Shown here: piece by piece, positions 1-64,000 of the stretch
Position numbering within the stretch: position 1 is the first letter of the stretch
How the letters are laid out: each line of letters begins with the position of its first letter
The notes under the pieces: generated by a model
Database searches by the model: none
Told to the model about the DNA's origin: nothing
Seen by the model: the letters and a program-made list of their open reading frames with translations, nothing else
Made by a program: the position numbers and the translations under genes
From: Pezizomycotina sp. ARF18
Lineage: Eukaryota > Ascomycota
Assembly (NCBI GenBank): GCA_002224055.1
Contig: AZLU01000001.1
Span: 833,016 to 897,015, forward strand
Direction of reading: 5' to 3'
Length of the DNA stretch: 64,000 bases

Positions 1-2652
1 TTCTCGTGGTAGCTTCAATATATGTGGTATATCATCATAAAGTGCAAATACTTGTGTATAACGAGAAAGAAAGAAAATGAAATAAAATAAAATAAGGTCG
101 TTAAAATAGAGCTCAACACCACAGTTTTCGGATTTTTTAGAACTGTTTTGATGTTCCTTTCTGCTTGTTCCTGCCTTTAAACGGGATGCTTAGCGAGATT
201 TTCCCGCGGCACGAAGGGAAGAACTAAACAGGGAATTTTTGCGACTGTTGCAGCGCAAATCGCAACTTTCTTTCGTGACCTCGTTTTTCCGAACATTTCA
301 AATGCCCTCGTCGCATATCGAAGTGGGTGGGTAGCGGGATTTTCTCTATTATCCTCCCGATGACATTTGCTCTAGAATGTGACGATCGATTGAAATCGCG
401 ATGTCAGTAATACACGGGGGAAACATTCAAGCAAGATCAATTATCACCGAACAACTGAACTGCGGCTCGATATTGTCCCGAGGAATTCTCAGTCAATTAT
501 AAGCTCATTCAGCGCTTGAACCGTCGAAATCCTTAATATATTTGTTCTTGCATAATTATTTTTTTTCGGCCCAATGCCACATTAGAAAGACGGGATTGGC
601 TTCTCACCCCGAAAGTTATTTAGATCTTGGAGCTCTGTTTTAAAATATTTTGCTGGATATCCAGACGTCTACAATGCCGTGTATCGAATAACGAACCAAA
701 TGAGGGATCATAAGCCGTTCCGTTTGCAAAGACAAATATAATAATATCTGGCGTTTGTAAGGCTTTGAAATTTGGCTCTTGGTCATTTCGTGGAGGATAC
801 TTTTGGTTCGATAAATCTCCCGCAGCTAGTGCACTACCACCCGCTGGGCGGAGCACGGGAATCATATTGCGATTAATTGAACGAAATGAAAATATTTGCG
901 TAAATTATATTCTTCTCTTTTTTCGCCGACAAATTCAACATGTACCTAGTGAAAAGGTAAATAAAGTCAGGTATTAGGAAGAACAAAGTGACAGCTTCTA
1001 TATTAGTCTCCTAAATTATTTCTATTTCATCTCTCTTGATAGAAAAACAATACCCAGCCGATGCGGATACCTACCGAGAAAAAATATATATGTCAACTGA
1101 GACAGTACCGTTTTAATATTGGGTTATATAGTTTCCTTCGCTTCGTTCTATGCAAGGCCATTGTGTTCCTTTTCGCTTTTGTAAAGCGGAGGAGCTGCGC
1201 TGTTTTTTGTTTTTTCCTGATGATTCCTCTCGGTGAATCGGCAATAATTACCACTTGTTTGACCAGCCGAGACCTTTTGTTTCCTGCATCTTAAAAAAAT
1301 TAGGTGCGCAGTGAAATGACAGTTTCCTATTGGATGATTATGCGGACGGCTCGCGGAACAGAAGCTTAGCCTTTGATGCCCTGCCAGCCCTACACAGTCT
1401 CGACTTGTTTTTTTAGCTTTCGTTTTAGCGAATCGGAAAGGGGGCCTAAATATCTTCATGAGGAAGAAAAAGGAAACGAAGTAAGAATACCGCTGCTAAT
1501 TGTATATATCGTTCCGGATAGTCCGTTCTGATTCCCCTTGTGCTCTCATGATTGAGTATGTTGTTTAAGGGAAACATTCATGTGCACCTGAGGAACTGAG
1601 TCGTGGAATTACAAAGGTTGAAATTATCTCAAGCTGGACGATTAAAAAATCGATCAAATTAAAACGAGGAATGTTAATGGTAGGGAAGCGAAGGAAAACA
1701 AAATCAATTCGAGCAAACAAATATACGGGTAATAGAATTGTCGGCAAAGGGTAAAAAGGAAAAATATATATGTATATTTTTTCGATTTGTGGTTGAATTT
1801 GCCCGATAGTTTTTATTTTCATTTCCTATTTCGACGAGATTGTATCAGCCCTGTCAGTCTTCAAACCTGCGCGTTGCTTGAATGTACGAAATGCGTCATG
1901 CCTTCGCCAAACAAATGCCCCTCCGACGGATCTTATTGATTTCCTTTTTACTATTTATTATTGCTACCAACTATAGCTCCTACCTCAGATATGAACCTGA
2001 AAGATGACAAAATATCGTATTGTCGAGCGAACATTCGATTCGGAGCTTCCACGGATGAGGAACGGTCTGACGGAGACCCAGCCAAGGTCGAAGGATGAGC
2101 GATATTGTAAGGAATACGCATGGACAAGCCAAGAACGCTGAACCTTCGGAGTCCATCTCTTGCACACACGAACGTCGATTTCTGTATTTATTCTACGCTA
2201 AAAACCCAGGGAAAGTAAAAAGAAATAGACTAATTGTCATTTTCGGCGATTTTGAGCCAAATTGTGTATAAACGAGACATGAGGGCATCTTACTGTAACA
2301 AAGCATTAGACGCTTCTATTTCAAATCCGCTTCCTTGGGAAGATAGATGACCGTGATAATGCTATGAATTCTCATCGAGTGACTCCTTGAGGACATGGAG
2401 ATAAAACGGCGTACTAGTGGCTTCCAAAAAAAAAAAAAGCAGCAGGAGTTTGTTCGCTTCGTTTATACGGTTTGTTCGTAGATTCTTGAAGAGTATCAGA
2501 CTCGGGAATCGAGCAAGGATGGAATGGTTTTACAAGTGGGTGCGCTTCTGCTGTCAGCCACCAAAAAGGTCGAAGAGCTCTCTGCAACAGAAGGAAAAGA
2601 GGTTAGAGAAAACATCCCCGCTCTATAACTCTTCTGCTTCTTCCTTCCCCAT

Positions 2653-2655
<3 letters not shown>

Positions 2656-2691
<36 letters not shown>

Positions 2692-2727
2692 AATTGATGG
2701 GAATATATATAAAAAAAAAAAAAAAAA
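2656..2727. repeat. Paired poly-T / poly-A tracts
   Basis: An uninterrupted T run of more than 30 bases is followed, after a spacer of about 20 bases, by an A run of about 16 bases. The single strand could fold into an A:T hairpin. Similar opposed tract pairs occur near 4,766-4,791, 26,608-26,630 and 39,481-39,531. No coding content. Tract lengths may be inaccurate in the assembly. Confidence 0.8.
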
Positions 2728-3507
2728 GGTCTTGAAGGAACCAGTATCCTATTCCGCAAAGGCTGGCCGAGTTTGATTTTTTTTTTTTTGCGTTGTGTGA
2801 CGATTGCAAAGGGATGGATCCTTCCCTCAGGCGTTTTTGATCATTTGAACTTCGACGACAGGTCTCTGGTAACGGCCAAGGCAGCAGGTCAACGAAAAAG
2901 AAAAGGGTTTTATAAAAAAAAAAAAAAAAAAAAAAACCTCTGAAGAGAGTAGGTCAATCTTTTATTTGCAACAGGAACCTGCAAAAGGTGTCTTTGCTCC
3001 TCTCTGTGCACCCTCTTTTCGGTCTGCGAATGGGAGAAACATTTGCTTGATGGCTGCTACTAGGAAAATCCCAAACCTTTCTGATTGGGTGTACGTATCG
3101 TATTATTTCGCACATGTGTGTTTTTTTTGTCGTTTCCTGTGTAATGGTCGTCCGCCAATTCCTGTGCCTGCGTCGCTTTGATGAGTTGTTAATCCGATAA
3201 TGACGATGATGCTCTTGACGATGATGCTGATGCTAGGTGTCTGATTTGTCTCCCATGCGGGTTTCGGAAAGTGGAGGTGTCGCGGTGGCTTTTCTGCTGC
3301 TTAACTCCGCCGTGTTTCTTCTGTTCTTATTCGAAACGAAACGAATTCCTGCCCTCTCACATGATCACAGAGTTGTTTCTTCATCGTCACATAATAATCA
3401 GTAAGTATATTAGATACCGCTGGCACCATTTTAACGAATATAAAGCAAGGGGGGAAGGATCTATAACTAGTAGTAATGACGAAAATTAAACGAAGGAGTG
3501 ATGGCCG

Positions 3508-3543
<36 letters not shown>

Positions 3544-5699
3544 GTGAATGATGACGATATATATCCTTAAAGACAAAATAAAATATCTTATTATTATTAC
3601 TACTTAACAACGAGCTTAACTGCCAGCTCGCTTTATCGAACGACAGATGGACACGATTATCTGGACTAACACTCTCCAAAAAAAAAAAAAAATAGCGACT
3701 AATCTGATGGGCCAGTATCGAAAGATCACGAGTCTCTTCTGACTCCCGCTTTTTTGCTTGCTTGATTTATTTTTTTTCAATTTATTTTTTTGCCTTTCGA
3801 AAATACATTATCGATCCAAAAAAATTCCTATAGATGATATTTTTCTTGTTTATTATCACCACCATCACTCTTCTTTTAGTTTCATGATATACTTACAATT
3901 TGACTCTTATATTCTTGAACCTTTCGAAAACGAGCATGCAATCAATCTCAACGTCTCTGCTGTTGCTTGCTGTCCGGTTTGCTGCGCTCCGAGATCTTCT
4001 AAAGCTCTTGTTCTTTTTCTTTTTCTTTCTTTTTCTTTCTTTCTTCTTTTTTTTTTTAAGATATTATTATTTATTTTTATTTATTTATTATATTTTTCTT
4101 CTGTGGTATTTGGTAGCTATTACTACTCTAAAAATATTTTATTATACACAATAAAAAAAAAAAACACACGACAAGGAACAGCAACGGTGAACCTTCTTCA
4201 TTTTCAAACTTCACCGCTCTTTTTTGCATCGCCATTCTCATTAATCTCTCCAAGGAGTAAAAAAAGGGTTAGTCAACAAGCTCCTCTACATTGTCATGTT
4301 CCACCTCTATGGTGACATCGTATGTTTCTCCTGCATTCCCCTCTTTTCGGCTCTCTCTTGAGGAGTTGAAGACCGTCTCTTTATCTTGACCTTGTTTTCT
4401 CCTCGTCCTTCATGATTTCAGAGCCAGGCGAACCTGAGAAGACAAAAAAAAAGACGTCCTTTTTTGAGTCTACAGATAATCTTCTGCGTTTGGGGAAATT
4501 TCCTAACGATGAACTCATTTTTTCTTTTTTAGCAGCCACGGCCTTTGGCGCGCTTTGTTGCCAATATTTCCTTTCATCAATCCCAATTGTTTCGCGTTAG
4601 TGCGCTGTCATAATTCGGGCGGCTCCAAGCTAAAGGTAACATGTGATTTCCAATGATTCGACCATCCACGAGCAGTAGGTAAGAAGAGAGACAGAAAGAG
4701 AAATAAAAATAAACGTACTATACAGACACTACTTCATATAATTGAAAGGATGGAAGAGAGGAAATTTTTTTTTTTTTAAAAAAAAAAAAAAAGAGGGCCT
4801 TTTCAGTCATTACTCAATACCGCTCTCTCATATAGACATATCTTTTGTTCGCCTTCGCGGTGTGAGCTCATGTTCTTGTCTGAGTTTGTGCTGAAACTTT
4901 TTACACTTTGTGCCTTGTGCCTTGACCCAGGTAATTCCTTTGGCTAGTGTAATCCTCGAACGCCAGAAACGACAATAATGAGCAACCTTTGAAAGCCAAA
5001 TGATTGTCACTTGCTGTTGCCACATTGCTCTGCACTCTCGGATAGCTGCCATTGTGCACCACAAAGAAACCCAGAACAAGCAGAAGAGGCCAGACCAAAT
5101 CAATGAAAGGGAATGTGCTGGAAATGCGACCCAATTTTCCCGTTGCCGACGAAGCCACGACAAGCTAGCCTTTCTGCTTTGCGTTTGCTGCCCCATCTTT
5201 TTGTGGATCTTTGGGCAAAGAAAACAATAAAACAAAAAGAAAGAAAGAAAGAAAGGAAAAAAGACCCTATTTTAGTGCCAGCAGGAGCAGGCTGAAAGTA
5301 GGCTAATGTCGGCGCTATTGGTTTTTTTCAATAATAATGAAAGGTTTGATCCCCAATTTGGCTCTTCGTTGTCTCTTGTCCTTTTCCCGGATTATGACCG
5401 CTTTGTTTCTACTGGTATCATCCGGTCAAACGACGTCTTCCGACATCAAATAATACGCTCAATATTACAATCAACGATCTTTTTTCATTTAGTTTATTTT
5501 TAATTTTCCATTTGCTTTAAAGGCGATTCCTTTTTCGAAACCCTCTGCTGCCCCCTTGTTCCTTCTCTTCTATACGATCCCTTCTTCTATTCCCCGTTCT
5601 ATTTCTAAATAGAAGAACATAAGAAAGAATAAGATAAAAATTATACATAATAATGATATGAAAAAAATTAATTATCATAATAACAAGGAAAATAAAAAA

Positions 5700-6260
5700 T
5701 ATTAAGTCTATTTTATCATCCCCTTTACGCTTGCTCTTTTCTTTTCTTTGTCTATTATTTCCCTTTTCTTTTCTATTTTATTTCCCCTCTAAATTCGAAA
5801 CTTTTCTTTTTTCTTTTCTTTTTCTTTTTTCCCTTCCTTTTTCCGTTTTTTCTTTTCCTCCTTTTTCTTCCAGACGTCTTCCTTCTTTTTTCTTTTTTTC
5901 CCTTCCCTCCTTATATTCTTTGCGAGTCCCTTTCCCCCAAGCTGCTTCAGATGTACCTTTCCTTTTTTACCCCCCTAACCACCCTCCTCAGCCATTAAGC
6001 ACTCCCTGTACATGAGGAACAAAACCAGTGGCATGGTGATACCTATAGAACTTCCCGAGTTGAGTGTTTGGAAAATATATTTTTCTGTGCCAATTTATTT
6101 ATTATTTTTTTTCTTCTATTTTCCTTTTCCTAAACCAACGATTTCTTTCTTTTCTTTTTTTTTTTCTTCCATCACTTGTTATTTTCTTTTTCCTTCTTTC
6201 TTTACCCTTTTTTTTCCTCCCTTGAATAGTGCTGCTTCCTACTACTTACTTTTCGCAATA
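5700..6260 (+). promoter_or_regulatory. Pyrimidine-rich tract upstream of SANT/Myb-like gene
   Basis: The plus strand is almost entirely C and T over several hundred bases. Comparable sense-strand CT blocks lie upstream of the Crh gene (about 27,500-27,790), the 32,157 gene (about 31,200-31,430) and, on the minus strand, the bZIP gene (GA-rich plus strand at about 53,440-53,540). Such tracts are common near fungal promoters and 5' leaders. The regulatory role here is inferred. Confidence 0.4.
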
Positions 6261-6970
6261 GGGTTATTATAGAACTAAGAAACTAACATTGAGCAGCTAC
6301 AACGCAAATCACACACACGCAATAACATTGAGCCAAAAGAAAGGAAAAAAAAAAAAAAAAAGAAGGAAAGAAAACCAAGAACACTGGTAGACACACAACT
6401 AAGAAGAGCGTACAACGTCAGAAGAAAAGAAAACAAGAGGACGTAAAAAATTACAAAAAGATCCCTTTCCCCCACCCCGAGAGTGCCACATGCTCATAAA
6501 TCCTCCTTGATCTATATTCTATCCAGAAATAACCTCGATCCTATTTCAACTTCGCTATATCCATTATCATCATCATTCACATTTTCTCTTAAGCCTTAAC
6601 TAATAGAGTACACAAAGCTCTATCGCCACTGAAACGTATATCTTTCACGATCTTCTCTTCTGTATACCTACCTCTATTCAACTTGCCGCAATATCATATC
6701 AGTCCTTGGTGGATTTCCCAGCCTTTTCGCAATTTACGTCAAATTTCTCGTAACGGTTTCTGAGAATATATATATAAATACACACTACACTTTTGGTAAG
6801 TTTTGTATTGTTTCTCTACGTATCACTATTGCAATTATTTATTATCAAATTCTTTTGAACGCCTTTTTCTTTTCTTTCAATTTTTACCTCTATTTCTACC
6901 GGTGAATGCTTGGAAGAAGATTTCTCCTAGTGTTTTTTCACGTTTCGCTGTGAGATTTTTCTTTTTTTTT

Positions 6971-6985
6971 CGGGGGGGGGGGGGG
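6971..6985 (+). repeat. Poly-G run
   Basis: About 13 consecutive G residues follow a T-rich stretch. Comparable G runs occur near 36,545-36,557, 47,953-47,962 and 56,564-56,572. They could form G-rich secondary structure and are likely points of length error in the assembly. Confidence 0.8.
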
Positions 6986-7397
6986 ACTGTCCCGTCGCCG
7001 TTTCATGTTACGCCGTCCGCCTCCGGAGCCTGTATTGGACGACTCTCAAACAATTTCTTGAGCATTGCATGGGATCAATATATTTATCATTCGATAACGA
7101 TATCTATATATTGACCAAACATTACCATTCCTATTGTTCGCAACTTTCTAACCGTTTTTCCCTTTCGAAATCTAGACTTCGTTCCTTGAAAATTCGAATA
7201 CAATTTAGAATCATTATCAAAAGAAGCCATTATCGCAACGCCGAGCTCCCAGGAATAAAAAATAAATAAATAAAAGAAACTCCTTTGCATACTACGAAGC
7301 TTAATTTCAGGAAATCTATTCTTGTGTGCCATTGAATGCGACAATAAATCCTAGCATCTCAACAAAAAGCACAGTAATAGAATAGAATAGAGGGGAC

Positions 7398-7404
7398 TAT
7401 AAAT
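7398..7404 (+). promoter_or_regulatory. TATA-like element for SANT/Myb-like gene
   Basis: A TATAAAT heptamer lies about 165 bases upstream of the chosen start codon, followed by a CT- and CA-rich leader. Spacing and context suit a fungal core promoter. There is no transcript evidence. Confidence 0.4.
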
Positions 7405-7567
7405 ACCCTCAGCTATTCCCTGGCTCAGTGGACTGGTTCTTCTTCAAGCCAACTAAACCAACCGACCTAACTCTCCTAAACAACACACCACTCCCTCAAG
7501 TCAATCAAGAGCGCACCTCTCTCCCCTTCACTCTTCAAATAAATCTAGACATGACATTTCATCCGAA

Positions 7568-8518
7568 ATGGACTCGCCAGTATCAGCTTCATCGTCAACC
7601 ACACCGACAAAACCCCAGGGCCGTCGTGGTAACCGCGGCGGGTGGAGGTAAGGCCTGGAACGAAGATGAGGAGGTCTATCTCCTCCAGATGCGCTTGCAG
7701 AAGGTAGCCTACAAGAAGATCGCAGCCCACCTTAACAAGACTGAGCTCGCATGCAGGCTCCATTACCACCAACTCTCCAATGGGGGTAACCGCCGCAAGA
7801 GAAAGAACTCTGGTTCCTCTTCGGAGTCTAACAGCAACAGCCCGAAGTCCTCCAACTCTATGGATATCTCTAAGATCACCAACCCGGCGGCAATAGCAAG
7901 AGGCACGAATCGCCCCTTTCCGTGTCTGCTATCACGTCGCCTTACTCAACGCCAGTCAAGATCCCGACTTCTGCTCCTTCGATGAACACGCTCAGCTCTT
8001 CGCTTGACTTGCAAAAGATCACTTCCGGCTCGCACAAGGATGGACACAGGAAGCACAAGCATCTCAAGGTCTCTTGCTCGATGGATGGAGTGGATGAGGT
8101 TTAAGCTTAGGCGCCTCGTGGAGAAGCATAGCAGCCAACTCTGGGTCAACGTTGCGAACGACTACGGTGCCGGTGTTACGGCTGATTTCCTCGAGAAGGT
8201 TTGGAACAGCAGGAGGAGGAGCGACGCCACCCCGCCAACGCCCGTGTTCTCCCCTCGCAGCCCAAAGGTCGAGCCCGAGGCGGAGGAAGTGAAGGCTACG
8301 GAGGAAAAGGAAGCCGAGAAGGTTGAAGAATCGACGACGGAAGCCCCATCGAAAGAGACTGAGGAAACTACCGAAACTCCTGCCGCTGCTGCCTCACCCC
8401 AGAAACCACCGAAGCCAAGTCAACAACGGAAGCAGCTCCTGAAAAGGTTGCGGAGGCGTCGGAGAAGGTTTCAGAGCCTGAGGCCACGGATGTTCAGATG
8501 AAGGACGCTGACAGCTGA
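7568..8518 (+). CDS. SANT/Myb-like domain protein
   Basis: Predicted protein of about 316 residues. Near the N-terminus lies a SANT/Myb-like helix block: KAWNEDEEVYLLQMRL, then a segment around YKKIAAHLNKTELACRLHYH. A basic RRKRK stretch and a Ser/Asn-rich linker follow. A second conserved block around LVEKHSSQLWVNVANDYG comes next, and the tail is Glu/Thr/Ala-rich, ending VQMKDADS. SANT domains of this kind usually bind DNA or chromatin, so a nuclear role is inferred and the target is unknown. I chose the ATG at 7,568 because it opens a natural Ser/Thr/Pro-rich start. The ATG at 7,551 is directly in frame with the SANT block and is the alternative. The frame slips near 7,880 (GGG read as GG), 8,101 (an extra T) and 8,395 (a C run). 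Each time the protein clearly continues in the next frame, which suggests assembly indels. No intron is needed. Confidence 0.75.
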
Positions 8519-9200
8519 AGAAAAAAATAAAAAAACATTTATTTCTTTCTCTTCCTTTGTCTTTCTGGTTTTGTCACTGTTCATTCTGCTACGGTTTCTT
8601 TAGTTCTTTGGGGTTTTCCTTCACAAAAAAATTTTTCATATTGACGAAGTGACGTTTCAACCTTCATCCATCGGCGTTCTCTTTTCTTCTTTTCCTCTTT
8701 TTTCCTTTTCTTTTTGTTACTCATCATGGCATCTTCTTTGAACACTTTCCTTTCTACTCGACGTTGGGGTCTTCTGGAACATCACAGACGAATGGGAGTT
8801 TTCTTTTTATTCTAGCTTTTTATGTTTTCTATTTCATCATGCTATCATTATTATGTCATTTTCATTCTGGGCTCATTGCATCGACTTGCATTTTCTTTGT
8901 TCGTCTCTTTTTTTTTTCTTTCCTTCTTAGCTTTGCATTAGATACGGGTTATTCAACAAATGCTGTTTTTCTTTTTTACTGATCGAGAAAAACAACACAA
9001 AATCATTCTTCATTAACACACACTTTCATTTATAATAATATCTAATTCTCACGCTCATTAGAATATCTAAAAATACTTTAGTTCTTAATAGAGAAAAATA
9101 ACAAAATTTAACTACTAAAAATCTATCTCCTTTTTAATTAGATCTTTTCTCGTTCGTCCTTTTTTTTTTTTTTCCTTTCCTAGTGTACGGTTACGATCTT

Positions 9201-9235
<35 letters not shown>

Positions 9236-12200
9236 TACCTTCGAGGCCAAAGTACTTGTACTTCTATTCAAACCCTCCCCTCTTTTATCCAAACCACCTC
9301 GCCTCGATCCCGTCCTTTTCTTTTTCTCGTTCTTCTTTCCTCCTTCAGTTTCTGTACTGTCCGTTTAGGTTCGGGAGGGGCTTTTTTGATCATGTTCACT
9401 GGGGGCTAGTTCCTCTCTTAAAGAAGATCAAGAAAAAAAAAAATATTTACCAATAATCCGAATCCTGATTCTGCCTACGCACTATAACAACAGCGAATCT
9501 TAAATTATTCTTAACTTCTCTTTCTTCTTCCTTTTCTCCAATCATGAACCAGAATCAATGAGAAAACGATGTGCTCATTTTGCATACATTGTAACCCCAC
9601 CCCTTAGGTCTTCCCCTTTCTTCTCCTCTGTGCATCTCACATGGCGAGAATGAGAGGCGTATCTATCACCTACTAGACTGCATATAGAATACGGGTTTTC
9701 CAGTTTTTTCAGGCTTCTTGTTCCTGCTTTTAATTAACTAGATGGAGAAATAGTGCTCGTTTTTCTTCACGGCCAAGTTTATGATATATGTCAACAAAAG
9801 TAGCGAATCATTCTCACATCTACTCCTCACCGTGACGAATATATTTCAGTGGCTGCGGTTTTTCGTGAACATGATGAGGAAAGTAGAAAAGACACTCGAG
9901 ACTCTGTTAGAACCAATGAACGGGGCTTCTGGCGGTGTAAGCTCTGGAGTTTCAATATCTGCAGACCCCCATATGCTCTTTCCTTATCTTTTTATTTATT
10001 TATTCATTTATTGTATTATGTGTGCTCATGATTCCTACAAAGAAAAAGAAAGAAAAAAAAAAAATCCCCTATCGTCTAAGGAAAACAGGCGGTACACACA
10101 CCGATACGACTATTTTGCTCCCCGTGTATTCTGCATACATTAAGCTTTTTACTGGAACCTATATACTCTGCTGTAACCGCCGTATATGTACGAAATATAT
10201 TGCAGAATCAACGTAGTATTCTCTTGTTCGATTCAAAACTTTACCATATCATGCCTTTGAAAAAGTCTGCAAGCGCTGGTAATAATAATATTGAAAATAA
10301 AAGCCACCGCACAGCCCATATAGCACAATAGAACAAAATATACAAAAACCCTCGCTATACCGTGAAGACTTTTTTACGACACAGAAAGAAAAAAGAGCAT
10401 GGATCCATCTAGTGTATTTTTACATCGATGTTCGTTGTTCGCTTCTGTTTCAGAAAATAAATATAAAGAACGAAGAATCGAAAAAAAAAAAAAAAAAAAA
10501 AAAAAAAAGAATTCCAGTAAATTGAACAATGAAGAAAAAAAAAAGAATTGCTAATCCCCGGGTTTCCGTCAACTGCGCGATTCTGGGATTATACCATGTA
10601 TCACAAGAAACGGCGAAAAAAGGCAGCAATGGGGTAAAAAAAAAATATGGAACGGCCAAGGACGCTGAAAAATATATATTTTTAATATACATGAATAAAT
10701 GTCCGAGTGACTATCTGACTGAGGCGAGTAGGAGTCGATATATCTTTTGATTCGAGGAACCATTGTCAAAATCGGGAAAGAAAAAATAAATCTTCTGATA
10801 TATATCAATACGTTAATAGAATTGAGGAACCACGAAAACCACCAAATCATGTTCTAGTTTCTTTCTGATCATACATAAGCTTAAGCCTTTTGTCTTTTGT
10901 CGACCTTTTTTTAGCAGTTTAGCCACCGTCGGCGACTACATGTGGTTAATCGAAGCGCGAAAAAAGCGGCGATGTTCGATACGCCGAAAGAAGAATAAGA
11001 AAAACTGAAAATCAGCGAATATACGGAAAAAGCTATATGGCCTTTCATAGCCTCTATTCGGGGTTTCAATTCCAATTCGTTCCATATATGACCGTTTTTC
11101 TCAATACAGCAGTGTATGAATAATATATCTCAAGCTCAAAGCCTTCTTCTCTTCAGTTAATACGCCGCCAGTTACTGCAACGATCCCACAATTGAAGCTT
11201 TTTGGTGTGTTTTTTTGTTCTTAGCCTTTTTATATGATATCATGCCGTAGATCATGCGCTTTCACAAAATCACCCCCCTTTCTACCACCCAAAACACCAA
11301 AAAACAATGTCTATGTTTTTTTTTTTTTTTTTTGCTAATATATTTATAACAATGAAAAAAAAAGCGCTTTAAACCATCTTTTTCGGTCCTATTGGTCCAG
11401 ATATATCCCGTTTAGCATGCGATCATGTATTGTTTTTTATCCTGTTTCCGTTGATTTTCCAAGAATGTGTTGCTAAAAACGAAGTGTGGTTTGTTGTAAG
11501 TAAATTATCCGGAAGATAAACCATCCGGTTATATATTCTTATATATCCTTAAACCCTAAAAAAGAAAAAAAAAAAAACAACCGAAAACATATAGTATCGA
11601 ACGAACCTACCCTTTTCAGACGTTTTTTAGACGCAGCTATACAGAGGGCTTTAGCCAGCTGTGATTAGTAGTTTAGTAGCAGCGGTGTTGTGGTGTTTGG
11701 ATTTTTTTATTTTTATTTTGGAAGCTTCCGAAACACAGCTGTGTTCGGATATCTTCTCCTCCTCGTCGCATCGCGGAGCTTCAGTGCGCAAAAAAAAAAA
11801 AAGGAACCGCTTATCGAGTTGAAAATCTTAATGTATATACGGCAATTAGCCGGTTTCAAGAAAAAAAAAAAAAAAGAGTTAGCGTCATGGGGAAAATATA
11901 GAATGAAAAGGTAAAAAGCCAAGAATAGTAGATATATATAGATAACTTTAAAACTACCTCCGTGAAAAAATAAAATCATGAGATCAAGAGAAGAGTGTAT
12001 GTAAATCGTGAGACGTTCTGTATAGAAAAGAAAAAAAAAGGGAACGGAGGTCTCGACGTTGTTCATGTATCAAGGGCGGCTCCTAAAAAGTCACAGAACC
12101 CAAGGAAAAAAGGGGGTTTGGACTTGAGCCTGCCCTGTGGTGCATGTCTGGTTCGCAATTTTTTTCTAGAAGAACCATTAACAGAACTGAAAAGAAAATG

Positions 12201-13063
12201 GCAATTTAAATTCTCCGAAAGGATTTAATGTTAAATAATCAATTTTTATATATTATTAAAGAGAACCTACTCTGACTCTCTGTACTTCGTATTCGCTTCT
12301 TTTCCTTCTTTCTTTCTTGTTTTAAGGTGAGGTTAATTTATCATGAGCTCCACGGTTTTTTCCAAACGGAACGATAAAAGGAAGCGAGAAAAGGGAGTTG
12401 AGTGCAGAGTGCAGAGTGCATAGATATAAGTCCAAAAATCGCAATGCAACCGGGCTGCGGCTCGCAGCGCTCAAGCCAATCAGCATTCTCATATCCTTTT
12501 TGGGCTTTCGAACGAGATGCACTCTTTTCTCACTGCTGTTGGTTCTTTCGGTCGGTAAACGTGTTGTCCACAAGGCTGAAGGCGTGTCTATGCGCGAATG
12601 GTACTTTTACCCGTATAAAAGCACAAGACTGCAGATTTTTCCGGAGAAGGTAGGCAGCTGCATGGTAGTTCTTTTTTTTTTTTTTTTTTTTTCTTGGTTC
12701 GATAATATAATAAGTATTTTTTGAACCTCTGGTAAACGGGGTTGGATAGGATGTGGATATAGATATACATATGCAGGTTAATTAAGCGAAAAATGATAAA
12801 TGCCTCAAATCAGGAAAGACGATTGAAGAAAAAAAAATTTCAAAATGCCCTTTATCAAAAGAAAGCCTCATGATCATTCTGCAAATAGAAAAGAAGGAAT
12901 ATCCACCTTAAGGTAAAATTGAACTGTAATGTACGTCAGCACCTGATTGTTCTTTGCGCGCTGTTGACATTGATTGCTCATGATCTTGAGGTGGCAGTGC
13001 GAACACTTGCAATACCTGTTATTTGAAAGCTGAACTACAAGCTTTAACGGAATACCCTTTGCA
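8519..13063. other. Intergenic, no gene seen
   Basis: AT-rich DNA with long homopolymers (T tract at about 9,207-9,234, A tract at about 10,482-10,508, T tract near 11,318-11,332 and others). A 7-base tandem repeat sits at 12,400-12,420. The short frames are low-complexity or unrelated to known families. I see no RNA gene. Confidence 0.6.
12400..12420 (+). repeat. Short tandem repeat, 7-base unit x 3
   Basis: Three perfect copies of the unit AGTGCAG lie in a row. Probably a neutral microsatellite. It lies in no gene I can support. Confidence 0.8.
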
Positions 13064-13189
13064 ATGACGGTTCAATCTCAACCGTTCGGAGATCCCTTAA
13101 GAGATCAGGTAGATTCAACCCAAAGTCCGGGTTCCGATGACGAAGAAGCTTCGAGCATTACGGGCAGCATGACCGTCGAACGGACATAG
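13064..13189 (+). CDS. Possible small acidic ORF (41 aa)
   Basis: A complete ATG-to-TAG frame of 41 codons encodes an acidic, Ser/Asp/Glu-rich peptide beginning MTVQSQPFGDPL and containing SPGSDDEEASS. It is compositionally unlike the Phe/Lys-rich junk frames around it and has a higher GC content. No family is recognised and no introns are evident. It could be a chance frame or one exon of an unrecognised gene. Confidence 0.2.
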   Translation: MTVQSQPFGDPLRDQVDSTQSPGSDDEEASSITGSMTVERT

Positions 13190-16100
13190 CTAAAATTGTA
13201 GTAATCGGGAAATAAAAAAAAGGGTGAAACCTGTCGCTGAAATAGTGTAGTTCAAAAACCGCAGTTAGGAGTTTTATACTAATAAGCAGCACCTGTGCGG
13301 ATATAAAACTTATTAGCGGATTGATTGATCATGCTGCAACAAAATCTGCCGAGGTTTTCGTTACAAAACGGATAGTAGCAGCAAAATAGCTAGAAAGTGA
13401 AAAAGTAAATTTAAAAGACTAAATCAAGGAAAGAAACTCGAAGCATTTTCTCGGAGTGCTCAAACACGTCGCACACGAGTCATTTTTTATTTTATTTTTT
13501 GTACTCTCTTTTTTTTTTTTTTTTTTTTTTTCTAGAGCTCTTCTAGAAGCAGATTGTCAGATTCTGAAGTTTTCTCCGCTGAGATCGGCAGGTAAAATTT
13601 TTTAATTTTCAACCCTTCGTTACCAGGTCCGTGTTAAGGTGCAGATATGAAGCACCCAGCCGTACAGCACATTCGCATCGGTGCACCGAAAGATGAAGTT
13701 TCTGACAGTAGCCGCAGCATGGACAGCACGGCTGAGCAGCTCGTTAAATTGCTTTTATAAAACAATGAATGACAACTTGGAGCTTCTAGAACTCCGTCAA
13801 GGAGAGCGCAAAGTGCAAACGGCTCCTTCATGCATGCAAGGACGGGGAGTTTAACGAAAAAAGAAAGAAAATACCAATAAAAAAAATCAATAAAACCAAT
13901 ACGAAGAGGAACGCCGCAGAGGGGGTGTTAGGGCTATTTGATGAGTGTTTCGTGACCATATTGTAAATCGACGATGTTGAGCCTTCTATTGGCTGGTTGG
14001 TTCTCTTCAGTGATCTTGTTCATGCATCATTTCGCTGTTAACGCGCACATATATTGTAGTTTATTGCAAAAGAAATAACGGAAGTTGGCGAACTCAGGGC
14101 TCTCAGGATCCTCTAATATCCTACTAAGAAAAAAGAAAAAATGGACGAAGTCACTGCGGACTTGTAAAGCAAATCGGTCTGAGCGCGTCTTCGTCCAACA
14201 AGAGAAGCTCCTAATGGTCTTGTTGAATTAATGAAGGGTACGGCATGTAAACCGTAATCCCACACGAGTGTGGGGTCCAATTTCACTGATATTAAGAGAA
14301 AGCAACAGAGCAGCATCGCTTTAGTTAATAGACTGTTACGGATGTGCGCCTGGGTTTCGAGTCATTCGATGAGCCCGAGAATGGTCATTGCCACTGTTTT
14401 CCCTATCGTTCTCTCTTTCTCTTTTTCTTTCTTTTTTCTGTTTTTTTTTCAAGGACTTCTGCTTCCCAGTACTCGAAATAATATTGCAGCTCGAGACTGC
14501 TCATTCGCGGGCTCCGTTCCTTCTTTTACACCCTCCCGGTTTAGCACTCCTGTGAAATTACAAGGAATACCCAAGTACTTTCCCAGGAAATATTTTGCTA
14601 AGAGCATCCTAAAATAACATAATATTAACAAATAAATGTCAGCAACGATAATAAGACAGACACGAGAGTAAGAAGAGAGAGAAAAAGAATAATACGGGTA
14701 AGTATCAAAATAATAGTAACATACCTATTGAAGACTTTTCAAGTCCTTGGGTACATACACCCTTCCCCTCCTCCCTTTCCCTTCCATTCGATCAAATCCA
14801 TGAGCGATCTTAATTCAGAATTGTACTTTTGCATCTTCGTCTGATCAAAGTTCGGCTTCCGTATTTGAACCCATGACCACCCAGATCAACCGCTTAAATT
14901 TCTTCAAGAGAAGAATAGAAGAAGTGGTACCTTCTTTCTCAAAATTGACTAGTAGCGTGGGGGAAGTGTGTGGCGAGCTATTTCTTCGAGACATGAAGGA
15001 CGAGAAGATGGTGAGGACATTGCCCCTGTGATTCTTTGTGGTGCCAAAAGCGAAATGGAAGGCCTACTGTCTGAAAGACTAGAGGCGACTAAAACTTCCT
15101 CTATTTTCTCTCTCTCTTCCCCTCCCATTCTTCTCTCGTTTTCGAGAAACGAACCTCGGAGAGCAGTTTACTCAACACCTTTGCCTTCTTCCCTCGTCTT
15201 TAAAAACCGTTCGGCACTAAATATATAGCGGGATTTTAATCCTTCTTGGAGCTTCTTTCTTTCAGGATGGTAGTCTTCTCGGAGTTGTCTATAGACATAC
15301 CGAGGAAATACCTTCTAAACAAGACACCAGGAGAAAAACAAAAACAAGTTAACATTAGCCTAGGTTGCAGTTGGCACAAGGCCAATGAGATCACATATTT
15401 CGCATCCACATACCAAGTAAATAAAACATTATCTTCCTGTACACGTGTTTATCGTTGTCGTCGTATGCAGGGCGAAATAGATGAGGGTGTCCTAGGCCTC
15501 CTCTTGTCATGGCATGGAGACATGAGGTACAACAAGCTTCTCCCTCTCAAGCCACGTCTTTCGACGTTAGGCACGAATGACACGTATCTGAATCATTCAT
15601 TTTGACAGTCGTAAGAGATATCGCCCTATAGCATAATTCGTTATAGCTCGACTATAATTTGTCTCGTGCACTTTATTTTTATTTTTGAGGCGAGCTTTTT
15701 GAATGATGCATTTCTGCTAGGAGCGCTCCATGGAAACAGCCGAATGCCACCCGGCGTATACCGAATTCCAAAAGCTAGAGTGCGGTGATGCTGTCCTGAT
15801 GAGTTTTCTTCTCCGATACTAGGAAATATATTTCATTCGACACCAAGACATAATATTAGCCTCTTTTTTTATGATTATATTCTCGTGAAGTTCCATGGTT
15901 CCTGCGCTAGCCTGGTAGGTAATTTTTCCGGTCGGTACAGTTTTAAATCAGCACATGCTAGCAATACCAAAGTCCAAGAAAAGAGAAAAGAAAGAAATAA
16001 AATTGCATGATGAATAGTGCCGGGTTTTCTACTTACCATCATAACTCATAGTGCTAAGAGATATAAAAGGTTCCGCTGCTCTTCCTTGCTGGCTACTGAT

Positions 16101-18993
16101 CCTCGAAATATTAAAATAGGGAGACGGCTTGTTCCCGCTGCTCAAATCCAGGGTCAGGATACTGGTGATGTTATATTAAAAAGCCGTTGTCTTTGCGAGG
16201 ATCTCGTATCCAAGGTTCTGTTATTCATTCTTTCCTTTGCCATCGCAATTTTCGTCACTCCGGCATTTTTCTGCGCCTCGGTGGATGACCAAAGTATTCA
16301 TGGTTTCATCTTGCCAATATGCGGATATCTGTTCATGTCAGAACATGATAACGGCGTTCAAAGCAGTTCGGTAACCTATAACATGAAGCAGACAGAGGTT
16401 CGGGAGTTATTTTCCTTCAGCCCCCACTCGAAGGGATTTCATTCTTGAGTATGATTTACCTCATCATGAGCGAACAAAAAAGAAAATCGTGCTGGAGAGA
16501 CAATTCGAGGATTGTTAGTATTATTACGGCGTTTTGGATGATATTATTCTGAAAACATTCTGCTTGGCTTCATGGTTGTTTTCACTTACCCCTCTTTCGT
16601 TGTCCAAGGTGGTGCATTAGACGAGATATTTTTGGGTTTCCTCATAAGAGAATCAGTAGATTTGAAATTTTGGGGGTCCTGGCCGACAGATCACTGAACC
16701 ATGTCATGAGAAGTTTCTCGGGCGTCTACAGTTCCCCTTTCCAGTACAGTGCTTCATCTCTTGAATCCTCATATTGGGTCTAGTTTGCGCAGGAACTCAA
16801 ATCCTGGCATTTCCTTTCCGCGTTCTATCGCATTTCCGGAATCCGAAAATTTATGAGCGAAGGTGCAAAGATAGCCCGTTGGACGTAAAAAAAAAAACCG
16901 GTACTCGTAAACGGTTTTTAGAAAAGAAAGATTCGTTTAAACACTTCGTTTTAACTTCGACGGGATGGTCGAAACGCATGAACAGCTTAAAAAAAAAACT
17001 GAAATATTTGAAAAAGGACCGTGCCTGTTAGAAGATTATCAGCCTTGATGTGCGCTCCTGCTGAGATTATGATCAAACCGATCCCAGACGTCTGTCGTAC
17101 AACACGAGCTAGAGAAAACTTGACACGACGGGATATGTCAAGGGAAAACGTACCTGCAAGTAGTTACTACTCTCTAGGCAGTGACATTGTTCGATAGTTT
17201 AATCTCTCTCAGGCCAAACAATACTATAGTCGAGGGCTCGAATGTTTGGGAATGTACCTCACGCACACTGCCATAACACCAAATAGTTCCCATGCCCTGT
17301 CATTGAGTGTGGTATTAGCGCTTAGCGGCCATCCCTGTCAGAAGGAACTAGTGCATCTGCAGCCTTTTTTTTTCCTCTTCCACCCAGCCCCTCTTCTTGA
17401 AACTCCAACATACCGAATAAAACGGATGAGCAGAGCTCACAAGAGTGCGTAGGCGGTCTTCCTAGACGAGGCAGCAGGCCGAGTTAACGAAACAAACATA
17501 CAATGGAAGAAAAAAAAAAATCGAACGATATTTCTCCATTGGCCAAGTTTGAAACCCTTGAGAGGAGCGGAGAAAGGAAATTTATCTGCTGCAACGGTTG
17601 CAGCAGTGCTATACTGCAAATTTTATGAAAATCGTGATTGGTTTACCCCCATCATCGAGTGTATTTTACTTATTTTGACGTTTCATGTTTCCTATTTTGA
17701 TGCAGAAAAGTCTGCAGATTATTTATTTTCTTGGTTTTTTTCTTGTGAAATGTAAAGGTATCCCTTCTTGCCTCCGGCGGAAACTTTCTCTTGGCCTGTC
17801 AGTTGTTGGTTCGTGTGTTGTTGGCTTAGGAGAAGCATAATCCAGGGAAGAGCCACATACGGGCACTGCTTCTTGTTCTGGAGAAGGACCTTTGTTAGTG
17901 AAGATCCCAAGAAACTTGGGCTAGGACCCAGGCTTGCCGTAGAGAAATTGCATCGCCCTGAGCAAAAAATAGTGTATTCAGGGAAGGGCCTGGTTGTGAG
18001 CCCGAGTTACCATCCCAAAGTTTTCTCACCCCGGTGTATATTACGTGGCACTCTGCTTCTTTTCTCATATTGTTTTTCATTCGTTTCCCTCTCCTCTTGC
18101 TTTTGTTCCGTTTCCTCTTGAGTAAAGTTCCCGTGCTTACCAATGAGAACGATCTGGCCAACGAACGAGGGGTGGGGGAGACAGGGTTTAGTCGGATGAC
18201 AGTGCGCTCCGTCCAGGATATTGAATTAGAGTGCTGACGCCACAGTCCACTTTTCTCGCTGCAGAAAAACACGGAAAAGCAGGGAAACATTCTCTTCTGT
18301 TCTGTTTGCCTATCCTACGTATATGACCCCACGAAACAAGTTGCAGAAGATTGCGAAATAAGAATCAGGCTTTTTTTTTTTTTTTTTTTGGGAAGAAAGA
18401 GTGAAATAAACTAGAATCTGCACCGACAGGTTTAGCCGTGCTCATAGTCAGGCTATGCTTTTGATGCTTCCTCCTAGACCATGCACACCATACGCGCCTT
18501 CAAGAAGTCGTTCATATTTCCAATCGAACCGGCAGAGCGGCGGTAAGAGGGAAGGAGGAGCCAGGATTAAACATGCAGAGTATCATGCAGAAGAATTGCA
18601 CTTACCTGAAGTATTCCGTTTTGTTTCTATCTGATTTCCGCTGTGTTTACTCTCATTCCTCGAAACATTCATGTCTCGGGGGATTTCGAAATACAAATGA
18701 GCACTCTGCAGTGAGATATATGGCATATTATACCCAGTTTTTGATTTTTCTAGCCATGTTAAGTCCATAGAAGATGACCGACGTGCTTGTGAGTGCCACT
18801 ACTTGTGGAAAAGAAAGATCAATAGGAGAAGCTACCAAATAAGATGACAATTCGACATATTTCAATTGCAGCTATATTGGAGTATTGTGGGAAATTTTTC
18901 AATTGATTGTTTAATGGTACCTTTGATAAGATAAGCTCTTATCACTGAAAATAATTGGATCATCATTAAGAAAAACCGGGGTAAATTCGTCAT
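13190..18993. other. Intergenic, no gene seen
   Basis: Mixed AT-rich DNA with T tracts (about 13,509-13,530 and 18,371-18,389). The longest frame is 143 codons at 16,017-16,448 (+) and contains one hydrophobic segment (VLLFILSFAIAIFV). It has no recognisable domain, splice support or neighbour context, so I do not call it a gene. Confidence 0.5.
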
Positions 18994-21792
18994 CTAAAAA
19001 AGATCCAGAACAGCCTATGGTATTGAATAATCATTAGCACTACCATCACACGGCATTGATAAGAGGATGTCTACATACCCCATGACTAGCATCAGATACC
19101 AGCCTAGCATATTTGGCCAATGATCCACGGTTTACTTTGAGTTTTGGCGCAGTCCATTTCTCTAGTCTAGCTTTGATCTCGTCATCCGATAGGTCCACAC
19201 TCAGAATATTGTTTTCGCTATCGATCGAGATGACATCCCCATCTGCCCGCCATATGCACACGGGTTAATATTGCATCTCAATATTATAAGCAAAAATATT
19301 AGATAAGATTCTTACTTTGAACGATGGCTATTGGTCCACCGGTTTGAGCCTCAGGACTATATGGCCAACAACTGGATATTCTGTTAGGTTTGCGGACCTC
19401 TACTTGCTGTTACTGACAACGCATTTCTTGAAGTTACTTACTAAAACCATGTGATGCTGATTCAACCAGTTTACTATTAGCTTGGATCTCATATTCAACG
19501 CCGAAGACAATGTAGAGACCATACCGCCACTATATCTTCCATCAGTTATCAAAGCTGTATTCTTCTTGAGCCCAGCACCGATCAACGCCGCGGAAGACTT
19601 GAGTTTGCTCCGGCTAACAGCAGACATACCCAGCATTATTATCACTCCACACCGAGTGTCAAAGCCTATATTGGTGATCACTTACCATGCCCGGTCCTCC
19701 TATAAGCTAAATTAGCGCTCATAGATTAGATGAATTATATGCATGCTTTTCACATACCCTTTGGTCCTTCATACCTAACAACGAGCACGGTGTTCTCTTT
19801 TGGCTTCACTTCGCCCGCCAAAAGCGCCTTTACTAAGAGTTGTTCGGCGTCGAACACGAGAGCCTTACCAGTGAACTTGGTACCTTCCTTGCCAGTAATT
19901 TTAGAAACGGCTCCTCCGGGGGCCAGGTTGCCGCGGAGGATCCTTATATGACCGGTACTTTTGAGCGGTTTTTCAAGGTTAATGATGGCCTGATCCTGCC
20001 TCAGCGATGGGAAAGGCTCGACATTCTCCGCCAGCGTCTTGCCTGTGACCGTCGGTATACCACCATCAAGAAGGCCAGCGGCAATGAGAAGCTTACAGAC
20101 CGCTGGTGTACCGCCTACTTCATATAGATCTGATACCAAGAAACGTTAGAGGTCGTGCGTAAGATTTTAAGGGCGAAGAATCCTAATACCTGACATGTAG
20201 TACTTCCCGCTAGGCTTGAGGTCAGCAATGTACGGCACTTTGTTGCTGACGCGCTGGAAATCGTCGAGGGAAAAGTCGGCAGTATCGGCAGCATGCGCCA
20301 TGGCCGGGAAATGCAAGCACGCATTCGTGCTTCCTCCTAGAGCCTTTAGTGCTATCGTCAGTTCCCGTTCCTTTCCTACATGAAAGAAAGAAACATGGCA
20401 AAATGTGCCCACTTGACAAGATTCAAGACAGGATATACCATCGTCATTACAAGAGCATTTTCGAAGCTCCTTTTAGTAATCAAATCCCTAGGCAAGATAT
20501 TTTTCTCCATACAGATTTTGACAGCTGCTGCCGCCGCCAGACACTCTCTTTTCTTCTGGGGATTTTCTGCCGGAGTACTGCTGCTGCCAGGAAGAGTCAA
20601 TCCCATGGATTCTATTGCCGTCGCCATGGTATTCGCCGTGTACATTCCGGGGCAGCCTCCGACCCAGGGCACGCGTGCATGATCACGTCTTCGAGGTCTT
20701 CAGTCGTAGCATCGCCGTACACCTGCGCCATGTGCGTCTCAAAACAAGTGGATATATTTATAGGCGTATCGGGATTCTTCGGCGAGTAGCCCGGCATGAT
20801 CGTGCCACCATATACCATCAAAGATGGACGGTTGTGCCTCGCCATCGCCATAATACCTATTACAGATTTGTATTAGAGCCTGGTGACGATTTCACACTGA
20901 AGGGAAAAGTTAAAGGTGGTACTTGCATCCAGGCATATTTTTGTCGCATCCGGGAATCGCAATGCAGGCATCATGGTGCTGAGCACAAGTGGTCGACTCG
21001 ATGCTGTCGGCGATCAAATCTCGGCTGGGAAGAGAGTACCGCATTCCTGTCGAAAATCGAGGTAGCTCTTATATTAGTTCCGCGGATCCTTAGAATAGGA
21101 GGAAAAGAGTCACATTCGCAACTGTTCTCACCTTCATTGCCCATAGTGATTGCGTCCGATACACCGACTGTACTGTACTGCCACCCTATCATTCCTTCTT
21201 TTTCTACGCCCTCTTTCACCGTCCTTCCAAGATCCAACACTATTTTTGTGGCCGACGTTTCTTCAGTAACCAGTCGTGCCAAGGAATTATGGTTACACAA
21301 AACTTACGATGCTGCAGGAACATGCGTTAGTGTGGATTTAACGATCGACTGAAATGTAATTCGATTTCGCTGTGGACGAACAAACGCACCGTATTACAAG
21401 GATTTCCCTCCCACCAGACAGAAGCGACACCTGGAATTGGGGGATCATAGTGCAGTTAGACGACGGAGCTCAGCTGGTTTCTGTACATTCAAACAATGGG
21501 AAGCCAGCCTTGATTAGGCCCTACTAACCGACTTGCGGTTTGTTCTTCATGTCCTCCTTGGTCTTGACGCCAGCGGCATACAGCATTGCCTACCAAGTGT
21601 AGGTAATTAGCATCATGATTGATGTTAAGATTTCAAGAAAGAGTGAGAAAATACCTGAGCACCGGGGTTCTCAGCGCCCCTCGTGAGCACATGCGACCAC
21701 CGATTCAACATCAATTGGCCATTGGCGTCCTTCGTGCCGTACGGCACCTCCCCGAAGTTGAGGTATCTCGAGGGTTCTCTCTGAGAGGACAT
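18994..21792 (-). CDS. Dihydroxy-acid dehydratase family protein (ILVD/EDD), ILV3-like
   Basis: Homologue of dihydroxy-acid dehydratase, the Fe-S enzyme that makes 2-keto acids in valine/isoleucine synthesis. I place 15 exons: 21655-21792, 21529-21589, 21390-21430, 21308-21311, 21132-21239, 20927-21046, 20439-20856, 20190-20370, 19758-20129, 19686-19699, 19525-19613, 19442-19456, 19316-19371, 19079-19242 and 18994-19014. After three one-base corrections (20,663-20,665; 19,604-19,606; 19,354-19,355) all phases agree and give 600 residues, the usual family length. Visible family blocks include [42 protein letters not shown] and ASHG, with the cluster cysteines present. The start [13 protein letters not shown] is not a typical mitochondrial presequence, so this may be a cytosolic paralogue and not the main Ilv3. 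The three slips lie in G, A and C runs and look like assembly errors. It is divergent from the 23,141 hydrolase. Confidence 0.9.
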
Positions 21793-21907
21793 TGCGGCAA
21801 ATTATCCTCCTATATAGTTGACTTTATGTGAGTTGTTAAAAGTCTGTTGACAAGAAGAGCTAGCTCGAATGTAGTTTCTGGCTCAAAAAATGTGATCTTG
21901 AGATCGT

Positions 21908-21942
21908 GACTTTCCACAAAAAAAAAAAAAAAAAAAAAAAAA
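21908..21942. repeat. Poly-A tract upstream of dehydratase-like gene
   Basis: About 22 A residues on the plus strand (poly-T on the gene's sense strand) lie about 120 bases upstream of the dehydratase start, followed by a short GA repeat. Poly(dT) tracts near promoters can exclude nucleosomes. That role is inferred. Confidence 0.5.
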
Positions 21943-22803
21943 GAGAGAGAGGTAATTTCTTATCCCCCTCCCCAGAAAATAATTTACCTGCTTTCTTCCC
22001 TTTGGACACTACTCCATGGTATCCCCAGATTGGCGAAAAAATATCTGCAACCCTGCTTTTTAACTTAACTTTAAACGCCTTCAATGGTTGGTCAATCCAT
22101 ATTCTTTTGCTCGACATGCTTTTAAACCCCGGCACTGGGACTTCCGAGGTCACTTGAGGAGAAAACTTTCCCCACACTGGAGCTCCAAAAGAAAATGGCG
22201 GGGAGAGCCAATGGAGGGGTAGAATTGAGGGGATAGCGTAAGTGGGAACAAGCTTGTTGCTGGTTCGCTCGGAGGTCGCCAATAAGCCCATGACCCTTAG
22301 TGCCGCAGAGAAGACCGCTAGACTTACTGCGGTGATAGTCGGCGAATCCACCGAGACCTCGAGAAGTGACTTTCTCTCGGGGGATTCAAACCGGCAAAAA
22401 GAGCGAGAGGGCTGCAAAAGATGCCGGCGAGCTTCAGGTCTAGTGGGCTAATGATATAGCGACCGGCCGATGAGAGGAAGCTTTTTTTATTCCAAAGGAA
22501 TATCGATGATGGTGATGTAACGGAGCAGTGAAAGTAGGTAGCGATAATTCGTGTATTACGGGATGTTTCTTTTTGTTTTTGTTTTGTCTTGCGTTCCGCC
22601 CGGCAACTGCCGAACTCGGCTGTTTCAACTTTCTGTTGAGGTGGCTGAAGCGCCTTATCATTATCACTATCATTATTATCAAACTACCTCTCCTCCTCCT
22701 AGCTAAAGCATCGCGAAGTTCACCACTTCGGAGCATCATCTCCAAAAGACGGCCTCTTGCGAGAAGGCTTGATCCGTATCGTAGCTATACCTCTTGCAGC
22801 CTA

Positions 22804-23069
22804 CTAACCGATTCCCGATAAAAACCAAAAGCGCATGAAAAAGGAAGCTATGACAACCAGCTCTTCTCCCGCTAGAATGTCGTCAGCAACCTCGATACAC
22901 AACACCCGGGAGCTGATATCATACGTACTCTCTTTTCCCCGCTCGTTCTTCGGACGGGAGCACTCCATCATCATATACTCGACATCCATCGCCATCTTCA
23001 CCGCGCCGATAATATGGTGGTTCCTCAACAAGTCGCGGAAGGCGGCGTGGTTCCTAGGTAGGAGGACAT
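22804..23069 (-). CDS. Possible small CDS, unrecognised
   Basis: A frame with better-than-background composition runs through RNHHIIGAVKMAMDVEYMMM and VLCIEVADDILAGEELVV. It could begin at MSSYLG (ATG at 23,067-23,069) if one G is missing near 23,056, the same kind of slip seen in the proven genes. The block ending DDILAGEEL resembles the end of a SET domain (usually GEELxxxYG), but the rest of that domain is absent. The region lies between two divergent genes and may instead be 5' leader. Function unknown; the call is tentative. Confidence 0.25.
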
Positions 23070-23140
23070 CGACACGCGTACTTCATTCCCCTCTCAAGAA
23101 ATAACCTCCCTTTCTTCTTCCCCCTAAACAAACTCCAAAG

Positions 23141-24152
23141 ATGACGTTTATACTAAAACCCAGTTTTCTAGCCGTCGACACACCCCTCATACAAGAGTTC
23201 ACAACCGTCCAAACCTTCAAAACGAGCTACTACACCTACCCATCCGTCCGCGTCTTCTACCACCCGCACCCTTCCGCCGCAAAGCTACCCCGGGAACTAC
23301 CTTTAATCGTCTTCGTCCACGGTCTCGGCGGTCAGATCGGCCAGTGGCGCTACCAGCTCGAACACTTCACCCGCCTCGCGCACGTCCTCGCCATCGACTT
23401 ACCGGCTGCGGCGGCTCCTCGATGTCGCCGTACGACTGGTCCGCCTACACCACGCCAGCGCTAGCAGACCTCGTCGGCGTAATAATACAGGCGCACGTCC
23501 AACCGAACCAAAAGTACATAGTAATCGGCCACAGCATGGGCTGCAGCATCTCCGCAAAGTGCATCGCGGAACACGCCGCTTTATCAGGTAGTAATAAATG
23601 CGCCGGTTTTGTCGCTGTAACGCCCAAAGCATCCATCAGCGAACACGAAGCGAAAAGACTAAATGTTTTAGCTGGATTACCGTTTTTCGTATTCGACGGG
23701 TTGAGGTTTATAGATAAACGGGGCGGGATAAATTCGCCGAGCGTATTACGTATTGTGTCGAATAAAGCGTCAGACGACGTTAAAAAATTACAGCTGGAGT
23801 TTAACAGCGCGTCTCGCACGCCGACGACGATGAGGTTTATCAAGGGGGTGCAATTACCCGGTGAAGATGTCTGGGGGCGTATATCATGCCCCTGCCTCGT
23901 CATCGGCGCCAGCGAAGATAAACTCACGCCGCCGGGCGACGTCGACATTATAAAATCGTACTTATACTGGCGACGGGCTTCACCGAAGAAAAAGTCGTCG
24001 AGAGTAAGATCATCGAGGGCAGCGGGCACGCGGTACTCTACGAGAAACCCGCTGAGCTGTGCGGCGTCATAGCGAAGTTCCTTTCTACTGTTGTGAACAG
24101 CGATCTCGATGCGGAGTGGCAGGCTGATACGCTGAGGAAAAGCGTGGTATGA
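23141..24152 (+). CDS. Alpha/beta hydrolase fold protein
   Basis: A single-exon gene of about 337 residues. The alpha/beta-hydrolase signatures are in order. HGLGG, the oxyanion-hole loop, lies at about residues 60-64. The nucleophile elbow GHSMG has its Ser at about residue 132. An acid loop GASEDKLTPP sits near residue 255, and the catalytic His lies in GSGHAVL near residue 295. The enzyme class is hydrolase of an ester, lipid or similar bond. The substrate cannot be told from sequence. No signal peptide or membrane anchor is evident, so it is probably intracellular. The frame slips near 23,404 (GGG read as GG inside DLPGCGGSS) and near 23,967. The protein continues cleanly after both and ends at LRKSVV. 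It is divergent from the dehydratase-like gene. Confidence 0.85.
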
Positions 24153-26667
24153 GAGTAAGTGTCGTCAGTCTTCGATGCCACTTTCGAGAGAGCCAGGGCG
24201 ATTCTCATTTATATTTTATTTGCCCCATTTTATACCCTGTCTTTGTAAAATGAAGTCTTTATCACGTTGAACGAACAATGTTTTCCGTTACACTACGGTC
24301 ATTCTAAGGTAGCTGGTTTTAAATTTTTTTTTTTTTTTTTTTTTTTTTTGGGAGCGAATGCCGAGCCTTTCTTATAGTACTCAACTCGTGTATTTCTATG
24401 CTATATCCCAGGTATCATCAAAGCGTCAAGTCGATTGTACTATTAGCAGTCCCCTATCGCGGAATTAGAAGTAATACATGTTCTTCTGATAGATATATAT
24501 ATAAGGCGAACAGTACACGAACTCAGAAACAACAAGCAAAATACTGAAACAGCGAATAGCTTGGGAGCACTTATCGCCGATTAGAGTTCAGTCCAGTCGT
24601 CTTGCTACTCAATCAAAGACCCCCATGTGCTTATGTACGCTCCCCTTGTGATTGGACCTGCATACTGCCGCTGCTTCATGCCCCTAGCCCTGTAGAATTC
24701 AGCAGGCAAACAACCTCCGCGCAACGAAACAAAGGTAACCATTGCTTCGGTACTCTAGGTAGACATTAAGTTTCCAATAATCATGTTTTCCAATTAGCAG
24801 TATCATGAAATGTAGGGAAACAGCAGTATGCAAATTCGACCCAATCAGTGGCCGTTTCCCATCAAACCTTTCACGTAGCATCCTGCACACTTCCTAGCGC
24901 GAAAAGTATACGTAGTTTTATGAGAAAATTCTCCGCCCGTGATACTCTAAGAGGACGATTACAGACTAGTCAAAATTCTCTTTTTCAATAGCGTCATATG
25001 TGTCTATCTTTGTACGATATTAAAACCTCGCACTGCCTTATAACCACCTTCTCGAGATAGGTTAGCTTCCCCCTCAAGGAAAACTCTTTGTTAAAAGTGA
25101 GATTTTCGAGCACGTGTGTTCGTGTAACAATCTCCATCGATCGCCAGGCATTCACCACGTGTAGTTTGTTCAGATCTTCGGGTTTTTTTGATGATTTGTC
25201 CGCGTCGTGAAAGTTTGTCGATAGTCTAAGGCCGACTTCACCATCATCTCGAAAACTCGGAGTTAATAAAACATATCAGGGGATTAGTATGCCTAGAAGA
25301 AACAAAATGGTCGACTGAGGGATCAAATGATAGTGTCCAGGAAATATGTATCCGTGAAATAATCCGGCGCATGTCCTAAATTTCCGGGGCAGATAGGAGG
25401 GTTATCTTCGGCCGTGGCATCTCGTAACTCTTCATCCGCCGGGTCTTTGTATAGATGAGTCTATTGGCTCTGAGCAACAGTGTTGCGGCCTATATATCCG
25501 TAACAGAGTTTTCTTGATGACGGAAACCCCAGCGAAGCTTATTGTATGTGCATGAAATCGGCCAATATCGGTTAGTTACGCTTCTGCTCTCGATCCCAAA
25601 AGATCATAATTGCTGGCAGGAGGTTTGCATCGGTTGAACAATAGTATTGTTAGTATTGTTACCCTTATATACACAAGAAAAATTGTCCAGGGCTGAAAGG
25701 TCGCGAAAAGGTCGCTTTTTCTCTTCAAGGGAGACCTTGAATCGCTAAAGTGATACTCGATCATATGGGAGAATCGAAGAATGGGGTAAGGAATAAAAAC
25801 TAGAAACAGTTTGTCTTCCTTCAGAGACAATCGCAAGGATTTTCCGAACCCCAAAAAAACGACCACCTGCGCTCCTTTGCCGTTTTTGCACCGCTGCAGC
25901 GACGCTAGTATAGCCGTATTTCGACTGCTTTATGCTCGCCATTTTTGCGCCATTTTTCTTCTCGGAGAATCTTTTTCGATTCTTATGTTGTGTAGCCCCA
26001 AAGAAGATGCGCCTTTATATTCTCGTATTCGAGACGACTTGAATTATGTGTGGGATTAAGGCATGGTATCCTTATGAGACCGAGAGAGCAGAATTCCCGG
26101 AAAAACTGAGCCAAATATTCTTGTGTTGAAATGAATATTCGAAAATATCATTTTGGCCTTCAAAGGTCGGGTTCTTGCTCACAACAAGCAGAGAACGAAT
26201 GGTTCGTCGTCCAATTTTGACGAAAGTGCAGCTCGTTCTTCCACCATTGATAGAGCAGCGAGCACCGTTCTTGCGATCTGATTGGTTAAAAGCGAGCCCA
26301 AGCTTTCTTGCGTACAGCGGGATTGTTGGAAATTGGCGCTAAACCCAAAGTAGGAAGAGCTGCCAGGGAATTTGAAATTTGAAGATCCACAATCAAATTA
26401 TTTGAATCGTTTAATAAAACAAATAAATAAATGAATAAAAATAGCCGTATTTTTGAGCACTAAACATCGCTCCTCTCCATTTGCAAGGGCACGTGTACCT
26501 TTGTATTGTTAGATATTCATTCGACTATTGGAATCCTTTCGATGATAGTTGTCGGCATTATTATCGGTTCTGTTGGGATATAGTGGAAAGGGATAAAAGA
26601 AAAAAAAAATTTTTTTTTTCTCGGAAGCGTATGGCGTTATTCTTCCTTTCCGGGCTCGAGTTATCGT

Positions 26668-26705
<38 letters not shown>

Positions 26706-28282
26706 TTGTCAAATTTTGGTATGCTCTCCTGCTGAAGGCACCGTATAGCTACCACTTTCGAGTCTGCCGAGCTTCCGAAATGCACGATACTGCAGAAGCA
26801 AACCCACTTTACCAGTAGGAGTAGAATCCAGTCTGATTCTAAGTATTTGTTCGATCGGCTAGTCCACATCTTTTATAGTTGGCCTTGAAATGTACCTCAT
26901 CCCACTAAAGCCTTACTTAGGTGAGAGCAGAACCAAAATGAGGATAAAAATAGAATAAACTCTTACCAAAGTGCATCTGCCCCCAAATCTGTCGACCAAG
27001 AGGTGGAGACGCTTGGATAGAAGATGTGTATCCCGTATAGAAAATGCACTGAAGTATACAAACAACATCGGTATAGCATTAACCAGAAGAGGGATGGATG
27101 GATGGATCCCTTCTAGGTAGTATCAGCCCATGTGAGAATGAAGTGAAGAAGAAAGGGATTGTTGGCTAGAAGAAGAGCAGAGCAGCAGAAAGAAGAAAGA
27201 AGAAAGAAGCATGGGAGTAGAAAAGGGTAATTTATAATGCTGCGGGAATTCATTGTAGGAAGGTACCATAATAGCAGGTGGGGATATCTTTTTGGGGGTG
27301 TTGTTGGCGAAGTAAAAGAAGCACTTGGATACATCATACTCCTGTATACAAATTTCGCTGCGGGAGGTAAAAATAAAATTGCTAATATATATATATGTAT
27401 ATATTTTTTTCATCCCTTATTTTCTTTGCTTTTTTGCCTTAAGAGCAATCACTATTACTAGTGTTGTTACTAGTATTTTTTTTTTTTTTTTAAATTATTA
27501 ATTAATTAATTAATTATTCATTCCCCCTTCCTTTCCCTTTCTCTTCTTTTTCTTTTTCTCTTTCTCTTCTTTTCTTTCTTCTTCATCTTCTTTCGTTGAA
27601 GTCAGGGACGTCCTTTTTAATTTCTCTACGCTCGCTGTAGTTTTTCATCTTCCTTATCTTTCGTATATATATATATATATATACAGTTTTTATCTGTATA
27701 TATTTTCTCTTCATAGACTCTCGTTAAAAAGTATTGGCCGGCTGTTGACCGTTTATTCCCTTTTTTCTTTTTTTTCCCTATTTCCTATTTCTTATTCGTT
27801 GTCGTTTTTCGCTGTGGGATCATCAAACGAAACGCCAAAAAGCGATCCCTTACCCCGTACAGTGAAACAACCAGCAGGAAGGGTTATTCTCTGGGGAATT
27901 ATATATTCTCTATATACTGTTGTTGCTCTGATTTTCGACTTTCGTTGAAAGAATTTGAATTTTCGAAATTTTTTTTTCCGACTTTCCCTCGGACGGTGCC
28001 TTCTTTGTTTGGATACAGGGAGAAAAAAAAGAAGATAAATTTCTGTTGGATAAGACTCATAAGAGGACGCCCCGCGGCGTTTGTTTTTCAAAAAACAACA
28101 AACAATCACGACAAATATAACAAGACTCCGGCGCTTAACGATCTTTCTTATTTTTCAAGCTGTCCTTCGCTTATATATCGGTGTAGATACGACGACGAAA
28201 AGTTCCAGTTTCTAGGAAAGGAGAAGTTAACAAAATAATAATATTATAATACAAGAGAAGAGCAGAAAGAAAAGAAACAAAT
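24153..28282. other. Intergenic, no gene seen
   Basis: No gene is supported. The stretch contains T tracts (about 24,326-24,350 and 26,669-26,704), an ATGG microsatellite near 27,096-27,110, a TTAA-type repeat near 27,502-27,522 and a TA repeat near 27,666-27,683. From about 27,500 it is the CT-rich upstream region of the Crh gene. Short frames at 25,576-26,059 are on both strands and unconvincing. Confidence 0.6.
27666..27683. repeat. (TA)n microsatellite
   Basis: Nine or so TA units lie about 600 bases upstream of the Crh start codon, just after a pyrimidine-rich block. They could serve as a TATA region but are more simply a dinucleotide repeat. Confidence 0.7.
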
Positions 28283-29923
28283 ATGGGTCTTTTCAAGAAC
28301 ATCGCCCTTTCGGCGCTACTCGCTTCCGGCGTAATGGCCGAGTACGACCCGAACAAGAAGCAGTGCGGTACTGGGATCGGCAAATGTCCCTCATCGGCTC
28401 CTTGCTGTTCAGGTATGGATCTCTTTTTCTTTTTTTCTCTTTTCTAGCTTCAGAATGGCAGTTACGTTGGGCGACCATTTCAGATCTCTTGCTAATTATT
28501 TCCTTTTCTCTACTTATAGAATACGGACAATGCGGTAATTAGAACCTCTCCAAACGTCGCTAGGTTTAGCTACGCGGCTGCCTCAAAAATCTTTTGCGCA
28601 GCAAACGAGAAGCTGACCAATGATATGTTTAGGTATTGGCGCATATTGTCTCGGTGGTTGCGACCCGCTGAACTCCAACTCGCTGAATTCCTGCGTTCCA
28701 CGACCGGTGTGCAAGAGCGGCCACCATACCTTTTCGAGCCTCGACAACTGCGCCAAGATTACCGAATATCTTGGTGACTCGAGCAAGGCCGATTGGGTCT
28801 ACCAGGGACAGCCACCGTCTCGCAGGGTAACCTTGTCCTTACCATGCCGCGAGACAGTGTTGGTACCGTCCTTGCATCCACTACCTACGTATGGTACGGC
28901 AAGATTTCGGCCAAGCTGAGGACTAGTCGTGGCGCCGGTGTCGTTACCGCCTTCATTCTGATGAGTGATGTTAAGGATGAAATCGATTACGAATGGGTCG
29001 GAACGGAGCTGTCGACCACTCAGACCAACTACTACTTCGAGGGAATCACTGATTGTATGTATCCAACGTCCAGTTGCTCTTGGCCTCGTCGTATATATTT
29101 GAGTATGCTCTCAAAAGTTATAAGATATACTTACAAATATTTTTTTTGGACCAGACCACAACTCGGGGAACATTTCCACCGCCGACACCTTCTCCAACTG
29201 GCACACATATGAGGTGGATTGGACACCAGACTCGATCACTTGGTCCGTAGACGGGCAGGTCGGCCGTGTCAAGAAGAGATCCGACACCTATAACTCCACT
29301 ACCAAGGCATACAACTTCCCTCAGACACCCTCTCGCGTTCAGCTCTCCCTGTGGCCAGGTGGCCTCGCCTCGAACGGTAAGGGTACAATCGACTGGGCTG
29401 GTGGTCCGATCACCTGGAGCGGTCCCGACATCGAGAAGAACGGTTACTACTACGCCATGGTCGAATCCGTCGACATCAAGTGCTACGACCCTCCCAGCGA
29501 CGCTCAAGTCAAGGGATCCAAGGCCTACGTCTACACTTCCAACAACCCGCTCGAAAACTCCATTGCCATCACGAACGACAATACTGTCCTCAAGTCTTTC
29601 CTGGGCTCTGGCACTGACATGAACAAGGCGCCTGCGTCGAGTGCTACGGCTACCGGTACTGCGTCCGCTGCGGGCCCCACTGCTAGTAACATTGAGACCA
29701 TCCCGGGTATGACCGGTGCCGGCTTTGGCTCTAATGATAACGGTGGCCACCCTGGTGATGCTGGTACCGGCGGTAGCTCGGCGGCACCAGCTCCAACGGT
29801 AACTCGGACACCAACGGCTTCTCGCAAGGAGGCTCGAATAAGAGCGAGGCTGGTGTCGTCCAAGGTGGACGTGGCAGCATGCTCGCCGTGTTCATTGCTA
29901 TCATTGCTCTGGGATTCCTGTGA
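28283..29923 (+). CDS. GPI-anchored Crh-type chitin-glucan transglycosylase (GH16) with CBM18
   Basis: Cell-wall enzyme expected to transfer chitin chains to beta-glucan. Four exons (28283-28412, 28520-28534, 28633-29054, 29155-29923) encode about 445 residues. Residues 1-19 (MGLFKNIALSALLASGVMA) are a signal peptide. A Cys-rich chitin-binding domain follows (KQCGTGIGKCPSSAPCC, EYGQCG, IGAYCLGGC). The catalytic GH16 core carries DEIDYEWVG, the family E-x-D-x-E motif. A Ser/Gly/Thr-rich stalk leads to a hydrophobic GPI signal ending MLAVFIAIIALGFL. The second exon is only 15 nt and falls inside the chitin-binding domain. Two slips are visible, at 28,805-28,807 and 29,780-29,781, each a G run one base short; after each the expected sequence resumes. 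The domain order matches fungal Utr2/Crh proteins, but I cannot assign an exact orthologue. Confidence 0.92.
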
Positions 29924-32156
29924 GAATAGAATTGGGCATATTTGTATGTGATGAGTATGAAAAAAGAAATTGTTTCATAGTGGAAGCGTTGGAGATTGAA
30001 TTCCGTGTTGGAAGTAAGATTGAGAATTTCTGTCGATTTTTTCTCTTACTTCAATGTGCGGGAGGGGTTTTTTTTTTTTTTTTCTGTGTAATTAGGCCAT
30101 TACTCTCTTGCTTTCTTTACTTTCTTCTCTCATCTTTTTTAATTTCTTTTTTATTAATGGTTGCTTAGTCGTGTGCTCCTCTTGCTTTTTTATGGCTCGT
30201 ATTCCTCCGCCCTCGTCTCTTTCAAATCTTATTCCTAAAAGCTCCTCCATTATTGGGACCCAGTACCTTATTCCTCACCGTTACATTCCTTTTTGCATCC
30301 TTGTCTCCATGGAGGAGTACCCTTTTTCTTAAGACTGTTGATGTGATCTCTATATATTTCCTTTAGGCTTTCTTTTGTAGTACTGTAGCTCCTTCATTGG
30401 GTGTATAGTATTCTTTCGAAATTAACTAAAAAAATGTCAAATACCTTAAACTTCTTCATAAACCCATTAGAACAAAAGCAAACGATGACCAAGACATTCG
30501 ACTAGGCGATATATCATTTTTACTACCGACGGCCTGGTAGTTCAAGGTATCGGTTCGAGCGTCCGCGATCTTTTGTCTTGAACCTTCTTACTGCTTAAAC
30601 TTCGAGCCGTCTGTGATAACAGCGTGCAGTTGGTGATACTTTTTCTTAAGCCCGTTTTCGAATTCTGTCCCGTTTAAGGGTAACATCTGCACGCCCTAAT
30701 ATCTTTCGATAAACCTTCACCACGATAAGTCGCAATATCAATATTTGCTCTTTCCAACGGAGAGCGGAAAGAAACGTTGTAGGGGCGGCGGTAACGTATT
30801 GCAGTTCTTAGTAGGATTGAAGGTATACTGTGCTTGAATATAATGAATAGCCAGCTCAAATAGAAGTATTGAAGAAGTTTTTCAATGAGGAAGAAACTGT
30901 GCCTCAATGTCAAGCATTCGATCTTAATTCAAAAGAAATGGAATACAAGCTATAATTGAATAAAATAAAAATAAAAAAAAGGATCTAATTTACAATTTGT
31001 TAAGAATTCATTACTAGAAAAAAAATGAAAAGAAAAAGAAAAACTCCCTCTCAGCAAGCCTTCTGATCACGTGGTTTGAATATACAATTAAAATACCCTA
31101 TTTTACCTTCAACCATCAACATCAACCACTCCCCTCTTTATCGTGAACAATACCACGGAGGGGCAACTCAGCTCATCGAAGCTTCTATCAGCTTCGATGA
31201 TCTTGACCTCTTTTTAAACCTCCTTTATTATTATCATTTTCATTCTTTTTACATTTTTATTTTAATAATTTCCTTCTTTATTTTATTATTACCCTTAATT
31301 GATTCAATTACCTTTCCCTTCTTCGTTTGTTCTTTCTTTTCATCTCAAGTTTTCTTTCCCATCCTGAGTTTTACTCATTAATATCTCTTTTTTCCTTCTG
31401 TGTTACGGTAACAATCTTTTTTCACATACAAGAACATCGTGATTCAACCAAAATTCAGGATAACAAAAGAGCAAACAAACAAAATAAGATTGCCGTACGA
31501 CGCAGGGGATAAGAACGTACTTAGTAGAGGCAGTAGAAGTATTAAAACAAACGATATCGTCATCGAAGCTAAGAAGTAGGTTTCTTTTCCATCTCTCCGC
31601 CTTTACTTTTCATCCCGTCACGAAGAAAGAGTAGAAATCATTCGCAATCGTCAGTTTCCTTTGTTCGAGATCTCTTGGAGCTGTAGTATTACAGTGTCAG
31701 TTGTTCGTACCTTCACCTCAGCACTTTCCCTCCGTTCGTCCATAGACGCGAAGCTTTGGCTGTTAACTTGGAGCAAAATTTTCTATCCTTCCACTGCCCG
31801 TGCTTTGCTTTCACGTTAAAAAGAGTTAAGGGTGCAAAATCCAGCACGGACACAAAAAGATCACTTTGAAAGAAGGCCTCCTCATCTGTCGAGTTCACGC
31901 TTCTCACGAGCTCTGTAGAAGAATCTAAACTTGGAGACAGCTGAGAACCTGCACTAAACCTCTGCCTTTTCTTTCATCTGCATCGTCTTTCATCTTTCGA
32001 AGACTCACTATTGAACCTTCGACATAAAAATTTCCTTTTCCCTTCTCTCTCTTTATTTCAGTGTTTGCAGCTAACGGCCGTTAGGCGAGAAGAAGGAAAT
32101 TTGTCAGTAACTCGCGAACTCCCGTTCCTTTTACTGGGCATCTTGCCAACACCACC
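29924..32156. other. Intergenic and leader region
   Basis: 3' flank of the Crh gene, then AT-rich DNA with a T tract at about 30,066-30,082 and a CT-rich block at about 31,200-31,430. A CACGTG E-box core lies near 31,068. No gene is supported. The last few hundred bases are probably promoter and leader of the gene starting at 32,157. Confidence 0.55.
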
Positions 32157-34213
32157 ATGTCCAACCAAGCAAACAACCCCTCGACGGGCAACGCCAACCA
32201 AGCCGGAGGCACGGGGATGCAGAATATGGGCGCAAACGCAGTCGCCGCACCAGCAAACTTCGTGCCTCCGAATCAGAACAACCACAATAACTCAAGGGCG
32301 AGGATGCAGGTCCACCCCATCAGCACCCGCGCCATCGTCAACTCATCGCTCCTCCTTGATAATCTGCACAGGGAGATGAACCGCCAGCTCGGCCGCACAG
32401 CGTACTTTCTCGGAGACACCGAACGCCACCCTGAAGAAGAGATCGATCCGAAGAAGCTGACGGACTCAAGATCATCTGGAACCCGGCTACAAATTCGGCA
32501 CGGTCAAGAGGATCAGCAAGTACACCCCCATGGAGGAAGTAATCGCCCTGTGGCCGGAGCTTCCCTGGGACCAAGGCGTCATAGCGGACATATTCCTAAG
32601 GAGCATCACTATAGACGAGAAAGTGAAATCGCTGATGGAATACCTTCCCGGGACCTCCGACCACGAGCGTGACATAGCGATCCGCGCGAAGAGGAGGGAG
32701 TACATGGAGAATAAGAACCGCATTTCTCCATCATCTAACCAGTCAACTCCCAAATTTTGCAGCGGCAACAGCGGTGGCGTAGCTCTGCGACTCAGGGATC
32801 CGAATACGGGTCGTTCCGTGAATCTCGATTTCACGAAGGAGAACGCTCCAAGTGTTAAAGAGCTCGGTTTCGACCCGAGCGATCCTCAGCAGCTCATGCA
32901 GGTCGTTCAAATCAACAACTCAAAGCTAAACGCCATAGGGAGCAACAAGCCCGAGTACGACGTCTTCGGGCAGCAGCCACAGGAGAAACACGAGCCTCCA
33001 CGCTACCCGGTCGACCCTTCAAGTCACTTCGAGTCTTGGAAGAAAGAGCAGCCTAAGAACGAAGAGGATGTTTACTTGGCCCTCCGAAGGAGGCAGCAGG
33101 AAGAGCTAGCTCAGGGGATCAACGAGAAAGCGGAAAGGGCGCGCGAAGCCGCTGTCAAAGCTATCAAAATGAAGGATGTCGCGAAAGAGGCCGCTGCCAA
33201 GCAAGCTGCCAGGGAAGCTCAGAGGGAAGCCGCCGCCAGGGAGGCTGCCGCAGCTGCCGCTGAGGCTATGCAGCTCGCCGAGGCCGCCAACAGCATATCT
33301 CACTATAGCTCTAGTATCCGTAGCGACAACATCAAGCGTCGCCTTCCCCACTCAACTTGAGGGATCCACCCAGGAAGGATCAATATGCGCAGGTAAGTGC
33401 TAAATCATTTTCTCAGGTTCTTTCTCACACTTTCAAATCGAATTTACTTTATGAAGAGATGATATTTCTTGTTGCATTATCTCTGCTACTAGATTCCTGT
33501 GATCATTTCTTTATGACATTTCTTAGTTTTTCACAAACTTTCCCTCACTTTCTCTACAGTGCTCTCAAATAATTACGAATTTCCCCCCATTAGTGTTGTC
33601 ACTTATCTGATCAAATTTTCGCTTCTGCTTACAAAAACTTTCTTTGCAAAACAGGATCTCCCTTCAATCAACCATCATGCTCAACAAGCTGTCGATAGGC
33701 TCGACGAGCGCCACATGCGCCTGGGCATCATGAAATCCAAGAGGGTCCGCGAGCACTACTTGAAAGAGCAGCCGGAGCTCTGTGACCAGGAGCGCGAAAT
33801 GATGTACATGAACGTCAGGAGCTCCAACATGCTCTCCCAGCACTGGCCCGCCCACAACATCCAGACCGAGCTCCGCGCCGCCCAGCTCCGCGCCCGCATC
33901 CCTGCCCCCGTCCCGTCAGTAGCCCTGTTAGCGGTATCCACCCGGATGCTCATCATCATCACCACGGCTATAGTCACATGCACGCTCCCGAGCATACCAG
34001 TGGCGGTGTCCACATGGGAACTGGCATGAACAACCTGAACACTTACACCCCCGTCCACATGTCCAACGGGACCGTGCAGCTGGTCCCCAATATGGCTACT
34101 GACGGTGGTTGGGTTCAGCTCCCCGCTGTTCCCATCAGCCAGCACACGACCCCCACCTTGCCATGTTCAAGGACTACAGGAGGAATCTAGAGGCCAGGGG
34201 CGATTATTACTAG
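32157..34213 (+). CDS. Unrecognised coiled-coil / His-rich protein
   Basis: A gene of about 600 residues in two exons (32157-33392, 33655-34213) around a 262-nt GT-AG intron. I do not recognise the family. The start ACCACCATGTCC is a good fungal initiation context. In order, the protein shows a Gln/Asn-rich N-terminus; a conserved-looking globular block (NLHREMNRQLGRTAYFLGD, YTPMEEVIALWPELPWDQGV); a basic segment; a long Ala/Glu/Lys-rich helix (AKEAAAKQAAREAQREAAAR), probably coiled coil; and, after the intron, a charged helix (DERHMRLGIMKSKRVREHYL). A His run (DAHHHHHGYSHMH) precedes a C-terminus ending MFKDYRRNLEARGDYY. Frames slip at about 32,457, 32,484, 33,345, 33,915 and 34,150, mostly missing G or C in short runs. 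No signal peptide is present. Nuclear or cytosolic scaffold roles are possible but unproven. Confidence 0.75.
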
Positions 34214-36715
34214 AATTAATCAATTATCCTCTTTTTTTCTAGCATGGACTTCTAACAGATATATCGAAACTCCTTTTACTTGATTTTATGGGGGTAAGTA
34301 TTATCACGAAAACTGGATATTTGACAAAAAAAACTAGTAGAAGATAGCGAAATTTTCTTTTTTTTCTTTCTTATTATTGGTATTGGGCGTTTATTTATCT
34401 TTACTATTCCTATGGGACGGTGCTTATCACCGGAACTATTAAAACGGAAAAGGCTTTACTACTTTTATCTTTCTTTCTTTTTTTTTTTTTTTTTTTTTTT
34501 TGTTCTTTTTCTTCCGCTCTTCCGTTTTCTTTTAGATGAACCTTTTTATCACTTGATCACTACTTGTCTTTCCCGCTTCAAAATAGGGCATTGATGTACT
34601 GAGGTATGGTTCTTTTTTTTTTTTCTTCAATTGTTTTACTTTGTGATTAATCCAGAAAAACAAAAACGACAAGCTTTCATACGGTATGGGTTAGTAGTTA
34701 GTTTGGGTCTGCTTTACAAACTTATTTTTCTTTCTTTCTTTTTTTTTCATTACTACTATTACAAAGGTTTCACGGTTCTTTCTTTTCAACAATACAGACG
34801 ACAATAAAATAAAAAAAATTTCATATATACATATGAAAGCTAGTTTTTCTCTTTTTTTTTTCTTTTCAACCTCTCGTTTCTTTATTTTCATTGCTGTGTT
34901 TTCCAAGGGAAAACATATTTATATGTCACTGTAATGGCCTTTTGCTGTTCTTTCATTATTATTTTTTTTGCTTTATCTTTTTCTTTTGGTTTGAACAGTC
35001 TAGCTTTGGACCTATCTTCAGATACTCTCGGATGAGTTAAATCTTCCTGGAGTACCTACGGGAGAATTTCGAATAGTAACTTCATTACTGGCTTCTTCTC
35101 TTAACGGTATACTTTTGTTTCCCCTTTGCTTTTGCTATACGATGGAACTTTTTCTCGATATATATGCTTAGTACCTATACGTTACCATTTTACTTAGTTA
35201 AACAATATCTTACTTGAAATTCGTTCCCGATTAAGATAACAGCATGGAGAAGAGGGAAGTTAACAACTTCGTGAAATGTAATCCTACGCGTTATATAATA
35301 CATAGCAAGACAGAAAATTTGGAATGATAAATGCAGTACCTATCAATCATACTTTCCTACAAAAATGAACCCCACCCTAATTTTCTTTGAATAGCAAGAA
35401 AATTTATATATTCCATGCGCAGTACACGTGAACAAAAAAGTTCGAGATCCAATGTTCTACGTTCTGTCACACGAACAGGGGTTATCTCTTACATTAAAAT
35501 GATTAGATAGGGCTCGTGTATGACAGAAAAGCTAGCAAATTCCCGGTTTTTTTTTTTTTAATTTCCTGTATTTGGCTATGCCTTATGATGTAGTCCGTTT
35601 CGAGAAGGTGTAAAGGCGTGAGGCCGGGAGCAGTAGAACATAGACAGACAGACAAATCGTTAATTAGATGGGTACTATATTTACGTGCAGTTTGTTTTCC
35701 ACGTGCGTGTTATATTGGCATTAGATTCGTAAATTGTCTATACCTGGACAGCCGAGTGCGGACCGAAAAAGAGTACTTGCTTTTTACTTTTGAATTGGGT
35801 CTTGTTAGAGTAATAACATAAAATACGTTTTTCTCTACTTTGTTTGTATCTCGAAACTCTCTTGTCCATCGACTCTTTCCTTGGAAACGTAACTGAGCGC
35901 AACTCACGAGACTAGCATGATAAGTAACTGGTTTCATAGTTCCGCTCGGCTCGGTAAACCCATGCTACGCCGATTTAATCATTTTCACTCATAAAGATTC
36001 GGACAGCGGCGGGTGCAACGTGTGTAAGTCGGGTATATTAACGCTTCATCAATGTGAGCGGCGGTTAAAGAGCCTATAGCGGGATTTAAGTTTACATCTC
36101 AAAAATGAAGCTGGAAAAAAGTGTTTTAGTATTGAATTTGAGGGACTTTGAGAAGATTTCTTCACCGGGCTTCCATTTTCACCTTCATAACTTACTAAGG
36201 AAGCAATCTATAAGTATATCGTTATTATAACTATGATGTTTATTATTCCGTTTCTACTCGAAGAAACTTCCCCGGTATCGGCGCATCGGAGTTACGGTTT
36301 ACCTGTTAAGCTTTTTGACTCTAACGTGCATTAGAGTTAATTGTGCTGCCCCACCACAGGATAATATAACCCCGCCATGAGCTCCGCGGAGTCACGAATT
36401 GAATAACTAACCCACTTTTTCGGCGAGCGGAACGCGGAAAGCAACGGTTCATACATGACTATTCGTCACGGCGGTTTCAACCGCACATGTTTCGTTAGGA
36501 TACCGAGATCGCTTCCCAAGAAAGGATTTATATATTCAGTTCCTGGGGGGGGGGGGGTTTGCCATATATAGCTCGACATATTCCCTCTTTCTCAAGTGTT
36601 ATCTTATCAGATTCTTCAATTTTGATCGAGATATCAACTGAGGGATATTCATTCATTCCAAAAAGCTCGTTAAACTCATTGACATAAAATAACATCACCA
36701 CTTTGATACTTAAAA
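34214..36715. other. Intergenic, no gene seen
   Basis: AT-rich flank with T tracts (about 34,478-34,501, 34,610-34,623 and 35,550-35,560). No frame looks coding. The right end carries a poly-G run and a TATA-like element ahead of the methyltransferase gene. Confidence 0.6.
36545..36570 (+). promoter_or_regulatory. Poly-G run followed by TATATA, upstream of methyltransferase
   Basis: Thirteen G residues (36,545-36,557) are followed closely by CATATATAG (TATATA at 36,565-36,570), about 146 bases upstream of the start codon at 36,716. The TATA element and its spacing fit a core promoter. The G run could form a local structure; its effect is unknown. Confidence 0.4.
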
Positions 36716-37815
36716 ATGTCTCAAGCTCCAGAAATATCCAAAGTGAGCAACCGTCCTCTGCATCGGCACGTATACCAAATCTTCACTTTACTTACCCCCT
36801 TCGACTTACCTTTACCTTGCATAGTTCTTTCTTTAGACGATAGCAGCAAGCTAAACTAAACCCCTTTTTTCCCCTTCTAGCCCCGTGCACCAATCGACGC
36901 CCCGCAGCACGTCCTCTCCTCCTAGACAAGCTCCACGCGCCTCCACAGAGCAAGAAGACAGCATGGACAAATCCATCTACAAGCTCACCTCATGGACGAA
37001 AAAGAACTCTCCTTCTTCCACGACAAGTTCATCGCCCTAGAAAAGGACAAGTGCCACTTCGTATACCAGCTCCTCCGCGCCACGGCGCGACAAACGTCGT
37101 CGAGGCGGGTACTAGCTTCGGCGTTAGTACTATATACCTCGCGCTCGCCGTAAGTCAGAATACCGCGGCATCCGGTAAGAAGGGTACGGTTATTGCGACG
37201 GAGAACGTAGAGGCGAAAGCGGATATTGCGAGGAAGCATTGGAGGGAGTGTGGGGAGGATGTGGAGGGGGTAATTGATTTGAGGATCGGCGATATTAGGG
37301 AGACGTTGAAGAAAGATTTACCGGATAGTATTGATTTTCTATTGTTGGATAGTAGGTATTCTGTTCTTTCGCTGGAGAAAAAAAAATAAAGGAAAGAAAA
37401 TAAAAATAAACCGAAAGAGATAAGAGCTAAAAATTCGATGAAATTATTATGACGGCTGCTAACGCACGGCTAAATGATAGTATGGACGCCGCTCGCCCTA
37501 CCGACGCTCAAGCTCGTCGAGCCAAAGTTGCGCAGAGGTGCAGTCATTGTCGCAGATAACACTACCTCCGGCGCGGCGAGGTACGAGGAGCTCTTGAATC
37601 ACACACGCAACCCGGAAGGGCCATACACGTGGACGATCCTGCCTTTTAGCAACGGTTTAGAGTTCGCCGTATATAACCCAAGGCATAGAACACATGAAGA
37701 AACCGGACTTATTTACGAGAATGCCGGTTTCGTGAACTCTTGGTTCTGTTCATTGAAGGACGGGTCAGGTAGAAACCCAGAATTGAACTTGAACATTTGT
37801 GTTCTGGCGCGGTAA
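36716..37815 (+). CDS. Class I SAM-dependent O-methyltransferase
   Basis: Predicted to transfer a methyl group from S-adenosylmethionine. Three exons: 36716-36742 (a 27-nt first exon, MSQAPEISK), 36881-37351 and 37481-37815, about 279 residues. The second intron joins DFLLLD to IWTPLALP in phase, which fits the O-methyltransferase fold. SAM-binding motif I is VVEAGTSFGVS. An acidic end to beta-strand 2 is seen at VIATENVE, and a later strand carries VIVADN. The substrate is unknown. Exon 2 has at least four slips (near 36,924, 36,942, 36,993 and 37,079), all consistent with one missing G or C in a short run, after which KLHA, DKSIYKLTS and HGATNVVEAG follow in order. The first exon assignment is the least certain part; translation could begin later. 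Confidence 0.82.
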
Positions 37816-39942
37816 CGCTCTTTTGGTATGGCTTTTCAACAAGCCTGTTAACAATACTAGAAATCTCGGCTGTGTTCGTATTTAGTAGATAGGACGAATT
37901 AGATGTAAATCTTTACTCTTATCATAGCGTAACAAAATAAATACGTTCGGAAAATGCTGAACAAGAAAAAAAAAAAAAAAAAAATGGTAGGGATTACTTA
38001 CCGTTTCTATGAAAACTGTGTGGTCTCAAGATAACTTCGCCCACAAATTAAAATAACATGGCGCTGCAAACTGAAGAGCTGTTTCAACTTGGCTGACATA
38101 CAATTGCTGAAGGCTGCATTGTCATGAATTGTTGCTCAGAATATACTTCTCGATACTGTCCTTAGGCTTGTGGCTTGTTTGTATTATAATTCTCACGGAA
38201 GTCTTCTCGGTTGAAGACCAAATTATACCTACGGAGTACACTGCGCAAGTCTCGGCGTTATCTTTTTTTTTTTTTTTTTTTTTTACCGAGTCTCGGAAGA
38301 TGCAGCAGATCCTTCCCGAGATATTGGCAGATGCTCGGGAATCCTTTTTAGAAGCTCGGGTCGTACCGGTATCCCACCATTCTCTAATTCTAAAATACGG
38401 AATCGGAAGTAACACTGATAAGCTTGTCCGTCGCTGTTCCTTGGCACGTTATTCCCAAGTCAAGTTTCCAACTTAACAAGTTGTCCAGATAGAGGCGGCG
38501 GAGGCGCAATTTAACCCTTTTCTCATGCAGGAGGTGCGCCTAAGATATCAGCCCCTTGCGAGTAGACAAAAAAAAAAAATTTTTTTTTCCTTCGCGCTTT
38601 AAAACGAGTCAAGGAGCGCTCACGGCCCTTTCTCATGAGCGAATAGGATACCGTTTGTGACAAAAACGAGGGCCGCAGATGACGATCGTGAATCAGTAGG
38701 GCCAGAAAAAAAGCTTGTCGGTCGGCGGAAGCCCAAAAAGTTTAAAAAAAGAGCTTTACTGCAGTGCAACCCGCTTCACCAATTAGACGTCACCTCTCGT
38801 AAAAGAATCTGTATATAAAACACGCTGGCAGAGGAAACAAGAGGAAGGAAGTAAGGAAGGAGTTACCAGAGTTAATGCCTTAACTGCAACCGCACCGCCT
38901 CGCAGTAGCAGCGAGGGAACAGCGGAACTCTCCCTTCATTTCTCGAAGTATCAGACCCCTGCCAAAGAAGCCGTAGCTCCAACAAAATGGCTCGTAAAGC
39001 TTTACCCGTATCGAAAATTCCACTTCTAGCTTGCGCCCGAGGCCAGTACTGCCCTCATGAAGCAGCTGAAGCAATTGACAGACATCTCGCGTGCAGGACA
39101 AAAAATTCCAGCAGAAAAAACCAGAAACAAACCGATCCCCTTTTCCTCGAGTATTAGGATTTTTGTTTCTTGAAAGTCGTTTTGCTGGTCCTTCTGGAAC
39201 TGTCGAAGAATCGCGGACCTGGACCTTGTCTCGTCTTTCTAAAATATACTATTACGGTCGCACACACCCTAATCCTATTCATCCGTCTAGAAGAATTTGA
39301 GTGTTTTATTTGACTGATAAGGCGAGGGATACCTTGGTAAGTAATTATTCGGGTAGGTGGATGGATAGACGGATGGATGGTTTTTATTTTATTTTATTTA
39401 ATTATTTTAAAAGGGTTATATCTTTATTTTTATTACAGTAGTATATTGCTGCTTATCAGGAAGTATTATTAAAATTAGTTTTTTTTTTTTTTTTTTTTTG
39501 CGCAGAGAAAAAAAAAAAAAAAAAAAAAAAGAGGCACCCGTAATTTTCTGCTAATAATAATAATCAATAAAACTAAAGGAGAGGGAGGAAGTAAATATCT
39601 TTTCTCTTTTCCTTTTTCACATCCATCTACCAAACCCGCTACTCCATACCTATCACGCCATTGGAACAGAGGTACACCTTTCTTTCTTTCTTTCTTTCGG
39701 CCACGATCAACCGACCATACGGCTTAGACCTAGATCGATTTTCTCTCCCTGATTCTTGGTTTTGGCGTTTAAAGGAAAAGGGATCTTTCAGGGGGAAGGA
39801 AGGGAGGAAGCTTGCTTTGATTCTTTCCTTTTATCTCGGAGGTTTTTTTAGGGGAACCCGCGCGAACACACACGAGTTTTCTTTCGACAAAACCTTCCTC
39901 GAAAACTACCCACTATCGTGTTCCCAACAGTCGCAGTCATTA
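37816..39942. other. Intergenic and leader, no gene seen
   Basis: Contains A and T tracts (about 37,966-37,983, 38,264-38,284, 39,480-39,499 and 39,509-39,531). The short frames on both strands (for example 38,880-39,101 minus) lack any recognisable domain. The last 300 bases carry upstream ATGs and a pyrimidine-rich leader for the mannosyltransferase gene. Confidence 0.55.
39481..39531. repeat. Opposed poly-T and poly-A tracts
   Basis: A run of about 21 T is separated by only nine bases from a run of about 23 A, forming a near-perfect A:T inverted repeat about 410 bases upstream of the mannosyltransferase start. It may fold in single strand or exclude nucleosomes. That is inferred, not shown. 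Confidence 0.75.
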
Positions 39943-41733
39943 ATGACAGACGGTAAAGGGATGACGATGAAATCGATAGGGGGCAAGCTACCACAGCTCC
40001 CTCCAGCAAGAGCTCTGCTACATGGCGTGCTGAGAACGCGGTTTTAGTACTGTTCGTCCTCACAGGGATAATTCTCTTCCTATGGCGAAACGTAGGAGGC
40101 CATGCGGCAAACATTGAACGGTAAATTAGATCACCCTTTTTTCCAACTGAACTATAACACTCTCTCCCCACAATCATATCTTGATTCATCTGGTCTGCTC
40201 GTGGAATCGTTACTGCGATGGTAGTCGGACCTAGGCATTGTGTCTTTAAGGATGCCGTGATCTCCGGCTTTCGTTGCCTTTGTGATATGCTCTTTTTTTT
40301 TTTTTTTTTTTTTTCTGTTGGGGGCATTTCGCGAATATTGAAAATCCACAACACCAAAGCAGGCTCGACACTTCTTTTTTTTTTTTTTTTTTTTTTTTTT
40401 TTGCAAGATATGCTATCTCGGAGCTTGATATTGTTGGACACGGGAACTTTCTTTCGTTTCTTTACTAACAAGGCCATCCGGAATTAGGTTTACATGCTTC
40501 GGCCCCGCGAGATCACCAATGGATATGTCGAAGAATGAGATGAACGCCTGGGCACATCACCAACAGACACCTGTCCTCTTCAACCACCACGCCGCATACG
40601 AAGTCAACTCTTCAACAATAGAAAATGTCAACCTCAACAAGATAAACTCTACCAAAAAAGCCATCGACAACAAGGAGCGGGTACTGATCCTGACCCCGCT
40701 GCGGGACGCCTCGTACTACCTCCAACGCCACTTCGAGCTTCTCATGAAACTTACCTACCCGCACGAGCTCATCGACCTCGGTTTCCTCGTCGGTGACTCC
40801 AATGACGACACGCTAGCCGCCCTCGCACTTGAGTTGGACAGGCTGCAGTCGAACACGAACCCGAAGATGCCGTTCCGGAGCGCCATGGTTGTGGAGAAGA
40901 ACTTTGGGGTCACGCTATCGCAGGACGTCGAGGAGAGGCACGGATTCGCCGCGCAAGGACCTAGGAGGAAAGCGATGGGTCGGGCCCGAAATTACCTGCT
41001 CTCGGCTGCGCTCAAGGCGGACCATTCGTGGTATACTGGCGCGATGTTGATATTGTCGACAGTCCCAGCAAGATCATCGAGGACTTTATTGCGCACGATA
41101 AAAGATATCCTAGTACCTAGTAAGTTTCGAGTGGCCTTCTATCGTTTTATGGAGATGCTAATGGCGTTATCGCTAGATATCTGGTTCCACAGGTATAAAA
41201 ACGGAAGGGATATCGAAGGAAGATGTGAGTAATTCATCGCTCAAAAAAGGCAATTAGCACTACGTTTCCTAACATAATGATACTTTTAGTCGACTACAAC
41301 TCGTGGCAAGAATCGGATAAGGTCGCAAGCTGGCGGCCTCGCTACCAAAGGATACCGTCCTCGCCGAAGGCTACAAGGAGTACGACACGGGACGGACGTA
41401 CATGGCGAAGATGGGCGACTGGCGCGAAGACAAGGACGTAGAGATCGAGCTCGACGGTATCGGCGGCGTTAATATCCTCGTCAAAGCGGATGTCCATCGA
41501 TCAGGTACTACAAAAAAATATGCCGACTTATTGCTATAGGGGTTGAAAATATCTACTAACGCATAAACTTTTTTTTAACGTTTAGGCATTAATTTCCCGT
41601 GCTACGCTTTCGAAACCAGGCCGAGACGGAAGGTTTCGCCAAGATGGCGAAGCGAGCCGGGTTCCAGGTTATCGGCTTACCGAACTACGTCGTATGGCAC
41701 ATGGACACGGATGAAAAACCTGGAAACGCTTAA
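39943..41733 (+). CDS. ANP1: Anp1/Mnn9/Van1 family mannosyltransferase (Anp1-like)
   Basis: A Golgi type II membrane protein of the mannan polymerase II complex, extending the alpha-1,6-mannan backbone of N-glycans. Five exons: 39943-40120, 40488-41119, 41177-41224, 41290-41504 and 41586-41733, about 407 residues. The N-terminus has a short cytosolic part, then a single membrane anchor (AVLVLFVLTGIILFLW). The family core is clear: ERVLILTPLRDASYYL, LGFLVGDSNDD, the DxD-bearing WRDVDIVDSPSKIIEDF, NIWFHRYKNGRDIEGRFDYN and GLPNYVVWHMDTDEKPGNA. The ending and overall pattern fit Anp1 better than Mnn9 or Van1, though the subfamily is inferred. The first intron is unusually long (367 nt) and contains two long T tracts. 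Frames slip near 40,022, 41,033, 41,102, 41,320 and 41,618, all short-run indels, and the conserved text continues in the next frame. Confidence 0.9.
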
Positions 41734-42300
41734 TGACCTGTCTAATTCATTGAAAAAAGAAAATGTGTTGGTTATGTTCTTAAGTGTTCCTTTTATTTAT
41801 TGTTCGTTTGCTTTTTTTCCGTCGTTTTTTTTGAAAGCAACTTAATATATAATATCACAATGCCTTCTGTCATCCTAGCATCTATTCCCCTACTACCATC
41901 ATCGTCGTTTATCTTTTTGTTGTTTATTAACAGACATAATTGTAATAGATCCTTTTATTACCATTGATGTTTTTCTCTCACATATTTACACACACGTTCC
42001 CTGTACGCTGTTATTTAACCCGCTTGATTAGTTTTTTATATTGTCTGCTTGTCCTACTTCTTTTTCTCTTGCAGGTGTTGAGCTCCTATGAACTTTCTTC
42101 CGTTCTGTGTCTATAATTCTAGTTCGATTCTTTCCCTCATCCCTCATCCCCCCTCTCGTTCTTTGTTTTTTAGTTTATCACCGCCTGTAAAGCCATGTTT
42201 CCCCAGCTTGCCAAAAACGACCCCGATCCCCAGCTACATCACAGCATCACTTAACTTCAAAAAGCAAGCACAATTCTTTTAGCATTATCATTTTATATTG
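41734..42300. other. 3' flank of mannosyltransferase gene
   Basis: AT- and T-rich, probably the 3' untranslated region and terminator area. No other gene is seen. Confidence 0.5.
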
Positions 42301-42862
42301 AGAAATATATACCATTTTAAACCACACGTAGATGACGATGCTACTATGACTTGTCTCAGTATTTCTCTAGGGAGTGCTGTTTGAATGTTACCCTAATCAT
42401 GATACATGCGTGGTTCAAGGGGGTGAGGGTTGTATCATAGTGGCGTTGGCATTAAATAATTTCCATCATGTGTCGACGCGTCTTGCTGTTTGTGGGTATA
42501 GTATTCTTCGAGGAGTTTGTCGGTATTGAGCAGTGATGCTGTATAGCCAATCGAGAGACCAGAAATTTATACTCTGGGGCTCCTCTAAGTAATTCTTTTC
42601 CCCCACTAGTTGGATGACTATCTTTTTCGCCGCAGACATTCATTAGTTTAGTTAAACGTAGTATGTGACGTAATCGATCATGGACTTTCGATGAAATGTC
42701 AACATTGAAATTCTTATCAAAGAGCGTCTCGTTCGCAAACCTCTTTCAAAACTCAGAATCATTGTTGCAGATCCCAAAGTGGAATAAGATCATGAGGGGG
42801 TTGAACTTTACTGTATCGAGTGAGCATGGTACCGCCTTAATATGAGTGGTAAGTTGGTACGC

Positions 42863-43492
42863 GTGCGCGGCGATGCGGATTATGCTTTCTTCGTGAGTTT
42901 TTGGGTTTGAAGTTCTTTATGACTTCCACTTTGAAGACGCTTTTACTGCCATACCGTCACGCTTGCATCAATTCTGCAACGTTGGGCGGAAGCACTGTCC
43001 CTCCTTGTCTAACCCCGGAGCTTCACAGCCCTATTGTTCTAATGTATGGCCCGATCGATATCTAAGTGGTCTCGATAGTTCGATATCCAGCATACCTGTA
43101 ATCCAAGCCAAGTACCGTGTAGTAGGAGAGGTTTTCGACCGTTGGTATATCAGGCTCCTTAGATGAACCTTTGGATATAGCGAAGTCGGATACGATTATA
43201 CTTTCTTTATGGGAATCTTTAAATGTAAAGTTGTTCTATATGGCTGCCTTGTCTGAAGGCCGCTTTACTGCTATGCCATCACGGTTTGACCCGTGCAGGT
43301 GGGACGAGAGCGCTACGACTCGGTATCCAGCACCCCGAGTTTCACGGGCCTGTTGTTCTAATGTATGGCTTGATGTCTACTTGGTTTCGATAGTTCGATA
43401 TCTAGCGTACTGGTAATCTGAGCTAAGTATCTTGTGCTCCGCGGGGTTTTCTACCGTTAGTATGACGGTTCCTTGCATGAACCTTTGGATAT
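42863..43492 (+). repeat. Diverged tandem duplication, about 315-base unit x 2
   Basis: Two adjacent units share ordered blocks. TTGTTCTAATGTATGG occurs at 43,034 and 43,353. ATGAACCTTTGGATAT occurs at 43,163 and 43,477. Blocks around GATAGTTCGATATC and the CCATCACG/CCGTCACG segment recur at the same spacing. Offsets of 314-319 bases show a tandem copy that has since diverged by many substitutions and small indels. No third copy continues to the right. Confidence 0.8.
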
Positions 43493-46400
43493 GACCACGT
43501 CGGGGAAGAATGTGTAGTTCTCAACGATATGCATTGACTAGAGTTCTTCCGCATTTCAAGGTTCACGTTACAAAGGAAGGCATGTGGGTAAGCCCGGTGA
43601 ACCCGAATACTCTCAACTTGAAGGCAATAAGCTATACTTTCGCAGGAGTCCGTGGGTTTGAAAATAGTGTCCAGCTTCCAGCCATCGCTTTTTAACTTTC
43701 AAGCTTATTAGAAGAAGGGGCCACGGCAGGTTGATATAATGACTAATATCAGCTGAGCGTCATCTCTACGATATATTTCAATGGGCTTATCGCAGTTCTT
43801 TATGGCTCGTCTCGCTTCTTTCTTAGGTATCAGTTGGGGTTGTACTCGGGTCTTTCCACTATACCCGGGATAAAGTCTTCCATTTCACTCACGATTATCA
43901 CCCGAACGGAGTTTGACCTTATAGCACAACGTTACCGACGAGGCATAATGAAGCGCCACTGATTGCAAGCTGTGTGCTCTGCCCAATGATTTCGTGAATG
44001 TTGGATTAGCCTAAGCCTAGAATTTGTCGTTAGTACGTCATGCCTATGTGTAGATTAATATCTTGGATCATTGCAAGTAGCTAAGTGTATAGAGTTCGGG
44101 ATCTCCCGGTTAAGAAGAACCTATGAAGTATTGCCATAGTGGCTGGCTTTACACTTCAAAAGAAAGTCTCTAAGATATCATATGCGAGCTTTCTAGCCCT
44201 AAACTCCTTTATATATTGGGCAGGAGCATAACCAGCCTCGAACGAAGCCCGCTATGCGACAGAACCCGGATCTCTATATACTCTCTAGTCTTATGTGAGG
44301 TTCCCTGCCGGTTTGTTTCACGGATAGATAAATATCGGAGATCCTGTTCCCACACCGCGTTTATCCGTAGAATCTTCTCCTCAAACGTGATATAAGAGCA
44401 GTATCCCAGTTATCGGAGACCATAATGTATGAGATATTCCTCAGTATTGCGCCGACTTTCCATAAAGTTCCGTGTTTGTGATTTATGTGAACTGCCGTGT
44501 CGAATATGTGAAATGATGCAGTATGATGATCGTGTTTGTAGAATACACTTATTGAAAATACAAGCTGTGATATTTGGAGGTTAGCCTGTTAAGTATCCAT
44601 GGACTCGATTCGCGCTACTAGCTTATCATATTCCTCAAAAGATGTGGAGGATAAATCCCAATCCCTCTCGAACGTCGAGATCCCGAAACAACTACTTTTT
44701 ATTGCCCATGAACGACCCTAACGAAACATTCGATTCTATCTTTTATTAATCTTGACGATTTCCACGTAAATAATTGCCTAGTTATAGACGAAGTGAATGG
44801 TATCCCTGGTTCATAACTTGAATGTGCTCTGGTTATGAACGTCTTTTTCTTCTACTTCGATCATTTTGTCACTACATCTCGAAGGAACGCACGGAACGAC
44901 CGTTGGGTGTATCCACCGACTGATCCATTGCGACAGATTTATTATCTCAGGTCCAACAGATAAATTTATCGATTAGATGTTTCGTCTTGTAATTGAAAAT
45001 CTAATCAACCGGTATTTATTGTATAGAGGTCACGCCCTACGCAGATTGACTTTTTTGCTTCTTCACTAGTGACCCCAAGCAGATCTACGAATACTTAAGC
45101 ACTCGCAGCGAGTATGGCCCCGGCAGTACGAATACCGCAGTTCCCACAGTTATCGGGCGCGGCTCGTTCCGGTTTGTGAAGCTTGAAATTAGAACCGAAA
45201 CTGGAGTAAAATAAAAATAGAATATGAAGTGCTTGGTTACGTCTCCGTTCAATGTAATTATAACTGACGCAGAAATAGATTCCAGCAAGTGTTAAATACT
45301 GCTGCTATCGTGTACATAATTACAGTTTTTTCCAAAGCAATATCGGATCGGCAGGCTTATTTGAGTTAAGTGGAATTTGCTTAACCCGCTTATTGCCGTC
45401 GTTGTGTATTTTCAACATTAGTTGAAAGATTGCAATGGATCCTGTGTCTTTCGGATGAAGGTTATATCATAGACCATAGGATCATCTAACCCATTATGTA
45501 GCTCCATCGAGCATCTCATCAACTTCGATACGCCAGCCCCAATTAGTGCAGTAACAATTGGGGTGAAGCTTGATATCACCCAGAACTTCCAATTCATTGC
45601 CGGCATAAGATTTCGTGACATCTAACGATTGGCCCTATGCTAACTGGTGAGTAATTCTGAAGATCAGTAAATCGAGCTTTCTTACATCTATCAGTACCTC
45701 CACCTTGTGCTATTTTTCGGACCTCCATATCCGAAGCGGGCATCTAGCTTGCAAATCCCTAGAAGCAACTCGCTATCTTTCGCGGTTGACGATTACTGGC
45801 CAAAAATATCGACTTCCTTTTTCAAGATAAGCAGATATTAGACATGTTCCACCGTTAATTACCTCAGTCAGTCACCTCCAACTTGCTCATTCTTCGCCTT
45901 CAAATGCGATGAACATAGATAATATCTACAATAACGCGAATTGTCTATTAATCTTGATATTGAATGAAATATACTTCGTGGACGTAAGCCTACAAGCCAG
46001 GGTAAGACTAGCAAACTTTTCTCATACGCTATGCATCACCAAGCAGTTTTTTTATCGTTCGTCATCTCGGCTGCATCTGTACAACGCATGCCAGCGTGAC
46101 CATAGATCGCTATCAAGTGCCGGACGGTTATTTCATGATGCTAAGGCAAGCATATGTAGCTAACATGGCTGACCATAATCCTCCTAGTTTGGTATATATT
46201 CTTGTTCATGATCCCCACGATATCGCACGTTCCTAAACCATTGGAAGATTTGTAAGAGTAATAGATATAATGTCTAATAATTAAGCTTTATCTTATGCGT
46301 TTTTTCATCTCTTTACTTCACTTTAATTACTACCTTTATAACGTAAGTACTGTTAGTTGTAGTAAGTTAATACTGTTATACTCGTAGTGGATGCTCGCTA

Positions 46401-46979
46401 CCGCACACAGTTCGAGAAGTTCATCTGTAGATTATAGTTCGGGTCGGATTACACCTTTATAAAGTAGTTGTGTCGCGAAAGCGCCTCCCAGTAGTGAATT
46501 TGGGCGAACCATGTATCGATTTAAGCGCAGCTCCTTCGTAGAATGTAATAAAATTATGGCTGTCTCACACTCCATTCTACAATTTCAAGTGCGGTAATTA
46601 TGCTGCGTCAGTTCTACTTATACGACACCTGCTTAGAGCTTTTTGGTTCACTCTACTATGAACCAGTCCTGCAGCTAGACTGCTTGCGTTGTTCAATAGT
46701 CTCTGAGGTGGATGGATGCGTGTTTCACAATATATTTCGCCGCAACTTTGGTGATATGACCTGGATCTCTACTCTCAAGCTTCCCAGCTTATATTTGCCG
46801 CTTCAGCCCTGGCTTTCTAATTCCGCAAATTATCGGCTATCTCTACTTCGCCGCGAGCTTAAAGGTAGAGTCGAAAAACATAGCCCTATCTTATCCCGTG
46901 CGCCAAAAAATTCGGCTCCTATAACGTAGCCGATTTCATTTTACCTACGGTAGTCGATAAACTCTTCATCTTCAAATTA

Positions 46980-47720
46980 ACATTGCAATGACTTCTATGT
47001 AGATTGCCTCGAAACGTCTCTGCATATAGAACGTTGATCGTGATCTTGACGGGCAATGTTATTGGAGCAACTGTGGGTGATTTCGACTGGGATGAACCGT
47101 CTTCATGTCAAGCATAGCTAAACCTCTGTGTGCGAGGATAGAAGTTTTATAATAGCTCCCTGCTCAGTCAAACACGTTTTCAAGAGATACTTCATTAGGT
47201 ATACCTCGAATCTACGGCATGTGTCTTACTCACTCGATCACCGTCGGCCTTGATATGTCACAATCCGCCCATTCCCTAAGTTCTACAGCTGTTTTTATCG
47301 GCGGTATTGACTTGACTAAATATTAAGATGTTGTGCTTCATACATCGTCGCAATGTATTCAAGGGCTGGCTATGCTCAGTTTACGCTATACTGCGCCTGC
47401 AAGGCAAGTTTAAAGGACAATTCGTATCGCATGGGCTCGGATCTTCGTTAGGATTGCAGCATTCAAGCGAGAAGGATTAGTTTTGTTATGTCGTATCCGC
47501 GTCTCGACTCGCTATATCACAACTAGTTGAGCGTTAAATAGCCTGATATAGTATACTTTGTAGCTGTTTGACGGATGGTTAAATGAATCCATCTTTTCTC
47601 AGAATAAGTGTCGGTCCTAGTTAATAGAGATAGAATATGGAAAGTCTTGGTCAGCTATTCATGAGGAAAGTCTCGATCAAAGTAATGTCATTACTTTATT
47701 AGTATTAATTTGGGTGTTTG
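46980..47720 (+). repeat. Diverged repeat copy I (copia-like fossil segment)
   Basis: This segment aligns by eye with the one at 49,400-50,120. Both contain GCCGTCTTC-like blocks, GGCCTTGATATG (47,246 here) and a CAATGTAT block in the same order. It is a broken remnant; the element family is inferred from the second copy. Confidence 0.55.
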
Positions 47721-49399
47721 TTTTAACTTTCAAGTTTGTTTGTGTAAAAGTATTCGGCCCAAAATTGAAAGATAATTGTAAATTTGTTATACTTTTTTTT
47801 CGAACTTCCACGAGAGTTCTTCAACCGTTTACAGATATTACGAACGTTTGCGCTAGCTTAAACTCTGTAGATTAACTTGGCGGGCTGAGCAAGCGTTAAT
47901 AGCGATAACTAGAATATAGTTTGATTCCACAAGTCCGCCTAGTTGGTCATATGGGGGGGGGGTTTCGCTTCCCGGAAGGATTGACTAATATACGTATGGT
48001 GTGCCATCCGCAGTTTTGGAAGCCTACAAGCTCAAGTAATCTGACGCCTGCCATACTTAATTCGGTTTCCAAATTTCAAGATCCACCGAAATCGTCGTAT
48101 TCAGACATATTCAGATACCGCTCACTATCTGTAGCCACCAAAACTTCTAAGTAACATAACCTTATTTGGGTTTGAAAGTAGATATGATGTGTATTCTCTC
48201 GAAAGCTTTCCTTCAGTCTCAGCGGTGTCTATTTTACTAGGCTTGATCTGGGAATGCGACAAAATGGATAAATATCCAGGGTAACGTGATCGTCCTATTA
48301 ACCTAAGTATCACGTTGACTTGGATCCGGTGGGATTTACGCTCCACATACAGGGCAGAATGGAAAACTTTTCTCATATATCGCCTACGGTTACATCCGCT
48401 ACTGAATAAGTCTCTTTTACCAACTCGGCACAATCTCCCGTAAATACAGATTGCTATCAGATAGCTCTACTTGTTCCTTCGCGACATCGAAATTAGATAC
48501 ATTGGGAGCTGGCACTTATCTTGTACCTCCGGGGCGTGCTGGCCTTTTCAAAAGACCAGAATCTTGATTCTCTGTTTTCTTGTATCTTTCGTGTTCAAGA
48601 CTCTAAATAAACAAAGGATAGGCAAATATTAGAAGAATATCAGGAGGCATCATATCAGTCCAGCACCTGAGAACCGATATATGAAAGCAACCGTCATCCC
48701 GTCGCATTATTTGAATGATATCCTACGAGAAGGCAGATGAATGAGTCGTAATAAGTTGATATCACACGATCCGTGAATTCGAGTTACCAAACGGGTGTCG
48801 AGAGTTTCCCGTGTGCAGTATGCCTCGTTGCGTTTCATAATCTTTGTAGAATCGATGCAAGAATGAAGCCATTCACGTAGAGCATTTGACCGATTATGCA
48901 TTACATTCTTTATTCCTCAAGAGTAAAATGTAATGAGGTTATAATTCTTGCATTCTATCGTGCAACCTTAAAAGCAGTAACTATGACGCGTCATTGATTG
49001 ACTTAATGCTGGTATGAGAACTTCGAACTTCTTGGCCTATTATGTTGTCAACACGTCCTTGAACCTCGCTGCTTGAGCTGTTTTAAAGCCTATACGTTGG
49101 TTGGGTACAGGCTTCACAGTATTATTTGCTGTCAATTTATTTATGGAACCTAGAATCACATCGTTTACTATCGGAACCTACCGGATTATACTTTCCAGTT
49201 TCTCGTTATCTAACTCCACAAGTTATCGTTGAGGTCTTTAAAGTAGGATTATAAGTATAGTTAATCACCACCATTGTATTTTTCATTCGTATGTCGAAAA
49301 TCTGGCTCCTCTAAGGTCTCTGGTAAGTAGAATATGGAGATGGCATATTTTTGTCATGCCGCTAACTAGCATTGCTATATAAATGGAGGTTCCAATTTG

Positions 49400-50120
49400 G
49401 TATATTGACATATATTCTGTTAGCCCTTCCATGAGCGGGTTGTAGTTTATCGACGCGATTGCGGTAACTTCGGCTTGTATGGACGATGCCGTCTTCTTCC
49501 TCAGGTAAACTCCTCTGCGGATCAGAATTTAAAAAAAGCCATATGATAAACTCCTTCCCAGGCAGAATACGTTTACTAGAAGTACGTCGTAATGTATCTT
49601 CGATAGTACCGCACGCATCTTATTTGTTCAATCACTGTTGGCCTTGATATGATGATAGTACAGTCTCTTGCCAACTGCTTAAATCGCCCCTACGATAGCG
49701 CGTTAACGCGTTGTTCAACTTCAAAAAATATGGTACCTCTGTCACATGTATCGTCACAATGTATACCCGGCCTTTATAACAGATGATCACAACCGGTTTA
49801 CACCATAAGGCGTTGGTTAGCCATTAGGAGATACTGTTTAATAAAGTTATGGCCATCCTCAAATTTCGTAGCCCATATAGATAACGTTACATTCGCCGGC
49901 CAGACCAAACAAGCTATGAGGGTGACTGTCAATGCGCTAAACAGTAATAATTACAGCGTATGATCATCGCCGTGCTGATATCAACTGGCAATCTCGGTTT
50001 GACTAGATTTATTATCTCGTAATGAAGGAGATTTATAGTAAAGATAGAATACGGTGTTAGGCCTTCATCTTTATGAAGATATCAGAATTGAGAGTTATCA
50101 TTGAATAGCTGTGTGCTGGG
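49400..50120 (+). repeat. Diverged repeat copy II (copia-like fossil segment)
   Basis: Partner of the segment near 47 kb, with GGCCTTGATATG at 49,640 and an offset of about 2.4 kb. Toward its right end (about 49,980-50,040) the plus strand recalls the final RNase H block of Ty1/copia polyproteins. It is old, with many breaks. Confidence 0.5.
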
Positions 50121-50239
50121 TGGAGATATTTGTGTATAAATTCTTAGGCGAATTCTAAAAATTGTAGAATTACTCACGTAGCAGTAGTAGAATTAACACA
50201 CTGTGAATAGTTGGATTCTTCTAGGAGCTTCTAAACTGT

Positions 50240-52189
50240 TTACGCTCACAAAAAAAAAAAAAAAAAAAAAAACTTAAACAAATACTACATAGCCGTGGCA
50301 GCCGTCGTAGGGTTAGAGTATATTCTGCTACCACGGAAAAAAAAATGCATTACGACGAAAAAGATTAATAGCATAAAACAAAACAAAAGCAAAACAAATA
50401 AGCAGTCTCGAAGGTTTCGATTTGAAACTTGAGACGCTTATTTGCCGCTACTTTAGCGCAGCTAAGTAGTTACATGATTTTGTTTGATATAAGCCGGAGT
50501 CGAACCATGAGGTAGTTGTACTGTGGAGACCACAGCACGCAGTGCGTATTACGGCTATGAGGCCGCAATGGCTGTTGTTGAGGAATGGCCTTTACTTCTG
50601 GCTATATAAACTAATGAGGCACCGGACCGGGACAGGCTCGCCCGAATCGGGTTGGTCACATGACACCTGATATTCCGACTTTTTTTTTCTCCGGACTTGT
50701 TCATAAATACAAAGTAGACTTTGGGCAAAGTAGTAATAGGTGATTATGTCGCTGCTGCACAGATTCTATTCTTAAAGCCACGAATATATTGTCAATGGTC
50801 ATCCTCGCCAGCATGGAGGGACAAAAGCTTAGGGATACAAGGCAGGATCCTTAGGGTCCCGAAAAAATGATATCAGTGAGGGAAATAATTATAATATTAT
50901 TATTGAAAATTAAAACTCATGCCTATAGCGTGAGAGAAGTCTCGGACCTTACTTACTTCGTAGGGTTCGAGACTGAGCGTCAGAGCGCATACAAAGTTGT
51001 GGTCTTCATCCATAGCAAAAGAAATAAAAGGAAAAGCAGAAAATGTTAAATGTTAAAGCAAAGATCTCAGTTCTAGAAGTTCTTATGGTGTTTCGTTAAT
51101 TTTCGGAAGTGCTTCATTCGAAAATGTCAACCTTCGAAAAACAAACAAAGCACGTCTTCGCCGCGGGACAAGCACGACATCAGGGTAGAGCTCCGCCGTA
51201 TATAAAAAGTCCCACAACGCAATCCCAAAAACACAACAATAGCAAGGATATAGCTGGTAGCCGCATTGCGATGTTCCTAGTTTTCCTAAACATCAGTCAA
51301 TAGCATTTATCAATGGTGTCGTCTGATGATCATTCTATAAGTATCGAAGATAATTCTCAATAGTATTCAATAACAGGCGCCCCGTTCATGGCTTACGACG
51401 TCTCAATGAACCGATGTTCCGTCTCAATAGCTGCAGTCTCGGGATAGCAAAAGCTTCCTCGCAAACGGGGGAAGAACGGACATTCCGTATGCAAGCCTTA
51501 ATATGCAGCGTTGGTAGGTCATGCATCCGATGCGCAGGTTACGAGACTAAGAAGGTCGAACAAAAGTAAGAGGGAATGCATTCACGGCGAATTTTAGGAA
51601 GTAGTTGAAAGGAAGAGCGCTCCGCTTTAAAACTACCATCAAAATAACACCGGGACGCAATCAACACCGTGGGGGTTCAGAATACCAGTTGTGTAAGGGC
51701 GTGAAGGCCTCGTCAATGAAAACCAGCCTTTCCATCAGACCTAGCTACTAGATAGACGAATGAAAATAGGGGCAACTGCATCTCAGATTGCCGCTCATGA
51801 TACCTCCAACAGAATGAAGTCAAATTATAGAAAGCAAGCCGGGAAACAAACTTTTCACTGGTTGGACAGTCAAATAGCATTGTTAAGAGAATATATAAGA
51901 ACCTCAAAAAAAAAAAAAAAATAAAAAAAAAATAGAATCCGGAACCATTAGCATACATGTATAATACATGGGTCTCGTTGCTTGTTCAGTGAGAATATAA
52001 CAAAAAAGCCTGTGGACCCTTATTTTGCAGATATAAGAAGAAGATTCGTCCGTATCCCAATAAACCAAAATGTAGATGGTATATATCCTTTTTTTTATAT
52101 TTTTTAAATTTTTTTTGAGATAGTTTTCCTTTTAGATTTTTATTAGTTTGGTTGTATATGTATATAGATGGCACGAACGAAGAGGACCG
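50240..52189. other. Intergenic region with hairpin cluster
   Basis: Begins with an A tract of about 22 bases (50,250-50,272), marking the end of the tract-poor repeat block. It includes the hairpin cluster described separately and a second A-rich tract near 51,906-51,931. No frame looks coding. Confidence 0.5.
50405..50535. other. Cluster of hairpins with a pol III B-box-like motif
   Basis: Within 130 bases there are three inverted repeats: GTCTC...GAGAC (50,405-50,435), CTACTTTAGC/GCTAAGTAG with a three-base loop (50,448-50,469), and the perfect CTGTGG/CCACAG stem (50,521-50,535). On the minus strand at 50,496-50,506 lies GGTTCGACTCC, an exact match to the tRNA-type B box. I could not fold a complete tRNA, so this could be a decayed tRNA-derived SINE, another structured RNA, or chance. 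Confidence 0.35.
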
Positions 52190-53236
52190 CTACTCAGACT
52201 TCACGCCGACACCGTCCTTTCCGTCTTTCGAGCTCGAACTTGCTCCTGTGGTCGTTGTGAAACCGCCCTTCAGGACACCTCGATGCCTCCTTTGCGATCC
52301 GCTGTTCTTCTCGACGACGAGGTTCTTGAGCCACTTGTTCTCCATCTCCAGCTGGTTGATACGTGACTCGAGGGTCGCGCACTTGGCCTCGAGCTCCTTG
52401 GGTGGCGTTCGAGTGCCTGCTCCCGCTGCTTCTTCTTATTCTGAAGCGGGCCGATGCGGCCGTGTTACGTCTCCGCTTGTCCTCCTCAGCGGCCATCCTC
52501 GATGCTTCCTCCATGTTGCCATCACCGTCATTCGATTTCAGCTGTTGCTGCGGGGTGAGTGTTGTTGAGGGCTTTGAGAGTGTGAAGGGACAGTCGGGTC
52601 TGCGGTGGTATTTGTGATTGCTGCTGATGAGATTGGTTGGCCTGGGGAAAGGATTGAAGTCATCGTTGAGAACAGGTAGGTAATCGAAGGAGAAGTCCGC
52701 TGCACGTAAGGGATAATTCTTGTTAGCCGAGGTTGGAGGAGGAAATAAATCAATAAATGAACGAATAGAATATATAAAAGTAAAATAAAATCGAACTAAA
52801 CGCCATCCGATACGAATTAAGATAAACAACGATAGCAATCGAAGTCATGGTTACAAAACGCAAAAATACACGGTGGTTCCTTGGCTATTTTATTTTATCC
52901 GCTTTTCTTTTTTCGCCCTTGAGCTGAACAAATCTCCGCAATAATAAATAAATCGAGAAGTTGCACCAACCGTTCATCAAGAAATCCAGATTCGACGACT
53001 CATCCTTGACGCTGCTACGTCCTCCCCTGGTCTAACGAGCTGTCATTGTTGTTTGTCTTGTCCATGTCGCCTGCCTTTTCAAAGTCGAAGAACTGTGCGG
53101 TCGCGAAGAGGGAGAGGTCGTCGTTGGCGATGTTTTCGTCAAATACTGCCTCCGGGCTCGACAACGATGGTTGATGGCGTTGAGATTAGCAATGTACTGA
53201 GAGACGTAGCACTCTGCTACGGCTCTGGTATGTCAT
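52190..53236 (-). CDS. bZIP transcription factor, MetR/CYS3-like
   Basis: A likely activator of sulfur-assimilation genes, by resemblance to Aspergillus MetR and Neurospora CYS3. Two exons (52971-53236, 52190-52699) encode about 258 residues. The N-terminal region has SQYIANLNAIN, then SPEAVFDENIANDDLSLFA and TAQFFDFEKAGDMDK, a pattern characteristic of this group. The C-terminal bZIP begins EEDKRRRNTAASARFRIKKK (basic region with the N-x7-R signature) and continues into a leucine zipper (KELEAKCATLESRINQLEME, then NKWLKNLV). The tail is Ser/Gly/Lys-rich and ends GVGVKSE. The start at 53,236 is tentative because the first 20 codons contain slips (near 53,195 and 53,167); others lie near 53,027, 52,440 and 52,412. 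A GA-rich plus strand (CT-rich sense strand) lies 200-300 bases upstream. Confidence 0.88.
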
Positions 53237-56186
53237 CGTTGTTGTGGTATGATGTTGTGGTTTTTGTCGTGGGAGGAGAGAGGAGAGATGGGGTCGGGGG
53301 TGGTTGAGAAAGGTCACAGCCTTTCGTTCGGAGAAATCCTTCGAGGTATTATTCGACTCGGTATTGTTAGGAATGAACTGGGCGTTTATGGAGTCCTGGA
53401 TTTCATGATTTTCGTTGTCGTTAGTTGGTGAAGGAACGAAATCTTGAAAGGAAGAAAAAGGAAGGAAGAGGAAAGAAAGAAAAGGAAAATTAAAATAAGG
53501 AGAGAAATAATGTGAAAGAAATACAGAGAGATGAAAAAAGGCAGTAGCCAACGCCAGCCAGCAGCCCAGTAGTAGAGAGGGTTATGAAAAGGCCCACCAC
53601 CCTCAATTCATACTGCGCAATGTAGGGTGAGTAGTAGGTTAAAGGGAAAAAGGAGGGGGAGAAACGATTGGGTGATTTTCTTCCTGTCGGCAACAGGAAG
53701 GGCGGAGACGGAAGAACTAGCAAAAATTTTAAACCACTTATTCAATATATAAACACAACCACCTTAAAAAGGTCTTTAATCCAATGGGTATATTCAGAAT
53801 GAATAGCAAAACGGGTAAGCTCCCGGGGGACTAATAGTTGTAAATAGACAAATATTGCAGGTCTAGAATTGATCGTGGAGTAGTCCGGATGTACGTAGAG
53901 CGGAGGGAGTGATGGGGGAAAGTTAAGAGAAAGAAAGTGTCCTTTGTGGTGATCGGAATAAAAGATGGAAAAAGAGTGAGTAATTGTAGTGGAGAGAAAG
54001 AAAAATCCTTTTTGCAGCAAAAAATTAAAAATAGAAGGAAGGACTTATAGCGGAGAGAGAGAATAAAAAAAAAAAATTTTTAATACTCTTAATTCTCTCT
54101 TCTCTTCTCCACAGTCTAACTTCCTGATCACTCCCAAAAACCATCCATCACCTCCACACGAAAAAAAAAAAAAAAAAATTCCTCTCGCTCAACTTTACAT
54201 AAAAGATTCTTCTAACAAAACGATAAGGGATCCCCCGGCTTGTCTTTCTGGCGGAGATCCTCCAGAGATTCAGTCGAAGTATAAGCAAGATGTATAACCG
54301 GTATATAAGCTGTGAAGGCTTCCATGTACTCTGTATAGACATTTTGCATAGATTATACATCTCAACCTCGTTCTATTCCTAACCCGATTCGGCATTTTCT
54401 CTTTTTTTTTTCAGAAGCTTTCCTTTACAAGGGGCCAATCAAGTGTCAGACCGCGGCCAGGCTGCAGAAGCCCGATTTTATCCTTTTTGATTCAGTGTAT
54501 TATAATCAAAGTGTCCTCTCTCTCAGCTACCGAAAGTTTGTGCTTTCTTTCCTTCGGACCCTCGTACCGGTGGCTTGCCATCGAGTTCTTTCTCTCTGCT
54601 ACTGGACCTCCGAGAGCTGCTTCATCAAACTAGCATTCTTCTACTGGGGCAGATGTCACTACTACTCCCCTTCTTGCCTTGACTCTCAATTTTTGTTTTT
54701 TAAAGTTATATTTCTCGATTGAACCAGGGAATCCTTCCCTCGGCGGTTGCGTACCTTCTAACCGAAGAGTGCAGGAATCCACTACAGCGATGTTTTTCTT
54801 CAGTTTACAGACTAGCCGCGAAGGGGCTAAAGCGATCGTGATATCGAAGCTATACCTCTTTTTTTTTTTTCTTTTTTTTTTTCTTCTCGACATTTGCTCG
54901 CGAGCTTGTTTGGAGTCTTGAGACTAACAACCTTCAAAATTTACTCCTTTCATTCGAACAAAGAATGAAGAGCAGCTGGGGCCTTTTTTTTATTACAATG
55001 TTTATTTTAATCATCTTCAACAGACCTCAGCTCAAGGGAACTCTACATGGAACCTTAGGTTCACGCTGGCAGCGAAGAAAACAAAGTGGAAAGGTCTCCT
55101 CCCAGCGCAGCTTTCTACAAGAAAAGCAACCCTACCCTGTCGCTTTACCGAAATGCATGGAAGCTCCGAAAGAAGAAACTGCCATTATAGAAAAAGATGC
55201 GACGGAAAAATTTTCTTATCGAGATTCGATAGTGAAGAAATAAAATAGAAAAAGAAGCTTAAATCGAATAGGCAGCTAAAGTAGGTTAGTTGGATTAGCT
55301 GACGAAAAGGACGAAAACTTCTGTTTTTATCGAGCACAATTAGGTTCCGATGTTCGCAACCGGTGGGGTTCTCTTTGAAGCTTTTTTTACCCCAGCCGGG
55401 CAAGAAACTTAAGATCTACTCGATATAAAGTTTAAAAAACCATATCTAGCTCCCCGTGGATTTTTGATTATCGGAGATCATCGGAAGAGCTATAGTCACC
55501 TGGGATAGAACATGGTTTTTCTCATATAACAGGAAATCTTCCCTAAGAAAAAACACCTCAACCAGTAAAAAAGAGCCTCGCAACTTTCATCAGTCGACTT
55601 TTAGCTGGTGGCTTGTTCATCTCTCCAAGGGCGTGGAAGTGTGTACCGTGTCGGTGTCGGTCAATGACGCTCATAGCACGGAAGAAACATCCTGAAATGT
55701 TCGCTCTGGCTCGCAATGTCTGTGTCAGATCTCACAGCCTTTAGTTACACGGCCTGACGACTCTGTGCATATCTGCGAACCACAACAGGTTTAATTGAGC
55801 ACATGGATTTGTAATGAAAGCCCACAAAGCAAAAAAAAAAAAAAAAAAAAAGATCGGCATGGCAAAAACCTCTTCTTGACATCATTGAAACTTGGCTACG
55901 AAAATAGAGATCCCAAAAAAGAGCGAGAGAACCACAATAAGAGCGAATAGCCCAAATTGCGCTTTCCTTGTACACCCTGAATATATATGCATCTGAAAAG
56001 CTAAACAATAGCCATTGTGGTGGAATCTACCTTCGAGAAAAAATCGAATACTTTCTCTATGTCACGTGAACAGGCGTCGTATCATGACGCTCTATAGATA
56101 TACGTGAAAACACCGTTGCTAATTCGATAACCCCGCAATTCATCCTACTCCTACACCACTCACAGCCTCTACTCCTCCCCTCCTCC
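53237..56186. other. Intergenic, no gene seen
   Basis: Upstream region of the bZIP gene, then AT-rich DNA with A tracts near 54,163-54,178 and 55,832-55,851. A 92-codon plus-strand frame (54,965-55,243) starts with a hydrophobic stretch but has no family match or context. The palindrome TCACGTGA lies near 56,065-56,072. No gene is called. Confidence 0.5.
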
Positions 56187-56623
56187 TCATCCTCCTCCGT
56201 GCCGGAAAACTAACATCAAACCCTCCACCTCCTCATCATCCCTCCTCAACCCTAAAAGCATACGTGCCCCCATCCACAAACCCGCATTATGCACCAGCAT
56301 ATTCTTATCCTTCATCTTTCCATAACTCACACCCTCAAACCAACACTTAAATCCGCGGATCCTTCGGTAATCCAGTATTATCGACGACGGAGACGAAGGG
56401 GTAGGTATAGAATTACTGATGGAGGACGCGTTGGATGTTAACATTGCGTGGAGTTGTTGTTTGACGGAAAGGAGGGAGGAGATTGTTGCGTGAAGACGAA
56501 GAGGGTTGTTGTGTGTGATTTGAAGAGGAGGAGATGGAGTCTTGTTTGGGGGAGGGCCTGTTTGGGGGGGGGGATGATGTTAGTAAAGGGTTGATTGAGG
56601 GGTGAGGTAGAGGGTGATACCAT
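56187..56623 (-). CDS. Small orphan protein, about 145 aa
   Basis: A compact intronless frame with coherent composition, unlike the surrounding DNA. It opens MVSPSTSPLNQPF, passes a proline-rich stretch, and continues RLHATISSLLSVKQQLHAML, then RRIRGFKCWFEGVSYGKMKD and NAGLWMGARMLLGLRRDDEE. The reading frame is joined across a C run (a G run on the plus strand, about 56,564-56,572) where one base appears miscounted; the part downstream of it is fully open. No domain, signal peptide or membrane span is recognised. Function unknown. Confidence 0.45.
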
Positions 56624-57825
56624 GATGGGTCGTATGTGGTGAAGCTCGATCGACCCTAGGATTAAAAGGAAGTCGCGTAGAAGGAGTTTAATTGGTAATG
56701 AAGCTAGGGTAGCTTAAGAGATCTGGGTGAGTTGTAGTCGGACCGGTTGAAGCTTTTTTTTTTTTTTTTTTTTTTTTGCTGTAAATGAGCGATTTGAGTT
56801 AGTATTTTTCCCTTTTCGCACTAAGGAAGTATGGGAGGAGCTATCGAAAATCTATATCGAGATTATTGGAATAAAGAAATTGCGTAGAAAATTCTCTCTA
56901 GCAGAGTCAATTGCTATCGCAAACCCACCTTCACCTAGCCAATTTTGCAACGCAGCACGGGCACCCAAAAGGAAGAAAGCGACGAAGCAGTGAAACGATA
57001 CCGGCGTGACGTTCAGAAAACTACTGCTTCTCCCTTGTTGGCATAGAAGAAATAGATTGAGTTTTTTCCGAAAGGCGGTATCGGTGGTCGGCGCTGGTGG
57101 TGATAGCGAAAGAAGGAAGAGTTTGGAGGTTTATTCTTTTTCTGTTGGATAACGGGTCGTGGGATTGATCTTCTTGCAGCATGGAAATTCTTAACTGGGC
57201 TGGAGTCACACAGGGGCTTGGCAAAAAGTCGTCCCTGCTACCTAATATCCACGGTCTATTCACGTCCTCGTCGGAGCAATTTTGTTATTGAAATATACTT
57301 AATATACTTAATATATATATATTAATATATTTGATATTATTAGTATATGAAACTAAAGTAAATATAATATCCGTCTGCTATCCGACTTTTATCTATCTGA
57401 GGAGGTTATCTAGAATCAGCTTTTAAGTGGCAATGCTTTGTGTCTCTACTTCATTCGCCTTCCTGTACCACAAAGCAACACATGGTTTGTTTGACAAGTA
57501 TTAAGAAGTATATATAATAGTATTTTAAAAAAGCGATAATGACAATAACGTCTTATATATATATTCAATTAAAATAATCCTAAGACAAGAGTGTGTTACT
57601 CCGGGGAGTTCTAGAACAGTAGCAATGGATATAAAAAGGCAAGGGCAACCAAACATACGATACTTCCCCTGGGACTAGTATCATACAAATGTTACCCAAC
57701 GAAACGTAGTTAAAATATACTAATAGTAAAAAAAATATTTTTTTATAAAAAAAAAAACAACCCTCGATTATCATGACGCTTTCTCCGGATCCGTCCACCA
57801 GGCGTTTCTAAGCCACCGGACAGTA
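56624..57825. other. Intergenic, no gene seen
   Basis: AT-rich, with a T tract at about 56,755-56,777 and a TA-rich stretch near 57,295-57,350. It lies between the upstream side of the orphan gene and the 3' end of the SH3BGR-like gene. Nothing coding is supported. Confidence 0.6.
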
Positions 57826-60616
57826 CTATTTATCCTCAGCCGCGGTCGTCGCGGCTGGTTTTTCAGCTTTCTCCTCCTTCGCCGGCGCGGGTTTAGACGA
57901 GGACCTCTTCTCCGCCGTTTTCCTGGCGGGCGACTCCGTCCTCGTCGCGCTGCTGCTGGTGCTCATCTTTGTCTCGGAGCAGGCGAACTCGTCCGCGAGC
58001 TCGCCTTCGCAGCCGCAGCGGTCCTACCCGCGGGCGACGCTGTCCTGGAGCTGACTTTCTTCGCGGAGCTCGAGCTCGTGAGGACTTGACCTTATCCGAG
58101 CTGCTAGTAGTCTTCGGTGTAGAGGACTTGGTCTTATCGAGGAGCTCGATTTAGGCTTTTCTTTGTCCTTGGAGCTAGAGGATTCTTTGGTCTTTGAACT
58201 CGATGATGTCTTTTCTTTATCTTTGTCGTCCTTCGAAGAGGAGGACTTGAGCTTATCAGAGCTCGTCTTGGAAGTGCTAGAGGAGGTTTTTGTCTTGGGT
58301 TTTGACGGGTCGTCCTTTGATGATGAAGATTTCGTGGCGCTGGTGCTAGTCCGGCTCGTCGGCGTCTTAGAAGAGCTGAGTAGTGTAGAAGACCTCGAAG
58401 ACGAAGAAGTCTTGGGCTTATCCGTAGAACTTGATGTCTTCGACGTAGAGCTAGACGGCTTATCTTTCGATGAGGAAGTCAAGCGTGGGCTGGAGCTGGA
58501 GGTAGTCGGCTTGGGTTTCGTCGGGTCCGTCTTAGAGCTCGACGATGACGATTTGACCTTAGAAGCGCTATCTGTCTTGGAAGCAGAGCTCGACGACGTC
58601 TTAAGCTTGGAGCTGCTCGACGTAGAGCTCGAAGTCTTCGTCTTGGAAGGATCGGAAGACTTGGTAGTACTACTCAGCGAGCCCTTAGGTTTGCTGGTAG
58701 AGGAAGATTCGGTCTTGGACTTCGAAAGGGAGCTCGAGGACGAAGGCTTAGTCTTTGACGAGGACAGGCTAGAAGAGGGAGTCTTAGTCGTGCTCTTAGT
58801 GACGGTCTTGGACGTCGAGGTCTTCGATGATGTCGGTTCCTTGCCGCTGCTAAGCCTAGATTTAGAGTCGACCTTGGAGGAAGACGTTTTGCTGCTGCTC
58901 GCAGACTTTGAGGACGCAATTTTGGAGCTGGAGGCGATTTTCGAAGTGGTCTTGCCTTTGTCAGTTGTCTTCTTGGGAGCAGCTTCGGCCTTGGTTTCCT
59001 TAGCAGTTTCTCGGCCTCCTTTTCAGCGTCCTCGGCCTTATCTTCTTCTGCTTCCCCAGCTTCCTCCTTCGGTTCAGCTTTGACAGCTTCTTCACCTGCT
59101 GCTTCCTTGCTCTCTTCTTTATCATTCTCCTTCTCTTCACTAGGCTCTGCAGCCTCAGCAGCAGGTTCCTCCTCAGCCTCTGCCGCTTCCTTGGTTTCGT
59201 CTTTGTCAGATTCCTCAACAGGTCCCTTTCCAGAAATGACAAGAGTTTCCTTCGATGGTTCCTCTCCTTCAGCTGGCTGCTCTTCTTTATCTTCTTCCTC
59301 CCCTTCCTCCTCCTTGTCGGATTCTTCGGCGGCAGACCCAGCAGCGGGTGTTTCAGCTTCTGAATGTTCGGCCGTTTCGGCCTCTTCGTCTTCCTCTTCG
59401 GTGGCCTTCTCGCTCGCAGCTGTGCTTGCAACCTTCGACGCGACTCTCGAATCCTCACCAGCTGTATCTTCGGCGTCAGATCGTTCGTCTTCGGAAGCTT
59501 CGGCCGCGGAAGCCTCAGCTGTGGTGGTTTCCGGCTGTGTTTCTTCTGCTTCGCTGGTTTCCTTGTGCTCATCTGCTGACGCTTCTTGAGTTACTTTGTC
59601 TTCTTCTTCAGCCTCTTCCTTGGTTTCTTCCTCAGCAGGCTTTTCTTCCACCTCAGCAGGCTTCTCTTCTTCCTTCTCGGCGGCTAACTCCTCTACTTCT
59701 TCCGGTTCCTCCTCGGCTTTAGCCTCCTCTTCTTTCTCTTCCTTATTTTCGGCACCATCGGTCACTGCAGCCTCCTCTTTAGCGGGCTCTTTTTCCTCTT
59801 TCGCCTCCTCTTCGTTCGGCACTTCTACCTCAACTTCCACCTTAGACTCTTCCGCCTCCGCGGGTTTCTCTTCTCCTTCTCCTCTTCTACTTCCCCCTTC
59901 TCTGGTTCCTTTTCCTCTGCCTTCGGCGGTTCTCCTTCTTCTCTTCTTCTGGAACCGCCTTCTTCTCCTCATCGCGCTTATTAAGCTCCTTCAGCTTTTC
60001 CAGGTCCTTAGCCGTCGTGGGGCTCGTGAACACCTTACTCTTCCTTTGAGCCGCAGCAGCAGCCTGCGCCGCGAGCCCGCTCATAGCGCTGGCAAGCGGT
60101 GAAGGCGCGCGCTTCGTCTCCGGTATCGTCGTCATCAGGCCCGCCGTGGCACCCGAAGTACCGCCGCCGGACGCGGATGCAGCGAGCGACGCCTTTTGTG
60201 CGGGTTGCGGCGGAGGCGGCGCGTCTTCGATTCCCAGGTGCATTTTCAGCTCGCCGTATTCGTTCAGCTCGGCGAGTTCGGCGTATGTCTATCCCGAAAT
60301 ATCCCCAACATTAGCAAAATCGCTTCCATATATCAAGCATGGGGAAAGGAGAAGGAAAGAGAATCAAAGGAAACATTGATTGGAAGGGAAAACATACACC
60401 CATAAACTTCTCATCTTTTATGATACCGGGCAACCTTTTCCCGTCCGAGCGCCGCCGCCACAGGCGCATCTTCTGCTCGTCGGAGCCCACGTCGACCCAC
60501 TCGAACGGTATCTTGTGGGCTTTCAGCATACCTTCCAGCCGCGCCGTCTCCGTTACCACCATTGAGGAGGAAGCCGCGAGGGAGGTGTACAGGTAGATCG
60601 TGTCGCGGTCTGACAT
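57826..60616 (-). CDS. SH3BGR-like thioredoxin-fold protein with acidic and Lys/Ser-rich tail
   Basis: About 893 residues in two exons (60398-60616, 57826-60288) with a 109-nt intron. Residues 1-92 form an SH3BGR/glutaredoxin-like domain (DTIYLYTSLAASSSMVVTE, WVDVGSDEQKMRLWRR, LPGIIKDEKFMG, TYAELAELNEYGELKMHLG). It has no CxxC, as usual for that family, so binding and not redox catalysis is likely. A Pro/Ala-rich linker follows. Then come about 300 residues of Glu/Ala/Lys-rich repeats, such as EEKPAEVEEKPAEEE. About 400 residues of Ser/Lys/Thr-rich repeats, such as TSSSTSKTSS, complete the protein to the end AATTAAEDK. The tail is surely disordered. Glu-rich tails are known in SH3BGR proteins; the Lys/Ser half is unusual. 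Frames slip near 59,950, 59,005 and 58,150. Long open frames on the opposite strand are codon-bias shadows. Confidence 0.8.
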
Positions 60617-62463
60617 TTTTGTCTGCTGATGTCTCGTCTTATTTGTTTGTTTTGGTTCGAACGCGTACGATTTTACTCAAGGCTTTCCGGGGTAAAGATT
60701 TTTTATAATCCGTATGGCAAAGGGGAGAAGCTGGTAGAGTTTTCGGTTCTTGCCTGGACTTTGTATGTTTGGGAAGTTAGCGAAAGTCAAAAACGCTGCA
60801 ACGGGGTATTAAGGGAGGAAATTGTTTTCCCCTTGAGCTGTTGGAAAGGAATAAATAGACGAACGAATCAATTCGATTCGGCGTAATCCAATTGCTTGTA
60901 CGTACCGTTTGCTGTCAGTTATGGTCGTCTTTTTCCGGAGCTCTGTTTTTACCCTTCTCCTTTCTCCTGAAGCTTGCTCACAGCAAGTTGGCCACCTCTT
61001 ACCAAGTTTCCTCAACACAATATAGCGCTCCTTCAATCGCCGTTTTTCCGAGTGGAAGAAAGGGATTAGATCTCGCGAAGTTGGTATATGAAAAGGAGTT
61101 CGTTCAGGAGGTTTGGTCTGCTTAGGGGAAAGAGTTAAATTATATTATTAAAACCAAAAAGTAATATAGCTTGCAAGTGTAATAAAGTAATATAAAACTG
61201 ATATATATATATCTCTTATCTGTCTGAATTCGGTAGCAGTCGTTGTTGTGGGGCGTTGCTTAGCGCGGAATAGCTTTTTGGTCGCTATATTGATCACGTG
61301 ATAAGATTCATCAAGGGATTCTCGGTAACGGATGAGGAGTGCTTATGAAAAACAACAACAAATGTCGACACGGAACAGACCGGAGTCTGAAGATGATGGA
61401 AGGGGTAATATGCTGCAAAAAATATAAATATAGATTGAGTCCGTATCGTATTATTTTTATTATTACATAGATTCGTCTATCTCTCTCATCGGTGCATTCG
61501 ATTAAGGTGATGTTGCATTTCAGTTCACGAAACGATGGGTACGTTTTCTTCAACATTGTTAGCGGTTTTTCACTCGATGTAAATAGATATCACGATGGAG
61601 ATGATACTGTTGTGGATGCAAAGCAGTTTTGAATAATGTTCCTGGACTCGAGTATTTCTTTTCGCTCCACATTGGAACTAAAAAGAACTGACATAAAAGG
61701 AAAAAACAAGACACGCAAGGAAAGAGGTTATATCAAAGGATGACTGCAAGGAAAAGAAACCAGAAAGACTTCCAGACAGTTGAAAATGTATAAAAACGAA
61801 ACCCTCCATTGGCAGATAAAAGATGACGAGAATATTAAACGTGTGAATTCGAAACGTAAAATAAAAGAATAAAAGAAAACCCCATAGTTATCCAAATGAT
61901 TACGCCAAAAAGTCATAAGAGCGAAAATAATTAGGAAAGGAAAAAAAAGAAAATACATGAAGCTAAAGTTGAAAAGCGATAAAAATAATACACGAATCGA
62001 CCAAACTGGCACACGCAGTAGGTCGAGCGAAAAGAAAAGAGCCCAATTAAAAAGGACAAAGGATTTCATGTCGAAAAGAGAGGAAGAGGTTGGTTGTTCG
62101 GCGTTAGTTTTGTCGAGGAATCAAACACGAAGAAAAAAAGAAAAGAAGGCTTCACTCCGCAGCGTATCAGAAGACAAGAATGAAATACAAGAGGGATACA
62201 CGGCAAATAATGTTCGCCTGTAAGGTCTCTGTGACCTTGTTTCATTTCTTCCGTTGTTCACCCTTCAGCTTGTAGGGGAGACGACCGGAAGGTAAGCAAA
62301 TATTTCTTTAGCAAAGAAAAAAAATACAAAGCGAGAGAGTATATAAAATGTTTAAGGGAAAGAAAGAAATGGGGTTTGATAAAAAGCGGTATAAACGCAT
62401 CGTATCCGAGCTCCTCAATGATCTCAGCTGTGCAAAGGTCGTAACAGTTGGCGGGCATTTCAT
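60617..62463. other. Intergenic, no gene seen
   Basis: AT-rich DNA upstream of the SH3BGR-like gene and downstream of the second SANT gene. The perfect palindrome ATCACGTGAT lies near 61,285, followed by GATAAG. Purine-rich stretches fill 61,680-62,120. No frame is convincing. Confidence 0.55.
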
Positions 62464-63007
62464 TTAGATTTTGCCAGCAAAGTGCTCCTTCGCATACGCC
62501 TCACAAGCCTGGAATGCTGTGTGTTAGTATGAGATATGGATATGGATGGACATAGTGGTATGTTGAAATATTTTAGAGGGAAATCGTACCTTCGCAGGCT
62601 TGTTCACTTTGGCTCCAATAACTTTCCACTTGTTGGCGTCATACTCCTTGATCGCGGCCAGAAGCATTGCACTCTGTATAAAATGATTGAAACATTAGAA
62701 GAAGAAACAAAGGCAGTTGGTGGGCAGGAAAAACTAGAAATCAAATTTTATAAACGAACCTCTTCCTCGCCAAACTCAGCCCAATGCATATCCTTGTACC
62801 AATGTTTCTTTACGCTACCCTCGGTTCTAGTCGGGAACTTTTTGGCAATGTCGCTCCACGATGCACCCTGATCTCTCATCTGCTTGAGCAGCTGTTCCTC
62901 CTGCTGTGTCCAGGCGGTATTCGTTCTCGACCGTTTTGCAGGCTGCGCTGGTGCTTGTCCAGCGGCGACGGGCTGGCCATTATTGGTAGGCGGTGGCATC
63001 GTACCCG

Positions 63008-63038
<31 letters not shown>

Positions 63039-63444
63039 TTGAGGGGGTGGTTGCGGAACAGGAGCTGCAGGCTGGGCCTCTGGGTGCGCTGTCTCTTCTT
63101 GGGATTAGGAGCAGCCATGGGCTAGGCTGGGGAGCCGGAACTTGGTGTTGCGGAGGTGGGGGACCCTGCGGCATCGGCGGCGGCGCTTGATGCTGGGGTG
63201 CATGATGCTGGTGCATCGGATGATGCGGCTGGTGATGCTGGGGCGGCGGAGGTTGGTGGTGGAAAGGCGCTTGAGGGTGGAGATGTTGGTAAGGCATATG
63301 GTGCCTTGTGGGATCTCCAAGGAGTTCAGAAGTACCGGTACCATCTAAACCGCCATCACCGGGGCCCCCGACAACTCCCCTGTCAAACTCAGTGGAAAAG
63401 AAGGTCGGCGGTTCATCGGCAGGTTTTAACTGCCGGCTTTTCAT
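62464..63444 (-). CDS. SANT/Myb-like protein with Pro/His/Gln-rich N-terminus
   Basis: Three exons (62760-63444, 62590-62673, 62464-62508). The C-terminal half has two SANT/Myb-like repeats: NTAWTQQEEQLLKQMRDQG through SVKKHWYKDMHW, then AMLLAAIKEYDANKWKVIGA through AKEHF, ending AGKI. The third-position tryptophans are visible. This suggests a nuclear DNA- or chromatin-binding protein; its targets are unknown. The N-terminal part is low complexity: HQPPPPQHHQPHHPMHQHH, then PNPKKRQR (a possible nuclear localisation signal), then a Gln run from CAG/CAA repeats at about 63,003-63,040. The start is ambiguous. ATG at 63,444 gives the whole Pro/His/Gln region; ATG at 63,118 (MAAPNPKK), in a good context, gives a shorter protein. 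Frame slips near 63,117 and 63,082 separate these blocks. Confidence 0.78.
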
Positions 63445-64000
63445 GTGATATGACCTGGAGAGATTATACCCAGTCTCTGTTAGACCACTATATCGACAAA
63501 CATTGTCGAGAACGATAGAATAACGGTCATTATAAATAGTTAAAAGATAATGTCCCAAAATTCGGGTCAATCTAAAAGAGAGAGGGAGGAGGGAGAGCAA
63601 TGTGGTGGTAGACTGGGAGTGGAATAAAACAGTTAAGGCAACGATGAGATGCTGCTCTGGACTCAACCATTCAGAATGACCAAGCTCAGCTTCTTGACTA
63701 GGAAATAGAGTCCGAAGGCTTAAGCAGTTATAGAAAAAAAAATCTTCATTCTTCTACTTTTCTGCATAACCTTGTGATGGGTTTTGTATATATACTTTTT
63801 CTTTTAATCATCATCTTATGCCTCATTCCCACTTAAGAACGCCAGAGAAAGAAATTCCGCTTGGCGAGACCGCGGTCTGACTGGCTTGGGTTGTAGATCG
63901 GAGGCATGAGCGCTCATAAGATATAGAAACTGTTCCAAACTTGAGCGACTAGTGCATCGAATTTCCCGCTAACTCAACAAACTCCAACGGAGATGGTTGG
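63445..64000. other. Upstream flank of SANT/Myb-like gene
   Basis: AT-rich sequence with a TATATATA element near 63,788-63,795 on the plus strand. Likely promoter or leader of the minus-strand gene; no other gene is seen before the window ends. Confidence 0.4.

Follow-up and report, generated by a model that had tools for sequence, protein, structure and literature searches.

The four bases CATC at positions 21311-21308, read on the minus strand, are very probably a coding exon of 4 nt, constitutively included, in a gene resembling dihydroxy-acid dehydratase (DHAD), with a short intron on either side. In the initial annotation of the window, which is the whole 64-kb stretch of contig C1 analysed here, CATC was bounded by CTGCAG and GTAAGT and lay between introns of 78 and 68 nt; the coordinates, the sites and the lengths are all exact. 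When homology, frame, splice-site scores, the branch site and intron lengths are taken together, a real 4-nt exon is also the best explanation. The claim that the conserved block could be assembled only by way of CATC does not hold, as a single in-frame intron of 146 nt with a GTTTGT donor also fits.

The gene and its exons

The features are as follows:
18994..21792, minus strand: the whole DHAD-like gene, 15 exons as read by eye, with a putative start codon
21390..21430, minus strand: exon 3, 41 nt, whose Cys corresponds to one of the residues that bind the cluster in Arabidopsis DHAD
21312..21389, minus strand: candidate upstream intron, 78 nt, GTGCGT..CTGCAG, phase 0, with CTAAC 15 nt before the acceptor
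21308..21311, minus strand: candidate 4-nt exon CATC, the His codon CAT and the first base of a Leu codon, which restores NPCNTHLLDL
21240..21307, minus strand: candidate downstream intron, 68 nt, GTAAGT..AAATAG, phase 1, the only branch-like site being CTGAA (23 nt)
21132..21239, minus strand: exon 5, 108 nt, starting TG TTG GAT (the rest of Leu, then LDLG)
21240..21385, minus strand: the alternative to these two introns, one intron of 146 nt (GTTTGT..AAATAG) that leaves the frame intact, with Val replacing His
19686..19699, minus strand: 14-nt exon followed by GTAAGT, placed by the aligner at all three intron costs
19442..19456, minus strand: 15-nt exon followed by GTAAGT, placed by the aligner at all three intron costs

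The PF00920 (ILVD/EDD) profile matches the gene exon by exon, above the cut-off, and Arabidopsis DHAD matches it over residues 28-222 (E 4.3e-59). All three cysteines that coordinate the [2Fe-2S] cluster have their motifs in the translation, NPCN, CDKNMPG and GGCPGMYTA, of which the last two were matched by eye; the ligand positions of DHAD follow PMC9543379. Scans of the 64-kb window with Rfam, at gathering thresholds, and for tRNA genes gave no match in either case.

The exons are 138, 61, 41, 4, 108, 120, 418, 154, 372, 14, 89, 15, 56, 164 and 21 nt long. A spliced alignment of the gene to a profile of 78 bacterial DHADs, run at intron costs of 8, 14 and 20, finds the same first 13 introns at cost 8 as the reading by eye and misplaces the last, while at costs 14 and 20 the last intron is dropped and the pair flanking CATC is merged into one. 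GTAAGT follows all three of the tiny exons, compared with none of the 11 other donors of the gene (P = 0.003, post hoc). There is no exon shorter than 39 nt in the aligned parts of the DHAD gene on contig C292, of RPA135 or of RPB2. The gene also has a homology-placed GC-AG intron, with a GCAAGT donor, at 20857-20926.

The motif at the candidate 4-nt exon

With CATC included, the spliced translation of the minus strand reads GNPCNTHLLDLG. The initial annotation had put CAT and CTG, His-Leu, at the site of the DHAD motif, and this is borne out, with Thr standing where that motif had Met. Bounded by a complete acceptor and a complete donor (CTGCAG-CATC-GTAAGT), the four bases fall within the size class of micro-exons, at most 15 nt. 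Without CATC the frame shifts and a stop follows after seven codons; if either flanking intron is retained, stops arise as well. Neither splice model requires a frame break in the stretch around CATC. A search of the assembly for a second copy of this region returned one match, the region itself.

Among the matches listed (80 loci of 595 stretches), the His and the following Leu are present in all 78 bacterial relatives that cover the motif, a count that is not fully independent since the filter demanded CN.H, with no motif-covering locus lost to it. The other two of the 80 loci, L028 and L070, begin at contig ends inside the alignment. In Arabidopsis DHAD, for which PDB 5ZE4 is listed as the structure, the same stretch is GNTCNMHLLKLSEAVKEGVE, and the DHAD gene on contig C292 reads GNPCNMHLLDLNNRIREGVE in a single open frame; His-Leu is present in both. 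Counting along the alignment puts the Cys of the motif at position 66 of the Arabidopsis chain, and Cys66 is named among the residues that bind the [2Fe-2S] cluster (PMC9543379). The residue before His, Thr in the window gene, is Met in 77 of the 78 bacterial relatives among the matches listed.

A diverged paralogue

A profile search of the assembly (46.4 Mb in 408 contigs) has two ILVD/EDD genes among its best-scored candidates, the window gene and the gene on contig C292. At columns invariant among the listed bacterial DHADs, the former differs at 15 of 136 and the latter at 4 of 139 (P = 0.009). The C292 gene is thus the better conserved of the two paralogues and the window gene the diverged one, and with so many invariant columns changed the latter may act on another substrate.

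The C292 copy (L009, 2300-4520) has five introns, compared with 14 in the window copy as read, and has no intron at the site of CATC. None of its five introns shares both position and phase with an intron of the window gene, three of them lying about three residues off, and the introns flanking CATC are therefore not common to the paralogue.

Other ways to keep the frame

One or two introns with GT or GC donors, AG acceptors and a length of at least 35 nt were enumerated between fixed codons. This gave 214 combinations, 27 of them stop-free and in frame, and three of those 27 insert exactly three residues: THL through the micro-exon, TVL through the 146-nt intron, and TFL through another 4-nt exon.

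The last of these, TTTT at 21302-21299, with a TAAG acceptor and a GTGTAA donor, would give NPCNTFLLDLG. It keeps the frame, but the donor does not have the usual G at position 5 and His is lost, and this reading is extremely unlikely.

In the model with the 146-nt intron the upstream exon is four bases longer, CATC is plain intron sequence, and the product, with NPCNTVLLDLG, reads GNPCNTVLLDLG, the sole change from the micro-exon model being His to Val. The frame is thus kept with one intron fewer; the micro-exon keeps it as well and in addition restores His-Leu. The spliced aligner, which is blind to the motif, chooses the micro-exon at intron cost 8 and the 146-nt intron at costs 14 and 20, and its choice turns on about 11 BLOSUM62 points, so that conservation alone is indecisive. 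It is less decisive still because this paralogue tolerates change at 15 of 136 invariant columns and has Thr for Met; losing the His would be less unexpected in such a gene than in a well-conserved one. Against the single intron stands the fact that the His it removes is present in all 78 relatives among the matches listed, and CTAAC-CTGCAG, GTAAGT and a fitting CATC between them would all have to be coincidence. Taken with the splice signals described below, this makes the 146-nt intron improbable.

Splice signals

Discovery of introns by coding hexamers in 264 kb gave 597 donors for GT-AG and 552 to 778 for five decoys, which is no enrichment, and homology-placed introns were therefore used as the reference. 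There are 16 of these, 12 from this gene and four from the C292 gene; contested introns were excluded, and one C292 intron adjoining a frame break was dropped. They range from 58 to 98 nt, with a mean of 74. The candidate introns of 78 and 68 nt fall within this range, while 146 nt exceeds all 16. The aligner did place longer introns elsewhere, one of 156 nt in the C292 gene and one of 230 nt in RPA135, neither of them in the reference set, but the former adjoins a frame break and may be misplaced.

Scored with a weight matrix of the 16, the donors of the two candidate introns, GTGCGT at 7.24 bits and GTAAGT at 7.21 bits, each exceed 13 of the 16 reference donors; the GTTTGT donor of the 146-nt intron, at 4.15 bits, exceeds one. 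The acceptor before CATC is average, with a score of 4.64, seven of the 16 reference acceptors being weaker. On a recount, 12 of the 16 reference introns have a CTRAY site 12-27 nt from the acceptor, as the upstream candidate intron does with its CTAAC. The final acceptor, which the two models have in common, scores 2.69, level with the weakest reference, and has no CTAAY branch site. The stronger signals, CTAAC-CTGCAG and GTAAGT, are those that face the tiny exon. Under priors set by the analysts, the log-odds for the micro-exon over the single intron come to 7.4 to 19.1 bits; 11 of 16 was used for the branch site, which is about 0.1 bit off the recount.

It might also be that both forms are made, through alternative 5' splice sites four bases apart, with His and Val enzymes both in frame. 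Donor 21389 with CATC would then give an NPCNTHLL enzyme, and donor 21385, with the one long intron, an in-frame NPCNTVLL enzyme that lacks the conserved His next to the cluster. The THL and TVL models are indeed both in frame and share the final acceptor, but the GTTTGT donor is 3 bits lower and nothing indicates its use. The production of both forms is slightly less probable than the 146-nt intron by itself, and a switch between them is equally doubtful. If such a switch were true, the choice between donors four bases apart would tune a dehydratase with no frameshift.

Chance occurrence of the arrangement

A three-residue insert ending in HL arises in 22 of 2,000 dinucleotide shuffles, and THL by way of a 4-nt exon in 217 of 40,000 dinucleotide shuffles of the interior. 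With thresholds set at the candidate's own scores, an arrangement of full strength around 1 to 15 nt is found in 2 of 40,000 shuffles, and THL through a 4-nt exon with sites of at least the real strength in none of 40,000.

The genome sample was 264 kb on both strands, or 528,000 strand-bases, about 1.8% of it N. AG-N4-GT at the candidate's strengths occurs in it once, as CATC itself. Stretches of 1-30 nt with a branch site and acceptor before them and a donor after them, all at the candidate's scores, number three: CATC, the 14-nt exon of the window gene, and a 24-nt segment on L100. The weight matrix behind this count has a small training set, drawn mainly from the window gene, to which the sites of that 14-nt exon themselves belong. 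Loosening the thresholds raises the totals to 8, 11, 21 and 29; cases of length 4 make up 1, 2, 2 and 3 of these respectively. The 24-nt segment, on the minus strand of L100 from 9960, has a good branch site, acceptor and donor, and may itself be a micro-exon, in a putative gene.

A proposed order of splicing

From the sequence, the frame, the conservation and the signal scores we infer that CATC would be spliced in, and constantly so, to give the joined product NPCNTHLLDL. The introns of 78 and 68 nt, in phases 0 and 1, would break the frame three residues past the cluster-binding Cys. They would most likely be removed sequentially, since the two sites of a 4-nt exon can hardly be occupied together; the same reasoning has been applied to micro-exons of plants (PMC8831610). 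CTAAC-CTGCAG before CATC and GTAAGT after it may offset the small size of the exon.

Frame breaks and assembly quality

Single-base breaks interrupt the frame of the window gene at three places, near 20662, 19604 and 19357. These could point to a decaying pseudogene, in which the splice pattern at CATC would be functionless, as could the fact that the gene is diverging faster than its paralogue on C292. The same aligner finds 3 breaks in 1,670 coding nt of the window gene, 5 in 1,674 of the C292 DHAD, 6 in 2,291 of RPA135, and 9 in 1,634 and 3 in 501 of RPB2, although some of these may be misplaced introns. The RNA polymerase genes of the same assembly thus break at a similar or higher rate, and because of this the three breaks are probably assembly noise. 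Of the 136 invariant columns the window gene has moreover kept 121, and it also retains the cysteines of the cluster; its decay into a pseudogene is very unlikely.

Numerous single-base frame breaks are seen in conserved genes of contigs C292 (L009), C15 (L119) and C82 (L121) as well, and they suggest that the assembly carries indel noise. By its RNA polymerase genes the organism is a fungus. The RPB2 pieces on C82 score 1414 bits against the best of the solved chains, 3h0g of fission yeast; against two further chains, both of yeast, they reach 1352 and 1294 bits, and against the mammalian type about 1033. Matches resembling RNA polymerase subunit 2 also lie in L117 (G000:C257:15235-18540), in an 879-aa open frame with no stops. 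This open frame is unlike the other copies and perhaps belongs to a different kind of element.

Comparison with known ultra-small exons

The CATC exon is probably new, while its kind, the ultra-small exon, has been described before in other genes. Searches of open-licence papers turned up neither a fungal exon of 4 nt nor any such exon in a DHAD gene. In two Cryptococcus papers, the passages concerned name the micro-exon solely as an option of a read mapper, and a study of recursive splicing in human cells (PMC6224609) has no bearing on CATC. It would add a candidate 4-nt exon in a gene for a metabolic enzyme to the few ultra-small exons of fungi. A gene finder that weighs introns with no regard to their signals would produce an in-frame but probably wrong protein here, one whose active-site motif is altered. 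Searches for others can use as their signature an apparent intron roughly double the normal length that contains good AG-N4-GT sites.

Stwintrons (spliceosomal twin introns) are similar in that two introns almost adjoin. In a stwintron, however, a splice element of one intron is split by the other, whereas here four coding bases part two introns that are complete. Neither intron has an interrupted donor or acceptor, and a stwintron at CATC is rejected.

The human MPC1 gene has a constitutive micro-exon of 4 bp that needs the sites on both sides and has been read as a case of exon definition (PMC9929638). The number of bases, four and so not a multiple of three, is the same. MPC1 combines long introns and exon definition in human cells, whereas the introns here are short and fungal.

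Among fungi, the 20-nt micro-exon of Trichoderma Xlr2 (PMC11121469) also lies in a conserved domain, but it is longer than CATC and is regulated by glucose. P450 genes of Phanerochaete chrysosporium have exons from 6 bp up (PMC1184071), and an 8-nt case is quoted in PMC12940212. These too are tiny exons between short introns in enzyme genes, although they are larger and belong to another gene family.

The nearest parallel is the 1-nt exon of Fusarium CYP621A, which 20 orthologues share and RNA reads support (PMC12940212). It is four times smaller, and CATC is known from the sequence of one genome. Both are ultra-small fungal exons in a conserved enzyme motif that were deduced from frame and motif, in both an uninterrupted relative serves as the marker of length, and in both the apparent intron is roughly double the norm: 139 nt in CYP621A, where the median is 56, and 150 nt here, where the mean is 74.
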